NCBI RefSeq assembly: GCF_024055795.1
Contig: NZ_JAMXMY010000016.1
Span: 124,001 to 188,000, forward strand
DNA length: 64,000 bases
Source: Actinoallomurus purpureus
GTDB lineage: Bacteria > Actinomycetota > Actinomycetes > Streptosporangiales > Streptosporangiaceae
Direction: 5' to 3'
In this document: positions 1 to 64,000 of the stretch, in pieces
Position numbering within the stretch: the stretch's first letter is position 1
Layout of the letters: each line of letters begins with the position of its first letter
Notes under the pieces: model-generated
Told to the model about the DNA's origin: nothing
The model's input: the letters and a program-made list of their open reading frames with translations, nothing else
Databases searched by the model: none
Position numbers and translations under genes: made by a program

Positions 1-485
1 CCGCAGGTGTGAACGACATCGTCCCAGGCCCGGCGCATGGGGATGAGGAAATGGGCCACCTGGTCGCCTTGCGGGGGTGCGTCTCGGCCGACCACCCAGG
101 CGTGCGGGGTGTCGCAGGCCGGGCAGCGGGTGGCGACCAGGACGTCGGGCTCATCCTTGAGCAGGTGGGGCATGGCGAACGAGTCCCAGGCGCAGCCGCC
201 CCACCACAGTGTGTGCACCCCCATGACGGAGAAGCCGAGCGGCACGGACGCGAAGGGGTGGGCCATCACGACGTGGTCGTTGTCCTGCGGGTTCAGGACC
301 ACATCATGACTTCCGTGAAGGGTGCGCAGTTCCTGACGCACCTGGTCGGGGGCGAATCCGGTGAGTACGGCGAGTTCCGGAACGCTCGGAGCATGGCCGG
401 TGCGGGCGAATCCGTCGTAGACAGCCAGGCGGACCCTCTCCGTCCCGTGAAGGCGCGTCGGTGCTGCTGAGACGTTTCCGGTCAT
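1..485 (-). CDS. MerB-like alkylmercury (organomercurial) lyase, C-terminus outside window
   Basis: Partial gene: ATG at 485 reading leftward, open to base 1 (about 161 residues). The first 90 residues look like the winged-helix-type N-terminal domain of the alkylmercury lyase family. The core has GCAWD (Cys98, Asp101), a CPAC pair near 121-124, and HTC with Cys161 at the last visible codons. The spacing Cys98-Asp101-Cys161 equals the MerB catalytic triad (96/99/159 in the plasmid R831b enzyme), so the residues that protonolyse carbon-mercury bonds appear intact. No merA or merR is visible. It is divergent from an AraC regulator. Many actinobacterial relatives have no proven mercury role, so the substrate is uncertain. 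Confidence 0.8.
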   Translation of the reverse strand, partial: MTGNVSAAPTRLHGTERVRLAVYDGFARTGHAPSVPELAVLTGFAPDQVRQELRTLHGSHDVVLNPQDNDHVVMAHPFASVPLGFSVMGVHTLWWGGCAWDSFAMPHLLKDEPDVLVATRCPACDTPHAWVVGRDAPPQGDQVAHFLIPMRRAWDDVVHTC

Positions 486-577
486 TCTGGTGATTCCTTC
501 GCTGGTTGAGGCGATGGATCCAGGGTGCGCCTCGAGGAGGTCCGAGGGCTTGAACGCTCGTGCGGCACAATTGGGAC

Positions 578-1405
578 ATGACGTCTTCCGGAGAACGCGC
601 CGCCTACTGGCGGGTTCCCGGGCTTGCGTTGGAAGCCATGCACGCCCGCTTCGAGCACTACGTCTATCCGATGCACGCCCACGACACGTACTCCTGCGGA
701 GTCACCGACGACGGCGCCCAGTCGTTCGTGTGCCGGGGAGAGCGGCACGTCAGCGGGGCCGGACTGGTCATGGCGTTCAATCCGGACGAGCCACACGACG
801 GCCAGTCGGCCGTCCACCACGGGTACCGCTACCGGATGCTGCACCTCGGCGAGGATCTGCTCCGGGATGTCCTCGACGACGCGGCTCGCGGCAGCGCCGG
901 GCTGCCGCTCTTCGACACCCCGGTGGTGGACAACCCAGCCCTGGCCCTAGCCGTGGCCCGCCTCCACACCGCGGTCGTCGAGAACGCCCCCCGATTGGTC
1001 ACCGAGGAGCGCCTCACCGCCACCGTGCTGGCCCTGACCCGCCATGCCGCCACGCGTTCGGCACGTCTGCCGGACCGGCAGGGCCGGATGGACCTGGCCG
1101 CCATGGAACGGGCCCGCGGTCTGCTGCGGCAGCGATTCGCCGAGAACATCGCCGCCGACGAGCTGGCCCGGGCGGCCGGCTGCAGTCGCTTCGCGCTGTA
1201 CCGGGGCTTCCGCGCGGCGTATGGCTTCGCGCCCAGTGACTACCAACGCGATCTGCGGTTGCGCCGAGCCCGTGTACTCCTGGCCGAGGGCATTGCACCA
1301 TCGACGGCGGCCGCCGAGGCCGGCTTCGCGGACCAGGCCCATCTCACCCGGTGGTTCACCCGTACCTACGGTGTCACTCCTGCCGCCTACCGCAGGGGGC
1401 TGTGA
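578..1405 (+). CDS. AraC-family transcriptional regulator
   Basis: 275-residue regulator. The N-terminal half is an AraC-type cupin ligand domain (Y-P-M-H-A-H-D near the start, then a V-M-A-F-N-P-D-E-P-H element typical of this subgroup). The last 100 residues hold two helix-turn-helix motifs, ending in the usual G-V-T-P-A-A-Y-R signature. The ATG at 578 is preferred over an in-frame one at 560 because family members begin close to the domain; the ribosome site is weak for both. It is divergent from the MerB-like gene with about 90 bp between them, so it may control that gene or itself. Effector unknown. Confidence 0.9.
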   Translation: MTSSGERAAYWRVPGLALEAMHARFEHYVYPMHAHDTYSCGVTDDGAQSFVCRGERHVSGAGLVMAFNPDEPHDGQSAVHHGYRYRMLHLGEDLLRDVLDDAARGSAGLPLFDTPVVDNPALALAVARLHTAVVENAPRLVTEERLTATVLALTRHAATRSARLPDRQGRMDLAAMERARGLLRQRFAENIAADELARAAGCSRFALYRGFRAAYGFAPSDYQRDLRLRRARVLLAEGIAPSTAAAEAGFADQAHLTRWFTRTYGVTPAAYRRGL

Positions 1406-1479
1406 TTTTTTGGATCAAGCCGCGTGCGAACGGTCGTCGAGGGCCGCTCACAGGCGGCGGTGACCTGGCGCGTACGGGA

Positions 1480-1863
1480 TCAGCTGTAGAAGTAGAAGGG
1501 TCCTCGGGTCACCCACGTGTCCCGCTCGGCCCAATAGGTCCTGACGTCAGCGCGGTAGTAGGTGTCCTCGTAGGCGCTGGACAGGCTCTGGCAGTAGGCA
1601 CCCGGGTGGCCGTAGTAGTCGTTCCTGTCCGTCCACGAAGGGCTCGGGCCGGACCGGCTGAGCGGGACCAGATTCACCTCGACCAGACGTCCGCCCTCGC
1701 TGTTGTACGCCTGCGCACAGAACGTGTCACTCGCGTCGTTGTAACTGATGGTGCCGTCGCCGACGTTACTCGAGAACGAGTTGGCCGACGCGGGCGTCGC
1801 GAGAGCGAAGGTCACGGCCGCGATCCCGGCGCCGACCACGGCCGTCTTGAGAAGACTCCTCAT
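1480..1863 (-). CDS. Small secreted protein of unknown function
   Basis: 127-residue protein with a clear Sec signal peptide (MRSLLKTAVVGAG, hydrophobic stretch, cleavage after A-S-A-N near residue 28). The mature part is rich in Tyr, Ser, Asp and Trp, has two Cys that could form a disulfide, and ends F-Y-F-Y-S. Of two adjacent ATG codons (1866, 1863), the second is better spaced from AAAGGGG. I do not recognise the family. Third codon positions are G/C-rich, supporting real coding. Confidence 0.7.
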   Translation of the reverse strand: MRSLLKTAVVGAGIAAVTFALATPASANSFSSNVGDGTISYNDASDTFCAQAYNSEGGRLVEVNLVPLSRSGPSPSWTDRNDYYGHPGAYCQSLSSAYEDTYYRADVRTYWAERDTWVTRGPFYFYS

Positions 1864-2148
1864 CATTCCCCTTTCACGTGGAGCGGACCAGACGCCGCCC
1901 GCGATGATCTTGAACCAGTGGATCACTCCGGCAAAAGGCCCGACACCCGTTGTTCACCGGCTGGACACACGGGCGTCACCCATGGGGCAAGGCGATCACC
2001 GTCACCCTGACGGCCGTCACGACACCGACGCCGCCCCATCCGACGAGCCGCGGGGCCGGCAACGACCACACCTACGGCGACTTCTCGATGCCTCGGTGAA
2101 CGAACCCGGCACCGCCCCGCCGGCAGGGCCACACTCCTCGTTGACCAC
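1864..2148. other. Intergenic stretch without a supported gene
   Basis: Lies upstream of the small secreted protein and, with the hairpin that follows, fills the gap to the hydrolase remnant at 2311. Somewhat lower in GC than the flanking genes. I see no convincing open frame on either strand; the left end should contain the promoter of the secreted protein gene. Confidence 0.4.
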
Positions 2149-2192
2149 GGGATTATCGCCCTTTCTGCTGCTGCCAGAAGGGCGATAATCCC
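2149..2192. terminator. Near-perfect 18-bp inverted repeat (terminator-like hairpin)
   Basis: Arms 2149-2167 and 2175-2192 are complementary apart from one extra T, with a 7-nt loop. The arms read GGGATTATCGCCC and its complement. It lies downstream of the truncated hydrolase on the minus strand. There is no U-run, so its role as terminator is inferred. Confidence 0.55.
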
Positions 2193-2310
2193 GAACTCAG
2201 GCGATGCCGACTCGCTCCGGCCCGCTCGGCCATGCCGAACAGGCTGGCTCGCGACGCGCCGGCCGGGAACGGACCCCGGCCAGCGCGTCGCGAGCTACAA
2301 GGCAGCGGCC

Positions 2311-2778
2311 TTATCCAAGGTGCCGGGCGAAGAACTGCAGCGCATTGTCGGTCTCGAACGCGGGGATTCCCCCGTGGTCGCCGGGGTTGGCGTGCAGCGT
2401 CTTGTCGGGCGAACCCAGCGCGTCGAACAGCGCCAAGGCCTGGTCCCGGGGCACCCGCGTATCGTCCCATTGGAGCAGGAACTGCACCGGCACGGTGACC
2501 TGGGCGGCGGGTGCGGCCAGCCCGTGCACGCCGAGCAGGCCCAGCACCGCGGCGCGGATCCGGGGTTCGGCGGCGAGCAGCGGCACACCGAGCCCGCAGC
2601 CCATCGACACGCCCCAATAGCCGACCGGTCCGGCGCCCACGTGGTCGAGTGCCTGGACCGCGGTCAGGACGGCCTGCCAGTCGGCGACGGCCTGTCCGGC
2701 CAGCAGGTCGTGCATGGCCGCGACCAGCCCGGCCGGATCCTCGCCGGCGGCCATGCGGGTCCGCAGGCGATGAGCCAT
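2311..2778 (-). pseudogene. N-terminally truncated alpha/beta hydrolase (dienelactone-hydrolase-like)
   Basis: 155 residues covering only the second half of an alpha/beta hydrolase. The nucleophile elbow G-V-S-M-G is at about residue 58, a late Asp follows in Q-W-D-D-T, and the His is in G-D-H-G-G. Full-length family members have about 90 more residues before the elbow. Here an in-frame TAG lies three codons upstream of the ATG, and the next gene begins 70 bp away on the other strand. The early strands and oxyanion region are therefore missing. I call it a decayed remnant, though a short expressed protein cannot be excluded. Confidence 0.6.
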
Positions 2779-2849
2779 CGGGCATACCTAAAGCAAGCTT
2801 GACCCGGGTCGACTTGCAATCAATCGAACACCAGTTCGATGATGGTCGC

Positions 2850-3227
2850 ATGCACGACGCCCGGTCACTCGACCACTACCCGTCCGGCTCCCACCGGATC
2901 GAGGCCCGCGACTCCTGGGTCTGGATCCACCACAGGGGCGCCTGGCGCAAGGGGGCCATCCACTGCTGGTACGTCCACGGCGACACGTGGATGGCGTGGA
3001 TGCAGCACGAGGATCCCGCCCCCGACGTCCCGTGGTCGGCGTGGGGGCTGTACCTCTACGACGGGGTCACCATCAGACGCCGGCACGCCCCGGCGGCCAT
3101 CGCACGTATCGAAGTGCCGATGGACGGGAACGGCCGAGAACGCGTCACCGCGCGGCTCCGCGACACCGGATACAGCGTCGAGCCGCATCCGACCTCAAGC
3201 GACCAAGGGACGCTCCTCATCTGCTGA
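2850..3227 (+). CDS. Conserved hypothetical protein (Trp/His-rich)
   Basis: 125-residue soluble protein with no signal peptide or membrane segment. It has many Trp and His residues in the first 60 positions (W-V-W-I-H-H, H-C-W-Y-V-H-G, W-M-A-W-M-Q-H) and a basic patch near T-I-R-R-R-H. The high third-position GC throughout supports coding. I do not recognise a characterised family. The start is chosen at the ATG where that coding signal begins; the ribosome site is weak. It precedes the DUF72 gene by 39 bp in the same direction, so the two may be co-transcribed. Confidence 0.7.
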   Translation: MHDARSLDHYPSGSHRIEARDSWVWIHHRGAWRKGAIHCWYVHGDTWMAWMQHEDPAPDVPWSAWGLYLYDGVTIRRRHAPAAIARIEVPMDGNGRERVTARLRDTGYSVEPHPTSSDQGTLLIC

Positions 3228-3266
3228 GATCGCGCGGGTCAGTCGAATGCGGGTAGAACAGCCGAT

Positions 3267-4034
3267 ATGCCGATACTCGTAGGCACGTCCGGGTGGCAGT
3301 ACACGCACTGGCGGGACGTGCTGTACCCCTCCGGGATGCCGCAGCGCGTGTGGCTGGAGCGGTTCGCCGAGTGCTTCGACACGGTGGAGAACAACAACGC
3401 CTTCTACCGGCTGCCCAGCCGTGAGGTCTTCACGACGTGGCGGGAGCGCACCCCACCAGGGTTCGTGATGGCCGTGAAGGCGAGTCGTTACCTGACCCAC
3501 ATCAAGCGGCTGAAGGACCCGGAAGAGCCGGTGGACCGCCTGATGAACGCCGCCGGCGGGCTGGGCGACAAGCTCGGCCCGATCCTCGTCCAGTTGCCGC
3601 CGACGCTTCAGGTCGACGTCGATCGCCTGACCCGCTGCCTGCGGCGCTTCCCGGCCGGCGTCCGGGTCGCCGTGGAGCCCCGTCACCCCTCCTGGTGGAC
3701 CGATGAGGTGCGGGACGTGCTCGTCCGGCACGGCGCCGCGCTGTGCTGGGCCGACCGGCTCGGCAGGCCGCTCATCCCCCTGTGGCGGACGGCCGGCTGG
3801 GCGTACCTGCGTCTGCACGAGGGCGCCGCGACGCCGTGGCCGGACTACGGCGACCAGGCACTGCGCTCCTGGGTACGACGACTCGCCGAGACCTGGGACG
3901 ACGACGTCGACGCGTACGTCTACTTCAACAACGACCCGGGCGGAGCCGCCGTGCGCGACGCCGTGCGGTTCGCCGAGTTCGCCCGTGCGGCCGGTCGGCG
4001 CGTGACCCGCACGCCCGCCCTCGCCACGCGGTGA
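3267..4034 (+). CDS. DUF72 (YecE-like) TIM-barrel protein
   Basis: 255 residues, the usual length for the DUF72/YecE family. It begins with the family signature (G-T-S-G-W-Q-Y, then W, F-Y-P-like Y-P), and has F-D-T-V-E-N-N-N-A-F-Y-R, F-V-M-A-V-K-A-S-R-Y-L-T-H, L-V-Q-L-P-P and a C-terminal Y-V-Y-F-N-N-D element. The fold is a TIM barrel; the biochemical role of the family is not settled. It is convergent with the P450 gene, with only 10 bp between the stop codons. Confidence 0.9.
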   Translation: MPILVGTSGWQYTHWRDVLYPSGMPQRVWLERFAECFDTVENNNAFYRLPSREVFTTWRERTPPGFVMAVKASRYLTHIKRLKDPEEPVDRLMNAAGGLGDKLGPILVQLPPTLQVDVDRLTRCLRRFPAGVRVAVEPRHPSWWTDEVRDVLVRHGAALCWADRLGRPLIPLWRTAGWAYLRLHEGAATPWPDYGDQALRSWVRRLAETWDDDVDAYVYFNNDPGGAAVRDAVRFAEFARAAGRRVTRTPALATR

Positions 4035-4044
4035 CGGCAGGTCG

Positions 4045-5217
4045 TCACCAGGTGACGGGCAGCGCGGCGAAACCACCGGTCAGGCGCTCGGAGCGCTCGG
4101 GCAGGCCGTCGAGCGGCACGGCCAGGCGCAGGTCGGGGAACCGCTGGAACAGCGAGCCGAAGACGGCCCGCAACTCGACACGGGCCAGGCTCGCGCCCAG
4201 GCAGTACCGGATGGCGTAGCCGAATCCGAGATGCGGCTGGACCTCGCGGCCGAGGTCGAACCGCTCGGGCTCGACGAAGACGGTGTCGTCGCGGTTGGCG
4301 GCCGAGATCATGATGACGCAGAGCTCCCCCGCCCTGATCGTCACGCCGTCGACCTCGACGTCCTCGCGGGCGTACCGGCCGAGGCCGTGGTCGTTGGGCG
4401 CACCGATGCGCATGATCTCCTCGACGGCGGCGGGGGCCAGCGCCGGGTCGCGTTTCAGCGCCTCCAGCTGCTCGGGGTTGTCCAGCAGCAGCACGACCCC
4501 GGCGTCGATCCGGTTGACCGTGGTCTCGTGCCCGGCGAACAGCAGCCCGCCCGCCATGGTGGCGATCTCGTCGTCGGGCACGTCGGCCCGTGCCAGGTCG
4601 GAGTAGACGTCCTCGCCCGGATGGTCCCGCTTGGTCTTGACGATGCCGTGGGAGTACTCCTCCATGGCCGTACGGGCGGCGGCGGACCGGTCCGGATCGG
4701 TGAGATCGGTCATCTCCTCGGCGATCGCCCGGAAGTGGTCGCGATCGGCGAGGGGGACGCCGAGGAGCTCGCAGATGACCTGGATGGGCAGTGGCACCGA
4801 CAGCGACGCGTGCAGGTCGGCCGGTGGACCGTGCTCCTCCATCCGGTCGAGCAGGTCGTCGACCAGCTCCTGGACGTGCCCGGACAGCGCCTGCATCCGC
4901 CGCGCGGAGAACGCCGGCGCGAGCAGCCGCCGCATCCGGTCGTGGACCTCCTTCTCGGTGGCGTACTCGCCGTTCGGGCCGCCGGTGAGGGCGGAGTTCG
5001 ACACCCGGGGGGCGTGGTCGGGGTCCGGATGGGAACGCCCGAAGCGCTCGTCGGCGAAGATCGCCCGCGCCTGTTCGTAGCCGGTCACGAGCCAGGCCTC
5101 GTCGCCGGTCCGCGTGCGCACTCGCGCGATCGGTTCCCTGGCGCGCAGCGTCCCGTACGCGGAGGAGATCTCCAGCACGCTGGTGCGCTCGAACGGCAGT
5201 CGCGGCAGGTCGGCCAT
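4045..5217 (-). CDS. Cytochrome P450
   Basis: 390-residue soluble bacterial P450 starting at M-A-D-L-P; an upstream ATG at 5268 is the alternative. The I-helix reads A-G-H-E-T-T, the K-helix has E-x-x-R (E-I-M-R), and the heme loop is G-F-G-Y-A-I-R-Y-C-L-G. In that loop the second Gly of the usual F-G-x-G is Ala. It needs ferredoxin partners, and none is encoded nearby. It is divergent from a small secreted peptide gene whose downstream frame is very rich in Trp and Tyr. Substrate unknown. Confidence 0.92.
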   Translation of the reverse strand: MADLPRLPFERTSVLEISSAYGTLRAREPIARVRTRTGDEAWLVTGYEQARAIFADERFGRSHPDPDHAPRVSNSALTGGPNGEYATEKEVHDRMRRLLAPAFSARRMQALSGHVQELVDDLLDRMEEHGPPADLHASLSVPLPIQVICELLGVPLADRDHFRAIAEEMTDLTDPDRSAAARTAMEEYSHGIVKTKRDHPGEDVYSDLARADVPDDEIATMAGGLLFAGHETTVNRIDAGVVLLLDNPEQLEALKRDPALAPAAVEEIMRIGAPNDHGLGRYAREDVEVDGVTIRAGELCVIMISAANRDDTVFVEPERFDLGREVQPHLGFGYAIRYCLGASLARVELRAVFGSLFQRFPDLRLAVPLDGLPERSERLTGGFAALPVTW

Positions 5218-5373
5218 GGGACGACGGTCCTCTCCCCGGGGATCTTGAGTCAATTCCCACAGTCCCATTCGTCATGCCTTACGTCAATGCATGAAAAGTC
5301 CTGAAAGGCGGCTGTCTGCCGGTGATCAACCGGCCTATCGCCGGATGCCCGACCTCGGGAAAGAGCGTTCCTC

Positions 5374-5582
5374 ATGAACTTCCGAATTACGTCCCGGATC
5401 ACGCGGCTGCGACGTGCCGCGGTCGTCTTGGCGGTCGCCGTGCTCGGATTCTGTTATGGCGTGGCCGGTGCCGGAGTCGAACCGGCGAGTGCGGCACCGC
5501 CGCGGGCGACGGCGCTCGCCAGTTCGGCACGTGGATGTTCCGTGACTGGTGGCGCCACCTGAAGAATCGCTACGGCTACTGA
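5374..5582 (+). pseudogene. Small secreted peptide with an apparent -1 frame disruption
   Basis: An ATG at 5374 (GGGAAAGAG upstream) opens a classic Sec signal peptide: basic N-region, hydrophobic core around residues 15-33, A-S-A cleavage near residue 41. Read straight, it stops at 5562 after 62 residues. High third-position GC, however, moves to the -1 frame at roughly 5490-5520, where the sequence ends in [21 protein letters not shown] and stops at 5582. The natural product is probably signal peptide plus this aromatic tail (about 70 residues), broken by an indel, a sequence error or a real frameshift. Confidence 0.5.
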
Positions 5583-6235
5583 CGGCCGTGGAGCCGTACG
5601 GGGACCGCCGCTCCGGTGATCCCCGTACGGCTCCACGGCACCGCCACCTCCGGCCAGGGTGTCCAGGCCGGGTCCCGGCCGGCGAGGCCGAGGGCCCGGT
5701 CGAGGAGCGGGGCGGTGCCCGGCACCTCCACCTCCGGGCCGAACGCGCCGTACCGCCGGGCCGTCTCCGCCATCGACGACACCTGCTCGAACAGCGCTCG
5801 CGTGAGCTCCTCGTCGATCGGCGCCTTCTGGCCCGTGGCCACGGCCAGGTCCCAGGCGTGCAGCAGGACCTCGGCGAACATCATCCCGCCGACGAACGCG
5901 GCGGGCATCGTCCCCGCGCCGGAGATCCCCGTGGCCCCCTCCCAGGCGGCGGGCTCGGACCACGCCGCGGCGGCCGCGCGCACCCCCGCGGCGTACCGCC
6001 CGGCCCAGTCGGGTTCCGCGATGAAGTCGTGGCCCTCCGCCGGGGACTCGGGCGGCGGCGTCTTGCGCGCCCCTGCCTCGAAGCGGGGCCCCGTCCAGTA
6101 GAGGAGATGGTTCAGCAGGGCGCGGACGTCGTACTCCGGGCACGGGGTCGGCAGGGCGAACCGGTCGGGGCCGATCCCCTGGACGACCGCGATCGACACC
6201 TCCGCGGCGCGCGTCATCAGCGGGTGCAGTTCCAT
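5576..6235 (-). CDS. TIGR03086-family protein (DinB/MDMPI-like fold)
   Basis: 219 residues. The N-terminus carries the TIGR03086 signature [15 protein letters not shown], where the His belongs to the metal site of the mycothiol-dependent maleylpyruvate isomerase/DinB-like fold. A second metal-site His is likely in L-L-H-A-W-D near residue 126. Function is unknown for most members; mycothiol-linked chemistry is a family-level guess. Its last codons lie inside a perfect 20-bp inverted repeat, and it overlaps the end of the peptide gene on the other strand by 7 bp. Confidence 0.88.
5585..5639. repeat. Perfect 20-bp inverted repeat spanning a gene 3' end
   Basis: Arms 5585-5604 and 5620-5639 (GCCGTGGAGCCGTACGGGGA and its exact complement) flank a 15-nt loop. 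The element lies within the final codons of the TIGR03086 gene and just after the peptide gene, so it could terminate both convergent transcripts. A 20-bp perfect stem is stronger than the others in this window. Confidence 0.75.
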
Positions 6236-6351
6236 CGCTCACACGGTAGGCCGGTCGCGGCCGGCCGTCTTGAACGAATGCGACGCCCGACCGTATGGCC
6301 GGCGCCGCCCCGCAGGACCTCCGCGCCGTCCTCCACCGCCACGATCGGCAT
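6217..6351 (-). other. Possible small coding remnant
   Basis: A 44-codon open frame from an ATG at 6351 has high third-position GC over its first 24 codons (M-P-I-V-A-V-E-D-G-A-E-V-L) and runs 19 bp into the TIGR03086 gene. The coding-like signal continues a little upstream of the ATG. I do not recognise it. It may be a remnant of an older gene in the 6236-6504 gap, or chance. Confidence 0.2.
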
Positions 6352-6504
6352 GTCGCCCACCCGGTACGGGCGGGAGTGCGCGGCCCGGCGATGATCACTG
6401 CCTGGCGCCGGTGTCGATGCCCGCTCCGGCCGCCGCGACGGGGCCGTGGCCGCCTCACGTAGCATTTGAAGGACGACGACGCCGGCAGAAGGACTGTTCC
6501 CAAG

Positions 6505-7722
6505 GTGACCTCCGCTACTGAACCCCTGCGCGCGCTGCTGTTGGAGGGCATTCACTCCGACGCTGTCGCCTCCCTCGAGAAGAACGGCTACGCCGTCGAG
6601 ACGGTGGATCGCGCCCTCGACGAGGACGAGCTCACGGCCCGCGTCCCCGGCGTGCACCTGCTCGGCATCCGGTCCAAGACCACGATCACGGACGCGGTGC
6701 TCGCCGCCGCCCCGGACCTGCTCGCGATCGGCGCGTTCTGCATCGGCACCAACCAGATCGACCTCTCTGCCGCCCTGCAGCGCGGGGTCGCGGTGTTCAA
6801 CGCGCCGTTCTCCAACACGCGCAGCGTCGTCGAGCTCGTGGTCGCCGAGATCATCGCGCTGACCCGCCGGCTCATGGAGAAGAACTCCTCGATGCACGCC
6901 GGTGTCTGGGACAAGTCGGCCGAGGGCGCCCATGAGGTCCGGGGCCGGCGGCTGGGCATCGTCGGCTACGGCAACATCGGCAGCCAGCTGTCGGTGCTGG
7001 CCGAGAGCCTGGGCATGAGCGTGTTCTTCTACGACTCGGCCGACAAGCTCGCGCTGGGCAACGCCCGCCGCTGCGCCAGCATGGAGGAGCTGCTGGCGGT
7101 CGCCGACGTCGTCACGCTCCACGTCGACGGCCGGCCCGGCAACAGCGGCCTGTTCGGTGAGGCGGAGATCGCCCGGATGCGTCCCGGCAGCCTGTTCCTG
7201 AACCTCTCGCGCGGGTTCGTCGTCGACCACGGCGCGCTCCGCCGGCACATCGAGTCCGGGCACCTGGCCGGCGCGGCGGTCGACGTCTTCCCGCACGAGC
7301 CGAAGGGGCGCGGCGACGAGTTCGTCTCGGAGCTGCGCGGGCTGGCCAACGTCATCATCACGCCGCACATCGGCGGATCGACGGAAGAGGCCCAGCAGGA
7401 CATCGGCCAGTTCGTCGCCGGCAAGCTGCAGGACTTCGTGGCCACGGGCAACACCGCGCTGAGCGTCAACCTCCCGCCCGTGTCGCTGCCCGCCCCGTCC
7501 GGCGGGCACCGCCTGACGCACCTGCACCGCAACACCCCGGGTGTGCTGGCGACGATCAACGGCATCCTCGCCGACCACGACGTGAACATCGAGGGGCAGC
7601 TGCTCGGCACGCGCGGGGAGATCGGCTACGTCATCACCGACATCGGCACCCAGTACACCCCGGACGTCATCCAGCAGCTGCGCGGGCTGCCGACGACCGT
7701 CCGGCTGCGCCTGCTGTCCTGA
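6505..7722 (+). CDS. serA: D-3-phosphoglycerate dehydrogenase (short, E. coli type)
   Basis: Catalyses NAD-dependent oxidation of 3-phosphoglycerate to 3-phosphohydroxypyruvate, the first step of serine synthesis. About 405 residues: 2-hydroxyacid dehydrogenase catalytic and NAD domains (G-Y-G-N-I-G-S motif; N-L-S-R-G; P-H-I-G-G-S-T-E-E-A-Q with the catalytic His), then a C-terminal ACT domain starting near R-L-T-H-L-H-R-N-T-P-G-V. It lacks the long intervening domain of mycobacterial SerA, so it is the compact type. The GTG at 6505 is chosen for AGAAGGA 11 nt upstream. Convergent with the permease across a strong hairpin. Confidence 0.9.
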   Translation: MTSATEPLRALLLEGIHSDAVASLEKNGYAVETVDRALDEDELTARVPGVHLLGIRSKTTITDAVLAAAPDLLAIGAFCIGTNQIDLSAALQRGVAVFNAPFSNTRSVVELVVAEIIALTRRLMEKNSSMHAGVWDKSAEGAHEVRGRRLGIVGYGNIGSQLSVLAESLGMSVFFYDSADKLALGNARRCASMEELLAVADVVTLHVDGRPGNSGLFGEAEIARMRPGSLFLNLSRGFVVDHGALRRHIESGHLAGAAVDVFPHEPKGRGDEFVSELRGLANVIITPHIGGSTEEAQQDIGQFVAGKLQDFVATGNTALSVNLPPVSLPAPSGGHRLTHLHRNTPGVLATINGILADHDVNIEGQLLGTRGEIGYVITDIGTQYTPDVIQQLRGLPTTVRLRLLS

Positions 7723-7734
7723 TCGCGGCCCGCT

Positions 7735-7773
7735 CTCGTACGCCCGCCCGTCCTCAGTGGGCGGGCGTACGAG
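7735..7773. terminator. Bidirectional terminator hairpin
   Basis: Perfect 15-bp stem (7735-7749 with 7759-7773, CTCGTACGCCCGCCC) around a 9-nt loop, midway between the convergent serA and permease genes. No U-tract, as usual in this GC range. Confidence 0.75.
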
Positions 7774-7784
7774 CGGCGTGGTCC

Positions 7785-9428
7785 TCAGGCGATGTTGAAC
7801 TCGGGCTCGGCGGCGATCTCGGCCTCCTCGGCCGCGACGGCGGCGTTGACCTGTTCACTGGCCACGGCGATCCGTACGGCGAAGAAGTAGACGGCGAGGG
7901 CGAACACCGCGACCGTCAGGATGTCGACCCACTCGGGCAGCACCTTGAGGCCGCCGTAGCGGCCCAGGGACCCGATGAGGATCATGCCGCCCAGCCAGGG
8001 CCAGACCCACATGGCCGCGGGCCAGTTGAGGGCCGACCGCTCGGCCTGCGGGCTCGTCGCCCGTGTCACCGCGAAGATCCCCAGACCCACCAGGATGGCG
8101 AGCCCGAGCTTCCACTCGGCCTGGAAGCTCGACCAGTAGATGATCAGATTGGCACAGACGAAGCCGACGGGCGCCAGCACCCGGTGTGCCGGAAGGCGGT
8201 ACGGCCGGGGCCGCTCCGGGTCGCGCAGCCGCAGGGCCCGCAGGGCGATCGGCCCGAAGGCGTACATGATGGCGGTCGCCGACGTGACGAGGCCGACCAG
8301 GGACTGCCAGCTCGGGAACGGCAGGAACGCGATCTCCCCGACGACGAAGGCGATGATGATCGAGACGGTCGGCACGCCCTTCCGGCTGACCTTGGCCACC
8401 CCACTCGGCACCGACCTCTCCCGGCCGAGCGCGTACGACAGCCGGGACGACGTCGCGACGTACACCAGGCCCGTCCCGGCGGGTGAGATCACCGCGTCCG
8501 CGTAGAGCAGGACCGCCAGCCACGCGGCGCCGGCTCCGATCGCGAGCGTCGCGTACGGGCCGAAGTCGCCCTTGCCCACGGGGCTGGCCCAGCCGTGCGC
8601 GAGGTTGGCGGGGTTCAGGGCGCCGATGAAGGCGATCTCCAGCAGGATGTAGACGACCGTGCCGATCGCGGTGGCCGTGATGACCGCGCGCGAGATGTCA
8701 CGTTGCGGCTTCTTCGCTTCTCCGGCCATTTGGATCGCCTGTTCGAAGCCCTGCAGGGCGAAGACGACACCGGCCGGGAGCGCGGCGAAGATGCCGTGCG
8801 CTCCGAACGGCATGAACCCGCCGCCCGCCGTGAAGTTGGACGCGTGGAAGGTCAGCAGCAGGAGGACGACCACGGTGAGCAGCGGAATGGCCGTCTTCCA
8901 GATCACGGTGATCCCGTTGGACTCGGCGAGGAGCTTGACGCCGACGACGTTGATGATCGTGAACAGGAGCATGAAGACGGTGGCGACCAGCAGGCCGGCG
9001 CCGGTCAGCGTCCCGTCGGTGTGCAACAGCGTGATGTTGTTCTTCACCCAGCTGATGTGGTCGCAGTAGGACAGCGTCGCCTCGACCTCGATCGGGGCGA
9101 TCGCCACCGCCTGTATCCAGGCCATCCAGCCGGCCGTGAAGCCGACCAGCGGGCCGAACGCGAAACTCGGGAACCGCGCGGTGCCTCCGGCGACGGGGTA
9201 GGTCGCGCCGAGTTCGGCGTGCACGAGGGCGAGGATGGCCAGCATGACGGCGGCGAGGATCCAGGACAGGAGCGAGGCGGGCCCGGCGATGGTCGCCGCG
9301 GTGAGCGCTCCCAGCAACCAGCCGGATCCGATGATCGATCCGAGCGATACGAACATCAGTCCCCAGAAACCGACGTCCCGCCGTAGGTGTCGTCCCGAAT
9401 CGACGGATCCGGTGGTAGTGGGCGCCAT
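7785..9428 (-). CDS. APC-family amino-acid permease
   Basis: 547-residue integral membrane transporter with about 12-13 hydrophobic segments. The first carries G-S-I-I-G-S-G-W-L, the unwound TM1 substrate-binding motif of APC permeases. A charged C-terminal tail (E-E-A-E-I-A-A-E-P-E) faces the cytoplasm. Ahead of the start ATG is a GGGGGCTC-type ribosome site. Substrate cannot be told from sequence; neutral or aromatic amino acids or amines are possible. It stands alone, with a lower-GC 400-bp region upstream. Confidence 0.9.
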   Translation of the reverse strand: MAPTTTGSVDSGRHLRRDVGFWGLMFVSLGSIIGSGWLLGALTAATIAGPASLLSWILAAVMLAILALVHAELGATYPVAGGTARFPSFAFGPLVGFTAGWMAWIQAVAIAPIEVEATLSYCDHISWVKNNITLLHTDGTLTGAGLLVATVFMLLFTIINVVGVKLLAESNGITVIWKTAIPLLTVVVLLLLTFHASNFTAGGGFMPFGAHGIFAALPAGVVFALQGFEQAIQMAGEAKKPQRDISRAVITATAIGTVVYILLEIAFIGALNPANLAHGWASPVGKGDFGPYATLAIGAGAAWLAVLLYADAVISPAGTGLVYVATSSRLSYALGRERSVPSGVAKVSRKGVPTVSIIIAFVVGEIAFLPFPSWQSLVGLVTSATAIMYAFGPIALRALRLRDPERPRPYRLPAHRVLAPVGFVCANLIIYWSSFQAEWKLGLAILVGLGIFAVTRATSPQAERSALNWPAAMWVWPWLGGMILIGSLGRYGGLKVLPEWVDILTVAVFALAVYFFAVRIAVASEQVNAAVAAEEAEIAAEPEFNIA

Positions 9429-9824
9429 AGAGCCCCCTTCACGAGTGATGGCGGAGTACGGCCGCCGACGACGGTGAACGACCTATCTCCCCGCATGTCG
9501 GGCGTACCGGTTCGCAAGTGATGTTAATTGACGTTAAGGACATGCCGTATTGCACGTCAACGCCGGAGAGAGACTAAATCGATACAGCCTCGAATGCAAT
9601 GAGCGACCAGTACACCAGCGCGCCCAGAGACTCCTATGGGGGCATAGGTGCCATTGGTGAGATTGATCCTCCAGTGACATCAGAGATCCCACCCGGCCGC
9701 CAGCATTCGGCCTTCTACCGCAAATAACGCGATCTATCCCTCAAAACGGAATGTCCGAAGAACGCGGCGCTTTGCCATCCCCAGAAAGGGAGAAGACGCT
9801 TACCGACCCTGCCCCGCGCGACGG
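9429..9824. other. Non-coding, lower-GC region upstream of the permease
   Basis: About 400 bp with noticeably more A/T than its surroundings. It should hold the permease promoter (minus strand). Two direct 10-bp repeats T-G-A-T/C-G-T-T-A-A-T/G occur at 9519-9538 and could be a regulator site. A 42-codon ORF at 9599-9727 is listed separately. Otherwise I see nothing. Confidence 0.4.
9599..9727 (+). CDS. Possible 42-residue peptide (uncertain)
   Basis: ATG at 9599 to TAA at 9725-9727 encodes a 42-residue hydrophilic peptide with S-Y-G-G-I-G-A-I-G and I-P-P-G-R stretches, ending H-S-A-F-Y-R-K. No good ribosome site precedes it, and codon use is not strongly GC-biased, unlike its neighbours. It might be a genuine small acquired peptide or a chance frame. 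Confidence 0.22.
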   Translation: MSDQYTSAPRDSYGGIGAIGEIDPPVTSEIPPGRQHSAFYRK

Positions 9825-10187
9825 TCACACGCGCCGGACGCGCAGCCGCCAGAGGGACGTCACCTCGGCGGCGCGAGCGGCGTGCAGCGGGTCGGCCGGA
9901 TCGGTGGCGCGCGGATGGCGCGGCCGTACGTCCGACCAGGCGATCGTCTCCAGCCCTGCGGCGTCGAACGCGGCGAACAGTTCGGCGCGCGACCGCAGCC
10001 CCAGGTGCTCGGCCCCGCGCCAGAGGACGGCCGTGCCCTCGCACGCCAGGTGGTAGGCGTCGTCGGCGGTCATGCGATCGTCCGCGACCTCCACACACCG
10101 GGGCGGCGGCGCGCCGTTCTCGGACCGCCAGCGGGCGGAGTGCTCCGTCCCCGCCTCGGTCCAGCGAACGACCTGTCGCGCTTCCAC
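9825..10187 (-). pseudogene. Truncated class I methyltransferase (N-terminal fragment)
   Basis: A GTG at 10187 with a strong GGAGGA site starts a 120-residue frame. The first about 58 residues match the N-terminus of the actinobacterial methyltransferase-small (PF05175-type) family: A-R-W-R-S-E-N-G-A-P-P-P, then D-D-R-M-T-A-D-D-A-Y-H-L-A and T-A-V-L-W-R-G. Full-length members are several hundred residues, with a SAM-binding core that is absent here. The remaining 60 residues may come from the far C-terminus after an internal deletion; I do not recognise them. Probably non-functional, despite intact initiation signals. Confidence 0.55.
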
Positions 10188-10455
10188 AGCGATCCTCCGC
10201 TCCCCGGTCACGCGGAAGGTAGGAGAAGGCGGGTTTCCCCTCAACCGAATTACGCCCGCAAGAGGCCCGGGGCCACGGTCGGGCCGGCGTCGGGCGATCA
10301 AGTGTCGCAGCTCGAACCGGCGACCGCCCCTCGTGCGCCGCACGATCGGCGTACGCCTACCGTTAACAAACCTATTCTTTTCCGGCCGGAGGCAGGGACT
10401 GCGGCCACCGCACGGGTTAGATTGAGACGCACCTGAGCGGGGGCTGGAGGTGCCT

Positions 10456-11244
10456 GTGGCCGAGCGAGCACGGCTGCCGGGGAGCGTCGACGCACACACG
10501 CCGACCGACGCACGGGTGTACGACTACGCGCTCGGCGGCAAGGACAACTACGCGGTGGACCGCGTCCTGGCCCACCGGATCCTGTCCGTGGCCCCCGAGG
10601 CGCGCCACCTGGCGGCGGAGAACAACCGCTTCGCCCGGCGCGCCGTCCGCCACCTGCGCGCCGCGGGCGTACGCCAGTTCCTCGACATCGGCTGCGGCCT
10701 GCCCAAGCGCGTCAACGTCCACGATCTGGCGGGTCCCGAGGCCCAGGTCGTCTACGTCGACTACGACCCGGTCGCCGTGACGCACTACGAGGCGACGCTG
10801 TCCGGCGGGTCGTCCGCCGCCGTCGTCCACGCCGACGCCAGGCATCCGGAGCGGATCCTCGGCGACCCGGTGGTCTCCGACGTGATCGACTTCGACCGGC
10901 CGGTCGCGCTGCTGTTCAGCTTCCTGCTCCACGTCATCGATGACGAGGAGCACCCGGCCCGGATCGTGCGGCGTTTCCGCGACGCGGTCGCCCCGGGTAG
11001 CCATCTCGTCATCTCGCACGCCACCTTCGAGGAGAAGGCCCCCGAGGCCGTCCAGGCGGTGGAGGACATCTTCGCGGAGCTGCGCGAGTCGCTCACGCTG
11101 CGCCGGCGAGAGGCGATCCTGGGCTTCTTCGACGGGTTCGAGCTCCTCGAGCCCGGTCTGGTCCCGGCCCCCGCTTGGCGGCCCGACCGCCCGTACCGTA
11201 CGCCGTCGGGCTGGCTGCTCGCGGGAGTGGGCCGCAAGCCCTGA
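10456..11244 (+). CDS. SAM-dependent methyltransferase, DUF574 family
   Basis: 262 residues, full length for the DUF574 (Methyltransf_19, PF04672) family, which is expanded in actinomycetes. It has the signature A-R-V-Y-D-Y-A-L-G-G-K-D-N-Y near the N-terminus, the SAM motif F-L-D-I-G-C-G-L-P, then V-Y-V-D-Y-D-P-V and H-A-D-A-R. The GTG at 10456 is preferred because GGAGG lies 5 nt upstream; another in-frame GTG at 10450 overlaps that site. The methyl acceptor is unknown. A second family member, cut by the window edge, lies at 63472. Confidence 0.9.
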   Translation: MAERARLPGSVDAHTPTDARVYDYALGGKDNYAVDRVLAHRILSVAPEARHLAAENNRFARRAVRHLRAAGVRQFLDIGCGLPKRVNVHDLAGPEAQVVYVDYDPVAVTHYEATLSGGSSAAVVHADARHPERILGDPVVSDVIDFDRPVALLFSFLLHVIDDEEHPARIVRRFRDAVAPGSHLVISHATFEEKAPEAVQAVEDIFAELRESLTLRRREAILGFFDGFELLEPGLVPAPAWRPDRPYRTPSGWLLAGVGRKP

Positions 11245-11258
11245 CACCTGCCGACGAC

Positions 11259-11295
11259 GGACAGGGCGGGGGCGCCGCGCGCCCCCGCCCTGTCC
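11259..11295. terminator. Bidirectional terminator hairpin
   Basis: Perfect 16-bp GC-rich stem (11259-11274 with 11280-11295) and 5-nt loop between the convergent DUF574 and NlpC/P60-like genes. Confidence 0.8.
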
Positions 11296-11306
11296 TCACC
11301 GCACCG

Positions 11307-11894
11307 TCAGCGAACCTTCTTCGGGTGGTACGCGTGGTACTGGCTGCCCGCGCTCAGCCCGTACTTGAGAACGCGGTGGTCGGTGCCGTAATGACCCCGC
11401 TGCTCGAAGGCCCAGTAGCCGACGATCTTCCCCTTCTTGTTCCTGACCCATTTCTCGAAGATCACGACGTGCCGGGTGTTGCTGGTGCCCGATGCGTCGA
11501 TGACCAGGTCGCCCTTCAGCAGCTGGGACATCCTGATGGGCTTCGTGTATCTACTCGTCGCGAGCGCCTGGGTGTTGGGCCCCGGCTTGGACAGGCCGAG
11601 CGCCATCGACACGTACCCGGAGCAGTCTCGGCGGTAGCCGTTGTGGTACGGCTTGTTCTGGCTGTACGGGACCCGATTCGCCGTGTGCGGGTGCCACGTG
11701 TAGGCCCGCACGATCACCGTGCGTCGGCTGATGTAGGCAGTGGCCGAAACGTCCTGCGCGGCCGGGCGGGCGGCGGCGTGGAGGGCCGCCGGGGCGGCGG
11801 GGGCCGCGGTGGCGCCGGCGGGCAGGCCGAGCGCGGCGGCGGCGCCCAGCGCGACGGCGCCGAGCCCTATTCGGAGCGTACGAGACGCGGTCAT
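11307..11894 (-). CDS. Secreted NlpC/P60-like cysteine hydrolase
   Basis: 195 residues with a Sec signal peptide (about 1-32). The catalytic domain has the NlpC/P60-type nucleophile motif R-D-C-S-G-Y-V (Cys91) and the general-base His in T-R-H-V-V-I-F (His142), so the dyad is intact. Such enzymes cleave peptide bonds in peptidoglycan stem peptides; the exact bond is unknown. AAGGAG sits 5-6 nt before the ATG. About 360 bp upstream, in the opposite direction, is a membrane-bound paralogue that has lost both catalytic residues. Confidence 0.85.
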   Translation of the reverse strand: MTASRTLRIGLGAVALGAAAALGLPAGATAAPAAPAALHAAARPAAQDVSATAYISRRTVIVRAYTWHPHTANRVPYSQNKPYHNGYRRDCSGYVSMALGLSKPGPNTQALATSRYTKPIRMSQLLKGDLVIDASGTSNTRHVVIFEKWVRNKKGKIVGYWAFEQRGHYGTDHRVLKYGLSAGSQYHAYHPKKVR

Positions 11895-12256
11895 GAAGCT
11901 CCTTACGTGAACACTGATGGAGTCTTCGGCCGTTCCGCGAGCGTCGCATGAGCCCCGCGGCGATCGGCCAGCGGCCACGTTAGGGAGAAAGGCCGCCGCT
12001 CCACCATGGGTATCGGCCATCAAGGGACAGAGCAGGAGCCCCCGAGGCTTTGAGCAGCTGAGACATCCACTTTTCGGGACATGCCCGAGACAGTGGGACA
12101 CGGATCCCGGCTCCCGACGGACGAACCTCCTTCACACCTGCTTCGATCGTGGCCGCTACGGTCGGCGTCCGGATGACTCCGATAACGATGAACCGCACAG
12201 CGCCGCCCTGCGTCATAGGAGCGGTCGACTTTCGGTCCGAAAGCCGAGGGAGAACA

Positions 12257-13345
12257 TTGGATCGACGACAGATGACGCGGACCCGCGTGAGCCGGACCCG
12301 CCAACTGCGCCCATTGCCCGAAAAGCTCCCCGAGACCACCCGGACTCTGCTGGAGGAACTGCGCGCCCTGAAGGACCGCTCCGGGTACGACCTTCGCGCT
12401 CTGGAGGGGAAGACCTACGCGAGCCGATCATCCTGGGGACGCTGGCTCAGCGGAGAGACCTGGATCCCCTGTGAGGCCGTCGAGACGATGGCCGAGCTCT
12501 GCGGCGGTGACAAGCAGCGCCTCCGGGGCCTGTGGCACCGCGCGGACGACAACCGGCGTACCCCACCGGCCACGCAGCCCGCCGACGGCGGCGTACCGCC
12601 CGCCGAGAAGGAGCCGGAGGGGGCGACGCCCGAGCACACCGCGCCGGAGGGCGCGACGCGCGATCGCACCGCGCCGGAGGGGACTGCGCGCACCGCGCTG
12701 GAGGGGGCTGCGCTCGATGACACCGCGTCGGTGCGCCCCGACGCGGCGGCGTCCCGACGGCCCGGCGTCCCACGGCGGCGGATGCTCCACATCGGCACCA
12801 CCCTCGGCTGCTCGGTCGCCGCCGGCGCGATCGGCCTGGCCGCTGGGCTGTCGCACCGGCCCGAACCGGCCCAGCGACCGCACCCGGCCCCCACCTACGC
12901 GCAGTGGATCACCCGGCCCCAGATCCTCGGGCGCGCTCTGACATGGAACCCCCGCAGCGATCAGCGCGTCCCGTACGACCAGTCGAAGAACCACGGCGGC
13001 TTCCGCACGGACGGCTCCGGGTACGCCTCCATGGCGCTCGGCCTTCCCGCGCCGGGGCCCAACTCCACCGACCTCGCCTGGGGGGGCTACACCCGGCAGA
13101 TCCCCCCGTCGAAGCTGCGCCCCGGTGATCTGATCATCAATGCCACCGGCCTGGCGAGCACCCGGCAGGTCGCGATCTTCGAGAAGTGGGCGAACACCGC
13201 GCACACGGCCTACTGGGTCTACCAGCAGCGCCGCGCGTACGGCACGGATCATCTGGTGCTCCGCTACGACATGTCGGAGAACAGCCCCTACCACGCCTAC
13301 CGGCCGCTGAACATTCATGAACAGCCGGCGGTGCCCCCCTCCTGA
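12257..13345 (+). CDS. HTH-transmembrane-pseudo-NlpC/P60 fusion protein
   Basis: About 362 residues from a TTG at 12257 (GAGGGAGA just upstream; an ATG at 12272 is the alternative). Residues about 25-90 form a helix-turn-helix domain of the kind common in actinomycetes (S-S-W-G-R-W-L-S-G). Residues 95-170 are a Pro/Glu/Ala/Thr linker with repeated A-P-E-G-A/T units. Residues 176-199 form one transmembrane helix, and the rest is an extracytoplasmic domain closely similar to the secreted neighbour. The nucleophile Cys is Gly253 (T-D-G-S-G-Y) and the His is Gln304 (T-R-Q-V-A-I-F), so it cannot be an active cysteine peptidase. It probably senses rather than cuts. Confidence 0.82.
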   Translation: MDRRQMTRTRVSRTRQLRPLPEKLPETTRTLLEELRALKDRSGYDLRALEGKTYASRSSWGRWLSGETWIPCEAVETMAELCGGDKQRLRGLWHRADDNRRTPPATQPADGGVPPAEKEPEGATPEHTAPEGATRDRTAPEGTARTALEGAALDDTASVRPDAAASRRPGVPRRRMLHIGTTLGCSVAAGAIGLAAGLSHRPEPAQRPHPAPTYAQWITRPQILGRALTWNPRSDQRVPYDQSKNHGGFRTDGSGYASMALGLPAPGPNSTDLAWGGYTRQIPPSKLRPGDLIINATGLASTRQVAIFEKWANTAHTAYWVYQQRRAYGTDHLVLRYDMSENSPYHAYRPLNIHEQPAVPPS

Positions 13346-13394
13346 AACCGGGCGGCGCGGAGGATCACGGCCGACCGCACTGAGACAATGACGT

Positions 13395-14255
13395 ATGGGT
13401 TTGATCGCGACAGTAGGGCTCGTCCTGCACCCCGAACGCGACTGCAAGGGCGTCATGACCAGCATCACCGGATGGGCGCGCTCCCGGAACGCCCAGGTCC
13501 TCGGGCTGCCCGGGGAGATCGCCCGCATCGACGGTGATGTCACCGCCGTGGAGCCGGAGAGTCTGGCCGAGCGCGCCGACCTCATCGTCAGCCTGGGCGG
13601 GGACGGCACGATGCTGCGCGCCATGCGGCTCACCTGCCGGCGCGGGACCCCCGTCCTCGGCGTCAACCTCGGGCGGCTCGGTTTCCTCGCCGAGATCGAC
13701 GTGCCGGAGCTGGACGCCGCGCTCAGCGCCATCGACGCCCACCGCTTCACCGTGGAGACGCGCAGTGGGCTCCGGGCGACCGCGGACGGCATGGACGCGA
13801 TCGCCTTCAACGACGTCGCCCTGGAACGCGTGCCCGGCCGCGGCATACCCGTCGTCGAACTCTGCGTGGAGGGCAACCCCTTCGTCCGGTACGCCGCGGA
13901 CGCCGTCGTCGTGGCGACGCCCACCGGCTCCACGGCCTACAACTTCTCCGCCGGCGGGCCGATCGTCTCCCCCAGCGCCGAAGGCCTGCTCGTCACGCCG
14001 GTCGCGCCGCACTCCGCCTTCAACCGCGCGCTGTTCCTGTCCTCGCAGGAGAAGCTCTCGCTGCGAATCCTGCCGTCCAGCGGTGCCGTCGCCGTCGAGG
14101 CCGACGGCCGGCTCATCGGCCATATGAACCCCGGCGACGTCCTCGACCTGGCGACGCTCCCCGCCGCGGCCAGCGTCGTACGACTCGGGGAGACGACCTT
14201 CTACCAGCGCGCGCAACGACGCCTCCGGCTCCTGGGCTCGGTCGAGGCCGACTGA
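13395..14255 (+). CDS. nadK: NAD kinase
   Basis: 286 residues. Phosphorylates NAD to NADP using ATP or polyphosphate. Motifs: G-G-D-G-T at residues 69-73 (nucleotide binding and catalysis), G-V-N-L-G-R-L-G-F-L-A, and the NAD-binding T-P-T-G-S-T-A-Y-N-F-S-A-G-G-P. Third-position GC fits the neighbours. The start ATG lies 50 bp after the fusion protein gene. The genome may well encode another NAD kinase elsewhere, as many actinomycetes carry two; that cannot be seen here. Confidence 0.93.
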   Translation: MGLIATVGLVLHPERDCKGVMTSITGWARSRNAQVLGLPGEIARIDGDVTAVEPESLAERADLIVSLGGDGTMLRAMRLTCRRGTPVLGVNLGRLGFLAEIDVPELDAALSAIDAHRFTVETRSGLRATADGMDAIAFNDVALERVPGRGIPVVELCVEGNPFVRYAADAVVVATPTGSTAYNFSAGGPIVSPSAEGLLVTPVAPHSAFNRALFLSSQEKLSLRILPSSGAVAVEADGRLIGHMNPGDVLDLATLPAAASVVRLGETTFYQRAQRRLRLLGSVEAD

Positions 14256-14455
14256 CGCCGAGGTCGTCGTCGCGGTGCCACCACGGCAACGACGATGAAG
14301 GCAGCGCCGCGGCCGTACGCGCGCTCGTCCGAGCCGCCGGTTCCCCACGCCGCCCGGCAGCGGGGCACCCTGCCCGATGCCGGGTGCCGACGCCCCGGAC
14401 CGGCGGACTCGCGCCGACGACGGCGGCAGGACGGTGCTGCGGATATTCTCGCCCT

Positions 14456-15235
14456 GTGGCGACACAGACCGGTGGCGGTTCGATCGACAAGGCGCTCACG
14501 GTGCTGGAGGCACTGGCCGAGCACAGCCGGGTGACCGACATCGCGGCCGGCACCGGGCTCCCGAAGTCGACCGTGCACCGCATTCTCCAGTCCCTCGTCG
14601 GATGGGGGTTCGCCCGCACCGACGGCAACGGCGGCTACGTCCCCGGTCCGCGCATCCTCACCCTGGCGGGCAAGGTGATGAGCCGGTTCGACCCGGCGCA
14701 GCACGCCGACTCGGCCCTGCAGGCGCTGCGCGACCGTACGGGCTTCACCGTGCACTTCGCGGTCCGCAGCGGTGACGAGGCCGTCTACGTGCGCAAGCTC
14801 GAGGGCCTGCGGCCGTACCAGATGGGGTCGCGAGTGGGCATGAGCCTTCGGCTGCACTCCACCTCGATCGGCAAGGCGATCCTCGCCCAGCTGTCCGACC
14901 GGGAGGTCACCGCGATCACGTCGCGGACCGGGCTGGAGCCGCGCACCCAGCACACGATCACGGATGTCGACGCGCTGGTCGCCCACCTGGCCGAGGTCCG
15001 GCGTCGCGGCTACGCCGTCGACGACGAGGAGAACGAGCGGGGCATCCGCTGTGTGGGCGCACCCGTCTTCGACCACACCGGCGCGGTCATGGGCGGCATC
15101 TCCGTCTCCGGGCTCGCGTTCGAGGTCGACGCCGGCGATGCGGCCCTGATGGCCGAGGTGGTCGCCGCCGCCCGCGACGTCTCGCTGGCCATGGGCGCGC
15201 CGCCCGACCGTGTGCCCGCGCCCGCCCCGGCCTGA
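14456..15235 (+). CDS. IclR-family transcriptional regulator (KDG-module type)
   Basis: 259 residues from a GTG at 14456. The N-terminal winged helix (residues about 8-70) includes T-D-I-A-A-G-T-G-L-P-K-S-T-V-H-R-I-L. The effector domain follows, with E-R-G-I-R-C-V-G-A-P-V-F and G-G-I-S-V-S-G. It is convergent with genes for 2-keto-3-deoxygluconate kinase and KDPG aldolase, so it probably controls them. A palindrome in the aldolase promoter region fits an IclR operator. The 3' end is imperfectly repeated just beyond its stop codon. Confidence 0.9.
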   Translation: MATQTGGGSIDKALTVLEALAEHSRVTDIAAGTGLPKSTVHRILQSLVGWGFARTDGNGGYVPGPRILTLAGKVMSRFDPAQHADSALQALRDRTGFTVHFAVRSGDEAVYVRKLEGLRPYQMGSRVGMSLRLHSTSIGKAILAQLSDREVTAITSRTGLEPRTQHTITDVDALVAHLAEVRRRGYAVDDEENERGIRCVGAPVFDHTGAVMGGISVSGLAFEVDAGDAALMAEVVAAARDVSLAMGAPPDRVPAPAPA

Positions 15236-15360
15236 CCACCCTCTCATCGGCCCTGCCTGGGCGCTCCGCCCGACCGGGTGCCCGCGCCCGCACCCGCCTG
15301 ACCGCCCCCTCGACCGCGTGCCCGCCCCGGCCCGCCTGCCGCGTCCGCTCCCGGCACCGC
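15196..15360 (+). repeat. Imperfect tandem copies of the iclR 3' end
   Basis: The last codons of the regulator plus stop (coding P-P-D-R-V-P-A-P-A, then TGA) recur downstream at about 15260-15305, and partially at 15308-15340, with a few substitutions. The repeats fill most of the gap to the convergent KDG kinase. No independent gene is seen here. Confidence 0.55.
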
Positions 15361-15401
15361 CCGGCCCGCGTCGGCCTGAGCGGAGACGCCGCCGATGAGG
15401 G

Positions 15402-16337
15402 TCAGCCGGTCGAAAGAAGGCGCTCGATCTCGGCGGCCGTGGCGACCCGGCCGGTGCCGCCCTGACCGCCGAGACAGATCGACGCCGCCGCCGCGCCGGC
15501 GCGTACGGCGTCCACGATCGACGCGCCGCGCGCGAGTCGTGCGGTGAGCGCGCCGCCGAAGGCGTCTCCCGCTCCGGTCGCGTCGACGATCTCCGCGGCC
15601 GGAACGGCCGGCAGGTGTCGTCGCTCCGGGCCGCTCGCGAGGTACACGCCGTCGGCGCCGCAGGTCACCGCGACGGCGGCCGCGCCGAGGCCGAGGCAGG
15701 CCTCGGCCGCGCGTTCGGGGTCGGTGGTGTCCAGCAGCGCCGAGGTGTCGGCGGGGCAGGACGGCAGGACCAGGGCGGCCCGCGGCGCGACCTTCGCCAG
15801 GACCTCGCGGGCGTCGCCCGGCGTGGTGAGGCGGCTGCGGAAGTTCGGGTCGTAGACGACCTTGCCGCGGGCCGTCTCGGCCGCGTGGACCACGGCGGCG
15901 GCGCAGGACTCCGACAGCGCGGCGGTGATGCCGCTCAGCAGTACCGCCCCCGCCTCCGCGACGGGCGCGAGGTCGACGTCGGAGGGGCCGAGCCGGGAGG
16001 CCGCGCTGCCGGAACGCAGGTAGGCGAAGGCACGCGTGCCGAGCGGGTCCGCGCCGACGGCGTACGCCCCAGTGTGTCCCGGTCCGCGCCGCATCCAGCG
16101 GGTGTCGACGCCGTGCCGGGCCGCGAAGGCGACCAGCCGGTCGCCGAACTCGTCCTCGCCGGTGCGCGTGACGAGGGCGACGTGGGCCCCGGCCGCCGCG
16201 GCGGCGACCGCCGCGTTGAGCGCGTCGCCCGAGAAGGACAGCCGGAAGGTGTCCGCGTGGGTCAGGGGGCCGGCCGCCGAGAACTCGACCATCGGCTCAC
16301 CGATGACGACGACGTCGGGGACGTCGCCGCGGCTCAC
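15402..16337 (-). CDS. kdgK: 2-keto-3-deoxygluconate kinase (PfkB family)
   Basis: 311-residue ribokinase-fold enzyme that phosphorylates KDG to KDPG with ATP. It has the substrate-side G-E-P-M-V-E-F and F-S-G-D-A-L-N-A-A-V motifs typical of KDG kinases, N-F-R-S-R-L, and the catalytic D-A-T-G-A-G-D-A-F. The GTG start at 16337 overlaps the aldolase stop in GTGA, so the two genes are translationally coupled. With the downstream-acting aldolase it completes KDG breakdown to pyruvate and glyceraldehyde 3-phosphate. Confidence 0.88.
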   Translation of the reverse strand: MSRGDVPDVVVIGEPMVEFSAAGPLTHADTFRLSFSGDALNAAVAAAAAGAHVALVTRTGEDEFGDRLVAFAARHGVDTRWMRRGPGHTGAYAVGADPLGTRAFAYLRSGSAASRLGPSDVDLAPVAEAGAVLLSGITAALSESCAAAVVHAAETARGKVVYDPNFRSRLTTPGDAREVLAKVAPRAALVLPSCPADTSALLDTTDPERAAEACLGLGAAAVAVTCGADGVYLASGPERRHLPAVPAAEIVDATGAGDAFGGALTARLARGASIVDAVRAGAAAASICLGGQGGTGRVATAAEIERLLSTG

Positions 16338-16933
16338 TTCGTGACCTCGATCAGGTCGCGTACCGCCTTGGCCGGGTCGGGCGACTTCACCAGGTCCGAG
16401 CCGACGCCCACGGCGTACGCGCCCGCCTCGAGGTAGGCGGGGACGTCGGACAGCGCGATCCCGCCCGTGGGCACGACGCGCGCGCCCGGCAGTACGGCCA
16501 GCACCGAGCGCAGGTAGGCCGGGCCGCCCACGTGCGCGGGGAAGAGCTTGGCGATGCCGCGCGCGGCGGCCGCGGCGACCTCGCCGGGGGTGAGCCCGCC
16601 TTCGAGGAAGGTCGTCCCGGTCTCGTCGGCGACGGCACGGACGGCCTCGGCCGGATAGGGACTGACGAGGAAGTCGGCGCCCGCGTCGAGGGCGCGGCTG
16701 GCGTCCTCGGCCGTGGTGACGGTGCCGGCGCCGAGGACCGCCGCCGGGTGGGCGCGGCGCAGGCCGGCCAGGGCGTCGGCCCAGCCGGGGGTGGTCGCGG
16801 TCAGCTCGATGACGTTCAGGCCGGCGTCGAGCAGCGTCTCGGCCGCCTTGACGGCGCCCGCGGCGTCCGGCGTCCTGAGCACCGGCAGCACCCGTGCCGC
16901 CCCGATCGCCCGTTCGATCTCCACCCGATCCAT
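16334..16933 (-). CDS. eda: KDPG/KHG aldolase
   Basis: 199 residues, a small TIM barrel. Cleaves 2-keto-3-deoxy-6-phosphogluconate. It shows R-V-L-P-V-L-R, the E-L-T-A-T-T-P-G segment with the catalytic Glu, G-A-G-T-V-T, the Schiff-base Lys in A-K-L-F-P-A, and V-P-T-G-G-I. GAGGGG 7 nt before the ATG is a good ribosome site. It is the first gene of a two-gene operon with kdgK. Confidence 0.9.
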   Translation of the reverse strand: MDRVEIERAIGAARVLPVLRTPDAAGAVKAAETLLDAGLNVIELTATTPGWADALAGLRRAHPAAVLGAGTVTTAEDASRALDAGADFLVSPYPAEAVRAVADETGTTFLEGGLTPGEVAAAAARGIAKLFPAHVGGPAYLRSVLAVLPGARVVPTGGIALSDVPAYLEAGAYAVGVGSDLVKSPDPAKAVRDLIEVTK

Positions 16934-16968
16934 CCGACCGCCCCTCGTTCTGCCCAACGGGACAACGT

Positions 16969-16979
16969 TCCATAATGGA
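16969..16979. promoter_or_regulatory. Candidate IclR operator
   Basis: TCCATAATGGA is an 11-bp perfect palindrome, 36 bp upstream of the aldolase start and within an AT-rich promoter-like patch. The size and sequence style suit IclR-family operators, and an IclR gene is the nearest regulator. Confidence 0.5.
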
Positions 16980-17057
16980 TGATAAATGAGAAGCGGATCG
17001 AGCGCGTCGTGGCTATGGTTCTGCCAGCCGGATGATCTACCGCCCCCGGGACCGCCC

Positions 17058-17750
17058 ATGACCGAGATCCTGCTCGCCGGCATCGTCGGCTCCACCGCGT
17101 ACGGCCTGGCCACCCCCCACTCCGACGTCGACCGGCTCGGCCTCTTCGCCGCCCCGACCAACGCCCTGCTCGGGCTGCGCGTCCCGCGCGAGTCGATCGT
17201 GTCCACCGACCCGGATCGGACGCTGCACGAGGCCCGCAAGTGGTGCAACCTGGCCCTGGGCGGCAACCCGACCGTGATGGAGCTGGTCTGGCTGCCCGAC
17301 GACCTGTACGAGACGCGGACTCCGTTCGGTGACGAGCTGATCGGCATCCGGTCCGCCTTCCCGTCCGCCAAGCGGGTCCGGGACGCCTACCTCGGCTACG
17401 CCACCCAGCAGTTCCGCAAGCTGGAGAACCGCGGCGACGGTTCGTTCTCCGCCGACACCCGCCGGCGCACCGCCAAGCACGCCCGGCACCTGGCGCGGCT
17501 CCTCCACCAAGGCCGTGAGCTGTACGCCACCGGAGGCCTGCGCATCCGCCTCGACGACCCAGGCTGGTACCACCGCTTCGGCGATCGCGTCGCGGCGGGC
17601 GACGTAGAGTCCGCCCGCCGGCTGCTCGCCGAGACCGAGGCCGACTTCGACCGCCTCCGCACCCCGCTCCCGGACCGCCCCGACGAGGACACCGTCGAGG
17701 CGTGGCTGCAGGGCGTGCGCGCGGCGTACTACACGCCCGCCGCCGAGTAG
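17058..17750 (+). CDS. Nucleotidyltransferase-superfamily protein (RlaP/PF10127-like)
   Basis: 230 residues. The N-terminus carries the polymerase-beta nucleotidyltransferase signature G-S-T-A-Y-G-L-A followed by H-S-D-V-D-R-L-G, the D-x-D metal-binding pair. Downstream is a helical region with H-A-R-H-L-A-R-L-L-H, as in the PF10127 family. Its substrate is unknown; relatives are linked to RNA repair or nucleotidyl transfer. I start at M-T-E-I-L-L because homology begins there; an in-frame ATG at 16986 is less likely. Convergent with the ABC exporter gene, 4 bp apart. Confidence 0.82.
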   Translation: MTEILLAGIVGSTAYGLATPHSDVDRLGLFAAPTNALLGLRVPRESIVSTDPDRTLHEARKWCNLALGGNPTVMELVWLPDDLYETRTPFGDELIGIRSAFPSAKRVRDAYLGYATQQFRKLENRGDGSFSADTRRRTAKHARHLARLLHQGRELYATGGLRIRLDDPGWYHRFGDRVAAGDVESARRLLAETEADFDRLRTPLPDRPDEDTVEAWLQGVRAAYYTPAAE

Positions 17751-17754
17751 GGCT

Positions 17755-20076
17755 TCAGAGCCGTGTCCGGCGGCCCGGGCGGAGGCGTTCGAGGCGCCAC
17801 CAGGCGATGATGACGAACGCCAGCCCGAGGCCGGCCAGCACGCCCATGTCGGTGGCCCAGGTCGTCGCGTCGGGATGCCAGAGCCGGTCGCGGATCGGCT
17901 TGTGCGGCAGGTGCGCGAGGTCGACGGTCGAGGCGGCGGCCCCCAGGCCCCAGCGCGACGGCGTCACCCAGGCGACCTGCTCCAGGCCCGCCTTGCCCTG
18001 CAACGGCATGAGCGCGCCGCAGAGGATCACCTGGGCGAGGGACAGCAGCACCAACAGCGGCATCGTCTTCTCCGACGTGCTGACCGCCGCCGACACCAGC
18101 AGCCCCATCGCCATGGACACGATCGCCAGCGCGGCCATTGCCAGCATGAGCTCGACGTACGGCGAGGTGAACGCGCCGTGCTTCGGCATCGGCCGGAACG
18201 CGAGGCCGATAAGGACGAGGAGCACCGCCTGGACCCCGGTGATCAGGCCCAGGATGAAGATCTTCGACAGCAGGTAGATCCCGGCGGACAGCCCGGCCGC
18301 CCGCTCCCTCCGGTAGATCGGGCGTTCCTTGACGAGTTCGCGCACGGAGTTGGCGGCCCCGACGAAACAGACGCCGATCACGAGGGTGAGCAGCACCGAC
18401 GCCGCGTCGTCGTTCTCCCCGAGGCCGGTCAGGCCGTGCGGCGCCGGCATCGCCCGGATCAGCAGCCCGACGACCACCGGCAGCACCGCGAGCACGGCGA
18501 GGTAGCTGCGGTCGGAGCCGATCACCGCGAGGTACCGGCGGCAGAGCGTGCCGAGCTGGGCGAACCGGCCCTGCCGCCGGGGCGGCGGGGCCGCCGTCGC
18601 CCGCTCCGCGCGGGGTGTCTCGGCGTCGCCGTCCAGCCCCGACAGGACGTAGCGCGGGTACAGCGGCGCCATCCGGAACTCGGCGGCCCAGTCGCGGTCG
18701 GGCTCCCGGTCGAACGCCTGGAACACCTCCGCCCAGCTCGCCTTGCCGAAGAAACGCAGCCCCTCGGCGGGCGGTCCGTAGAAGGCGACCCGGCCGCCGG
18801 GGACGAGCACGAGCAGGCGGTCGCACGTATCGAGGTTGGCGACACTGTGCGTGACGACGACGATCGTGCGTCCGTCGTGGGCGAGGTCGCGCATCATCTC
18901 CATGACGGACTTGTCCAGCCCCGGATCGAGACCGGACGTCGGTTCGTCCAGGAACAGCAGCGACGGCTTCGTGAGCAGTTCCAGCGCGACGCTGACCCGT
19001 TTGCGCTGCCCGCCGGACAGGGCGTCGATCCGGGTCTGGGCGTGCGGGGTCAGTCCGAGCTCCTCGATCACCTCGTCGACCCGCCGGTCGCGTTCGGCCG
19101 CGACCGTGTCCCCGGGGAACCGCAGCTCCGCCGCGTACCGCAGCGCCCGGCGGGTGGCCAGCTGCGTGTGCAGGATGTCCTCCTGCGGCACCAGGCCGAT
19201 CCGGTGCCGCAGCTCCGCGTAGTGGCGGTAGAGGTCCCGATTGTCGTACCGGACGCCGCCCTCGGTCGCCGGACGCGTGCCGGTCACCGCGCCCAGCAGG
19301 GTGGACTTGCCGGCACCGCTCGGGCCGATCACTCCGACCAGGCAGCGCTCCGGGATGGGGAAGCTGACGTGGTCGAGCAGGACCTTGCCCTTCGCGGTCC
19401 GTACGGTGAGGTCCTGCGCGACGAGGGAGACGTCGCCCGTGTCCATGAACTCGCGCAGTTCGTCGCCGACGAGCCGGAAAGTGGCGCGCCCGATCGCGAC
19501 GACGTCACTTTCGGTGAGCGGCGCCGAGGTGATCCTTTTCCCGTTGACGAAGGTGCCGTTATGGCCGCCGAGATCAACGATCTCATGGCGCCCGTCGGCC
19601 CTTTTCCGGAGTTCGGCGTGATACCGGGAAACGATCAGATCGGAGAGCACGACATCGTTGTCCGGAGCGCGCCCGATCCGCAGCGGGCGGGACGGGACAT
19701 GAATGACGGAGCTCGGCTCGCGGTCCACGCCGATGCGCGAGTCGAGGACCGGCGGGACCGAGCAGGCCACCTGCGGGCCGCTGTCGGCATTGCCCAGCCG
19801 GAAGACGATCTCGCCCTCGATGCCGGCCCGCCGGATGCGCCGGTGGCCCGCGAACGTGCCGTTCGTGCTGCCGGAATCCTCCAGGAGCCAGCCGTTGTCG
19901 TCGGTGCGCAGCACGGCGTGCCGCCAGGACACGCGGGCATCCGCGATCGGGACGTCGGCCGCCGGGTCACGGCCGACGGAGTACGACCCCCCGGGCTGCA
20001 GCCTGCGGACTGCCTCCTTGGTCCGCACGACGAGAGCCGGCGGGGCCATCGACGAGACAGAGCCCTCGGCCGTCAT
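17755..20076 (-). CDS. FHA-FHA-ABC exporter fusion (Rv1747-like)
   Basis: 773 residues. Two forkhead-associated domains (about 10-95 with S-V-G-R-D and S-G-S-T-N-G-T-F; about 110-205 with I-G-R-A-P-D-N-D and G-G-H-N-G-T-F-V-N-G) are followed by an ABC ATPase (Walker A G-P-S-G-A-G-K-S-T, signature L-S-G-G-Q-R-K-R-V, Walker B F-L-D-E-P) and a C-terminal ABC-2 membrane domain with six helices. This is the architecture of mycobacterial Rv1747, a Ser/Thr-kinase-regulated exporter linked to phosphatidylinositol mannosides. Here FHA domains should bind phosphothreonine partners; the kinase is not in view. Confidence 0.92.
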   Translation of the reverse strand: MTAEGSVSSMAPPALVVRTKEAVRRLQPGGSYSVGRDPAADVPIADARVSWRHAVLRTDDNGWLLEDSGSTNGTFAGHRRIRRAGIEGEIVFRLGNADSGPQVACSVPPVLDSRIGVDREPSSVIHVPSRPLRIGRAPDNDVVLSDLIVSRYHAELRKRADGRHEIVDLGGHNGTFVNGKRITSAPLTESDVVAIGRATFRLVGDELREFMDTGDVSLVAQDLTVRTAKGKVLLDHVSFPIPERCLVGVIGPSGAGKSTLLGAVTGTRPATEGGVRYDNRDLYRHYAELRHRIGLVPQEDILHTQLATRRALRYAAELRFPGDTVAAERDRRVDEVIEELGLTPHAQTRIDALSGGQRKRVSVALELLTKPSLLFLDEPTSGLDPGLDKSVMEMMRDLAHDGRTIVVVTHSVANLDTCDRLLVLVPGGRVAFYGPPAEGLRFFGKASWAEVFQAFDREPDRDWAAEFRMAPLYPRYVLSGLDGDAETPRAERATAAPPPRRQGRFAQLGTLCRRYLAVIGSDRSYLAVLAVLPVVVGLLIRAMPAPHGLTGLGENDDAASVLLTLVIGVCFVGAANSVRELVKERPIYRRERAAGLSAGIYLLSKIFILGLITGVQAVLLVLIGLAFRPMPKHGAFTSPYVELMLAMAALAIVSMAMGLLVSAAVSTSEKTMPLLVLLSLAQVILCGALMPLQGKAGLEQVAWVTPSRWGLGAAASTVDLAHLPHKPIRDRLWHPDATTWATDMGVLAGLGLAFVIIAWWRLERLRPGRRTRL

Positions 20077-20201
20077 GTCCCGCAGTGTAGAGCGGATGCC
20101 ACGAAACGCCCATCTTTCCGTCACGACTTTGCCGTGAAACCATTGACGGCGCCCGTTCGGTGAAATTTGCTGAGCGTCATGGCGACTCGTACCAGCGTCG
20201 A

Positions 20202-20915
20202 ATGAGCGCGCACGAGAGCGAATGGACCCGCCCGGATCGTCTTCCGCCGAGGCGGCGCCGGCGGCGCCCATTGATCGTCGCATTGGTGATCGTTCTTGTG
20301 GTGCTCGGCCTTCTCTTCGCCCTGGACCGGTTCGCGGCCGCGTACGCCGAGAGCCGCATCGCCGGCGAGATCCAGAAGGAGGGGTTCGGCACCCGGCCCG
20401 ACGTGACGATCCACGGCTTCCCATTCGTGACCCAGGTCCTGAGCCGTCATTTCCCGCACGCCCACATGACCGCGCGCAACGTTGGAGAGGGGCCGATCAC
20501 GATCAGCCGCATCGACGGCGACGTGCGCGATGTCCGGATCGACTCGTCGTTCCGCAAGGGGACCCTCGGCAGCGTGGACGGCACCGCGACCATCGGGTTC
20601 GGCGAGCTGGCCAAGGTGTCCGACCAGCCCGGACTGAAGTTCTCGGCGGCCGGCCCCGACAAGGTGAAGGGCGACGTCGACTTCGGCATCGCATCCGGCA
20701 CGGTGATCTGGCAGGTGACCAAGATCGGTCAGAACCAGATCCGCGTCCATCCGCTGTCGGCCGAGGGATTCGACCTCTCCGACCTGGACGAGGACCTCGA
20801 CTTCACCGTGCCGGTCGGCGGGTTGCCGCTCGGCCTGACCTTCCAGAGCCTGTCGGTGTCGTCGAAGGGCCTGGCGCTGCGGGTGACGGGCTCGCACATC
20901 GCGTTCAGCGGCTGA
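20202..20915 (+). CDS. DUF2993 (LmeA-like) membrane-anchored lipid-binding protein
   Basis: 237 residues from M-S-A-H-E-S (an upstream GTG at 20160 is possible). A short basic N-terminus precedes one transmembrane helix (about 26-45), then the DUF2993 domain: A-E-S-R-I-A-G-E-I, then H-G-F-P-F-V-T-Q-V, and a long beta-rich region. Mycobacterial LmeA of this family binds phosphatidylinositol-type lipids and affects lipomannan synthesis. It is divergent from the Rv1747-like exporter across about 125 bp, which suggests a shared envelope-lipid role. Confidence 0.85.
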   Translation: MSAHESEWTRPDRLPPRRRRRRPLIVALVIVLVVLGLLFALDRFAAAYAESRIAGEIQKEGFGTRPDVTIHGFPFVTQVLSRHFPHAHMTARNVGEGPITISRIDGDVRDVRIDSSFRKGTLGSVDGTATIGFGELAKVSDQPGLKFSAAGPDKVKGDVDFGIASGTVIWQVTKIGQNQIRVHPLSAEGFDLSDLDEDLDFTVPVGGLPLGLTFQSLSVSSKGLALRVTGSHIAFSG

Positions 20916-20967
20916 CCGGAATCGGCCTGGAGGGGGTCGGGCTTCGGCACCCGCACCGCACCGTCCG

Positions 20968-21798
20968 CTACCGGACCGTCCCGCGGGCGCGGGCGGCGCG
21001 GGCGTACTGGTCGTCGAAACGACGGGGGAACGGCAGCATCCGGTGCCGCTCCGGCCATCGGGCGAGCTGGCGGACGGCGTTGCAGCCCGCCGCGGTGATG
21101 ATCCGGTCCGCCCCGGCGAACAGCGGCCACGCCGGATAGACGTCGCGGTGCGCGATCCCCGGCGGGAGGACCTCCGGACGGCTCGGCGACACGAGGGTGA
21201 GTCTCGGCCGCTCCCTTTCGAGCTCCGCGGTGTCCAGCGCGTACGCGATGAGCTCCGACAGTTCGGCGGACGGGCCGGAGTGAACGATCAGCCAGCCGCC
21301 GGGACCGGCGGGTTCCGGCTCCGGCGGGTCGACCAGCGTCAGCGGCGCGACGACGGACGACACCGCCTCGAGGTACGCGCGGTGCGCGTCGCCGACCGGC
21401 TCCACCAGCCAGGTCTCGGTGAAACCGAGAGGGTCGCCCTGCAGCAGTGGCCGGTAGGCGTCCCAGCGCAGCAGGCGGGCGAGGTGGACGACGCGGACAC
21501 CGGCCGGGACGGTCGCGGCGCTCAGCTCGCCGGACAGCCCGGCGGGAAAGGCGTCGACGACCAGTTCGCGCGGCCGCAAGGCGGCCAGGGTCTCGCCCAC
21601 CCACCGCGCGAGACCGCCCCGGTCCAGCCCTGCGGGCGCGGACAGCACCCGATGGCCGCGGACCACCCGCGGGTCACCGGCGAACGGGGAACCGGTCAGG
21701 ACGGTCACCGGCTCGTCCGTCACCTCGCGGGTGTGGAGGTAGGCCCGGAGGCGGGTGAGGTGCCCGAGTCCGCCACCCTGCGCGTAACAGACGATCAA
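20968..21798 (-). CDS. Glycosyltransferase-like protein (GT28/MurG-type fold)
   Basis: 276 residues from a TTG that overlaps the previous stop by 4 nt (TTGA). The N-terminus Y-A-Q-G-G-G-L-G-H-L-T-R matches the glycine-rich loop of MurG-like GT-B enzymes. The C-terminal half has a second Rossmann-like unit with I-I-T-A-A-G-C-N-A-V-R-Q-L, close to the nucleotide-sugar-binding T-x-x-G-x-x-x motif. It is shorter than typical GT28 enzymes (about 350). Last gene of a five-gene operon. Donor and acceptor unknown. Confidence 0.7.
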   Translation of the reverse strand: MIVCYAQGGGLGHLTRLRAYLHTREVTDEPVTVLTGSPFAGDPRVVRGHRVLSAPAGLDRGGLARWVGETLAALRPRELVVDAFPAGLSGELSAATVPAGVRVVHLARLLRWDAYRPLLQGDPLGFTETWLVEPVGDAHRAYLEAVSSVVAPLTLVDPPEPEPAGPGGWLIVHSGPSAELSELIAYALDTAELERERPRLTLVSPSRPEVLPPGIAHRDVYPAWPLFAGADRIITAAGCNAVRQLARWPERHRMLPFPRRFDDQYARAARARGTVR

Positions 21799-22418
21799 CG
21801 CCGGGCCACCAGCGCGGCGACCAGAACGGCGCGCAGGTCCGGCGGCACCTCACGGCACAGCAGGACGGCGAGGCCGTCGCTCGGCACGGTTCCGGACCGG
21901 GCGACCGTCACGCCGCCCCGGGTCTCGACCCTGGCGCCCTGTTCCAGCGGCCGGACGGCGCCGACCTCCGTCTTTCCCCGCTTCACCTTGATCCGGCCGT
22001 CCGCCTCGCGCCGGAACTCATAGCGCGTGTCCGCCTCACCGCGCCGGATCCGCACCCGCCCGGCCGACAGCCTGGCCCGCCACAGCGTGCGTCCGGCGGT
22101 GTTCTTCAACTTGACGCCGTCGGGCGAGGACGTGATCAGGGCGATCACCCGGCGGCCCTCGGTGTACCGTCCGCCCGTGCCGGTGATGACGACCGGTGCT
22201 CCGCCGAGCCTGCTGGTGATCCTCGTCGTCGCGCCGACGACGGCGACGACGAGCAGCGGGCCGCCCGACGCCGTGGTGACCCGCAGGTAGATCGGTGTGC
22301 CGGACACCGCGGTCGGCGACGGCGCGGCGGTGGTACGGGAGGCCCCCCGGCCGCCCGAGCACCCGGCCGGCAGCAGCATCGCCGCCGCCAGCGCCAGGCG
22401 TGTCACCGAACGGTTCAC
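21795..22418 (-). CDS. Lipoprotein of unknown function
   Basis: 207 residues from a GTG overlapping the upstream glycosyltransferase stop (GTGA). A signal peptide ends in the lipobox L-P-A-G-C (Cys20). The mature protein has a basic, beta-rich body with R-V-R-I-R-R-G and K-V-K-R-G-K, and a C-terminal hydrophobic patch. I do not recognise the family. Its position between two glycosyltransferases suggests a role in export or assembly of their product on the outer face of the membrane. Confidence 0.75.
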   Translation of the reverse strand: MNRSVTRLALAAAMLLPAGCSGGRGASRTTAAPSPTAVSGTPIYLRVTTASGGPLLVVAVVGATTRITSRLGGAPVVITGTGGRYTEGRRVIALITSSPDGVKLKNTAGRTLWRARLSAGRVRIRRGEADTRYEFRREADGRIKVKRGKTEVGAVRPLEQGARVETRGGVTVARSGTVPSDGLAVLLCREVPPDLRAVLVAALVARR

Positions 22419-23524
22419 GTCGGCGGTGTTCCGGTCTCTGTCAGCACGGCGAGGTACCCGGCCGTCTCGGCCTCCGGGGTGAAGTCCCGATGGACGCGTT
22501 CGCGCGCCGCCGCCCCCAGCTTGGCCAGGCGCTCATCCGTCGCCCGGGCCGCGCGGTCGACGGCCGCACGGCAGCCGTGGACGTCGCCCGCCCGGAACGT
22601 GAAGCCGATCTCCTCGTCGGCCAGGTCGGCCAGGCCCCCGGCGTCGGAGGCCAGCAGCGGCACGCCGAGCGCCGCCGCCTCCAGAGCGACGTTCGGAAGC
22701 CCGTCGTAGAAGGACGGGAGCGCGACGAGGTCACAGCGCGCGTACACGCCGGGCAGCTCGTACCGGTCCAGGAACGGCATCCCCGTGTGCGGCACGGCGG
22801 CCAGGCGGTCACCCACCCCGTCCTCGACCTCGCCCACGAGGAGCAGGTGGAACGCCGACGCGTGCCCGGAGGCCAGTAGCGCGTCGAGCAGGAACCCGAC
22901 GCCCTTCTTGTTCTTCAACTGCCCGACGAGGCCGAGCACGCGCCGCCCGGGCTCCACGTGGGCGGCCCGCCAGTCGCGCGCGCGGGCACGCTCGGAGGGC
23001 AGGACCTCCCAGTTCGCCGTGTCGACGCTGTTCGCGACCCAGGTCACGGCGGCCTCCGGGACGAGGGCCGACACCAGCGGGCCGTGCGACCGGGCGACCA
23101 CGCATACGCGGGCCGAGGCGCGCAGCGCCGTCAGCAACGCCTCGCGGCGGCGCAGGGAGAAGACGCCGGTGTCGAAGTCGTTGCCGCGCAGCAGCGTGAC
23201 CAGCGGCGCACCGAGCCAGGCCGCCAGCACGGGCGCGCCGAGCAGGGCGTACGTGCCGCCGAACGCGACGACATGGGTGTAGTCCTCGCCGCACAGCTCG
23301 GTCCACAGCCGGCGCAGCGCGTGCTCGGGGTTGTCCTCCAGCGGAACGACGAGCAGCCGGCCGCCGGGCTCGCGGTCCACCCGCCAGGGCCCCGCACGGC
23401 GGGTCAGGTGCGCCACGTCGATCTCCACGCCCGCCGCGCGCAGCCCCCGTACGACGCGGTCGCACGACTCCGCCATTCCGCCGCGGCTCGGCGGATAGTG
23501 CTCGGTGATCCACAGAACACGCAT
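22415..23524 (-). CDS. Glycosyltransferase family 4 protein
   Basis: 369 residues, GT-B fold. The N-terminus has W-I-T-E-H-Y-P-P-S-R-G-G-M, the acceptor-side glycine-rich loop. The C-terminal half has G-L-V-G-Q-L-K-N-K-K-G and the E-x7-E-type motif around S-F-Y-D-G-L-P-N-V-A-L-E-A. Retaining transferase using a nucleotide sugar. The start ATG shares one base with the stop of the zinc-binding protein gene upstream, and its own stop overlaps the lipoprotein start, so translation is coupled throughout. Confidence 0.88.
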   Translation of the reverse strand: MRVLWITEHYPPSRGGMAESCDRVVRGLRAAGVEIDVAHLTRRAGPWRVDREPGGRLLVVPLEDNPEHALRRLWTELCGEDYTHVVAFGGTYALLGAPVLAAWLGAPLVTLLRGNDFDTGVFSLRRREALLTALRASARVCVVARSHGPLVSALVPEAAVTWVANSVDTANWEVLPSERARARDWRAAHVEPGRRVLGLVGQLKNKKGVGFLLDALLASGHASAFHLLLVGEVEDGVGDRLAAVPHTGMPFLDRYELPGVYARCDLVALPSFYDGLPNVALEAAALGVPLLASDAGGLADLADEEIGFTFRAGDVHGCRAAVDRAARATDERLAKLGAAARERVHRDFTPEAETAGYLAVLTETGTPPT

Positions 23525-23892
23525 CAACTGTCGACCCAGTCGTTCCCGTCGTCGCCGCCGACGTCGAATCCGCCGTCGTCGCCCGTGTCGCCGCCGATGT
23601 CGAAGCCGTCGCCCGCGTCGAACTGGTCCCGGTCGTAGGAGTCGAACCGGGAGTACCACAGCGGGTCGCTGTACTGCCCGGAGCTGTCCTCGTAGTACCG
23701 GCGGCGGTACCCGCGCGCCCATCCGGGATGAAACGGGTCCGCGTAGGCCTGCGCGGTGGCGCACTCGGGGCACAGCCCCTGGGGATCGACGTGCTCGGCG
23801 CAGACGGCCCGGCCGCAGCGGCACACGGTCACCGACGGCCGGCCGCACCGGCCGAGCAGAAAGAAGCCGGTCGTCACGGCGCAGGGGTTCAC
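23524..23892 (-). CDS. Small Cys-rich (zinc-ribbon-like) protein with acidic Gly/Asp tail
   Basis: 122 residues from a GTG at 23892 that overlaps the previous stop by 4 nt. The first 45 residues contain six Cys (single Cys at about 4 and 16, a C-R-C pair, C-A-E-H, then C-P-E-C), which fits a treble-clef or B-box-like zinc site. The C-terminal half is a Tyr/Arg segment followed by low-complexity D-G-G-F-D-V/I-G-G-D repeats. Function unknown. The strict co-translation with glycosyltransferases suggests a structural or scaffolding partner. Confidence 0.7.
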   Translation of the reverse strand: MNPCAVTTGFFLLGRCGRPSVTVCRCGRAVCAEHVDPQGLCPECATAQAYADPFHPGWARGYRRRYYEDSSGQYSDPLWYSRFDSYDRDQFDAGDGFDIGGDTGDDGGFDVGGDDGNDWVDS

Positions 23893-24617
23893 GCCGTTCT
23901 CCTCACCGTCGCCGCCGGCGGCGTCCACCGGAACGGTTCGGTCGCCACCGCCAGGATCCACTGGACCTGGTCCACCTCGGCGGGCGCGGGGCCGAGCTTC
24001 ATCGTCGCGCCGACCACCGTCCGCTTGGCGGACTTGACGCGCACCGTGATCCACGGCGGCGGCGGGGTGTCCGGCCGGCGCACGTCCTGGCCGGGCTGGA
24101 GTGTGCGCCGGGCGGTGATCCTCTGGACCGTCTTGGTCTTGGTCTTCGTCTTGTGCTTCCCGCGTGGGTTGACCTTGTGGACCCGCCGGTAGCGGACGCG
24201 GTCGGTGACGGTCAGGTCGAGGACGCTGCCGTCGCGCAGCTCCGCCCGCACCGCGAGCCAGGGGTCGATCGCGAACCACTCGGTGATGCTGCGGACGGGC
24301 CGCCGGACCGGCAGCTTCCGGCTCGGCCCGGCCTTGCCCGGTACCCGGGGGCCGCGCAGGTCGGCGGTGACACCGATGGCGCCGTCCGGGGCGACGTCCT
24401 CGCACAGCACTCGGAGGAGCGGCACCAGCACGGTCACCGTCCGGTCCGGCAGGCGCCACTTCCGCCGCTTCACGGTGTCGGCGTGCCGGGCGAGGCTGCC
24501 CACCAGCGCGTTCCACTCGGCCGGAGGAAGCGTGGCGGACGCGGTGCGCTGCCAGACGAGCCCTTGGTGGACCGGGTGGAACCGCTCGATCGCCGCCCGC
24601 GTCTTCCGCCAGAACAT
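23889..24617 (-). CDS. Hypothetical protein, first gene of the glycosyltransferase operon
   Basis: 242 residues, soluble and basic. No signal peptide or membrane segment. It has a striking K-H-K-T-K-T-K-T-K-T stretch near residue 155 and a Pro-rich P-D-T-P-P-P-P-W. I do not recognise a family. AGGG upstream of the ATG is a modest ribosome site. Its stop overlaps the start of the zinc-binding protein gene (GTGA), so it leads a five-gene translationally coupled operon running to 20968. Confidence 0.65.
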   Translation of the reverse strand: MFWRKTRAAIERFHPVHQGLVWQRTASATLPPAEWNALVGSLARHADTVKRRKWRLPDRTVTVLVPLLRVLCEDVAPDGAIGVTADLRGPRVPGKAGPSRKLPVRRPVRSITEWFAIDPWLAVRAELRDGSVLDLTVTDRVRYRRVHKVNPRGKHKTKTKTKTVQRITARRTLQPGQDVRRPDTPPPPWITVRVKSAKRTVVGATMKLGPAPAEVDQVQWILAVATEPFRWTPPAATVRRTA

Positions 24618-24724
24618 GGCCGGACCCTATCAACCGGACATGAGCCGCCATAGGGCTTTAAGCAGCCACGAAGGGGGGTGTGCGCCAGAGGCTCCCGAGC
24701 TCAGACGACGCCTCCGGATGGCTC

Positions 24725-26125
24725 TCAGGCGTAAATGTCGGACGGCGTGACGAGCGTGAGCCTCGGATCATCGGCCGCGAACGAGCGCAGCCGGTCGCTG
24801 AACCCGTTCCTCGAGAAGATGAAACGCCGAGCGTTCCCCCCTTTGTCGCCGATGTAGGGGGCGAGGCGGTCCAAGAGGTTGAGTTCGTCGAAATCGACGT
24901 GTGCGGACGTCCACTTGCACATGCCGATGACCAGGGGCGTGCCGTGAGCGTCGACGCCGACCACGTCGACCTCCCGCTCCTCGGTTCGTGGCCCGTCTCC
25001 GGTGGGAACCTGGCCCCACCAGCGGCCGACCGCGCTCACCCCGGAAACCGTACGGAGGACATGTTCCCGGCAGATGTCCTCCCAGGCCTGGGACGCGTGG
25101 TGGTCGAGCTGAGGAAGGACGGAATCATGAAGTAAGGCGGCGGCGAGGGCACTGGTGCGGAGCTGTGAGCGCGCGGGCTCGACGAACCGATAGTGGAATC
25201 GCAGGAACTGGTCGCTGATCCGATATGCGATCTTCTTAGCCCTGGGTGACATGGTGATCGGTCGCAGGCGCTCCACCAGCCCCAGCCTCTCGAGCGTGGC
25301 CAGCACCTTCGTCACGTGCGCGGGCTCCAGCCCGACACGCTGGCTGATCTGGCTGTTTCGGTTCTGGCCATGCGCGATCGACCGCAGGACCGCGATGTGG
25401 TTGGCCGGTGCGGCGATCGACTGACGGAGCATCAGCTCGGCCTCGTCGTGCAGGAGACCCGTGCGCTCGAAGACCTCGGTGAGCAGATGCTCGACGAGGG
25501 GACGGCCGTCGGTGAACCGTTCGAGGTAATAGGGGATCCCACCACAGATCGAATACGCCCGTACGCGATCCTCTGGACCATACGCGGGATGGAACAGCGC
25601 AGCCTCTCGGGCCAGGAAGGGCATCACCTTCAACTGTCCGGTACGCCGGCCGTACAACCGCCCGGCGAGTACCTCGTCTTCGAAGAACGACAACTCGCTC
25701 CCCGCCAGGACCAGAACGAGCGGCAGTTCACGGCCGGTCGTACGCCACCACCTGCTCAGGACCGTCTCAAGCTCGGGAGACTGTTCTGCCAGCAGCTGGA
25801 ATTCGTCGAAGACCACCAGCGTTCGCTCGTCTCCCACGAACCTTGCGATCGCGGCGAATGCCGCCTCCCAGTTGGTCAGTGGCTGGGCCCCGAGAAGCTC
25901 GTCGCCAGAGACCCGTGTGAGCTCCGCGGTGAGGTCCTGCAGCTGCTCCCGAACAACGGTGTCGGTGGCCTCGAAGTAGAGCGATCGCACCGTGGACGCG
26001 AGGTGGGCGAGCAGCTCCGTCTTTCCGACTCGGCGGCGTCCGTAGACGACGAGCAGCTCGGCTCGGTCACCGGCCAGCCGCCGTCGCAGCAAGTCCAGCT
26101 CGTCCGTGCGGTTAAGAAACTCCAC
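24725..26125 (-). CDS. AAA-type ATPase with C-terminal DUF234 domain
   Basis: 466 residues. Residues 29-37 form a Walker A loop (G-R-R-R-V-G-K-T-E) and 102-110 a Walker B strand (T-L-V-V-F-D-E-F-Q), typical of the archaeal-ATPase/DUF234 group. A winged-helix segment follows, then a C-terminal DUF234 region with E-R-E-V-D-V-V-G and a later C-K-W pattern like a PD-(D/E)xK nuclease. These genes are patchily distributed and of unknown role. The GTG start at 26125 sits inside a perfect palindrome. Lower GC than the flanking sugar genes suggests acquisition between them. Confidence 0.82.
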   Translation of the reverse strand: MEFLNRTDELDLLRRRLAGDRAELLVVYGRRRVGKTELLAHLASTVRSLYFEATDTVVREQLQDLTAELTRVSGDELLGAQPLTNWEAAFAAIARFVGDERTLVVFDEFQLLAEQSPELETVLSRWWRTTGRELPLVLVLAGSELSFFEDEVLAGRLYGRRTGQLKVMPFLAREAALFHPAYGPEDRVRAYSICGGIPYYLERFTDGRPLVEHLLTEVFERTGLLHDEAELMLRQSIAAPANHIAVLRSIAHGQNRNSQISQRVGLEPAHVTKVLATLERLGLVERLRPITMSPRAKKIAYRISDQFLRFHYRFVEPARSQLRTSALAAALLHDSVLPQLDHHASQAWEDICREHVLRTVSGVSAVGRWWGQVPTGDGPRTEEREVDVVGVDAHGTPLVIGMCKWTSAHVDFDELNLLDRLAPYIGDKGGNARRFIFSRNGFSDRLRSFAADDPRLTLVTPSDIYA

Positions 26126-26154
26126 AGGATAATCCTACGCAGGATTATCCTGTG
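26123..26154 (-). promoter_or_regulatory. 14-bp perfect palindrome over the ATPase start
   Basis: CACAGGATAATCCT and its exact complement flank a 4-nt spacer. On the minus strand the second arm contains the AGGA ribosome site and ends with the GTG start codon. Each arm also contains a smaller palindrome (AGGATAATCCT). It could be a protein operator, or an RNA hairpin hiding the ribosome site. Confidence 0.75.
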
Positions 26155-26176
26155 ACGGCAATTGACTCCGTTGACT

Positions 26177-27364
26177 CTACCGGTTGGCTCGTCGACCGGT
26201 GATGACGTCGTACACGTCGCTCAGGCGGGACCTGGACGCGGGCCAGGTGAAGTCGGTCAGGATCCGCTGCCGGCCGCGGTCGCCCATGGCACGGGCGGCG
26301 TCGGGGTACTCCAGCAGGACGCGGAGCACGCGGGCCAGCTCGGCGGGGCGGTCCGGGGCGACCAGCCGGCCGTGCTCGCCGTCGGTCATCAGCTCACGCA
26401 CCACCGGCAGGTCCGAGGCGACCACGGGGACTCCGGCGGCCATCGACTCCAGGATCTTCAACGGGGCGCATCCCTGGTCGAGGTTGCGCGCGCAGGCGGT
26501 CAGCGGCGCCACGGAGATCGCGGCACCCGCCAGCCAGCCCGCCACCTCCGGGTGCGGCAGCGTGAACCGCCAGACCAGGCGGTCCTCGACGCCGAGCCGC
26601 TGGGCGAGCCGACGCAGCGGGCGGGCGCGGCGTTCCGGCACCGACGAGCAGATGACCAGCGACAGATCGGTCAGGTCCGCCAGCCGGGCGAACGCCCGCA
26701 GCAGCACGTCGACGCCCTGCCACGGCTGCAGCGCCCCGACGTAGACGAGGTAGCGGTCCGGCGCGCCGTCCGGACGCGGCGCGGCATCGGGCACGTCGGC
26801 GCCGTTCGCCACCAGGTGGATCTTCGCCTCCGGCACCCCCCGTCGGGACAGCGCCCCCGCGATGACCCGTGACGGCACCACCACCGCGTCGGCACCCGCC
26901 AGACAGAGCAGCTCCAGATCCGCGATCTTCGCCAGGGTGGCGGGGGTCACCGACGGACGGGTGTGCGCCAGCTCGATGGAGGGCAGGCCGTTGACCTCGT
27001 ACACCACGCGGTAGCCCCGGCCGGGAAGGGTCACCACGGGCAGCGCGCTCCACGGATCGCGGACGTGGCAGATCCGCAGGGTCTCGCGGTGCGGCTCCAG
27101 GTGCGCGGCGACCCAGCGCGAGAACGCCTCCGCGCGGTCGAGGAGGTTCGGGATCGGCTCGCCGAAGCGGGCGATCTCGATGCCCCCGACCTCCCGCTGG
27201 TAGCGCGGCAGACTTCCGCCGCCGAGCACGCCGAGCAGGCCGCCGTCGAAACGGGCGAACAACTCGGCCGCCATGTGCCCGATGTGCACGGCCGATCCCT
27301 TACTGGAGGGGAAGCGGTCGAAGGCGAAGTAGGCGGCGCGGATCGCCGAGGGGTCACCGCTCAT
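26177..27364 (-). CDS. Glycosyltransferase family 4 protein
   Basis: 395 residues, GT-B fold. N-terminal F-P-S-S-K-G-S-A-V-H-I loop; the C-terminal domain has Y-V-G-A-L-Q-P-W-Q-G-V-D and an E-x7-E-like region around A-P-L-K-I-L-E-S-M-A-A-G-V-P-V-V. The ATG at 27364 overlaps the epimerase stop (ATGA), so both act together, probably the epimerase supplying a nucleotide sugar for this transferase. Acceptor unknown; cell-surface glycan likely. Confidence 0.88.
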   Translation of the reverse strand: MSGDPSAIRAAYFAFDRFPSSKGSAVHIGHMAAELFARFDGGLLGVLGGGSLPRYQREVGGIEIARFGEPIPNLLDRAEAFSRWVAAHLEPHRETLRICHVRDPWSALPVVTLPGRGYRVVYEVNGLPSIELAHTRPSVTPATLAKIADLELLCLAGADAVVVPSRVIAGALSRRGVPEAKIHLVANGADVPDAAPRPDGAPDRYLVYVGALQPWQGVDVLLRAFARLADLTDLSLVICSSVPERRARPLRRLAQRLGVEDRLVWRFTLPHPEVAGWLAGAAISVAPLTACARNLDQGCAPLKILESMAAGVPVVASDLPVVRELMTDGEHGRLVAPDRPAELARVLRVLLEYPDAARAMGDRGRQRILTDFTWPASRSRLSDVYDVITGRRANR

Positions 27365-28317
27365 GCCGCGTGCTCCGTACGGTCGCGGTGCCGGCGGACC
27401 TGGTCGGCCAGGCCCTCGGCCAGCCCGATCCGGGCGGACCAGCCGAGCAGGCGCTCGGCCTTCGCCGTGTCCGCCCACGTACGTGTCGCGTCACCGGCCG
27501 CCGGGGGGTGCTCCCGCACTCGCGGCCGTACGCCCAGCAGCCCGGCCAGCAGGGTGATCGCGTCCCGGACGGTCGCGGGCTCGGGATGGCCGACGTTGAG
27601 CACGGTTCCCGGCGGCAGGTCGGCGGTGGCCGCGGCCATCGTCGCGGCCGTCACGTCGGCGACGTGCGTGAAGGCGCGCGACTGGCCGCCGTCCCCGAAC
27701 ACCGGCAGCGGCCGGTCGTTCCGCGCCGCCTCGATGAACCGGTGGAAGGCCATGTCGGGCCGCTGGCGCGGGCCGTACACCGAGAAGTAGCGAAGGGTGA
27801 CCGCCGCCAGCCCCTCCTCCACGGCCCGCGCGGTGAGGTGTTCGACGGCGACCTTGCTCCTCGCGTACGGGCTGGCGGGACGCGGTGGGTCGTCCTCGCG
27901 GTGCGGGCGGGCGCCGGCGGAGCCGTACACCGAGGAACTCGACGCCACGACCACACGCGGCCGGCGGCCGGGCGGCGCGGCCTGGCAGGCGGCGAGCAGC
28001 CGCCGCGTCGCGGTGACGTTGTCGCGCTCGGCCGCCACGGCACCGGGGCCCCAGGAGCTGCGCACTCCCGGCCGGCCGGCCAGGTGGACGACCGCGTCGG
28101 CCTCGGCGAGCTTGGTCAGGTCGTCCGTCGCCAGGTCGCTCTCGACGAGGGTGATGCCCGGCCGGTCGGCGAGCGCCGCCCAGTTGTCCCGCGCCGCGTC
28201 GGGCGCGGCGGACCGGTCGAGCGCGTCGACGGCGACCACCTCGTGGCCCGCCCCGGACATCGCCTCCGCGACATGGCCGCCGATGAACCCGGCCGCCCCC
28301 GTCACCACCACCCGCAC
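27361..28317 (-). CDS. NAD-dependent sugar epimerase/dehydratase
   Basis: 318-residue extended short-chain dehydrogenase. N-terminal NAD loop G-A-A-G-F-I-G-G-H; catalytic S-S-S-S-V-Y-G and Y-A-R-S-K (Tyr/Lys); R-Y-F-S-V-Y-G-P-R-Q-R-P substrate element. Closest in style to UDP-glucose 4-epimerase or UDP-glucuronate epimerase/decarboxylase enzymes. Translationally coupled to the glycosyltransferase that follows. Exact sugar cannot be read from the sequence. Confidence 0.88.
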   Translation of the reverse strand: MRVVVTGAAGFIGGHVAEAMSGAGHEVVAVDALDRSAAPDAARDNWAALADRPGITLVESDLATDDLTKLAEADAVVHLAGRPGVRSSWGPGAVAAERDNVTATRRLLAACQAAPPGRRPRVVVASSSSVYGSAGARPHREDDPPRPASPYARSKVAVEHLTARAVEEGLAAVTLRYFSVYGPRQRPDMAFHRFIEAARNDRPLPVFGDGGQSRAFTHVADVTAATMAAATADLPPGTVLNVGHPEPATVRDAITLLAGLLGVRPRVREHPPAAGDATRTWADTAKAERLLGWSARIGLAEGLADQVRRHRDRTEHAA

Positions 28318-28326
28318 GTGCGCACC

Positions 28327-29085
28327 TTAGTGCACCGTGGTCGCCTGAGAGGCGGTCCATTCGGCGATGCGGCGGATCAGCGCCGGGGTCGCGGCGCTCT
28401 CGGCGTGCCCGTAGCCGCGCTCGATCCACAGCTCGCGGGGATCACGGGCCGCGGCGTACAGCTGCTCGGCGTGGTCGACCGGCAGGAACGGGTCCCGGTC
28501 GCCGTGGACGACGAGGAGTGGCGTCGGCGCGATGCGTCCCACGACCTCGTGCGGCGCTTCGGGCACCTTCTTCCAGGTGCCACCGGCGATCCGCGTCCGC
28601 TTGACGACGCGGGCGGCGAGGCGGCCCGGCCGGCGCTCGATCGCCCAGTGCACGCGGCGCATCGGCTTGGTGTCGCGGTAGTACCACCGGGCCGGCGCGC
28701 TCACCGCGGCGACGGCGTCGACCCCGCGGTGCAGGGCCGCGTGCCGGACGACGACGGCGCCGCCCATCGAGAAGCCGACGAGCCCGACATGCTCGTACCC
28801 GAGATGGCGGGCGTGCCGCACGGCGGCGTCGACGTCGAGGATCTCGCGGTCACCGACCGTGGACCGGCCGCCGGACCGCCCGTGGCCGCGAAAGTCGATC
28901 GCGATGACGCCGCCGAACCTGTTCAGCACGGCGGCGATCCGCCGCGTGGTCGGCTGCCGCCACGCACCGGTGAATCCGTGCGCGAGGACGAGGCACAGGC
29001 CTTCCGGGCCGGGCAGGTGACCGGCGTCGATCCGGACGCCGTCCATCGCATGCAGAGTCAGGGGCTGAACGCTCACGCCCTTCAT
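28327..29085 (-). CDS. Alpha/beta hydrolase
   Basis: 252 residues. Complete fold: early H-G-F-T-G-A-W oxyanion segment, nucleophile elbow G-F-S-M-G-G, Asp in H-G-D-R-D-P-F-L-P, and His in Y-G-H-A-E-S. Resembles lysophospholipase or serine-aminopeptidase-type hydrolases. The ATG at 29085 has GGAG 8 nt upstream. It lies 9 bp upstream of the epimerase on the same strand and may share its transcript. Substrate unknown. Confidence 0.85.
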   Translation of the reverse strand: MKGVSVQPLTLHAMDGVRIDAGHLPGPEGLCLVLAHGFTGAWRQPTTRRIAAVLNRFGGVIAIDFRGHGRSGGRSTVGDREILDVDAAVRHARHLGYEHVGLVGFSMGGAVVVRHAALHRGVDAVAAVSAPARWYYRDTKPMRRVHWAIERRPGRLAARVVKRTRIAGGTWKKVPEAPHEVVGRIAPTPLLVVHGDRDPFLPVDHAEQLYAAARDPRELWIERGYGHAESAATPALIRRIAEWTASQATTVH

Positions 29086-29223
29086 CGTGCCCGCTCCGGG
29101 CAGGCACCTGATGGCCGCCCTCGGCCGACGGGCGGAAGGACCGGTCGACGCGCGGCAGCGAGCGAGCCGGTCGCCGCGCCGGCGGCCCATGGAGCGGGCT
29201 CGGCGCGTGATCCGAAAACGGGC

Positions 29224-29652
29224 TCAGCGTTTGATGTAGTCGACGAGCTGTTCGCGTTCGGTCTCGAGCTCGGCGATCGCGCTCTTGACCACGTCACCGA
29301 TGCTGACGATCCCCACGAGGCGCCCGTCACGGACGACCGGGAGGTGACGGATGCGGTGCTCCGTCATCGTGGCCCGCAGCCCGTCCACGGCGTCACCGGG
29401 CTCACACGTGCGCACGGCCGTCGTCATGATGGCCGACACCGGCGCGTCCAGCAGCTCGGCGCCCTGCTCATTGAGCCGCCGGACGATGTCACGCTCCGAG
29501 ACGATGCCCTCGATGGTGGAATGGTCCGTGGAGACGACGACGGCACCGATGTTGTGCTCCGCCAGCAGCGCGAGCAGCCGCCGTACGCTCGCGTCCGGCG
29601 CGATCGTTGCGACATCGCCGCCCTTGGCGCGGAGGATCTCCGTAATTCGCAT
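29224..29652 (-). CDS. CBS-domain-pair protein
   Basis: 142 residues made of two CBS motifs, a stand-alone Bateman module like mycobacterial Hrp1. The first includes H-N-I-G-A-V-V-V and G-I-V-S-E-R-D-I-V; the second H-R-I-R-H-L-P-V-V and G-I-V-S-I-G-D-V-V-K. Such proteins bind adenine nucleotides and may respond to energy state or hypoxia. Single gene with its own upstream region. Confidence 0.9.
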   Translation of the reverse strand: MRITEILRAKGGDVATIAPDASVRRLLALLAEHNIGAVVVSTDHSTIEGIVSERDIVRRLNEQGAELLDAPVSAIMTTAVRTCEPGDAVDGLRATMTEHRIRHLPVVRDGRLVGIVSIGDVVKSAIAELETEREQLVDYIKR

Positions 29653-29720
29653 CTATCGACCTCCCGACTGGTCGTGACCGGGCATCACTACGCTAAGCAT
29701 CCTCCCTCTTCGGGGAAACG

Positions 29721-30443
29721 TCACGGCCTTCGGGACATCGAACCGGCGGGTTCGGGAGCCGCCGGTGAGCCGGCCGGCGCGGGACGGCCGCTCCGGCGGC
29801 CCGCGGCCAGATGGGCGTAGACGATCGTGTTGTCGACGTAGCTGTGCCCGTTGAAGTCGCCACCGCACGTGATGAGACGGAGTCCGGCGAACCGCAGGTC
29901 GCCGTAGACGCGTTGCGTCGGGAAGTGCTTCTTGGAGACCCGCTCCACCGAGTCCACGGTGAACGCCGCCACCGTCTCGTCCGCGCGGGTCACCTCCACG
30001 GTGTCGCCTGGACGCAGGCGGGCGAGCCGGAAGAACGCGGCCGGGCCCTTTCTGCTGTCGACGTGGCCGACGAGCACGGCGGGTCCGCGCTCCCCCGGTG
30101 AGGGGCCCTTGTCGAACCAGCCGGCCAGTTGAGCGCGCGACAGCGGCGGCACCGCGACCGACCCGTCGCGTTCGAGTCCGACCCGGAGCAGGCGCGAGTG
30201 GATCCCGACCCGCGGGACGTCCACGCGGAGCGGCACCGAGGCATGGAGAACCGGCTGCGTCCCCTCCGCCGACGGGCTGATCGCGGCGCCTGACCGGGCG
30301 GCGTGCGGATCCGGCCGCGGCGGTCCCAGGTTCTCGCACGCGTCGAACCACAGGACCGCCGTACCCGCCGCGATCAACCCGGCGGCCGCCCCGCCCCGGA
30401 GACGGCCGCCACGTGATCGTGCTGATGGGCTAGGAGCGGGCAC
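29721..30443 (-). CDS. Class F sortase
   Basis: About 240 residues (start uncertain; GTG at 30443 or TTG at 30467, both overlapping the upstream gene end or nearly so). An N-terminal transmembrane helix (A-A-A-G-L-I-A-A-G-T-A-V-L-W-F) precedes the sortase domain with catalytic His in V-G-H-V-D-S-R-K-G and Cys in L-I-T-C-G-G. The segment after Cys reads G-H-S-Y-V-D-N-T-I-V-Y-A; the catalytic Arg is not obvious there. It is downstream of, and overlaps or abuts, a gene for a secreted protein with a C-terminal hydrophobic plus Arg-rich tail, its likely partner. Confidence 0.85.
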   Translation of the reverse strand: MPAPSPSARSRGGRLRGGAAAGLIAAGTAVLWFDACENLGPPRPDPHAARSGAAISPSAEGTQPVLHASVPLRVDVPRVGIHSRLLRVGLERDGSVAVPPLSRAQLAGWFDKGPSPGERGPAVLVGHVDSRKGPAAFFRLARLRPGDTVEVTRADETVAAFTVDSVERVSKKHFPTQRVYGDLRFAGLRLITCGGDFNGHSYVDNTIVYAHLAAGRRSGRPAPAGSPAAPEPAGSMSRRP

Positions 30444-31071
30444 CGGCCCGGATCCGCCGGCGAGCAAGAAGCCCGGTGCCGCCCAGGATCAGCGAGAGTC
30501 CGGCGACGCCCAGCGGCACGCTCGATCCCTGGCTGCCACCGAACCCGGCCCGCACGGCCCCCGAGGGGACCACCCCGACCTGGCGGCGCATGCGCATATG
30601 CCGCTCCGGGGCCGCCGCCCCCTTCTTCTCGGCCTCCTCGTGCCCGGAGCAGCAGCCGGATTCGTGCTCGTCAGCGCTGACGCGGTCACCGTCTCCACAG
30701 TGCTCACCCTCACAGCCCGAGTCCCCGAAGGCGAAGGGACCGAAGCCGTGGTGGCGGCGGTGGCGGAAGCCGCCGCAGTGGCCACCGTCGCAGTGGTGCT
30801 GGCGGAGATCGCCGTCACGATCGCCGTCACCGTCGTGATCGCCATCACGATCGCCGTCACCGTCACCGTCCCTGCGGACCAGGGCCACGCCGTGCGCGCC
30901 CTCAGGGATCAGTGCCTGGTGGGCCGCCGTGTGGACGGCGACGTGCTGCGTCCGGTGATGCAGCCCCGCGTGAGCACCGGTCTGGGACGTCGCCCCCAGA
31001 GCGGGTGAAGCCAGCCCGATCGTCAGTGCGGCCGCTGAAGCGGTTGTCAGGGTCAGGGTTTCGACCCTCAT
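30430..31071 (-). CDS. Secreted Cys/His/Asp-repeat protein, candidate sortase substrate
   Basis: 213 residues. Signal peptide 1-27 (A-L-G-A). A central D-G-D-G-D-R-D-G-D-H repeat near 68-90 is followed by a Cys/His-rich block (H-H-C-D-G-G-H-C, then C-E-G-E-H-C, then C-C-S-G-H) suggesting metal binding. The end has a Gly/Ser stretch, a hydrophobic helix and R-R-R-I-R, the layout of a cell-wall sorting signal, but no LPxTG is visible; it must use another motif if anchored. AAGGGGG precedes the ATG. The class F sortase gene follows directly. Confidence 0.75.
   Translation of the reverse strand: MRVETLTLTTASAAALTIGLASPALGATSQTGAHAGLHHRTQHVAVHTAAHQALIPEGAHGVALVRRDGDGDGDRDGDHDGDGDRDGDLRQHHCDGGHCGGFRHRRHHGFGPFAFGDSGCEGEHCGDGDRVSADEHESGCCSGHEEAEKKGAAAPERHMRMRRQVGVVPSGAVRAGFGGSQGSSVPLGVAGLSLILGGTGLLARRRIRAGARS
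30808..30870. repeat. Hexanucleotide-like tandem repeat (coding D-G/D-R)
   Basis: Degenerate 6-bp units (GAYGGY on the minus strand) encode the Asp-Gly repeats of the secreted protein. The unit structure favours length variation by slippage. Confidence 0.6.
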
Positions 31072-31526
31072 GAGTACCCCCTTGATGTCAGCGGCAGCCC
31101 GGACTGCTCCCTGGCTGCCGGCATCGCCACCGCCCCCCTCATTCCCCTATCGCCGACACCGCGATCTAAGTCTCTATGCTCTTGATCAAATGATTACGGT
31201 AGGACACGGACGCTTAGTCACATCGGCCGTGCGGCCATTTCCAGCGAGCAGGGAATTAGCCGACCTTGACCCCATTAAGCGACTTTCTGCGCACAACCGA
31301 CACGGCCGGATCCCCCGGCGCCACCGCGTGGCCAGCGCGGTCCTGGACGCACACCGCGGCGTACGGCCCGGCGTCGGGCACATCGGGATAATCCACGCCG
31401 CTCCACCACCATTTCCGGCCTGTTCCGATTCTCGGCGGACCCGAAATAAGCGCTCAACGACCGGAAAGAACCATACGCGGGTCGGACGACCGGCCGCAGG
31501 ATTGAGACGGAGGGATAATCGCGCGA
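31072..31526. other. Intergenic region without a supported gene
   Basis: About 455 bp, more AT-rich near 31160-31210. It should hold the promoter of the sortase-substrate operon (minus strand; a TTGATC near 31185 is a possible -35). No open frame with native codon bias on either strand. The right part abuts the FUSC-like gene end. Confidence 0.4.
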
Positions 31527-32813
31527 TTAACTCTCGGCGGAAGATGCCGCGGCAACGGGCGCGGACTTCCCCGCCCTTCGGTCGTCCCGGGGGCACTGCC
31601 CCGGATGGGACCTCCGGGCCCGGCCGGAGTCGGACGGCCGTCCACCGGGCCGGCGCCCCTGTCGTGACGGGCGGCGACGCGGCCAATGCTCGCGCTGCCG
31701 GTCCCGGTGCTCGACACGGAGCTGGTCGATCAGCCGGTCGAGGTGGACGATCAGGGCACCGCGGAGCGCCCACTCGCCGGAGTCGCGGGTGGGAAGCTTC
31801 AGGAGGATCTCCGTGACGCCGTCACGGTGCCCCTCGGCCGATCCCAGGGCGCTCCGGAGCTCGTCCTCCGCATGGTCCGGATCGCCGGCCACCTCGCGGC
31901 GCACCATGTGGCCGTAGGCCCGCATCGCGTCCGCGAGGTCGCAGAGCACCGCCGCGACCTGCTCATGAGCGCGCCGCCCGTACACCGGATCGTCCGTCCC
32001 GATGCCGTCCACGATCGCGCCGGCCAGCCCCCGCAGGAACACCTGGAAGTGCTCCAGCGACTCCAGCCCGCTGCGCAGCACGACACCGGCGTGCACGAGA
32101 CCGCCCGCGCGGGGATTCAGCCTGATGCTCTCCTCGGCCTCCTCGAGCGCCCGCCGCACCCGGCCGAGCTCGCGGCCGAGCTCCCGCGCCCGGCGGAGCC
32201 AGTCGAGCGCCTGGTCGCGGGAGGGGTCACTCCGGAGTCCCATCGCCATCCGGTCGAGGAGCGCGGCCATCCGCCGGCTCAGGTCCTCGACCGCCTGTTC
32301 CGCCGGCTGAACGTGCAGTGGAGACAGGATCAGACCTGCGACGAGCCCGGTCCCCGCGCCGATGAGGGTCTCGACGACCCGGTCGGCGGCGTTGAAGTTG
32401 CTCGGCAGGGAGAGGATCAGCATCGCGCTGATCGCCACCTCCAGGATCTGATCACCCAGGCGCAGCGCGATTCCGAGCAGGAGCGCCGACGCGATCGCCA
32501 GGCCGAGACTCCACCAGGTGAAGCCGACGACCTTGGCGAGCAGGACGGCGATCAGTACTCCTCCGACGACGCTGCCGATGCGCTGGACGGCCTTGTGCAC
32601 CGTCCGGTACAGGGTGACCTGCAGGACGAGGAGGGCCGTCAGCGGGGCCAGGGTGGGCCGGGAGCTGGTCATGGGGAACACGCAGGCGACGAGGTAGGCG
32701 GCGACGGCGGTCGCCGTGAGCCGGGCGACCAGCGCCGCCTGCGGCTGCGCCTGACGGCGGACGAGGTTGAAGGGTTCCATGACCCGTGCGGGGACGACAG
32801 TGGAAATGCTCAT
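31527..32813 (-). CDS. FUSC/aromatic acid exporter-like membrane protein
   Basis: 428 residues. The N-terminal half has about six hydrophobic helices (for example V-A-A-Y-L-V-A-C-V-F-P, then L-L-V-L-Q-V-T-L-Y-R). The C-terminal half is a long helical cytoplasmic domain (E-L-G-R-E-L-G-R-V-R-R-A-L-E) and a disordered Arg-rich tail. This matches the FUSC/ArAE family, linked to export of aromatic or other organic acids. Start at ATG 32813; a second in-frame ATG at 32780 is possible. No regulator adjacent. Confidence 0.82.
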   Translation of the reverse strand: MSISTVVPARVMEPFNLVRRQAQPQAALVARLTATAVAAYLVACVFPMTSSRPTLAPLTALLVLQVTLYRTVHKAVQRIGSVVGGVLIAVLLAKVVGFTWWSLGLAIASALLLGIALRLGDQILEVAISAMLILSLPSNFNAADRVVETLIGAGTGLVAGLILSPLHVQPAEQAVEDLSRRMAALLDRMAMGLRSDPSRDQALDWLRRARELGRELGRVRRALEEAEESIRLNPRAGGLVHAGVVLRSGLESLEHFQVFLRGLAGAIVDGIGTDDPVYGRRAHEQVAAVLCDLADAMRAYGHMVRREVAGDPDHAEDELRSALGSAEGHRDGVTEILLKLPTRDSGEWALRGALIVHLDRLIDQLRVEHRDRQREHWPRRRPSRQGRRPGGRPSDSGRARRSHPGQCPRDDRRAGKSAPVAAASSAES

Positions 32814-33033
32814 GTGAAGTATCGACTCAAGGGGTAGAGGTCGAACGGAAGACGGGCGACCAGGGGGGTACCGGGCCGCCGGCGGGCCACCGGGGATACC
32901 GGACCATCGAGGGATCACGGCGCCGACCAGTGGTCACCAGGGTCATCGGGCCGCCGAAGGATGACTGGCGGGGACCGGACCTCCTATAGTCATCGTCTCC
33001 GGACGGGTGGTTATTCCCCCAGTCCCGTCCGAT

Positions 33034-33945
33034 TCATCGCAGGGCGGTCAGACCCGCGCGGGCGGCGGCGATCGCGTTGGCCAGGCAGCGCTGCTCGCTC
33101 GCGGTCCGGTCCCTGTCCGCCGGCTGCTCCTCGGTGTACTGCACCCGCAGGACGACGTTGCGGTAGCGCACGGTGGCCTCCCCCACCGCGACCCTCACGT
33201 CCCGGTCGATCCAGTACCGCTCGAAGGCCGCGTCGCCGAGACCGCCGACGCGGCGCAGCGCGCCCGTATCGGCCGTCAGGTCCTTCTCCGCCTGCCGCCA
33301 CTGCGCCTCGAACGACCAGATCGTCATGCCGGTCGCCTGGTCGTGCATGTACTTGGGCAGGAAGGCTCGCGCGTCGACCTGCACGGCGCGGAAGCGGTTC
33401 CCCTCCGTCACGGAGTACTTGCAGACGCCCGCCGTCTCCGCACCCATCTTGTCGATCTTCGGGGTGGTCGTCGGCACCAGCCGCCGTACCGTCTCGGCGG
33501 GCAGGATCACGCACGCCTGCGGCAGGCTCGCGAACACGGGTGGCCGCGCGGCCGTCGGCGGCGCGTCCGCCGCCCTGGATCCGGTCGGAGCGGGCCGGGG
33601 CCGTGACGGCGAGGCTCCCGGCCGGGCTCCCCAGCGGCCGAACGCGAAGACCGCGGCGGCCGCCAGGCCCACCGCCACCGCGACGAACGCGGCGACGAGG
33701 ACACCGGTCCTACGCGGCCGGCGGGTGTCGGCCCTCGGCGCCTCCGGGGGTGAGTACACCCGATGGAAGGGCTCCGGTAGCCGCGGCAGTCCCAATCCTT
33801 CTCCCCACTCGTGTTGCCCGGACGGCCCGGGCTGACGGCTCGATGCGAAGGTAACCGGCGATTCCCTCCCGAAACCAGATTCCTGCGCACCTGGCACACG
33901 GGTCATGGTCGCGTTCGCCTCCTCCGGCCGCCGGTGCCCGGCCAC
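33034..33945 (-). CDS. Membrane-anchored DUF3558-like extracytoplasmic protein
   Basis: 303 residues from a GTG at 33945 with GGAGG 5 nt upstream; an internal ATG at 33906 is an alternative. A Pro/Arg-rich cytoplasmic N-terminus leads to one transmembrane helix (about 80-103), a Pro/Ser linker, and an extracytoplasmic domain with two Cys (A-C-V-I-L-P and V-C-K-Y-S-V) plus L-G-D-A-A-F, the pattern of DUF3558-type proteins often found as lipoproteins. Function unknown. Divergent from the DNA ligase gene. Confidence 0.75.
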   Translation of the reverse strand: MAGHRRPEEANATMTRVPGAQESGFGRESPVTFASSRQPGPSGQHEWGEGLGLPRLPEPFHRVYSPPEAPRADTRRPRRTGVLVAAFVAVAVGLAAAAVFAFGRWGARPGASPSRPRPAPTGSRAADAPPTAARPPVFASLPQACVILPAETVRRLVPTTTPKIDKMGAETAGVCKYSVTEGNRFRAVQVDARAFLPKYMHDQATGMTIWSFEAQWRQAEKDLTADTGALRRVGGLGDAAFERYWIDRDVRVAVGEATVRYRNVVLRVQYTEEQPADRDRTASEQRCLANAIAAARAGLTALR

Positions 33946-34002
33946 CGGTGCCTCCGGGGGACGGGCTCTCCCGATTGTCGGTCCCCGGCGTCAGAATGGA
34001 AT

Positions 34003-35529
34003 GTGCTGTTGAGCGAGATCACCGAGACCTCACGGGCCGTGGCCGCGACGTCCGGGCGGCGGGCCAAGATCGAGCTGCTCGCCGCCTGCCTCCGTGACAC
34101 CGGGCCGGCGGAGACGGCGATGGCGGTGGCATATCTCTCCGGTGAGCTGCCACAACGCCAGATCGGCGTCGGCTGGGCCGCGCTTCGCGACCTGCCGCCC
34201 GCGGCCGCGGCGGCGACCCTCACCGTCGCCGAGGTCGACGCCGCGTTCACCGCGATCGGCGCCGTCTCGGGTAAGGGTTCCGTCACCGCCCGGCGACACC
34301 TGGTGGGTGAATTGTTCTCCCGGGCGACGGCCGCCGAGCAGAGCTTCCTCCTCCGCCTGCTGTCCGGCGAGCTGCGCCAGGGCGCTCTCGACGGCGTGAT
34401 GGCCGACACCATCGCCGCCGCGGCCGACGTGCCGGCGACCGAGGTGCGCCGCGCCGTGATGTTCCGCGGCTCGCTCGGCGCGGTCGCCGCCGTCGCGCTG
34501 TCGGCGGGCCGCACGGGCCTGCGCGCCTTCGGGCTGGAGGTCGGGCGCCCGGTCAGGCCGATGCTCGCCGCGAGCGCGCCGTCCGTCGAAGCGGCGCTGG
34601 AGAAGGTGAGCCCCGCGGCCGTCGAGTGGAAGCTCGACGGCATCCGGGTCCAGGCCCACGTCTCCGAGGGCGAGGTCCGCCTCTTCACCCGCACCCTCGA
34701 CGACATCACCGCCCGGCTGCCCGAGACCGTCACCGCGCTCGGCGCCCTGCCCGTACGGACGGCCGTCTTCGACGGCGAGCTGATCGCGCTGCGCGACGAC
34801 GGCCGCCCCCACCCGTTCCAGATCACCTCCGCCCGCGCCGCCAGCCACGGCGTGCGGCCGGGCACTGAGCAGGCCGTGCCGCTGTCGGTGTTCCTGTTCG
34901 ACGTCCTCCACCTCGACGGCGAGGACCTGATCGACCTGCCGGGCGCGCGGCGCGACGACGCGCTCGCCCGCGTCGTCCCCGACGCGCTGCGCATGCCACG
35001 GGTGGTCACGTCCTCCGTCGACGAGGCCGGCGCGTTCTTCCGCGACGCCCTCGCCCACGGTCACGAAGGCGTACTGGTCAAGTCGCTCGACACGCCCTAC
35101 ACCGCGGGCCGGCGCGGCGCCGGGTGGATCAAGGTGAAGCCCCGTCACACGCTCGACCTGGTCGTCCTGGCCGTCGAATGGGGCCATGGCCGCCGCCGGG
35201 GGAAGCTGTCCAACCTGCACCTCGGCGCCCGCGACCCCGAGACCGGCGACTTCGTGATGCTGGGCAAGACGTTCAAGGGCCTGACCGACGAGATGCTCGC
35301 CTGGCAGACGAAACACCTGCTCGACCTGGAGACGCACCGCGACGAGTTCACGGTCTACGTGCGCCCCGAGCTCGTCGTCGAGATCGCCTTCGACGGAGTG
35401 CAGCGCAGCCCGCGGTACCCCGGCGGGATGGCGCTGCGGTTCGCCCGGGTGCTCCGCTACCGCCCCGACAAGTCCGCCGCCGAGGCAGACACGGTCGACG
35501 GCGTGCGCGCCGTCGCCGCCTTCACTTAG
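34003..35529 (+). CDS. ligB: ATP-dependent DNA ligase (LigB type)
   Basis: 508 residues, the length of mycobacterial LigB (507). An N-terminal DNA-binding domain (1-200) precedes the adenylation domain with motif I E-W-K-L-D-G-I-R (the nucleophile Lys), motif III F-D-G-E-L-I-A-L, motif IV E-G-V-L-V-K, motif V W-I-K-V-K-P, and a C-terminal OB domain. Seals nicks in duplex DNA using ATP; dispensable beside NAD-ligase LigA and probably a repair enzyme. GTG start chosen by length and domain match; the ribosome site is weak. Overlaps the convergent membrane protein gene by 8 bp. Confidence 0.9.
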   Translation: MLLSEITETSRAVAATSGRRAKIELLAACLRDTGPAETAMAVAYLSGELPQRQIGVGWAALRDLPPAAAAATLTVAEVDAAFTAIGAVSGKGSVTARRHLVGELFSRATAAEQSFLLRLLSGELRQGALDGVMADTIAAAADVPATEVRRAVMFRGSLGAVAAVALSAGRTGLRAFGLEVGRPVRPMLAASAPSVEAALEKVSPAAVEWKLDGIRVQAHVSEGEVRLFTRTLDDITARLPETVTALGALPVRTAVFDGELIALRDDGRPHPFQITSARAASHGVRPGTEQAVPLSVFLFDVLHLDGEDLIDLPGARRDDALARVVPDALRMPRVVTSSVDEAGAFFRDALAHGHEGVLVKSLDTPYTAGRRGAGWIKVKPRHTLDLVVLAVEWGHGRRRGKLSNLHLGARDPETGDFVMLGKTFKGLTDEMLAWQTKHLLDLETHRDEFTVYVRPELVVEIAFDGVQRSPRYPGGMALRFARVLRYRPDKSAAEADTVDGVRAVAAFT

Positions 35530-36343
35530 GTCTGCCGCTGCGGTCGAGGCGGCGGCGAGGTCCCACACCGCGCTCGTGGGCGATCAGGTCGTGGCGGCCC
35601 GCGATGAACTCCTGCACCCAGATCTTGGCGCGGATCATCGGGCGGCGGATGCGCTGTTCACGGCGCAGCGCCCGCCGGAACTTCCGCGTGCCCGACCGGT
35701 ACCTCCAGCGCGCCCACGGCGAGCCCGGACGGGCCAGCCGGAACGCGCTCACGATGAGCACCACCGGCAGGAACAGGCCGAGCAGCCCCGTCCAGATCTT
35801 GCCCTTGAACAACGTGATGATGGCCAGCGCCAGGTTGATGAGGATGTTGGCGAGGACGACGGCGAAGACGCCGATGGGTACGGTCGCGTCCGGTCGCAGG
35901 TCGCGGACGTCGCTGAACCCGATCGGGCGGACGCCGACGAGGATCAGGCCCGTCACCGCGATCGCGATGAACACCGCGTCGACGGAGGCGCGCCCCTCCT
36001 CCATCCAGTAGACGTCGCGCAGGTGCAAAATCAGCGCGAACTCGTCCAGGACGAGCGCGGCCCCCACCCCGAACACCGAGGCCGCACCGGCGTACCAGGT
36101 CGTGTAGGTGTCCGGGATGGACAACGCGGCGACGCCGCCGATCAGCATCAGCACGACGCCGAACACCACGTGGTGGATGTGCAGGTCACCGACCTCGACG
36201 TTCTTGAACCACCAGCGGACCTTGGCGCGGATCAGCCGCACGTTGATGCGCACGACGACGAACGTGACGATGAACGCCACGAAGAAGCAGAACAGTGGCA
36301 GCCGCCCGGTCTGGACGATCCGCTCGGTGAAGAACCCCTCCAC
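35522..36343 (-). CDS. Conserved integral membrane protein
   Basis: 273 residues with about six transmembrane helices. Near the N-terminus, after the first helix, is a conserved-looking L-H-I-H-H-V-V-F-G element, and later D-E-F-A-L-I-L-H-L-R-D-V-Y-W. The C-terminal 60 residues are a highly basic cytoplasmic tail. The His/Asp/Glu residues inside membrane segments could bind metal, but I know no assigned function. Separate transcription unit between the ligase and the protease. Confidence 0.78.
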   Translation of the reverse strand: MEGFFTERIVQTGRLPLFCFFVAFIVTFVVVRINVRLIRAKVRWWFKNVEVGDLHIHHVVFGVVLMLIGGVAALSIPDTYTTWYAGAASVFGVGAALVLDEFALILHLRDVYWMEEGRASVDAVFIAIAVTGLILVGVRPIGFSDVRDLRPDATVPIGVFAVVLANILINLALAIITLFKGKIWTGLLGLFLPVVLIVSAFRLARPGSPWARWRYRSGTRKFRRALRREQRIRRPMIRAKIWVQEFIAGRHDLIAHERGVGPRRRLDRSGRPK

Positions 36344-36443
36344 TTTTGCCCCCGACGTCGTACGTCCTCATCATGACCTATTCCGGTCCGTGATAACGCT
36401 TGACGTCGACCGTGACGCGGGGCCCGAGAGCCGCCGGACGCCG

Positions 36444-37742
36444 TCAGCCGTTCAGGCGTACCGGATTCACCAGGTCGGCGTAGATCAGCAACACGCCCAT
36501 CGTGATGATCACTGCGGCCATGGCGTACGTCAGCGGGAGCGCCTTGGCGACGTCGACGTGTCCGGGGTCCGGCCTGCGGGTCACCCGGGCGATGCCCTTC
36601 TTCACCGCCTCCCACAGCGCGCCCGCGATGTGCCCGCCGTCCAGGGGCAGCAGCGGCACGAGGTTGAACATGCCGACCGCGAAGTTGACCGTCCCGAGCA
36701 TCATGAGGAAGAACGCGAGCTTGTCCAGGCCCGGCTCCTTCGATGCGGCGATCTCCCCGCCGATCCGGCTCGCCCCGACCACTCCGATCGGCCCGTTCGG
36801 GTCGCGTTTCTGGTTCCCGAAGGCGGCGTTCCAGACCCCGACCATCTTCTTCGGCATGTTGATCAGCGAACCGGCGGTGCGCTTCGTCAGGTCGGTCATC
36901 GTGCTGACGACCAGGCCCGGCCCCTGGCGCTCACGGGCGCTCGTCGGGCTGATCCCCAGGAAGCCGACGGTCTCGGTCTTGTTCGGGTCGGTGAGCGACT
37001 GCATCTGGTTGGTGGTCACCGGAACGGTGAGGGAGACGTCCTGGCCGCCCCGGTGGACGACGACCGGCACCGTGTGCCCGCCGGACGCCCGGATCAGTCC
37101 CTGCAGCTGCTGGTACGAGTGGATCCGCCGGCCCTCGTAGGAGACGATGCGGTCGCCGGGCCGCAGCCCCGCCTGGACGGCCGGGGTCACCGGGTCGCCG
37201 GCCCGGCAGTCGCGGCCCGCCTGCGCGGCCGGGATCGTGCACTTGGACACCGAGGCGATCACCGGCTGCAGGGTCGACACGCCGATCCCCATGACCACGA
37301 CACTGATGAACACGAACGCCAGCAGGAGGTTCATGAACGGCCCGGCGAACATGATGATGACCTTCTGCCACCACTTCTTGCGGTAGAAGACGCGGTCGTC
37401 GTCGTCGGGTCCGACCTCTTCGAGGGCGGCGCCGCGCGCCGACTCGATGAGCCCCTGGAAGGGGCCGGTGGACGACTGGCGGACCGTGCCGGGAGTGTCA
37501 CCCCGGCGCGGCGGCAACATGCCGATCATCCGGATGTAGCCGCCCAGAGGGATCCACTTGACGCCGTACTCCGTCTCGCCCTTGCGCCGTGACCACAGGG
37601 TCGGCCCGAAGCCGACCATGAACTGCGGCACGCGGACGCCGAAGAGCTTGGCGAAGGACATGTGGCCAAGCTCGTGCAGGGCGATCGAGGCGAGCAGCCC
37701 GAGGAAGAAGACGACGATGCCCACCACGAAAAGGACGCTCAT
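36444..37742 (-). CDS. Site-2 (intramembrane) zinc metalloprotease, RseP/Rip1 family
   Basis: 432 residues. Catalytic H-E-L-G-H at residues 23-27 in the first helix; L-V-P-L-L-P-L-D-G-G-H near the C-terminus supplies the third zinc ligand. A PDZ domain lies between (G-L-R-P-G-D-R-I-V-S-Y). Such enzymes cleave anti-sigma factors and other membrane proteins after a first cut. In many actinomycetes the gene neighbours dxr and ispG; neither is adjacent here. The ATG at 37742 places the first helix right at the N-terminus as in homologues. Confidence 0.93.
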   Translation of the reverse strand: MSVLFVVGIVVFFLGLLASIALHELGHMSFAKLFGVRVPQFMVGFGPTLWSRRKGETEYGVKWIPLGGYIRMIGMLPPRRGDTPGTVRQSSTGPFQGLIESARGAALEEVGPDDDDRVFYRKKWWQKVIIMFAGPFMNLLLAFVFISVVVMGIGVSTLQPVIASVSKCTIPAAQAGRDCRAGDPVTPAVQAGLRPGDRIVSYEGRRIHSYQQLQGLIRASGGHTVPVVVHRGGQDVSLTVPVTTNQMQSLTDPNKTETVGFLGISPTSARERQGPGLVVSTMTDLTKRTAGSLINMPKKMVGVWNAAFGNQKRDPNGPIGVVGASRIGGEIAASKEPGLDKLAFFLMMLGTVNFAVGMFNLVPLLPLDGGHIAGALWEAVKKGIARVTRRPDPGHVDVAKALPLTYAMAAVIITMGVLLIYADLVNPVRLNG

Positions 37743-38089
37743 TGCCCGCACACGCTCCTCACCCGTCGTGCCGCAGGCGCCCACCGGGCGCCCTGTGACC
37801 GACCCGCTCCGCTCGCCGTGCCGCGCACGCTCACCGAAGGCCTCCGAGATCTCGACCGGTCAAGCGTATGCCGAAAATCAGTTCCCGACGGCCGTCAGAG
37901 CCCCGGTGTGCCCTCCCCCGTGCGCCCAAACGCTCGGTAAAGGCCGGCGTCGGTACCCCGAAACGGGACACAAACGGATGAATCAGACGGGGAGGGCCAC
38001 GTCTTCCCAGCGTTCCGCACGTCCCCGAAGACCGGCACCGAGGCCCGTCAGGGTGTCCTCAGCGGCCGGTCCCCGGCGAACGGCCCCTG
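37743..38089. other. Intergenic region without a supported gene
   Basis: About 350 bp between the protease start and the coding tail at 38090. Contains the protease promoter (minus strand). I see no frame with native codon bias and no strong hairpin. Confidence 0.4.
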
Positions 38090-38272
38090 TCAGGGGGCGT
38101 CGGCGTGGGTCAGCGTCTCCCACCCGAGGAAGTAGCTCGCGCCGGCGGGCCGGTCCTTGGCCACCAGCCTCGCCGTCTCGGGCAGGGATGCCTTCAGCCG
38201 GCCGTGGTACTCGTTGTAGCCGACATCCAGGATGCTGCTCTCCGCCGGTCCGCCGAACCGCGTCGTCAGGAA
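38090..38272 (-). pseudogene. Coding fragment (C-terminal tail of an unidentified protein)
   Basis: About 60 codons ending at TGA 38092-38090 with nearly all G/C third positions, beginning F-L-T-T-R-F-G-G-P-A-E and including D-V-G-Y-N-E-Y-H-G-R-L and S-Y-F-L-G-W-E-T-L-T-H. It has no usable start. The bias begins right at the stop of the GH6 cellulase in the -1 frame, so it is either the remains of another gene fused by deletion or a tail lost from the cellulase by frameshift. The cellulase domain looks complete without it, favouring the former. Confidence 0.5.
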
Positions 38273-39297
38273 CCGTCGGTCAAGTGGACGGCGAGGTCGG
38301 GGCTGAACTGGCCGGCCGGCGTGTTCGGCGCGGTGCCGCAGGCGCCGTCGGAGTCACCGGGGACCTTGACCCACAGCAGCATCTCGGCCCCTCCTCCGGA
38401 CTGGGCCGGGACGCCGAGCTTGCGACCGGCCGGGTTGCACCACTCCCCGTCCTTCGATCCCTTGCCGTTACGGCTGGTGTCGACCACGAACGGCACCGTG
38501 CTCGACAGCGAGGCGTTCACCGCCGCCCCGTAGGAGACGGACTCGTCGGTGGTGTAGTAGTTCGAGACGTTGACCGCGAACCCCCGGACGTTGTGCACGC
38601 CGGCGGCCTCCAGCCGCTTGGCCATCGTGGCCGGGGCGATCCACTTGGCGTTGCCGCCGTCGAGGTAGGCCCAGGTGTTCGGCGCCTTGCCCTTGAACTG
38701 CTCGGTGGCGTACTTCAGCAGGTCGAGACGGATCTGCCGTTCGGAGTCGTTCGGCAGGCAGTCGATCTGGGCGACGGCGTCGGGTTCGATGACCACGACG
38801 GCGGGCCGCGTCCCGATCGCGGCGGCGAAGTTCGCGATCCAGGTCCGGTACGCCTCGGGGCTCCCCGCACCGCCCGCGGAGTGGCCCGAGCAGTCACGCC
38901 CCGGGACGTTGTACGCCACCAGGACCGGCAGCTTGTCGGCGGTGTCGGCGGCACCCACATAGGCCGAGACCGCAGTGCCGATGTCGCCGCTCCAGTCGCC
39001 GAACCAGCGCGCCATCGGCCTGTCGGCGATCGCCGACTTGATCCGGTTCGCGCGGTCGCCCGGATTGTTCTTCACCCAGGTGGCGGGGTTGGAGTCCGGG
39101 TCGACATAGAAGCCGCTGGTCATGTCGATCGGATCGCCGGCCGCGGCGGCGGACGCGGGACCGCGCGCGGCGACGGTCCCCGCCGTCCGGCCGGGCGAGC
39201 ACGCCGTGGTCAGGGCGATGACGGCCGCGACGCCGAGCGCCGCCAGGCCGGTGATCTGCCGGGATGTCCTCGACCGGGATGTCCTCGAATGGGCCAT
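38266..39297 (-). CDS. Glycoside hydrolase family 6 (cellulase), exported
   Basis: 343 residues. An export signal at residues 1-35 has a lipobox-like T-T-A-C-S, so it may be a lipoprotein; S-R-T-S-R-S-R-T-S-R is a basic N-region. The GH6 domain begins at G-F-Y-V-D-P. The catalytic acid is in V-I-E-P-D-A, and the putative base or second Asp in V-V-D-T-S-R-N-G; the end has L-L-W-V-K-V-P-G-D-S-D-G. Hydrolyses beta-1,4-glucan with inversion. No carbohydrate-binding module is seen. Right after its stop, another coding-like frame continues. Confidence 0.88.
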   Translation of the reverse strand: MAHSRTSRSRTSRQITGLAALGVAAVIALTTACSPGRTAGTVAARGPASAAAAGDPIDMTSGFYVDPDSNPATWVKNNPGDRANRIKSAIADRPMARWFGDWSGDIGTAVSAYVGAADTADKLPVLVAYNVPGRDCSGHSAGGAGSPEAYRTWIANFAAAIGTRPAVVVIEPDAVAQIDCLPNDSERQIRLDLLKYATEQFKGKAPNTWAYLDGGNAKWIAPATMAKRLEAAGVHNVRGFAVNVSNYYTTDESVSYGAAVNASLSSTVPFVVDTSRNGKGSKDGEWCNPAGRKLGVPAQSGGGAEMLLWVKVPGDSDGACGTAPNTPAGQFSPDLAVHLTDGS

Positions 39298-39510
39298 GGA
39301 GTTCCTCACGCTCGTGCGATCTGAAAGCCGAGCCCCCGCATACGGCCCCGTCCCCCGGCCGGGCCGAGCGACACGATAGTTGGCGATCTTCGGCCGCTGC
39401 CGGTCGTTCCACGGGAATTGAGCCGGAAGTCCTGGCCTCACGTTCCCTCGCGACCCGGCGGCCGACCCCGTCTCCGGGCGGTACTGCTAGCCTGACCATG
39501 CCGTTGATCC

Positions 39511-39690
39511 CGCGCGGGAGAGCGACCTCGCCGCCAGCGAGGTACGCCGAAGGAGCAACTCCTCCCCGGAACCTCTCAGGCCACATGGACCGTGCGGACC
39601 AGGCGACCTCTGGAAAGCGGAGCGACGCTCCCGCCGAAGGTGCAAGCCCCCTCTACGGGGGTGAAGCTCTCAGGCACCGATGACAGAGGG
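39511..39690 (+). promoter_or_regulatory. Tandem glycine riboswitch
   Basis: Two gcvT-type aptamers in a row upstream of gcvT. The first runs from GCGGGAGAG through GCCGAAGGAGCAA to CCTCTCAGGC (about 39511-39592); the second from CTCTGGAAAGCGGAGCGA through GCCGAAGGTGCAA to CTCTCAGGCACC and GACAGAGGG (about 39606-39690). These are the conserved glycine-aptamer elements. Expected to turn on the operon when glycine is abundant. Confidence 0.93.
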
Positions 39691-39769
39691 GGAGGGCACC
39701 GCCACCGGATTTCGCGTGCCAATGGGAGGATGGGATCCCGGCCGCCCGCGTGAATAGGAGCCTGCCCCG

Positions 39770-40876
39770 ATGTCCGCGCCGGACGCCAAGAGAACACCAC
39801 TCCACGATGTCCACGCCGAGCTCGGTGCCACGATCACCGAGTTCGCCGGATACCTCATGCCGCTCCGCTACGGCAGCGAGACCGCCGAGCACCAGGCCGT
39901 CCGCACCAGCGCCGGCCTGTTCGACCTGTCCCACATGGGAGAGATCTTCGTCACCGGCCCCCAGGCCGGGGCGGCCCTCGACCACGCGCTCATCGGGCAC
40001 CTGTCCGTGCTCGCGGTCGGCCGGGCGCGCTACACGATGATCGTCGATCCGGCCGGGGGCGTCCTCGACGACCTGATCGTCTATCGGCTCGCCCCGGAGA
40101 CGTTCATGGTGGTCGCGAACGCCGCCAACGCCGCGACCGTGCGCGCCGAGCTCACCGACCGGGCGGGCGGCTTCGACAAGGCCACCGTCGACGACCGGTC
40201 CGACGCGTACGCGCTCATCGCCGTGCAGGGCCCCAAAGCCCAGGGGATCCTCGAGAAGCTCACCGACGCCGCGCTCGCCGACCTGAAGTACTACGCGATC
40301 CTGCCGGGGAAGATCGCCGGGCTCGACGCGTTGATCGCCCGCACGGGCTACACCGGTGAGGACGGCTTCGAGCTGTTCGTCTCCGCGGGTGACGCCGTGA
40401 CCGTCTGGAACGCCGTCACGGAGGCCGGCGGCGACGACCTGCGGCCCGCCGGGCTGTCCTCGCGGGACACGCTCCGGCTGGAGGCGGGCATGCCGCTGTA
40501 CGGCAACGAGCTGACCGCCGAGACCACACCGTACGACGCAGGCCTCGGCCGTGCCGTCAAGCTGGACAAACCCGGTGACTTCGTCGGGCGCGCCGCGCTG
40601 GCCGCACGCGCCGACACGCCGCCGGGGCGCACCCTCGTGGGGCTCGTCGCGCGGGGGCGCCGGGTTCCACGCCACGGGTACGACATCGTGACGTCGGACG
40701 GCACGCCCTGTGGGGTCGTGACCAGTGGTGCGCCGTCCCCGACGCTGGGCAAACCCATCGCCATGGCGTACATCGACGCGGGCCACACCGAGGACACCGA
40801 CCTCGCGGTGGACATCCGCGGTAAACACGAGCCGGTCGACAAGGTCGCGCTGCCGTTCTACAGGAGGACTTCGTGA
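39770..40876 (+). CDS. gcvT: Glycine cleavage system T protein (aminomethyltransferase)
   Basis: 368 residues, full length. Transfers the methylene group from aminomethyl-lipoyl GcvH to tetrahydrofolate, releasing ammonia. It shows F-D-L-S-H-M-G-E near the N-terminus, the folate-binding Asp region in R-Y-T-M-I-V-D-P, R-T-G-Y-T-G-E-D-G-F-E-L, and R-L-E-A-G-M-P-L-Y-G-N-E-L. AGGAG lies 9 nt before the ATG. First gene after the riboswitch; its stop overlaps the gcvH start (GTGA). Confidence 0.96.
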   Translation: MSAPDAKRTPLHDVHAELGATITEFAGYLMPLRYGSETAEHQAVRTSAGLFDLSHMGEIFVTGPQAGAALDHALIGHLSVLAVGRARYTMIVDPAGGVLDDLIVYRLAPETFMVVANAANAATVRAELTDRAGGFDKATVDDRSDAYALIAVQGPKAQGILEKLTDAALADLKYYAILPGKIAGLDALIARTGYTGEDGFELFVSAGDAVTVWNAVTEAGGDDLRPAGLSSRDTLRLEAGMPLYGNELTAETTPYDAGLGRAVKLDKPGDFVGRAALAARADTPPGRTLVGLVARGRRVPRHGYDIVTSDGTPCGVVTSGAPSPTLGKPIAMAYIDAGHTEDTDLAVDIRGKHEPVDKVALPFYRRTS

Positions 40877-41259
40877 GCACCGTTCCCGAGACGCTTTCCT
40901 ACACCCAGGAGCACGAGTGGATCACCCAGCCGTCCGACGGCGTGGTGACCGTCGGCATCACCGCCTACGCGGCCGATGCGCTGGGTGACATCGTGTACGT
41001 GTCGCTTCCTCAGGAGGGTGCGTCCGTCGAGGCCGGAGAGCCGTGCGGCGAGGCGGAGTCGACCAAGTCGGTGAGCGACGTCTATGCGCCCGTCACCGGT
41101 GAGATCGTCGCGGTGAACGCCGCCGTGGAAGAGGACCCCGCCGTGATCAACTCCGACCCGTACGGCGAGGGATGGCTGTTCCGGGTGCGGACCGGTGACG
41201 ACCCGGGCGACCTGCTCGACGCGCAGGCCTACTCGAAGCTCATCGAGGAGGCGTCATGA
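40873..41259 (+). CDS. gcvH: Glycine cleavage system H protein
   Basis: 128 residues. Lipoyl carrier that shuttles the aminomethyl group between the P and T proteins. The lipoylation Lys is in [13 protein letters not shown] is near the N-terminus and L-Y-like W-L-F-R-V near the end. GTG start overlapping gcvT, and its own stop overlaps glyA (ATGA). The P protein gene gcvP is not in this operon and must be elsewhere. Confidence 0.96.
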
Positions 41260-42512
41260 ACCTGTCCGACCTGCCCCTGTCCGAGATCGATCCGGACGTG
41301 GCGGCCGCGATCGCGGACGAGCTGCGACGTCAGCAGTCCACGCTCGAGATGATCGCCTCGGAGAACTTCGCGCCGGTCGGCGTCCTCGAGGCGCAGGGCT
41401 CGGTGATGACCAACAAGTACGCCGAGGGGTACCCCGGCCGGCGCTACTACGGCGGTTGCGAGTACGTCGACGTCACCGAGCAGCTGGCGATCGACCGGGC
41501 CAAGGCCCTGTTCGGCGCGGACCATGCCAACGTGCAGCCGCACTCGGGCGCGCAGGCCAACATCGCGGTCTACTTCGCGCTGCTGGAGCCCGGTGACACG
41601 ATCCTCGGCCTGGATCTCGCGCACGGCGGGCACCTCACCCACGGCATGCGGATCAACTACTCCGGCAAGATGTTCGACGTCGCGGCCTACCACGTGGGCC
41701 CGGACGGCCTCGTGGACATGGACGAGGTCGCCCGGCTCGCCCACGAGCACCGGCCCAAGATGATCATCGCCGGCTGGTCCGCCTACCCGCGGCAGCTCGA
41801 CTTCGCCGCGTTCCGGCGCGTCGCCGACGAGACCGGCGCGCTGCTCATGGTGGACATGGCCCACTTCGCCGGCCTGGTCGCCGCGGGACTGCACCCCTCG
41901 CCGGTGCCGTACGCCGACGTCGTGACGACGACGACGCACAAGACGCTGTGCGGTCCGCGCGGCGGTCTCATCCTCTGCCGCGAGGAGTACGCCAAGAAGA
42001 TCAACTCGGCGGTGTTCCCGGGCACTCAGGGCGGGCCGCTCGAGCACGTCATCGCCGCCAAGGCCGTCGCCCTGAAGATCGCCGCCACCGAGGAGTTCGC
42101 CGAGCGGCAGGCCCGCACGATCGAGGGCGCGCAGATCCTCGCGGCCCGTCTCCTGCGCGAGGACGCCGCCAAGGCGGGGGTCAGGGTGCTGACCGGCGGC
42201 ACCGACGTGCACCTCGTCCTGGTCGACCTGGTCGACTCCGAGATCACCGGTCGGGACGCAGAGGACCGGCTGCACGACATCGGCATCACGGTCAACCGCA
42301 ACGCCGTGCCGAACGACCCCCGGCCGCCGATGGTGACGTCCGGTCTCCGGGTCGGCACACCCGCCCTCGCCACCCGAGGGTTCCAGGCGGCCGACTTCGC
42401 CGAGGTCGCCGACATCATCGCGCTGGCGCTCCAGCCCTCGTACGACTCGGCGACCCTGTCCGCCCGGGTCCGCGCGCTGGCGGACAAGCACCCGCTCTAC
42501 CCCAGCTTGTGA
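41256..42512 (+). CDS. glyA: Serine hydroxymethyltransferase
   Basis: 418-residue PLP enzyme. Interconverts glycine plus methylene-THF and serine plus THF. It has A-S-E-N-F, the [13 protein letters not shown] motif, D-M-A-H-F-A-G-L, and the PLP Lys in [14 protein letters not shown]. Translationally coupled to gcvH. In this operon it uses the methylene-THF made by GcvT to build serine from a second glycine. Confidence 0.97.
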
Positions 42513-42523
42513 CGGATGAGACG

Positions 42524-43453
42524 ATGACGATCGCTCCTGAGGGCCGGAAGTTGTTGCGTGTCGAGGCCAGGAACGCCGCGACACCGATCGAACGCAAACC
42601 GCCCTGGATCAAGACCCGGCTGTCGATGGGCCCCCAATACCGCGAACTGACCGACCTGGTCCGCGCCGAAGGCCTGCACACCGTCTGCCAAGAAGCCGGC
42701 TGCCCCAACATCTACGAATGCTGGGAAGACCGCGAAGCCACCTTCCTCATCGGCGGCGACCAATGCACCCGCCGCTGCGACTTCTGCCAGATCGACACCG
42801 GCAAACCCGCCGCCTACGACCCCGACGAACCCCGCCGCGTCGCCGACTCCGTCACGCGCATGGGCCTCAAATACGCCACCATCACCGGCGTCGCCCGCGA
42901 CGACCTACCCGACGGCGGCGCCTGGCTCTACGCCGAAACCGTCCGCCAGATCCACACCACCATCCCCGGCTGCGGCGTCGAACTCCTCATCCCCGACTTC
43001 AACGCCACCGCCCACCTCCTCGCCGAGGTCTTCTCCGCCCGCCCCGAAGTCCTGGCCCACAACCTCGAAACCGTCCCCCGCATCTTCAAACGCATCCGCC
43101 CCGGCTTCCGCTACGACCGCTCCCTGAACGTACTGACCGCCGCCCGCCAAGCAGGCCTGGTCACCAAGTCCAACCTCATCCTGGGCATGGGCGAAACCCG
43201 CCAAGAAATCACCGACGCGATGCGCGACCTCCACGAAGCCGGATGCGAACTCCTCACCATCACCCAGTACCTACGCCCCTCCCCCCGCCACCACCCCGTC
43301 GAACGCTGGGTCAAGCCTGAGGAGTTCGTCGAACTCAAGGACGAGGCCGAACAGATCGGCTTCTCCGGGACCATGTCCGGACCCCTGGTGCGCTCCAGCT
43401 ACCGCGCCGGACGCCTCTACCAGCAGGCCATCACCGCCCGCCAGGCGGACTAG
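42524..43453 (+). CDS. lipA: Lipoyl synthase
   Basis: 309-residue radical-SAM enzyme that inserts two sulfurs into octanoyl groups, here probably to arm GcvH. Auxiliary cluster [12 protein letters not shown]; radical [12 protein letters not shown]-terminal R-S-S-Y motif. Within about 42586-43310 codon choice differs sharply from both neighbours (many GAA, AAA and CAA, very C-rich third positions), then returns to the local GAG style at both ends, suggesting a recombined tract. Its ATG lies 11 bp after glyA, and sdaA follows 6 bp after it. Confidence 0.95.
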
Positions 43454-43459
43454 GACACC

Positions 43460-44833
43460 ATGGCGATCAGCGTCTTCGATCTTTTCAAGGTCGGCATCGG
43501 CCCGTCCAGCTCGCACACGGGCGGGCCGATGACGGCCGCCCACCGGTTCGCCCGTGGCCTCAGGCACGACGGTCTGCTGGAGAAGACCGCGTCCGTCCAC
43601 GTGATCCTGTACGGCTCGCTGGGACTCACCGGCAAGGGGCATGGCAGCGACAAGGCGGTCATCCTGGGGTTGGAGGGCGACAAACCGGAACTCGTCGACG
43701 TCGAGACGGCCGACGAGCGGGTCGCCAAGGTGCGGGAGCGCGGCGTCATCCGCCTGTTCGGCGAGCAGGAGGTGCCGTTCGTCGTGGGCGAGCACCTCGT
43801 CTTCGAACGCAAGGAGTCGCTACCGCACCACCCGAACGGCATGCGGTTCACCGCCCGCGACGCCGACGGGACCGAGCTGCGGGAGAAGGTCTACTACTCG
43901 GTCGGCGGCGGTTTCGTCGTCGACGAGGACGCCACCGGCGCCGACCGCATCAAGCCGGACGACACCGTCGTGCGTCACCCCTTCGCGACCGGTACCGAGC
44001 TCCTCGCCCACACGCGGGAGACCGGCCTGTCGATCTCCGCGCTGATGCTGGAGAACGAACAGGCCTTCGGCCGCGACGCGCGGGAGATCCGCGAGCGCCT
44101 GCTCGAGCTGTGGCAGGTCATGCGGGAGAGCGTCACCCGCGGCTGCTCCCGCGAGGGCCTGCTGCCCGGCGGGCTGAAAGTACGCCGCCGCGCGCCCCAC
44201 CTGCACCGGAAGCTCGTCACGGAGCCCGCCACCGACCCGCTGCACGCGATGGACTGGGTCACGTTGTTCGCCCTCGCCGTGAACGAGGAGAACGCCGCGG
44301 GCGGCCGGATCGTCACGGCCCCGACCAACGGAGCCGCCGGCATCGTGCCCGCCGTCCTGCACTACTACGACCGGTTCGTGCCGGGCGCCTCCGACGACGG
44401 GATCGTACGGTTCCTGCTGACCGCGGGCGCGATAGGCGTGATCATCAAGGAGAACGCATCGATCTCCGGGGCGGAGGTCGGATGCCAGGGAGAGGTCGGC
44501 TCCGCCTGCGCGATGGCGGCGGCCGGCCTCACCGAGGTCCTCGGGGGCACGCCCGAGCAGGTGGAGAACGCCGCCGAGATCGGAATCGAGCACAACCTCG
44601 GCCTCACCTGCGACCCGGTCGGCGGCCTGGTACAGGTGCCCTGCATCGAGCGGAACGCCGTGGCCTCGATCAAGGCGATCAGCGCCGCCCGCATCGCGCT
44701 GCGCGGCGACGGCCGTCACTTCGTCCCCCTGGACCGGGCGATCAAGACGATGCGCGATACCGGCCGCGACATGCTCGACAAGTACAAGGAGACCTCGCGC
44801 GGCGGCCTCGCCGTCAACGTCATCGAGTGCTGA
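43460..44833 (+). CDS. sdaA: L-serine ammonia-lyase
   Basis: 457 residues, one-chain iron-sulfur serine dehydratase. It has [12 protein letters not shown] at the N-terminus, the T-G-K-G-H-G-S-D region, A-P-T-N-G-A-A-G, and Cys residues in [12 protein letters not shown] and L-T-C-D-P-V-G for the 4Fe-4S cluster. Converts serine to pyruvate and ammonia, completing a glycine-to-pyruvate route within one operon. Last gene; 6 bp after lipA. Confidence 0.96.
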
Positions 44834-44864
44834 TACCGATCCCCCGGCCTCTAAAGTCGGCGGG

Positions 44865-45665
44865 ATGAGCGCTCCTCCTCCCGACAGCGACGCCCGGACC
44901 ATCGCGCGCCGGGCGTCGTCCTTCGGCGGCCAGGCCGCCGCCTACGCCGCCGAGCGGCCCGGCTATCCCGACGCGGCGGTGCGCTGGGCCCTGCGACCCG
45001 TCGCCGCCCGCACGCCGCTGCGCGTGCTCGACCTGGCTGCCGGCACCGGGAAGCTCACCGAGGGGCTGCTGCGACACACCGCGGACGTCGTCGCGGTGGA
45101 ACCCGACTCCGGCATGCTCGCCGAGTTGCAGGCCCGGCTACCGGGCGTACCCGCCCTGACGGGCACCGCCGAGCGGATCCCCCTCACCGACGGCTCGGTC
45201 GACGCCGTCCTGGTCGGGCAGGCCATGCACTGGTTCGACCTGAGCCGGGCGCTGCCCGAGATGGCGCGGGTGCTCGCGCCCGGCGGCGTGCTTGCCGGTC
45301 TGTGGAACATCGACGACCACAGGATCCCCTGGGTCAGGCGGCTGAAGGAGGTCTCCCGGAACACGGTGTCCTTCAAGGACTGGAATGCCGAGTCGGCGTT
45401 CACTCCGACACCGGAGTTCCCGGCGATCGAGCAGGTGGAGTTCTCCCACGCCCAACGGCGGACCGCCGAGTCGATGGCCGCGACCATCGCCACCCACTCA
45501 CACGTGCTGATCCTGCCCGAGGCCGAGCGGACGGCCTTGATCACCCGGATCGTCGACTACCTGCGCGCGACGCCGGAGACGGCCTCCGGGGAGTTCGAGC
45601 TTCCCATCGTCACGGTGGCGATCCGCTCGCTCCTCGGCTCGCGTTCCGCGCCCGAGGACACGTGA
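44865..45665 (+). CDS. Class I SAM-dependent methyltransferase
   Basis: 266 residues. An N-terminal [12 protein letters not shown] segment common in UbiE-like Methyltransf_11 proteins precedes the SAM motif [12 protein letters not shown], then V-E-P-D-S-G-M-L, and G-Q-A-M-H-W-F-D where the acidic post-II position is. Substrate unknown; small-molecule methylation likely. It follows sdaA by 31 bp and could be read through from that operon, but has no functional link that I can see. Confidence 0.88.
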
Positions 45666-45677
45666 CCGGCGGGCCGC

Positions 45678-45710
45678 GCCGGGTGGTCCGGTGCGTCCAG
45701 ACCACCCGGC
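45678..45710. terminator. Bidirectional terminator hairpin
   Basis: Perfect 11-bp stem GCCGGGTGGTC (45678-45688 with 45700-45710), 11-nt loop, between the convergent methyltransferase and coiled-coil genes. Confidence 0.7.
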
Positions 45711-45752
45711 GGGGAATTCCGGCAGAGCCGCAAGGCCAAGGAGTACGAGCAG

Positions 45753-46094
45753 CTAACCCTTCTGCTTGAGCAGGGAGAGGATCTCGTCGACCGCGCCCCG
45801 GACACCTTCCATCTGGGTCTCCAGGCCCCCGACGCTCTTCTCCAACCCCCCGACGCTCTTCTCGAACCCCTCGAACCGGGTCTCAAGCCCCTCGAACCGG
45901 GTCTCAAACCCCTCGAACCGGGTCTCGAGGTTGTCCAGGCGGCGGGTGTTCTCCGCGACGCCGTGCTGCAGCTCGGACAGGACGCGCCCGTGCTGGTTCT
46001 GCCTGCGTTCGATCCGCGTGACGGCCTCGCGTGTCTCGAGGATCGTGTCGCCGAGAGCCAGGATGTCCTCCCGTGCTCGCTCGTCGACGGCCAT
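45753..46094 (-). CDS. Heptad-repeat coiled-coil protein
   Basis: 113 residues from an ATG with GGAG 6 nt upstream. Residues 56-97 are six successive 7-residue units (L/F-E-T-R-F-E-G, then F/L-E-K-S-V-G-G, then L-E-T-Q-M-E-G), a textbook coiled coil that likely oligomerises. Residues 1-55 are helical too. The DNA shows matching 21-bp repeats. No signal peptide or membrane helix. Function unknown; related short coiled-coil proteins of this kind are scattered through bacteria. Confidence 0.72.
   Translation of the reverse strand: MAVDERAREDILALGDTILETREAVTRIERRQNQHGRVLSELQHGVAENTRRLDNLETRFEGFETRFEGLETRFEGFEKSVGGLEKSVGGLETQMEGVRGAVDEILSLLKQKG
45810..45930. repeat. 21-bp tandem repeats in the coiled-coil gene
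   Basis: Units of CTCGAACCGGGTCTCAARCCC and a diverged CTCTTCTCSAACCCCCCGACG type repeat about six times. The period equals one protein heptad, so copy-number change would keep the frame and the coiled-coil register. Confidence 0.7.
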
Positions 46095-46216
46095 GCGTGC
46101 TCCTTTCGTCCCACTCCGGCGGAAGCGAGATGGTGGGTTGGCCGCCGTTACGGTGGGGGGGGTTACCGTTGGATGCTGGACTGTGCGGGGCGTAACGGAG
46201 ACTACACGTTCCGTGT

Positions 46217-46780
46217 TTATCTCGCACGCCACTCGGCGAGGTCTGCGGCGAAGCCGGCGTTGAGGGCGTAGTGCACGCTGACGACCTTGGCCTTCTTCGG
46301 CACGGCGAAAACGATGAACCCCGACCTGACCTGCCCCTGGCGGAGCTTCACGACCTTGGGAAAGCCGGGACCGGCGGTCACCGTCGCCACCGTCGGGTCG
46401 TACGTCCGCCCGGCATCGTCCATGACCTTCGCGCCGTAGGTGGGGCTGTCGTCGTACGCGGCGTCGCCGACGTTCTTCAGCACGAAGCGCGCGGCTACGA
46501 AGCGCTCGCCCTTCCGCGGCTGCTGGAAGGCGCCGTGGCCGGTCGCGGTGGAGACGATCTGCTTGACCTTGACGGTGAGCCGGAGCCGGCCGGCGCCGCC
46601 CGAGTCGTCGGCGCCGCTCAGTGTGACGGCCTGGCCGATCTTCACCCGTTGGATCCGCGTCGTCGCCGAGGGGGTCGGCGACTGGGAGTTCTTCGCGGTC
46701 TGCGCGGCGTTGCCGCACCCGGCGAGCAGTGCCGCCGTTCCGACGGCAAGGGCCAGCCTCCGCACCACGTCGCTCCCCAT
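46217..46780 (-). CDS. DUF4352-like lipoprotein
   Basis: 187 residues. Signal peptide with lipobox L-L-A-G-C (Cys about 22). The mature part is beta-rich, with V-K-I-G-Q-A-V-T-L, F-V-A-A-R-F-V-L-K-N-V-G-D and G-F-I-V-F-A-V-P, matching the DUF4352/telomeric-repeat-binding-like immunoglobulin-type family of surface proteins. Role unknown; probably a surface lipoprotein. Monocistronic, with the M20 hydrolase gene end 116 bp away upstream. Confidence 0.8.
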   Translation of the reverse strand: MGSDVVRRLALAVGTAALLAGCGNAAQTAKNSQSPTPSATTRIQRVKIGQAVTLSGADDSGGAGRLRLTVKVKQIVSTATGHGAFQQPRKGERFVAARFVLKNVGDAAYDDSPTYGAKVMDDAGRTYDPTVATVTAGPGFPKVVKLRQGQVRSGFIVFAVPKKAKVVSVHYALNAGFAADLAEWRAR

Positions 46781-46896
46781 TGGACGGACTGTCAGCACCG
46801 CTGGCTCATGATAGGGGCCGGTGCGCGGCGATGGCGACCGAGCGGCGGGGCTCACCTCCGGAGCAAGGAACCCGGCGCACCGGCCGGGCACCGGGC

Positions 46897-48084
46897 TCAG
46901 GACCGCGCGAGTCTCCGGAGCGCGAGTTCGGCGAGCAACGCGGCCCCGTCCGCCAGCACGCCGTCGTCGAAGACCGCGTCCGGTGCGTGGTTGAACGGCG
47001 CGGTCGAGGGATCACGGTCGGGCGGACAGGCGCCGAGGAACACGAACGCCCCGGGCACCTGCTCCAGCACGTATGAGAAGTCCTCCGCCGCGGTGATGGG
47101 ATTGGGTCCCCACACGAACCGGTCGGGGCCGTACAGGTCGCCGATCGTGGCCTCGGCGAACTCCGCCTCGGCGGCGGCGTTGACGGTGACGGGATACCCC
47201 ATGTGGTGATGGACCTCGACGCCGAGGCGGTGCGCGGCCGCGATGCCGCGCAGAACCTCGTCGACGCCCTCGATGACCCTGGCGTGCGCCTCACGGGAGA
47301 AAGAGCGGATCGTCAGGTCGAACCGCGCCTCGGCCGGGATGATGTTGGCGGTGGTGCCGGCGTGGAAGCGGCCGACCGTGATCACCACCGGGTCGAAGGC
47401 GTCGAACGTCCGGGTGGTGAACGTCTGCAGCGCCGTCACCATCTCACAGGCCGCCGGGATCGGGTCCTTGGCGAGGTGCGGCTGGGAGCCGTGGCCGCCC
47501 GCGCCGCGCACGGTGACGTGAATCTCGTCCGCGGCGGCCATCAGCGGACCGCGCCGGGTCATGAACCAGCCACCCGGAAGGAGCGCTGAGGTGACGTGCA
47601 GGCCGTACGCCGCGACGGGCCGTGTTCCGGCCGCGTCGAGCACCCCTTCGGCGATCATGTGGAGCGCTCCGGCGAAGCCCTCCTCACCGGGTTGGAACAT
47701 GAAGATCACGCTGCCGGCGAAGTCCGCGTCCGCGAGGATCCGCGCCGCACCGACGAGCATGGCGGCGTGCAGGTCATGACCGCAGGCGTGCATCCGGTCC
47801 TCGATGCGGCTGGCGTAGTCGAGACCGGAGCGCTCGGTCAGGGGAAGCGCGTCCATGTCCGCGCGCAGGAGGACGGCGGGGCCGGGCGACGAGCCGCGGA
47901 GCACGGCGGTCACCGAGGACGACGACCGCCCGAGGCCGATCTCCAGTGGAAGCCCGTCCAGCGCGGCCAGCACCTTCTCCTGGGTGCGAGGCAGCTCCAG
48001 GCCCAGCTCGGGCTCCCGGTGCAGGTCTCGGCGGAGGCGTACGAGATCGTCTTGAAGGTCGCCGGTGGCGCGCGGGGAGGGCAT
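46897..48084 (-). CDS. M20 family metallo-amidohydrolase
   Basis: 395 residues. Zinc-ligand motifs: M-H-A-C-G-H-D-L-H, and Q-P-G-E-E with catalytic Glu, later G-A-G-G-H-G-S-Q-P-H and T-A-A-E-D-F-S-Y. This is the pattern of hippurate or N-acyl-amino-acid amidohydrolases of the IAA-amino-acid hydrolase subgroup (the Cys in M-H-A-C-G is a metal ligand there). Hydrolyses N-acyl amino acids; true substrate unknown. GAGGAG immediately precedes the ATG. Confidence 0.9.
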   Translation of the reverse strand: MPSPRATGDLQDDLVRLRRDLHREPELGLELPRTQEKVLAALDGLPLEIGLGRSSSSVTAVLRGSSPGPAVLLRADMDALPLTERSGLDYASRIEDRMHACGHDLHAAMLVGAARILADADFAGSVIFMFQPGEEGFAGALHMIAEGVLDAAGTRPVAAYGLHVTSALLPGGWFMTRRGPLMAAADEIHVTVRGAGGHGSQPHLAKDPIPAACEMVTALQTFTTRTFDAFDPVVITVGRFHAGTTANIIPAEARFDLTIRSFSREAHARVIEGVDEVLRGIAAAHRLGVEVHHHMGYPVTVNAAAEAEFAEATIGDLYGPDRFVWGPNPITAAEDFSYVLEQVPGAFVFLGACPPDRDPSTAPFNHAPDAVFDDGVLADGAALLAELALRRLARS

Positions 48085-48095
48085 GGCTCCTCAGG

Positions 48096-48653
48096 TTACG
48101 CCGCGCCGGCCTCTTGGCGGTCGCGCACGACCCGAAAGATCACGACGCCGGTGATGTCGTCGCGGGCGAGCGCCGCCCGCAGGCGGGTCAGCGCCTCGCC
48201 GCGGATCCGCCCCCCGAGTCCGGCGAGGTCCGCGTCGGCGGCACACGTGACGCGCAGCAGCACCCGAGGGCCGGTCGCCCGCCCGGTGAGCCGCGCCCGC
48301 ACGTCGCGTACGCCGTCGTACGCCGTGACGTCGGCGAGGACCGTGCGGACGGCGACGCGTGCGGCCATCCGTGTCGCGCCGGACCGCGTGTCACCGATCG
48401 CCAGCCTGCGGAGCCGCCGGCCCCGCCCCAGGGAGATGAGCCATCCGGCTCCCATGGCACCGACCGCACCGGCGGTCACGGCGACGACGGGCCAGAACCA
48501 GCCGTGCGCCGGCATCCAGCGCGACATCCCGGCGGTCCAGATCGGCCGGTGGGCGCATCGCCGCCCGAACGCCCCCCATCCGGCCGCCAGTGCCGAGCCG
48601 CCCACGCCCAGGAGCGCCAGGCCGGTCAGCGCGAGCCACACCCGGTTCGTCAC
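48096..48653 (-). CDS. AmaP-like alkaline-shock membrane anchor protein
   Basis: 185 residues from a GTG 2 bp after the DUF6286 gene. Two N-terminal transmembrane helices (W-L-A-L-T-G-L-A-L-L-G, then W-P-V-V-A-V-T-A-G-A-V-G) are followed by a soluble domain with R-V-L-L-R-V-T-C-A-A-D-A-D, as in actinobacterial AmaP proteins that tether Asp23 family proteins to the membrane. No Asp23/Gls24 gene is visible in the window, unlike the usual cluster. Confidence 0.78.
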   Translation of the reverse strand: MTNRVWLALTGLALLGVGGSALAAGWGAFGRRCAHRPIWTAGMSRWMPAHGWFWPVVAVTAGAVGAMGAGWLISLGRGRRLRRLAIGDTRSGATRMAARVAVRTVLADVTAYDGVRDVRARLTGRATGPRVLLRVTCAADADLAGLGGRIRGEALTRLRAALARDDITGVVIFRVVRDRQEAGAA

Positions 48654-48655
48654 GT

Positions 48656-49303
48656 CTAGTCCTCCCGCCACCTGAGGTGTACGACGACGCGCGGCGCCCG
48701 CACCAGGTCGGTGGCGTCGATCCGCGCCCGTACGGCGTCGGCCACCAGTTCCCGCAGCGTGCCCGGGTTCCGGTACCCGGTGGCCGCGTGAACGACGGCC
48801 CGACGCCGCAGCGGTCCGCGCAGCCGTACCCTCGCCTCGGTGATGCCGGGTACGCCCAGGGCGGCCGCCTCCAGCGCCGTGCACAGCCCCGCGCGCCCGA
48901 CTCCGAGGAGGCACCGGGGGTCGCTCGCCTCCATCGCGGCCACGCCTCCGTGTCCGGGCAGCAGGGCGACCAGCACGAGCAGTAGTCCGGCGAGCCCGGC
49001 GCCGCCCGCGATGGCGAGGACGGCCGGGTCGTTCCAGGCCATCGTCCGCAGCAGCCGCTCCGCGTGGGCGACGGCCCGGGTCCTCGGGAGGGGATGACCG
49101 AGCATGGTGGAGATCAGCCCGGCGGCCGTCCCCGCGCCCGTGACCGTCAGCAGCGCCGCCGTGACGACCGCGGCGGGCGTCCTCCGGGGCCGGAAGAACC
49201 GCACCGCCACCCGGCGGAGGTCGGACGGATCCATCGGCCGCGCATGGACGGTGTGCACGACCGTGTCCCCGGCACCGATCGCGTCATCGGTGGTCCCCTC
49301 CAC
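48656..49303 (-). CDS. DUF6286 membrane protein
   Basis: 215 residues from a GTG with GGGAG upstream. Two transmembrane helices (about 42-64 and 93-116) and a C-terminal soluble domain with V-R-L-R-G-P-L-R-R-R-A-V-V-H and A-P-R-V-V-V-H-L-R-W-R. DUF6286 proteins accompany Asp23/Gls24 and AmaP genes in actinomycetes, and here AmaP follows with a 2-bp gap. Envelope stress role is inferred. Confidence 0.75.
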   Translation of the reverse strand: MEGTTDDAIGAGDTVVHTVHARPMDPSDLRRVAVRFFRPRRTPAAVVTAALLTVTGAGTAAGLISTMLGHPLPRTRAVAHAERLLRTMAWNDPAVLAIAGGAGLAGLLLVLVALLPGHGGVAAMEASDPRCLLGVGRAGLCTALEAAALGVPGITEARVRLRGPLRRRAVVHAATGYRNPGTLRELVADAVRARIDATDLVRAPRVVVHLRWRED

Positions 49304-49451
49304 GGCGGTCTCCCGTCCGTCGCCCGTCGCACGGTGCCGTCACCGCGCGTCCTGCGGTCGGTTCGCCGGGGGTCGAATCGCTCACTCGAACAGTGAGACT
49401 AGAGAGCGGACGGTAATGATCGTTCCGCGACCGGCCCGCGGAACGGGAAAC

Positions 49452-50297
49452 TCAGCGGAACACCACGGTTCGCTCGGCGTTGAGAAGGATCCGGTGTTCG
49501 GCATGCCAGCGCACGGCGCGGGCCAGCGCGAGGCACTCCATGTCCCGCCCGACCGCCATCAGCTCCTCCGGCCCCTGGGTGTGCTCGACGCGCGCGACCT
49601 CCTGCTCGATGATCGGCCCCTCGTCGAGCCGCGGTGTCACGTAGTGCGCGGTCGCGCCGATGAGCTTCACACCGCGCTGGTGCGCCTGGTGGTACGGACG
49701 GGCGCCCTTGAAGCTGGGCAGGAACGAATGGTGGATGTTGATGACGCGGCCCGGCAGCTTCGCGCAGAAGTCGTCGGACAGCACCTGCATGTACCGGGCG
49801 AGCACGACGAGGTCCGCCTGGTAGTGCTCGACCAGCGCGAGGAGCTCGGCCTCCTGCGCGGCGCGGGTCTCGGACGTGACGGGCAGGTGGTGGTAGTCGA
49901 TGCCGTACGACTGGGTCAGCGGCCGCATGTCGGGGTGGTTCGACGCGACCGCGACGATGTCGACGTCGAGCAGGCCGGAGCGCTGACGGTAGAGCAGGTC
50001 GTTGAGGCAGTGTCCGTACTTGGACACGAGGATGAGAACCCGGGACCGGACGGCCAGGTCATTCAGGTGCCAGTCCAGCGCGAACTCCCCGGCCAGGGTG
50101 CCGAACGCCTCGTGGAGCGCGTCCTGCAGCCCCTCCGGCGCCTCGAACTGGATGCGCAGGAAGAAGCGCCCGGTGCTCCGGTCGCCGAACTGCTGGCTCT
50201 CCAGGATGTTGCAGTCGCGCTCGGCGAGCGCCCCTGACACGGCGGCCACGATGCCCGGCCGGTCGGGGCAGGACAGCGTGAGCACGTATTCGGACAT
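49452..50297 (-). CDS. purU: Formyltetrahydrofolate deformylase
   Basis: 281 residues. An N-terminal ACT domain (L-S-C-P-D-R-P-G-I-V-A) precedes the formyltransferase-like catalytic domain, with A-R-Y-M-Q-V-L-S, N-I-H-H-S-F-L-P-S-F-K-G-A and H-Y-V-T-P-R-L-D-E-G-P-I-I. Hydrolyses 10-formyl-THF to formate and THF, balancing one-carbon units from the gcv/glyA route. Start at M-S-E-Y-V (AAGG upstream); an earlier in-frame ATG at 50336 lies in the leader. Confidence 0.94.
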   Translation of the reverse strand: MSEYVLTLSCPDRPGIVAAVSGALAERDCNILESQQFGDRSTGRFFLRIQFEAPEGLQDALHEAFGTLAGEFALDWHLNDLAVRSRVLILVSKYGHCLNDLLYRQRSGLLDVDIVAVASNHPDMRPLTQSYGIDYHHLPVTSETRAAQEAELLALVEHYQADLVVLARYMQVLSDDFCAKLPGRVINIHHSFLPSFKGARPYHQAHQRGVKLIGATAHYVTPRLDEGPIIEQEVARVEHTQGPEELMAVGRDMECLALARAVRWHAEHRILLNAERTVVFR

Positions 50298-50623
50298 GGC
50301 CTTACCTTCGAGATGTCGTGGATCATGCGGCCACACGGCCCGGTCGCTCAGGTCACGGGCCGGCCCGCGGTGTCCCTACGAGGGTAACGGGGCGGCCCGA
50401 CCATCATCGGTGGTCAGGCCGGTGACGGCGCCAGGGCACCCCTTCCACCCTCAGAGATGGGCAAAACCTGCGGCGGCATGAGCGTACCGGCCGTGCGCCA
50501 TGTTCGGAGCGGCCATACTTCACCCTGCCGACCAGGAAATTTAACGCGCGTGGCGGGTCGCACTCCGACCGACGGCCGTATTCTCCGCACCGGGTTTCCG
50601 GACCACTCGAGGGAGATGATCAG

Positions 50624-52726
50624 GTGCTGAGAGGCCCAGTCGTCGTGATGGCGGCGCTCGCCCTGACGCTCTTCGCGCCGTGCGGCTCGCCGGCCCGCGC
50701 CGAGACGGCGGCACCCGCGCGGCACGCCGTGCTGATCGGTGTCCCGGGCCTCCAGTGGAGCGACGTGAGCCCCACCGCGACGCCGCACCTCTGGCGGCTC
50801 GCGCGGGGGGCCGCGGCCGGGCTGCTGTCGGTCCGTGCCGTGGGCCGGCTGACCTGCCCGGGTGACGGCTGGACGACCGTGTCGGCCGGCGCCCGGTCCG
50901 CGGCGGGCCCGTACTGCCGCCGGGCGATCACCGTCTCTCCCTCCGGAACGGGCGCCGTCGTGAACGACATCGCCACGATCCGCCGTGTCAACGCCGGATT
51001 CGGCACGGTCGGGCTGTTCGGGGACTCCGTGCACCGGGCGGGCGGCTGCACCACCGCCGTGGGTCCCGGAGCGGCGCTGGCGGCCGGCGACCTCGGCGGC
51101 CGCGTCGACACGTACACGCGGGACATCGCCACGCTGCCCGCGGGCGACTGGGCGCGCTGCGCCGCCACCGTCGTCGACGCGGGCGCCGTCGCCGGGCCGG
51201 ACCGCGCGTCCTCGGCGCGCCGCGCGGACGCCGCGGTCGGGGCGGTGCTGGCGCGCCTGCCGGCCGACGCCGACGTGCTCGTCGCCGGGATCTCCGACCA
51301 CGACCGGACACCGCACCTCCGGCTCGTGCTGGCGACCGGGCCGGGGACCGCCGGGCGCTACCTCGGCTCGGAATCCACCCGGCGGGCCGACATGGTGATC
51401 CTGCCGGACCTCACCGCGACCATGCTGGCCTGGCTCGGCGTCCCCTACCCGGCCGGGCTGATCGGCACCCCGCTGCTCCCGGACGCCCACCGCCCGGCCG
51501 TCCTCGACTCGGCGGTGAACGACCTCAGGGCACAGGACGTCGCGGCTCAGACCCACCGCGACCTGCTCCCCCGTTTCTTCGCGGCGTTCGTGATCGGACA
51601 GCTGCTGCTCTACGGCGCGGCGGCCCTCGCGCTCCAGCTTCGGTGGGCCGGGCGGCGGCGCGTGCGGATCCTCGCCGCCACGCGCCTGACCGCACTGGTC
51701 GCGGCCGCCGTTCCCGCCTCGACGTACCTGGTCAACCTGGTGCCGTGGTGGCGCGCCGCCCACCCGCTCCCCTCCCTCGTGGCGGCCATCGCGGCCGTCG
51801 ACGCGCTCGTGGTCGCGGTCGCCGTGTCCGGGCCGTGGCGGCGGCGGGTGCTCGGTCCCGGCACCGTCATCGCGGGCATGACCGCCGCCGTGCTGGGAGC
51901 GGACCTCCTCACGGGCAGCCGACTACAGCTCAACAGCCTCATGGGGTACTCCCCGCTGGTGGGCGGCCGCTACTACGGCATGGGCAACATCGCCTTCGCG
52001 GTGCTGGCCACCTCCACGCTGCTGGCCGCCTCCGGGGTGGCCCAGTGGCTCGAACCCCGCCGGGGCCGCAGGGCGGCCGTCGCCGCCGTGCTCGCCATGA
52101 CGATGACCGCCGCGCTCCTGGACAGTTGGACCGCCTGGGGCAGCGACTTCGGCGGTCTGATCGCGTTCGTCCCCGGCCTGGCCACGACGGCGCTGCTGGT
52201 GAGCGGCCGCCGCGTGTCCTTTCTCCGGCTGCAGGTGCTCCGCGCGGCCGGCATGGCGCTCGTACTCGGGGTGGCGTTCATCGACCATCTGCGGCCGCCC
52301 GCCGAGCAGACGCACATGGGCCGCTTCTTCGGCCAGCTCGTCGAGGGCAACGCCCTGCCCTGGCTGGAACGCAAGTTCACCGCCATGATCCGTACGTTCG
52401 GCAACCCGACGCTCCTGCCCATCGTGGTCGCGGCCTTCCTGTTCCTCGTGCTCGTGCTGCACCGGCCGGGCCGTGCCGGGGCCGGCGGCCTGCAGCTCGC
52501 CTACGACCGCGCCCCGATGCTGCGGGCCGGCCTGTCGGGTGCGTTCGTGACCGCCTTGGTCGGCGGGGCGGTGAACGACTCGGGGCTCGCGGTGCCCGCC
52601 CTCGCCCTGGCCGTGGCCGTCCCGCTCGCCCTCACCGCGGCCGTGATCGCGCTCGAGGTCCGGGAAGGCTCCGATGCCCCGACCGGCCCGGTCCCCGGCC
52701 TCGCCCTGCGCACCGTCGAAAACTGA
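50624..52726 (+). CDS. Large membrane protein with alkaline-phosphatase-like domain
   Basis: 700 residues. A signal peptide (about 1-26) is followed by an extracytoplasmic region whose H-A-V-L-I-G-V-P-G-L start and H-T-like G-I-S-D-H-D-R-T element suggest a reduced alkaline-phosphatase/sulfatase fold (residues 30-300). At least ten transmembrane helices fill about 310-660, including N-S-L-M-G-Y-S-P-L-V-G-G-R-Y-Y-G-M-G-N. GGGAG 9 nt before the GTG. Seen in actinomycetes without an assigned role; envelope polymer or lipid chemistry is a guess. Confidence 0.8.
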   Translation: MLRGPVVVMAALALTLFAPCGSPARAETAAPARHAVLIGVPGLQWSDVSPTATPHLWRLARGAAAGLLSVRAVGRLTCPGDGWTTVSAGARSAAGPYCRRAITVSPSGTGAVVNDIATIRRVNAGFGTVGLFGDSVHRAGGCTTAVGPGAALAAGDLGGRVDTYTRDIATLPAGDWARCAATVVDAGAVAGPDRASSARRADAAVGAVLARLPADADVLVAGISDHDRTPHLRLVLATGPGTAGRYLGSESTRRADMVILPDLTATMLAWLGVPYPAGLIGTPLLPDAHRPAVLDSAVNDLRAQDVAAQTHRDLLPRFFAAFVIGQLLLYGAAALALQLRWAGRRRVRILAATRLTALVAAAVPASTYLVNLVPWWRAAHPLPSLVAAIAAVDALVVAVAVSGPWRRRVLGPGTVIAGMTAAVLGADLLTGSRLQLNSLMGYSPLVGGRYYGMGNIAFAVLATSTLLAASGVAQWLEPRRGRRAAVAAVLAMTMTAALLDSWTAWGSDFGGLIAFVPGLATTALLVSGRRVSFLRLQVLRAAGMALVLGVAFIDHLRPPAEQTHMGRFFGQLVEGNALPWLERKFTAMIRTFGNPTLLPIVVAAFLFLVLVLHRPGRAGAGGLQLAYDRAPMLRAGLSGAFVTALVGGAVNDSGLAVPALALAVAVPLALTAAVIALEVREGSDAPTGPVPGLALRTVEN

Positions 52727-52890
52727 TTCGACCGCTCCATAGCGGTAGGCCCTGTGGAGAAGACCCCACCCCCTCAGCGGGCGGCGTGACACGCGCTGGG
52801 CCATCGACTCGCACGTCGGTGCTATGGCGCGCACAGATTCGTACTACCAGTGAGTAGTTTCGAGGGGTGCGGGCGGGTTGGATCGGTGCC

Positions 52891-53835
52891 ATGCGACGGG
52901 TTGCGGCGCTCGCGGTCATCGTCCTTCTCCTCCTCGGCGCGTGCGAGTCTCCGGGCTCCGGTGGGCACGGCTCGCCTCGGCCGGGGGCCTCTCACAGGCC
53001 CGCGGGCCACAAGGCGCCGGCGTCGGTCGGCGGCGTTCCCACGGCGGCGGGCACCCACCGGATGAAGATCGATGTGGGCACGCCCGGCCACCGGGAGTAC
53101 CTGATCCACGTCCCTGCGGCGCTGGCGGAGCAGCGTTTCCGCTCGGGCCGCCCTGCACACCCCCTCCCCGTCGTGCTGGCCCTGCACGGCGGGGCCGACA
53201 ACATGAACGGCTTCGAGAAGAAGACCGGGTTCGACGGCGTGGCCGACGACCACGGGTTCCTCGCCGTCTATCCCGACGGGTTCGCCTTCACGTGGAACGC
53301 CGGGGACTGCTGCGCCCCCGCCCGGCCGGCCCACATCGACGACGTCGGCTTCCTCACCAGGCTCATCGATCACCTGACCGGCATCGGGCTCGCCGATCCG
53401 AAGCGGGTCTACGTCACGGGGTTCTCCAACGGCGCGGGCATGGCCTACCGGTTCGCCTGCGAGGTCGCGGGGAAGGTCGCCGCGATCGGGGTCGTGTCCG
53501 GCGCGCTGGCCACGGCCTGCCATCCCGCCCGGCCGGTCGCGGTGATGGTCTGGCACGGCACCGAGGACCACAACGTCCCGTACGACGGCGGCGGGCATCG
53601 TGATCTGGGCGATCGCCGGCCGTTTCCCCCCGTGAGCAAGGCGGTGGACTTCTGGCGTCGGGCCGACGGCCTGTCCCCGCTCCGGACGAGCGTCGATCGC
53701 GGCTGCCGGTCCACGGGACGCGGTGACGCCGGCGTCGAGGTCGTCCTGTGCACGGTCGTCGGTGGCGGGCACCAGTGGCCGTCCGACGCGAGCCGCCGGC
53801 TCTGGGCGTTCTTCGCCGCTCATTCCCGGACGTGA
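52891..53835 (+). CDS. Lipoprotein esterase, PHB-depolymerase-like (LpqC type)
   Basis: 314 residues. Signal peptide with lipobox L-L-G-A-C (about Cys 18), then a Pro/Ser/Gly-rich spacer. The hydrolase domain has L-A-L-H-G-G-A-D-N, Y-P-D-G-F-A-F-T-W-N-A-G-D-C-C, nucleophile G-F-S-N-G-A-G, Asp in H-G-T-E-D-H-N-V-P-Y, and His in G-G-G-H-Q-W-P. Matches secreted polyhydroxybutyrate-depolymerase/feruloyl-esterase-type enzymes such as mycobacterial LpqC. ATG at 52891 chosen for a compact signal peptide; a GTG at 52867 is possible. Confidence 0.87.
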   Translation: MRRVAALAVIVLLLLGACESPGSGGHGSPRPGASHRPAGHKAPASVGGVPTAAGTHRMKIDVGTPGHREYLIHVPAALAEQRFRSGRPAHPLPVVLALHGGADNMNGFEKKTGFDGVADDHGFLAVYPDGFAFTWNAGDCCAPARPAHIDDVGFLTRLIDHLTGIGLADPKRVYVTGFSNGAGMAYRFACEVAGKVAAIGVVSGALATACHPARPVAVMVWHGTEDHNVPYDGGGHRDLGDRRPFPPVSKAVDFWRRADGLSPLRTSVDRGCRSTGRGDAGVEVVLCTVVGGGHQWPSDASRRLWAFFAAHSRT

Positions 53836-53875
53836 ACTCTTTTCATATTCGACCGGTCTGTGGCACGCTGCGGGC

Positions 53876-55060
53876 ATGACGCTGCGCAAACGGTACGACA
53901 TGGCCACATCTCACCTGGAACCCCCATTCGCCATCGTCGATCTCGCGGCGTTCCGCTCCAACGCGGCGGATCTGACCCGGCGCGCGCACGGCAAGCCGAT
54001 CCGGGTCGCCAGCAAGTCGGTGCGCTGCCGGGCACTGCTCGAACAGGTGCTGGCCATGGACGGATTCGCCGGCATCATGGCGTTCACGCTCCCGGAGGCG
54101 CTGTGGCTGGCCGGCGAGCGGGTCAGCGACGACATCCTCGTCGCCTATCCGACGGCCGATCGGACCGCCCTCGCGCGGCTGGCCGACGACGAGCACGCCG
54201 CGGCCACCGTCACCGTCATGGTCGACTGCGTCGAGCACCTCGACCTCATCCAGAAGGCGACCGGCGGCCGCCCCGTCCGGGTCTGCATCGACATCGACGC
54301 CGCGTGGCGCGCGGCCGGTGGCCGCATCCGCGTTGGAGCGCTCCGATCCCCCGTGCGCTCGCCCGAACAGGCCGCGGAGCTCGCGCGGGAGGTCGGCCAC
54401 CGCCCGGGCCTGCGGCTGGTCGGCCTGATGGCGTACGAATCCCAGATCGCGGGTGTCGGGGACGACCCGCCGGGCCGACCGATGTTCTCCCGCGCTCTCC
54501 GCCTGATCCAGGCGCAGTCGCGCGTCGAGTTGGCGCGCCGCCGGGCGCTGATCGTCAAGGCGGTACGGGAGATCACCGACCTGGAGTTCGTCAACGGCGG
54601 CGGGACCGGCAGCGTCGAGAAGACTGCGGCCGAGAAGGCGGTGACCGAGGTGGCGGCGGGCTCGGGCCTGTACCAGTCCGTGCTGTTCGACCACTACACG
54701 AACTTCTCCGGCAGCCCGGCGGCGCTGTTCGCCCTACCCGTCGTACGGCGCCCCGGGCCGGGCGTGGTGACCGCGCTCGGTGGCGGCTACCTCGCCTCGG
54801 GGGTCGCCGACCGGAACCGGCTTCCGCAGCCGTACCTGCCCGCCGGGCTGCGCTTCGACGCGCGAGAGGGCGCCGGCGAGGTGCAGACCCCGCTGCTCGG
54901 CGCCGCCGCCGACGGGCTGCGGATCGGCGACCGGGTGTGGTTCCGGCACGCGAAGGCCGGTGAGTTGTGCGAGCGGTTCGACACCCTTCACCTGGTCGAC
55001 GGCGACCGTGTCATCGACTCGGTACCGACCTACCGTGGGGAGGGAAGGACGTTCCTCTGA
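53876..55060 (+). CDS. PLP-dependent alanine racemase/D-threonine-aldolase-like enzyme
   Basis: 394 residues, fold-type III. The PLP Lys is in I-R-V-A-S-K-S-V-R-C; the barrel continues with G-F-A-G-I-M-A-F-T-L-P-E-A, G-L-M-A-Y-E-S-Q-I and N-G-G-G-T-G-S. The C-terminal domain has a possible metal pair within H-A-K-A-G-E-L-C-E-R-F, as in D-threonine aldolase/D-serine dehydratase-like proteins. Probably acts on a D- or hydroxy-amino acid. Starts the cassette that continues with a PfkB kinase, sugar ABC importer and deacetylase; 105 bp before the kinase. Confidence 0.82.
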   Translation: MTLRKRYDMATSHLEPPFAIVDLAAFRSNAADLTRRAHGKPIRVASKSVRCRALLEQVLAMDGFAGIMAFTLPEALWLAGERVSDDILVAYPTADRTALARLADDEHAAATVTVMVDCVEHLDLIQKATGGRPVRVCIDIDAAWRAAGGRIRVGALRSPVRSPEQAAELAREVGHRPGLRLVGLMAYESQIAGVGDDPPGRPMFSRALRLIQAQSRVELARRRALIVKAVREITDLEFVNGGGTGSVEKTAAEKAVTEVAAGSGLYQSVLFDHYTNFSGSPAALFALPVVRRPGPGVVTALGGGYLASGVADRNRLPQPYLPAGLRFDAREGAGEVQTPLLGAAADGLRIGDRVWFRHAKAGELCERFDTLHLVDGDRVIDSVPTYRGEGRTFL

Positions 55061-55095
55061 GCCGAGGCCTCCCCCGGCTGGAACTTCTCGAACAT

Positions 55096-55116
55096 CTCCT
55101 GGGAACGCTCCAGGAG
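55096..55116. promoter_or_regulatory. Short inverted repeat between PLP enzyme and kinase genes
   Basis: CTCCTGG (55096-55102) and CCAGGAG (55110-55116) with a 7-nt loop, 50 bp upstream of the kinase start. Could be an operator or attenuating hairpin; weak support. Confidence 0.3.
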
Positions 55117-55165
55117 CGCGTAATGTCGTACGACAGTGTTGAGATCCCCACGGATGGGAGGCGCC

Positions 55166-56284
55166 GTGGACCAAGTCAGACCGATGATCGCGCCGCCGGG
55201 TCGCCCGCCCGAGCCGCGACTGGAAGATCCGTGCGTCGAGCGGGAGACCGCCGCCGAGCTCCTGCACGGCGACGCCGGTGGTCTCGATGTCTTCCTGGCC
55301 GGCACGGTGTTCATGGACATGATCTTCACCGGCCTGCCGGGCCTGCCGCCGCCCGGGACCGAGTTGATCACCGACGGCCTGGGGTCGGCGCCGGGCGGCA
55401 TTGCCAACATCGCGGTCGCGATGAGCCGGCTGGGACTCAACGTCGGTCTGGCCGCGGCGTTCGGCGACGACATGTTCGGCGCCTACCTGTGGCGGACCCT
55501 GTCCGAGCAGGAGGGGGTGGGGCTCGCCCATTCCCGGCGGCTGCCCGGCTGGCCCACGCCGGTCACCGTGTCGCTGGCCTACGACGCCGACCGCAGCATG
55601 GTGACCTATCACCGGCCCATGCCGGTGCTGCCCGAAGCGCTCGTCGGCACCCCGCCCAGAGCCAAGACCTGCTTCCTCGACCTCGCCCATCCCGTGCCGG
55701 GATGGGCCGCGACGATGCGCGAGAACGGCGCCGCCGTCGTCGCCGACGTCGGCTGGGACCCCACCGAGACCTGGTCCGTCGACGTCCTCGACCGCCTCGA
55801 GCTGGTCGACGTGTTCCTGCCCAACGCCGTCGAGGCCATGGCGTACACCCGGACCAGCTCGCCCGAGCAGGCCCTCGACGCCCTGGTCGAGCGCGTGCCC
55901 ATCGTCGTGGTCAAACGCGGCGGCGACGGCGCGATCGCGATCGACACGACGACGGGCGAGCGCGCCGAGGTGACCGCGCTGCCGGTCAGGGCCCTGGACC
56001 CCACCGGTGCCGGCGACGTGTTCGCCGCCGGATTCGTCTACGGCACCCTCGCCGGGTGGTCCCTGAACGAGCGGCTGCGGTTCGCCAATCTCTGCGCCGG
56101 GCTGTCCGTCCGGCACCACAGCGGGTCGCTGGGCTCGCCCTGCTGGGGCGAGATCGCGGCGTTCGGCGAGTCCGGCGAGGTGCCCGACGAGATTCTGCGG
56201 GACTACGCCTTCGTCGTCCCCTACATCCCCGACTCCTCGGCCGACACGGTGGCGCGCGCGGAGCCGACCGTACGCCATGCGTGA
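55166..56284 (+). CDS. PfkB-family carbohydrate kinase
   Basis: 372 residues from a GTG with GGGAGG 4 nt upstream (other in-frame starts at 55136 and 55154). Ribokinase fold: A-P-G-G-I-A-N-I-A-V-A at the substrate site, V-V-V-K-R-G-G-D-G-A, and the catalytic D-P-T-G-A-G-D-V-F-A-A-G-F. ATP phosphorylates a sugar hydroxyl. The ABC importer immediately downstream implies the substrate is an imported sugar or amino sugar. Confidence 0.88.
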   Translation: MDQVRPMIAPPGRPPEPRLEDPCVERETAAELLHGDAGGLDVFLAGTVFMDMIFTGLPGLPPPGTELITDGLGSAPGGIANIAVAMSRLGLNVGLAAAFGDDMFGAYLWRTLSEQEGVGLAHSRRLPGWPTPVTVSLAYDADRSMVTYHRPMPVLPEALVGTPPRAKTCFLDLAHPVPGWAATMRENGAAVVADVGWDPTETWSVDVLDRLELVDVFLPNAVEAMAYTRTSSPEQALDALVERVPIVVVKRGGDGAIAIDTTTGERAEVTALPVRALDPTGAGDVFAAGFVYGTLAGWSLNERLRFANLCAGLSVRHHSGSLGSPCWGEIAAFGESGEVPDEILRDYAFVVPYIPDSSADTVARAEPTVRHA

Positions 56285-56371
56285 TTCGTAACGAACGGCC
56301 GCACCACCGAGAAGATCTTGAGAGTAGGCCTCGCCGCCTATCGCCGGTTCGGTTGACGAAGGAGCCCCGCC

Positions 56372-57715
56372 ATGCGGAAACCGTTCGTGGTCCTGACAGC
56401 GGCACTGGTCGCCGCGTCCGCCTGCGCCCCCGGGTCCGGCGGTGACAAGCCGAAGTCGACGGCGCCCAGCGCCGTCAGCACGGACGTCGCCAAGGCCGGC
56501 CCGGTCACGCTGACCGTCTGGGACCAGGAGGTCCTCGGGGGCCAGAACGAGCAGATGGAGAAGCTCAACGCGGCGTTCCACGCCAAGTATCCGAACGTGA
56601 CGATCAAACGGGTGTCGCGGTCCTTCACCGACCTGGAGAAGACGCTGCGCCTCGCGCTGTCCGGCGGCAGCCCGCCCGACGTCGTCGAGGCGAACCAGGG
56701 GTACGGCATCATGGCCGCCCTCGTGAAGGCCGGCGCGCTGGTCCCCCTGGACCCGTACGAGCAGGCGTACGGCTTCCGAAAGCGCTTCCCCGCCGGGCTG
56801 AACCAGCTCAACAGCGTCACCCCGGACGGCAAGACGATCGGCTCCGGCAGCCTGTACGGCGTCGCGATGACCGGCGAGGCCGTCGGGATCTACTACAACA
56901 CCGACAAGCTCACCAAGCTGGGTCTCAAGCCGCCGACGACGTGGGCGGAGTTCGAGCAGGACCTGGCGACGGCCAAGGGCAAGGGCGAGACCCCGATCTA
57001 CCTGGCCAACCTGGAGAAGTTCCCCGCCATCCACGAGTTCGGGGTGCTGCTCGGCCAGACGACGGGCAAGGACGCGCTGCGGAACCTCGTCTTCGGCCGC
57101 GGCGGCGCCTGGACCGATCCATCGGTCGTGCAGGCCGCGCAGAAGCTCGCCGACTGGGCCAAGAACGGCTACTTCCCCTCCGGCGTCAACGCCGGCAAGT
57201 ACAACGACTCCCCCGGACCGTTCGCCAAGGGCGAGGGCGTGTTCCTGATCGGCGGCCCGTGGTTCGCCGCCGACCTGCAGAAGAAGATGGGGGACAAGGT
57301 CCGCTACCTCCTGCCGCCGCCCGCCCAGGCCGGAGGGGCGCCCGCCGCCACTCTCGGCGGCCCGGGCCTGCCCCTCGTGATCACCTCCAAGTCCAAGCAC
57401 CCGGACGTCGCCGCCGCGTACCTGAACTTCATGACCACCCCGCAGGCGATGGACGTCGTCACCCAGACCGGCGGGCTGGCCGCGGTGACCCCCGCGAGCG
57501 CGCAGCCGACCACGCCCGTGGGCCGCGACCTGTACTCCGCCTGGAAGACCGCCAGCGAGAAGGACATCCTCGTCCCCTACCTGGACTACTCCACGACGAC
57601 CTTCCTCGACACGCTCGGCGGCGTCCTGCAGGAGATCATCGCGGGGAGGAAGACGGCACAGCAGGGCATGCAGGACGCCCAGCGCGACTACGCGGCCTTC
57701 CTGGCCAAGCGGTGA
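56372..57715 (+). CDS. ABC sugar-binding lipoprotein (extracellular)
   Basis: 447 residues. Lipobox A-A-S-A-C (Cys about 18), then a family 1 solute-binding protein: T-V-W-D-Q-E-V, N-A-A-F-H-A-K-Y-P, P-P-D-V-V-E-A-N-Q-G, and a C-terminal Y-L-N-F-M-T-T-P-Q-A. GAAGGAG upstream of the ATG. Captures a carbohydrate outside the cell for the two permeases that follow. No ATPase is encoded here; a shared MsiK-type ATPase elsewhere is likely. Its stop overlaps the first permease start (GTGA). Confidence 0.92.
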   Translation: MRKPFVVLTAALVAASACAPGSGGDKPKSTAPSAVSTDVAKAGPVTLTVWDQEVLGGQNEQMEKLNAAFHAKYPNVTIKRVSRSFTDLEKTLRLALSGGSPPDVVEANQGYGIMAALVKAGALVPLDPYEQAYGFRKRFPAGLNQLNSVTPDGKTIGSGSLYGVAMTGEAVGIYYNTDKLTKLGLKPPTTWAEFEQDLATAKGKGETPIYLANLEKFPAIHEFGVLLGQTTGKDALRNLVFGRGGAWTDPSVVQAAQKLADWAKNGYFPSGVNAGKYNDSPGPFAKGEGVFLIGGPWFAADLQKKMGDKVRYLLPPPAQAGGAPAATLGGPGLPLVITSKSKHPDVAAAYLNFMTTPQAMDVVTQTGGLAAVTPASAQPTTPVGRDLYSAWKTASEKDILVPYLDYSTTTFLDTLGGVLQEIIAGRKTAQQGMQDAQRDYAAFLAKR

Positions 57716-58671
57716 AGCCCCCGGTCACCAGAGCACCCGACCACGCGGCCGGCGACCGCGCACCCGACCCGGCCCCGGCTCCCGCACGCCCGGCGGGTGC
57801 CAGGCCGCCGGGCGAGCCCCGCAGGATCGGCTACCTCTACGTCCTCCCGGCCCTGGTGGTCTACGCGGCGTTCCTGCTGTGGCCGCTGCTGCACGGCGCG
57901 TACCTCTCGCTGTTCCACTGGGACGGGCTCACCGTCGGCACGTGGGCCGGGCTCGGCAACTACACGCAGGCGATCAGCGACCCTCACCTGCGCGGCACGT
58001 TCCGACACGCCGCCGTGCTCGTGCTCTTCTACGCCGTCCTCCCCTGCTGTATCGCGTTCCTGCTGGTCGCCGTCATGTCCCGGTCCCGGCCACGCGGCCT
58101 GACCTTCTTCCGTACGGTGCTGTTCCTGCCGCAGGTGGTGGCCATGGTCGCGGTCGCGGTGGCCTGGCAGTGGATCTACTCCGAGCACGGCCCGATCAAC
58201 GGCACGCTGCGCCTCGTCGGCCTGGGCGGGCTCGCCCGCGGCTGGCTGGGCGACTTCACCTGGGCACTGCCGTCCGTGGGGCTCATCGGCACGTGGGCGG
58301 AGATCGGGCTCGCCATGGTGCTGTTCCTGGCCGGCGTGCAGAAGATCCCCCGCGAGCTGTACGAGGCGGCGCGCGTGGACGGCGCCGGGGCCGTCCGGGA
58401 GTTCTTCGCGGTCACCCTGCCCGGCCTCCGGCGGGAGCTGTCCGTGGCGCTGACACTGACCATCATCGCCGCCCTCCGCAACTTCGACCTGATCTACCTG
58501 ACCACCGGCGGCGGCCCCGGCGACGCGACACGGGTCCCGGCGTACGAGGTGTACAACCGGACGTTCAACACCGGAGAGGTGGGGCTCGCCTGCGCCATCG
58601 GCATCACGATCGCGATCGTCGTGTTCGCCGTGACCGCCGGCGTCGGCCGCCTCGTGGAGGGCCGCGCGTGA
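57712..58671 (+). CDS. ABC sugar permease (MalF type)
   Basis: 319 residues. A Pro/Ala-rich cytoplasmic N-terminus, then six transmembrane helices, with the coupling-helix E-A-A-R-V-D-G-A-G motif that contacts the ATPase. GTG start inside the binding-protein stop codon region; its own stop overlaps the next permease start (GTGA). Works with the second permease as a heterodimeric channel. Confidence 0.93.
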   Translation: MKPPVTRAPDHAAGDRAPDPAPAPARPAGARPPGEPRRIGYLYVLPALVVYAAFLLWPLLHGAYLSLFHWDGLTVGTWAGLGNYTQAISDPHLRGTFRHAAVLVLFYAVLPCCIAFLLVAVMSRSRPRGLTFFRTVLFLPQVVAMVAVAVAWQWIYSEHGPINGTLRLVGLGGLARGWLGDFTWALPSVGLIGTWAEIGLAMVLFLAGVQKIPRELYEAARVDGAGAVREFFAVTLPGLRRELSVALTLTIIAALRNFDLIYLTTGGGPGDATRVPAYEVYNRTFNTGEVGLACAIGITIAIVVFAVTAGVGRLVEGRA

Positions 58672-59468
58672 CACCCACGACCTCGCGTGCCGAGCGCACC
58701 ACGACGTACGCGGTGCTGATCGTCTTCACGGTGATCGCCGTGTTCCCCCTGCTGGCGGTCGCCTCCCAGGCGTTCGGCCTGCCGCACCCGTCCACCGACG
58801 CGTTCACCGGAGCCTGGCGGAAGGGCCACTTCGCGCGGTACCTGACCAACAGCCTCATCGTCGTCACCGTGGTCGTCCTCGCCGCCTCGGTGCTGTCGAT
58901 CCTGGCGGGGTACGCCCTGGGAACGATGGAGTTCACGGGCACGACAGCGCTGTTCTACGTGTTCCTCGCCGGTCTGATGGTGCCGACCGAGGCCATCGTG
59001 GTGCCGCTGTACTTCGACCTGCGCTCCGTCGGCCTCGACAACACGCTGCCCGGCCTCATGCTGCCGCAGATCGCGCAGTCCGTGTCATTCGGGGTGTTCT
59101 GGATGCGCGCCTACTTCCGGTCGGCCCCACGCTCCCTGATCGAGGCGTCCCGCATGGACGGCGCCTCCAGCTGGACCACGCTGTGGCGGGTGCTGCTGCC
59201 GGTCGGCCGCCCGGCGATCCTCACCATGGTCGTACTGATCGCGATGTGGACGTGGAACGAGTTCCTGCTCGCCCTGGTGATCATGAACTCCAACGAGGAC
59301 CTGCGCACCGCGCCGCTCGGCCTGTCGATCTTCCAGGGCCAGCACCAGACCGAGTACCAGATGCTGATGGCCGCCGCGCTCATCGTGGCGGCGCCCGTCG
59401 TGCTCGTCTACGTCTTCCTCCAGCGGCACTTCATCGCCGGAATGCTCTCGGGGGCGATCAAGGAATAG
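58668..59468 (+). CDS. ABC sugar permease (MalG type)
   Basis: 266 residues, six transmembrane helices, coupling motif E-A-S-R-M-D-G-A-S, and M-W-T-W-N-E-F typical of the MalG/CUT1 type. GTG start overlapping the first permease. Followed 25 bp later by the exported deacetylase gene. The importer has no ATPase gene beside it, as is usual for actinomycete CUT1 systems. Confidence 0.93.
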   Translation: MTPTTSRAERTTTYAVLIVFTVIAVFPLLAVASQAFGLPHPSTDAFTGAWRKGHFARYLTNSLIVVTVVVLAASVLSILAGYALGTMEFTGTTALFYVFLAGLMVPTEAIVVPLYFDLRSVGLDNTLPGLMLPQIAQSVSFGVFWMRAYFRSAPRSLIEASRMDGASSWTTLWRVLLPVGRPAILTMVVLIAMWTWNEFLLALVIMNSNEDLRTAPLGLSIFQGQHQTEYQMLMAAALIVAAPVVLVYVFLQRHFIAGMLSGAIKE

Positions 59469-59493
59469 CGTGACCCACAAGGAGTTGACGCCC

Positions 59494-62121
59494 ATGCGCA
59501 CGAAGCTCGCCCTCTCCCTGACACTCGCCGCGGGCCTGATGGGCCTGGCGCCCCCCGCCCACGCCGCACCGGCCGACCCGCCCCGGCCGGGCCGACTCGA
59601 CGTGCTGTTCGTCGGCGCGCACCCGGACGACGAATCGTTCAACCTCTCCACGTACGGGCAGTGGCACGAGAAGGCGCACGTGAAGACCGGGGTGCTGACC
59701 ATCACCCGAGGTGAGGGCGGCGGCAACGCCGTCGGCACCGAGGAAGGCCCGGCGCTCGGCCTGCTCCGCGAAGGCGAGGAACGCGCCGCCGTCGCCAAGG
59801 CGGGCATCACCGACGTCCACTACCTCGACAAGGTCGACTTCTACTACACCGTCAGCGACCGCCTCACCCGCGACGTCTGGGACCACGAGTCGACGCTCGC
59901 CAAGGTCGTCCGGCTCGTCCGCGAGACGCGCCCCAAGGTCATCACGACCATGACGCCGTCCCCCATCCCCGGCCAGCACGGCAACCACCAGGAGGCCGGG
60001 CGCCTGGCCGTCGAGGCCTACTACCTCGCGGCCGACCCGAAGGCCTTCCCCGAACAGCTCACCAAGGAGCACCTCAGGCCCTGGCGCGCCGCCCGCCTGC
60101 TCCACCAGGAACACCTCGTCAAGAGCGGCACCGGCGCCTCCTGCGAGACGACGTTCACGCCCACCGACCCCAGCGCCGACGTCTACGGCGTCTGGGACGG
60201 CCGCGCCTCCGCGAGCGGCAAGACCTGGGCGCAGATCGAGGCCGAGGCCGGGCGCCTCTACGCCAGCCAGGGCTGGGCACACAACCCTGACGCCCCCGGC
60301 GACCCGAACAAGATCGGCTGTGACTACTTCACGCTGGTCGACAGCCGGGTGCCGTTCACCCGCGGGAACCACGATCCGCTCGCCGCGCTCGAAGGCGCGA
60401 CCTACCCTGCCAAGGGCGGCCTTCCCCTCGGCACCGAGTTCTCCCTGACCACCAGCCGCTTCGGCGTCGCCCCCGGCGAGCCGTTCACCGTCACCGCGCA
60501 CGCCTCGGTGCCCGGCCGCGTCGCGCTGTCCGTGCCCGCCGGCTGGACCGTCACGGGATCGGGCGCCCTGCGTCACGGCGCCGCGACGTTCACCGTCACC
60601 GCCGCGGGCAAGGCCGGCCGCGTCCGGCTCGGCGCGACGCTGGCCGGCGCACACGGCACCGGCACCACCGGCCGCGCCGTCGAGGTCGAACCCGCCGTCA
60701 CCGGCCGCCAGCAGCCGCTGCCCCGCGTCTCCGACTTCGACGCCTGGGCGGCCGAGACCGGCGCCCCGCAACTGTCCGACCGGGTCAAGCGGGTCCTCAC
60801 CCTCGCCTCCGGCGGCTCCCGCCAGGTCCGCGTCGACCTCGCCGACACCACGAAGGAGGCCCAGAAGGGCTCCGTCGCCCTCAACCTGCCGAAGGGCTTC
60901 GCCGCCGACGCCGCGTCCAAGCCGTACACCCTCGCCGCCGGCGCGACCGGCTCGGTGACCTTCACCGTGCGCGACACCGACACGTCACTGCCGACCTCCA
61001 ACCAGGGCGGCAGCGGCGGCGACTACGACTACACCATCACGACCACGTCCTCCGGCTCCCCCGACGTCGCGACCGCCACGCTCGAACTGGTTCCGGCCAC
61101 CACCGTCCCGCACGCGGCCAAGGAGCCCACGGTCGACGGCGCGGAGTCCGCCGCCGAGTACCCCGGCCCCACCCTGAACCTCTCCCGGCTCTGGGAGGGC
61201 ACCGCCTGCGAGTCCGCCGCCGACTGCGCCGCCACCGGCAAGGTCGCCTGGTACGACGACGCCCTGTACGTCCTCGTCCACGTCACCGACGACAAGCAGG
61301 GCAGCGTCCTCGACCCCGCCGACTGCAAACGGCACTGGCGGACCGACTCCGTCGAGATCTCCCTCGACCCGCGCGGCGACGCCGAGAACACCTCCACCAC
61401 CTTCAAGACCGGCATCCTGCCCACCACCACGAGCGGGACGCCCTGCTTCGAACGCGATGCCGACAACCGCCAGGGCCCCGGCACGCAGACCGCCCCCGGT
61501 ATGCGGGTCGCCTCGACCGTCAGCAAGCCCTACACCGGATACACCGTCGAAACGAAGATCCCGCTCGCCGACCTGCCCGCCGCCGTCGACCCGTCCCGGC
61601 TCGGCCTCGACATCTTCGTCTACGACTCCGACACCACCGACAAGACCGGCCAGACCCGCATCGGCTGGTCCACCTGGGGCGGCGTCCAGGGCGACCCGTA
61701 CCGCTGGGGCCTGGCCACCCTCCCCGGCTACACCCCGCCGTCCGGCCGGCCCACCACCGCACCGCCCCCGGTGATCTCCAAGACCGCGGCGCTGTCCGTC
61801 AACTCGCCCCAGTCGATCCTGCAGGCCGCCACCATCGGCGTCCCCCTCGCCGCCGGACCGGCCGCACCCCGATCCGACACCGCCCGCGTCGTCGGACGGC
61901 CCACGGTGAACGGCGGCGCCGTCACCTTCCGGCTCCGGGCCACCGGCCCCGGCACCGCGTACGCCTATGTCTGGAACGGAAAGATCCTCGGTGAGAAGAA
62001 GGTGGCCTTCACCGAGGCGGGGACCCGCACCCTGACGGTCCCCGGCGCCGACGGCACGCTCAGCGTGGCCTTCGACGCCCAGGCGGGCGGCACCGCGAGC
62101 ACCGCCGTACGCCTGCGCTGA
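59494..62121 (+). CDS. Large secreted PIG-L deacetylase with C-terminal sugar-binding domain
   Basis: 875 residues from an ATG with AAGGAG 9 nt upstream. Signal peptide 1-25 (A-H-A-A). The PIG-L/LmbE-type deacetylase domain (about 35-290) has G-A-H-P-D-D-E-S and a second metal motif G-Q-H-G-N-H-Q-E-A. Middle Ig-like beta domains (about 310-540, NEW3-like) lead to a CBM9-type sugar-binding domain (about 545-760, with W-Y-D-D-A-L-Y-V-L and D-S-V-E-I-S-L-D-P) and a final beta domain. Probably removes N-acetyl groups from an extracellular amino-sugar glycan whose fragments the ABC system then takes up. Confidence 0.9.
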   Translation: MRTKLALSLTLAAGLMGLAPPAHAAPADPPRPGRLDVLFVGAHPDDESFNLSTYGQWHEKAHVKTGVLTITRGEGGGNAVGTEEGPALGLLREGEERAAVAKAGITDVHYLDKVDFYYTVSDRLTRDVWDHESTLAKVVRLVRETRPKVITTMTPSPIPGQHGNHQEAGRLAVEAYYLAADPKAFPEQLTKEHLRPWRAARLLHQEHLVKSGTGASCETTFTPTDPSADVYGVWDGRASASGKTWAQIEAEAGRLYASQGWAHNPDAPGDPNKIGCDYFTLVDSRVPFTRGNHDPLAALEGATYPAKGGLPLGTEFSLTTSRFGVAPGEPFTVTAHASVPGRVALSVPAGWTVTGSGALRHGAATFTVTAAGKAGRVRLGATLAGAHGTGTTGRAVEVEPAVTGRQQPLPRVSDFDAWAAETGAPQLSDRVKRVLTLASGGSRQVRVDLADTTKEAQKGSVALNLPKGFAADAASKPYTLAAGATGSVTFTVRDTDTSLPTSNQGGSGGDYDYTITTTSSGSPDVATATLELVPATTVPHAAKEPTVDGAESAAEYPGPTLNLSRLWEGTACESAADCAATGKVAWYDDALYVLVHVTDDKQGSVLDPADCKRHWRTDSVEISLDPRGDAENTSTTFKTGILPTTTSGTPCFERDADNRQGPGTQTAPGMRVASTVSKPYTGYTVETKIPLADLPAAVDPSRLGLDIFVYDSDTTDKTGQTRIGWSTWGGVQGDPYRWGLATLPGYTPPSGRPTTAPPPVISKTAALSVNSPQSILQAATIGVPLAAGPAAPRSDTARVVGRPTVNGGAVTFRLRATGPGTAYAYVWNGKILGEKKVAFTEAGTRTLTVPGADGTLSVAFDAQAGGTASTAVRLR

Positions 62122-62129
62122 CGAGAACG

Positions 62130-62173
62130 ACGAAGCGCCCAGGTCCCGCCGGCAAGGGACGTGGGCGCTTCGT
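62130..62173. terminator. Bidirectional terminator hairpin
   Basis: 12-bp stem ACGAAGCGCCCA (62130-62141 with 62162-62173) with an inner GTCCC/GGGAC stem, between the deacetylase and the convergent DUF3618 gene. Confidence 0.75.
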
Positions 62174-62181
62174 TCGTACGA

Positions 62182-62481
62182 TCAGCGGCGGCGTCGGCGC
62201 AGCAGCAGGCGGATCGCGACGGTCGTCACCACGACACCGGCGCCGAGCAGGACCGGCCCGGTCAGCGGGCTGCGCGGCCGATCCCGGGTCTCCTTGCGGG
62301 CGATCGCGCCGATGTCCTCGGCGACGCGCCCGGCCTCCTCCTTGACCTTCGCCATGCCACGCTGCGCGGCGTTCTTGGGGCTCAGCCGGTCGGCGAGCTC
62401 GTCGATGCTGCGCGCCAGCTCCTCGCGCGTCTGCTCGATGTCCCGCTCAATCGCCGCTGGATCGCGGGCTCTGTCGGCCAT
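62182..62481 (-). CDS. DUF3618 membrane protein
   Basis: 99 residues. N-terminal R-D-I-E-Q-T-R-E-E-L-A-R-S-I-D-E-L-A motif defines DUF3618; a C-terminal transmembrane helix (about 75-92) is followed by an Arg cluster R-L-L-L-R-R-R-R-R. GAAGGAAA upstream of the ATG. Function unknown; a small, single-pass, coiled-coil-tailed protein common in actinomycetes. Confidence 0.88.
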   Translation of the reverse strand: MADRARDPAAIERDIEQTREELARSIDELADRLSPKNAAQRGMAKVKEEAGRVAEDIGAIARKETRDRPRSPLTGPVLLGAGVVVTTVAIRLLLRRRRR

Positions 62482-62646
62482 GAGGTTTCCTTCCTGCGGT
62501 CGTGATCGAATCGGCGGCATGACCCCCGGACAAGTCTGTCAGGTACGACCGCCGTACATCGCCTCCTGGCCACTTGTACCCCGATCACGCGCCGTATGCT
62601 GCGACACGGGTACGGTGGGACTCAGCTCGATCGGAAAGGTGATCCA

Positions 62647-63117
62647 GTGACGGAGCAACGACTGCAGCCCGGAGACGTGGCCCCGGAGTTCACGCTTCCC
62701 GACGCCGACGGCAACCCGGTGTCGCTGTCGTCGTACCGCGGCCGACGCGTGATCGTCTACTTCTACCCGGCGGCCATGACGCCCGGCTGCACCAAGGAGG
62801 CCGTCGGCTTCCGCGACGCCCTCCCCGCGCTGGAGGAGGCGAGTGTGGCCGTGCTCGGCGTCTCCCCCGACGAGCCCACCAAGCTCGCGAAGTTCCGCGA
62901 CCGCGACGAGCTGACCTTTCCGCTGCTGTCCGACCCCGAGACCAAGGTCCTGCAGACGTACGGCGCCTACGGCGAGAAGAAGCTGTACGGCAAGACCATG
63001 GTCGGCGTCATCCGGTCGACGTTCGTCGTCGACCCCGACGGCAGGATCGAGAAGGCCTTCTACAACGTGAAGGCCACCGGCCACGTCGAACGCATCCTCA
63101 AGGAACTCGGCCTCTGA
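62647..63117 (+). CDS. bcp: Peroxiredoxin, Bcp type (1-Cys form)
   Basis: 156 residues from a GTG with GAAAGGTGA upstream. Thioredoxin-fold peroxidase: A-P-E-F-T-L-P-D, peroxidatic Cys in T-P-G-C-T-K-E-A, catalytic Arg in I-R-S-T-F. The resolving Cys five residues later in E. coli Bcp is Val here (A-V-G-F-R-D), so recycling must use another thiol such as mycothiol or a mycoredoxin. Reduces hydrogen and alkyl peroxides. Confidence 0.92.
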   Translation: MTEQRLQPGDVAPEFTLPDADGNPVSLSSYRGRRVIVYFYPAAMTPGCTKEAVGFRDALPALEEASVAVLGVSPDEPTKLAKFRDRDELTFPLLSDPETKVLQTYGAYGEKKLYGKTMVGVIRSTFVVDPDGRIEKAFYNVKATGHVERILKELGL

Positions 63118-63294
63118 CCCGACCGCCGCAAGACTGTCCGACCCTGGCGCTATCTTCGCCCCAATCGACAGTTTCCATTTCTGCCGTCAAGCGTGGGACA
63201 AGGAAAGCCGGCAGCGCGCAACCTGACGCCCGATCAGGTTTTCGCCGGAAATCCTGCGAACGTATGCCGGTAGAATGAACGGCAAGAAGAGCAA

Positions 63295-63368
63295 GGGGCC
63301 GTAGCCCAACCGGCCGAGGCACACGGTTTAGGTCCGTGACAGTGTGGGTTCGAGTCCCACCGGCCCCA
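63295..63368 (+). tRNA. tRNA with UAG (Leu) anticodon and short variable arm
   Basis: 74 nt folding as a cloverleaf: 7-bp acceptor GGGGCCG/CGGCCCC, T8-A9, 3-bp D-stem with one mismatch, D-loop with GG, anticodon stem CACGG/CCGTG with loop TTTAGGT (anticodon 63329-63331, TAG), 5-nt variable ACAGT, T-arm GTGGG TTCGAGT CCCAC, discriminator A. CCA not encoded. Bacterial tRNA-Leu normally has a long variable arm of more than ten nucleotides; this one is class I in shape, so its identity and charging deserve checking. Confidence 0.85.
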
Positions 63369-63395
63369 CAATGTGATGTCTCAGGACATCGGAAA

Positions 63396-63425
63396 CCCTC
63401 CGAACCCACGGTTCGGAGGGTTTTT
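63396..63425 (+). terminator. Canonical intrinsic terminator after the tRNA
   Basis: 11-bp stem CCCTCCGAACC (63396-63406 with 63410-63420), 3-nt loop, followed by TTTTT. One of the few hairpins here with a real U-tract. A second small hairpin (GATGTC/GACATC, 63375-63390) lies just before it. Confidence 0.88.
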
Positions 63426-63471
63426 CATCGTCACATGCGGGGCTTCAGGGCGTGCGGTCTGCGGACGGCAT

Positions 63472-64000
63472 TCAGGGTTTGCGGGCGACGCCGGCGTACA
63501 TCCAGCGGGTGCCGTCTCCGGTGCCGGGGTCGGGCCGCCACTGGGGCACCCACACCACACCGGGCTCCAGCAGGTCGAAGCCGTCGAAGAGGGCCTCGAC
63601 CTCCTTCTGGGTCCGGCTCCGCAGGCGGGCGGTGGCGTTCTTCCACGCGCTCACGGCCTTGTCGCCCGTCTCCGGGTGCCCTTCGGTCGTGCTGTGCGAC
63701 ATGATCAGGAGGCTGCCGGGGGCCATGACCTCGCGGAACGCCTTGATCGCGTCGCGTATCTCGTCGTCGGTGGCGAAGTGCAGCACCGCCAGCATCAGCA
63801 CGGCGACCGGCTCGTCGAAGTCGATCAGTGACCGCGTCTTCGGGTGCTCGAGGATGGCGGCCGGTTCGCGGAAGTCGGCCTGGATCACGATGGTGGTCTC
63901 GGACGGCGGCAGCAGCGCCCGGGCGTGGACGAGCACGATCGGGTCGTTGTCGACGTAGACGACGCGGGCGTCCGGGGCGAGCGACTGGGCCGCCTCGTGC
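63472..64000 (-). CDS. DUF574 SAM-dependent methyltransferase, N-terminus outside window
   Basis: Partial: open from base 64000 to a stop at 63472 (about 175 residues visible). It contains R-V-V-Y-V-D-N-D-P-I-V, a Q-A-D-F-R-E-P SAM-site region, F-D-E-P-V-A-V-L-M-L-A-V-L-H, and the C-terminal W-V-P-Q-W-R-P, all matching the family of the gene at 10456. The SAM G-x-G loop lies outside the window. Function unknown. Confidence 0.88.
   Translation of the reverse strand, partial: HEAAQSLAPDARVVYVDNDPIVLVHARALLPPSETTIVIQADFREPAAILEHPKTRSLIDFDEPVAVLMLAVLHFATDDEIRDAIKAFREVMAPGSLLIMSHSTTEGHPETGDKAVSAWKNATARLRSRTQKEVEALFDGFDLLEPGVVWVPQWRPDPGTGDGTRWMYAGVARKP

What the first reader, a model, noticed from the sequence alone, without database searches (positions are those of the whole stretch)
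11307..13345. HTH-membrane protein with a dead NlpC/P60 domain facing its intact secreted paralogue
The protein at 12257 joins a DNA-binding HTH, a Pro-rich linker, one transmembrane helix and an outside domain nearly colinear with the secreted NlpC/P60-like enzyme at 11307. Both catalytic residues are changed in the fusion (Cys to Gly253, His to Gln304), while both are kept in the secreted copy (Cys91, His142). Loss of both with preservation of the surrounding sequence suggests the domain now binds ligand without cutting it. The divergent arrangement suggests a one-component membrane regulator that senses wall fragments, or the enzyme itself, and controls the hydrolase gene.
Basis: partly seen in the sequence, partly recalled or inferred. 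Interest (0 to 1): 0.8.

Follow-up and report, generated by a model that had tools for sequence, protein, structure and literature searches.

The report
Wall-enzyme relative turned membrane gene switch
A soil bacterium carries a membrane-spanning gene regulator whose outer part is a disabled copy of the secreted wall-cutting enzyme encoded next door, and the pair, its disabling changes and its likely DNA control sites recur across related bacteria, suggesting a dead enzyme reused as a sensor of the cell wall.

Summary
The 12257 protein is HTH_31, disordered linker, one predicted TM helix and a domain 50% identical to the secreted 11307 protein; both outer domains model as NlpC/P60. The fused copy lost three catalytic-type residues: Cys91>Gly253, His142>Gln304, Glu164>Gln323. 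In 27 intact divergent pairs, 27 of 27 fused domains have Gly and Gln at the Cys and Glu positions and E, Q, A or M at the His position; all 27 partners keep Cys-His-Glu. Surveys using the active enzyme as query found no fused domain with intact residues.

The shared promoter region holds GGGACA direct repeats: a same-orientation pair 62-64 bp apart in 27 of 27 pairs and 0 of 27 unpaired hydrolase copies (though 15 of those 27 have lone GGGACA sites), 40-41 bp from a -10-like hexamer. In Actinomadura/Spirillospora 26 of 27 unpaired copies instead follow a c-di-AMP riboswitch; 0 of 21 paired loci scanned do. Similar repeats precede 8 of 13 related HTH genes of other architecture.

Best reading: a membrane one-component regulator that binds wall fragments with a dead hydrolase domain and controls the live hydrolase. 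DNA binding, ligand and sign are inferred.

The parts
11307..11894 (-). secreted NlpC/P60-fold hydrolase, 195 aa, signal peptide (by eye) then domain at 11310-11756
11622..11624 (-). codon of catalytic Cys91 (kept)
   Evidence: residue number
11469..11471 (-). codon of catalytic His142 (kept)
   Evidence: residue number
11403..11405 (-). codon of Glu164, the probable third catalytic residue (kept)
   Evidence: residue number; Cys-His-Glu triad of RipA/RipB in passages read
11977..11982 (-). -10-like hexamer of the hydrolase gene (TAACGT on the minus strand), 41 bp from site A
   Evidence: TANNNT in 22 and CAGNNT in 5 of 27 pairs, at 40-41 bp
12024..12029 (+). operator-like site A, GGGACA
12060..12065 (+). 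extra half-site GAGACA
12076..12081 (+). GGGACA, 52 bp from site A and 11 bp before site B
12087..12092 (+). site B, GAGACA, 63 bp from site A
12095..12100 (+). GGGACA, 8 bp after site B
12257..13345 (+). HTH-TM-dead NlpC/P60 fusion (start TTG 12257; ATG 12272 or GTG 12284 possible)
12332..12559 (+). HTH_31 DNA-binding-type domain (model helices 21-96)
12560..12790 (+). low-confidence linker, fast-evolving
12791..12856 (+). single predicted transmembrane helix (model 174-195), Arg-rich just before it
12905..13315 (+). outer dead NlpC/P60 domain
13013..13015 (+). Gly253 codon in place of the catalytic Cys
   Evidence: residue number
13166..13168 (+). Gln304 codon in place of the catalytic His
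   Evidence: residue number
13223..13225 (+). Gln323 codon in place of the catalytic Glu
   Evidence: residue number

Best explanation
The fusion is a transmembrane one-component transcription regulator. Its cytoplasmic HTH binds the GGGACA direct-repeat array between the two genes; its outer domain is a duplicate of the hydrolase that lost catalysis and is kept as a binding module, most likely for the peptide stems that the hydrolase cuts or releases. Occupancy outside changes HTH activity inside and so sets transcription of the hydrolase gene, probably together with its own. The array lies upstream of the hydrolase -10-like hexamer and I saw no conserved -35 by eye, which leans towards activation. 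Shown by sequence: architecture, loss of the three residues under constraint, conserved pairing, co-occurrence and spacing of the array. Inferred: DNA binding, ligand, topology, sign of regulation.
For: Cys to Gly, His to E/Q/A/M and Glu to Gln in 27 of 27 distinct fused domains; 59 of 59 unfused Cys domains keep His and Glu. The dead domain is constrained (median dN/dS 0.49 among 22 fusions, against 0.94 linker, 0.34 HTH, and 0.40 for the active domain). Survey of 65 genomes of one genus with the active query: 36 with a match, 18 with an intact pair, none with an intact orphan fusion, one with both genes reduced to remnants. Array: GGGACA 58 seen against 6.0 expected in 23 intergenic regions, 5 on the other strand; a G[GA]GAC[AG] pair 62-64 bp apart in 23 of 23, shuffled mean 0.16 and at most 2 in 200 runs, then 4 of 4 pairs added later, 0 of 27 unpaired copies. 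-10-like hexamer at 40-41 bp in 27 of 27. A pattern for the array has two matches in the 9.25 Mb genome, one of them here. Related HTH genes with other C-termini have same-strand G[GA]GAC[AG] pairs within 70 bp upstream in 8 of 13 loci, against 2 of 30 HTH_31 and 3 of 30 TetR loci of this genome; Fisher 8.6e-5. Two such relatives are HTH_31 with PG_binding_1. In A. soli the hydrolase is not found nearby, the array is gone and the HTH frame is broken.
Against: No direct binding data. The 62-64 bp spacing was noticed in the same 23 loci on which it was first tested, and the CAGNNT form of the -10 was accepted after seeing the five loci. Unpaired copies are not free of the motif: 15 of 27 have lone GGGACA sites (18 in all), most in a shared context near the far end of the stretch, and one (L160) has two 10 bp apart; L056 has a GGGACG-GGGACA pair 55 bp apart. 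The array could thus serve another regulator. Five of 13 HTH relatives lack a pair, and second HTH genes in L026, L027 and L029 have none of their own. The HTH model also superposes on RodZ. Variety at the His position argues against one fixed contact there.
Confidence: 0.73

Rival explanations
1. Same regulator, but the outer domain senses the secreted hydrolase itself (contact between homologous domains) and so measures enzyme amount.
For: The domains are homologous and co-encoded in 27 pairs. In two Planobispora species the fused dead domain and two further dead copies are 97.6-98.8% identical at DNA level within a genome, against 86-88% between species. RsiV shows that a membrane regulator can bind a wall enzyme directly (passages of PMC4183432).
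Against: The Planobispora identity holds among dead copies, not between dead and active (75-79%); in 22 of 27 pair loci no secreted dead copy lies in the stretch fetched. 20 columns are invariant in 28 active and dead domains, which fits a kept small-ligand site, though whether they line the pocket was not tested.
Confidence: 0.25
2. The outer domain is a wall anchor or a competitor that shields substrate or the hydrolase, with the HTH as a side function.
For: RipD, a noncatalytic NlpC/P60 protein, is described as peptidoglycan-binding (passages read) and is among the structural matches of both models.
Against: Does not explain the HTH, or the spaced array found in paired loci at a fixed distance from the hydrolase -10-like hexamer.
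Confidence: 0.1
3. RodZ-like cytoskeletal adaptor: the HTH contacts an MreB-type filament, not DNA.
Confidence: 0.06
4. The GGGACA array belongs to another regulator; the fusion is a passenger.
For: No binding test; at least 126 HTH_31 matches in this genome; lone GGGACA sites also stand before 15 of 27 unpaired hydrolase copies, 17 of 27 of which lie in genomes without a pair.
Against: The spaced pair is absent from 27 of 27 unpaired promoters and from A. soli, where the pair is broken; similar pairs stand upstream of related HTH genes elsewhere.
Confidence: 0.15
5. The fused domain is a decaying duplicate without function.
For: Three catalytic-type residues lost.
Against: Gly and Gln fixed in 27 of 27, constrained dN/dS, fold kept in the model.
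Confidence: 0.02

Closest known systems
RipD (Rv1566c), noncatalytic NlpC/P60 peptidoglycan-binding protein
   Different: no HTH or TM regulator is described for it in the passages read; its triad positions are Ala-Ser-Glu, here Gly-(E/Q/A/M)-Gln
Transmembrane transcription regulators (one-component; ToxR/CadC types recalled)
   Same: cytoplasmic DNA-binding-type domain, TM helix, outer domain on one chain
   Different: the survey PMC10269533 (abstract start and passages seen) has no occurrence of NlpC, XRE or RodZ in its main text; here the outer domain is a dead copy of the neighbouring enzyme
HTH_31 / PG_binding_1 proteins of the same class
   Same: same HTH family and order, hydrophobic stretch between (by eye); Pfam confirms L027 and L029 proteins; GGGAC[AG] repeats upstream of L026, L027, L029
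   Different: outer domain is PG_binding_1, not a dead enzyme; a divergent hydrolase was not looked for; L026 was not scanned in Pfam
BlaR1
   Same: membrane sensor whose outer domain is structurally homologous to class D beta-lactamases (passages of PMC5957439)
   Different: BlaR1 keeps its acylation Ser389 and, as recalled, signals by proteolysis; here the catalytic residues are gone and the HTH is on the same chain
RsiV, receptor for lysozyme
   Same: membrane protein that controls transcription by binding a wall enzyme
   Different: anti-sigma factor that works by proteolysis; not a homologue of its ligand (recalled)
c-di-AMP riboswitch-controlled nlpC of C. glutamicum
   Same: NlpC-type wall peptidase under dedicated control (abstract of PMC9960051)
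   Different: RNA control by an internal second messenger; here a membrane protein and a DNA array

Membership tests
NlpC/P60 fold (both outer domains) | NlpC/P60 fold | tested here: met
NlpC/P60 hydrolases (secreted copy) | Cys-His-third-residue catalytic set | tested here: met
   Cys91, His142, Glu164 kept; all 27 partners and 59 of 59 unfused Cys domains are C/H/E. Activity itself not tested
NlpC/P60 hydrolases (fused copy) | Cys-His-third-residue catalytic set | tested here: not met
   27 of 27 distinct fused domains are G/(E,Q,A,M)/Q
Transmembrane one-component regulators | DNA-binding-type domain, TM helix and outer domain on one chain | tested here: met
   TM helix and topology from the model and the Arg-rich flank, no topology program run
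Transmembrane one-component regulators | binds DNA and changes transcription | not testable with these tools
   indirect only: array co-occurrence and spacing
RodZ | HTH that binds MreB, TM helix, outer domain | tested here: inconclusive
Noncatalytic peptidoglycan-binding NlpC/P60 (RipD-like) | binds peptidoglycan without cleaving it | not testable with these tools
   residue loss shown, binding not
c-di-AMP riboswitch-controlled hydrolase genes | RF00379 aptamer upstream | tested here: not met
   none in window 9000-16000 at E<=1; none in 20 further paired loci; 26 of 27 unpaired Actinomadura/Spirillospora copies have it

The most novel reading that the evidence does not exclude
A wall hydrolase gene was duplicated, the copy disarmed at its three catalytic positions and mounted on an HTH-TM chassis, making a receptor that reads the hydrolase's own substrate or product; in the pairs it stands in place of the c-di-AMP riboswitch that controls sister copies of the same enzyme, turning internal control into feedback from outside the cell. 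In Planobispora the same dead domain is kept near-identical in further secreted proteins, so sensor and effectors may share one matched binding module.
Probability: 0.4. Interest if true: 0.85.

Novelty: new variant of a known kind. Interest (0 to 1): 0.72.

Why it matters
How bacteria outside the model species measure their own wall turnover is poorly known. A receptor built from a dead copy of the enzyme it controls gives a compact, testable case: one protein, one DNA array, one target, with natural broken versions and a riboswitch-controlled sister group as ready controls. It also suggests a DNA code (GGGACA direct repeats at set spacings) for a group of actinomycete HTH_31 regulators, which would help assign targets to other members.

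Tried and rejected
Considered and rejected: decay of the fused domain (constrained, with fixed changes); a known riboswitch on the window hydrolase (none at E<=1); GGGACA as a general mark of HTH_31 genes (0 of the 30 top-scoring HTH_31 loci of this genome, out of 126 matches, have two forward GGGACA; 1 of 30 TetR), so the link is to the nearer HTH group only. Strand was taken from the longer reading frame and is uncertain for single loci.

Led nowhere: phmmer against PDB sequences (best E 0.51, unrelated); NCBIfam and PHROGs gave no useful family; Pfam gave nothing for L048:6353-7327; tblastn against plasmids gave 15 records, none covering 80% of the fusion; the one protein translated (Streptomyces sp. 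NBC_00648) is unfused with C/H/E kept, the rest were not read. Literature searches listed no paper whose title or abstract start describes this fusion or a GGGACA operator; only open-licence full texts are held, so this is no proof of absence.

Limits: the genome-contig scan used patterns from dead domains, so its 23 loci are selected for dead copies; lessen that bias. The 23-locus array set (window, L044 and 21 of the 23 loci) leaves out A. soli (L062, no partner) and P. takensis (L082, cut contig). Alignment A3, used for the fusion model and dN/dS, holds 22 fusions (L081 dropped for a stop in the reference given). Of the 11 rows labelled secreted-dead, L062 is the broken A. soli fusion and L082 is cut by a contig end. 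The 27 pairs are related; identity of the array stretch between groups was 0.39-0.51. dN/dS is meant for comparing regions only. One change separates dead from active domains on the tree, with support of only 26. The HTH relatives with pairs include near kin; L036, L040 and L042 of the list gave no hit and were not tested. L055 and L056 were not scanned for riboswitches.

Full report

The active site. A third, Glu164, is replaced by Gln323. RipA and RipB use Cys-His-Glu (passages of PMC12067865), so Glu164 is the probable third catalytic residue. I compared 97 distinct domains: 59 unfused with Cys, 27 fused, and 11 other dead rows (of which L062 is the broken A. soli fusion and L082 is cut by a contig end). 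The well-filled columns that are at least 90% fixed in active domains and at most 15% shared by fused ones are the three catalytic positions, the Gly three after the Glu, and four others. All 27 fused domains have Gly for Cys and Gln for Glu; the His position is E (18), Q (4), A (3) or M (2). The fused domain is nearly as constrained as the active one and more than the linker (median dN/dS 0.49, 0.40 and 0.94). On a tree without those four positions dead and active separate by one change, weakly supported (26).

The pair. A search with the fusion (198 genomes, 35 with a match of any kind) and a pattern scan of named genomes (23 loci) showed the divergent arrangement in Actinoallomurus, Actinomadura, Spirillospora, Sphaerisporangium and Planobispora. 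As that scan was built from dead domains, I repeated the survey with the active protein. Of 150 genomes of the family 14 matched: seven have pairs, one (P. takensis) is cut by a contig end, four have close unpaired copies and two distant ones. Of 65 genomes of the genus of S. albida 36 matched: 18 have an intact pair (17, S. albida), one (G249) has remnants of both genes, and 17 have unpaired copies only; ten paired genomes have an unpaired copy as well. All 18 pairs have a dead fused and an intact secreted domain. Distinct intact pairs over all sets number 27. No intact fusion without its hydrolase was seen. A. soli has no hydrolase in the 12-18 kb fetched, a broken HTH frame and no array.

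The array. In 23 intergenic regions GGGACA occurs 58 times in the fusion's orientation against 6.0 expected, in every one of them, and 5 times in the other. Every region has two G[GA]GAC[AG] sites 62-64 bp apart, about six helical turns; shuffles give 0.16 of 23 on average and at most 2 in 200 runs. I noticed the spacing in these loci before testing it; the four pairs added later also have it, and the 27 unpaired hydrolase copies of the genus do not. Against this, 15 of those 27 carry lone GGGACA sites, 18 in all, most in a shared TGGGACAA context far upstream; L160 has two 10 bp apart, and L056 in another genome has a pair 55 bp apart. So the single motif is not confined to pairs; the spaced array is, in what I scanned. 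A -10-like hexamer for the hydrolase gene lies 40-41 bp from site A in 27 of 27 (TANNNT in 22; CAGNNT, accepted after seeing them, in the 5 Sphaerisporangium and Planobispora loci), and in the 18 Actinomadura/Spirillospora loci a CATAAT lies 96-109 bp beyond site B on the fusion side. Identity of this stretch between groups is only 0.39-0.51. A pattern for the array finds two places in the whole genome, one of them here.

Who reads it. Of 13 loci with HTH domains related to this one but with other C-termini, 8 have same-strand G[GA]GAC[AG] pairs within 70 bp in the 500 bp upstream, against 2 of 30 top HTH_31 and 3 of 30 TetR loci of this genome (Fisher on the pooled controls 8.6e-5). Three of the eight come from one genus of the same class; the two of these scanned are HTH_31 with PG_binding_1. 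L029 even has CTGACCTGC, the element seen between the sites in many pairs, between two GGGACG sites. This ties the motif to the HTH group independently of the hydrolase.

A second control mode. In the genus of S. albida 26 of 27 unpaired hydrolase copies follow a c-di-AMP riboswitch; the window and 20 further paired loci have none. The 26 riboswitch-linked copies form one supported clade (SH-aLRT 99). Three other unpaired copies (L088, L092, and L090 in the window's own genus) have neither riboswitch nor array. Riboswitch control of a wall-related NlpC peptidase is reported in C. glutamicum (abstract of PMC9960051).

Dead domains elsewhere. In the five Sphaerisporangium and Planobispora pair loci a dead domain follows the active one directly, and in four of them (not S. 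rufum) a further dead domain lies beyond. For both Planobispora loci and S. rufum I saw that the active and dead domains share one reading frame. In the two Planobispora species the dead copies are 97.6-98.8% identical within a genome but 86-88% between species, a sign of gene conversion; Sphaerisporangium copies do not show this.

Reading. The simplest account is a membrane one-component regulator: dead hydrolase outside, HTH inside, DNA array on the hydrolase promoter. Ligand choice (wall fragments more likely than the enzyme), topology and sign are inferred. It is a new variant of transmembrane regulators rather than a new class: a dead NlpC/P60 binder (RipD) and an enzyme-like membrane sensor (BlaR1) are known separately.

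Noticed in passing
L114, L135-L149, L151-L160: 26 of 27 unpaired copies of this hydrolase in the genus of S. albida are preceded by a c-di-AMP riboswitch (RF00379); L150 is not.
   Followed up: yes
L114, L135, L136, L138, L154, L156, L157, L159 and others, upstream of the riboswitch: Lone TGGGACAA sites in a shared context (before ...ACGCCTGG) stand upstream of many riboswitch-linked copies; their role is unknown.
   Followed up: partly
L064, L066, L069, L078, L079: Sphaerisporangium and Planobispora carry extra dead copies of the domain beside the active one; in Planobispora they are homogenised with the fused copy within each genome.
   Followed up: partly
L062 (A. soli), about 5180-5620: The fusion gene has a disrupted HTH frame with a local duplication, no hydrolase neighbour and no array.
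   Followed up: partly
L134 (G249) 2687-3206: Remnants of both genes abut, with both N-terminal halves and the region between missing.
   Followed up: no
intergenic regions of Actinomadura loci: A GTCGATCGAC palindrome recurs beside the hydrolase -10-like hexamer (GTCGATC in 14 of 23 loci); function unknown.
   Followed up: no
L031, L034, L035, L037, L041: HTH proteins with long, NTPase-like C-termini (name recalled, not tested) have GGGACA doublets 10 bp apart upstream.
   Followed up: partly
L048 6353-7327 and the like stretch of L049: A protein joins an unassigned N-terminal domain (no Pfam hit) to a dead NlpC/P60 domain.
   Followed up: no
window 13395-14255: An NAD kinase-like gene (recalled assignment) follows the fusion closely; conservation of this neighbour was not checked.
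   Followed up: no
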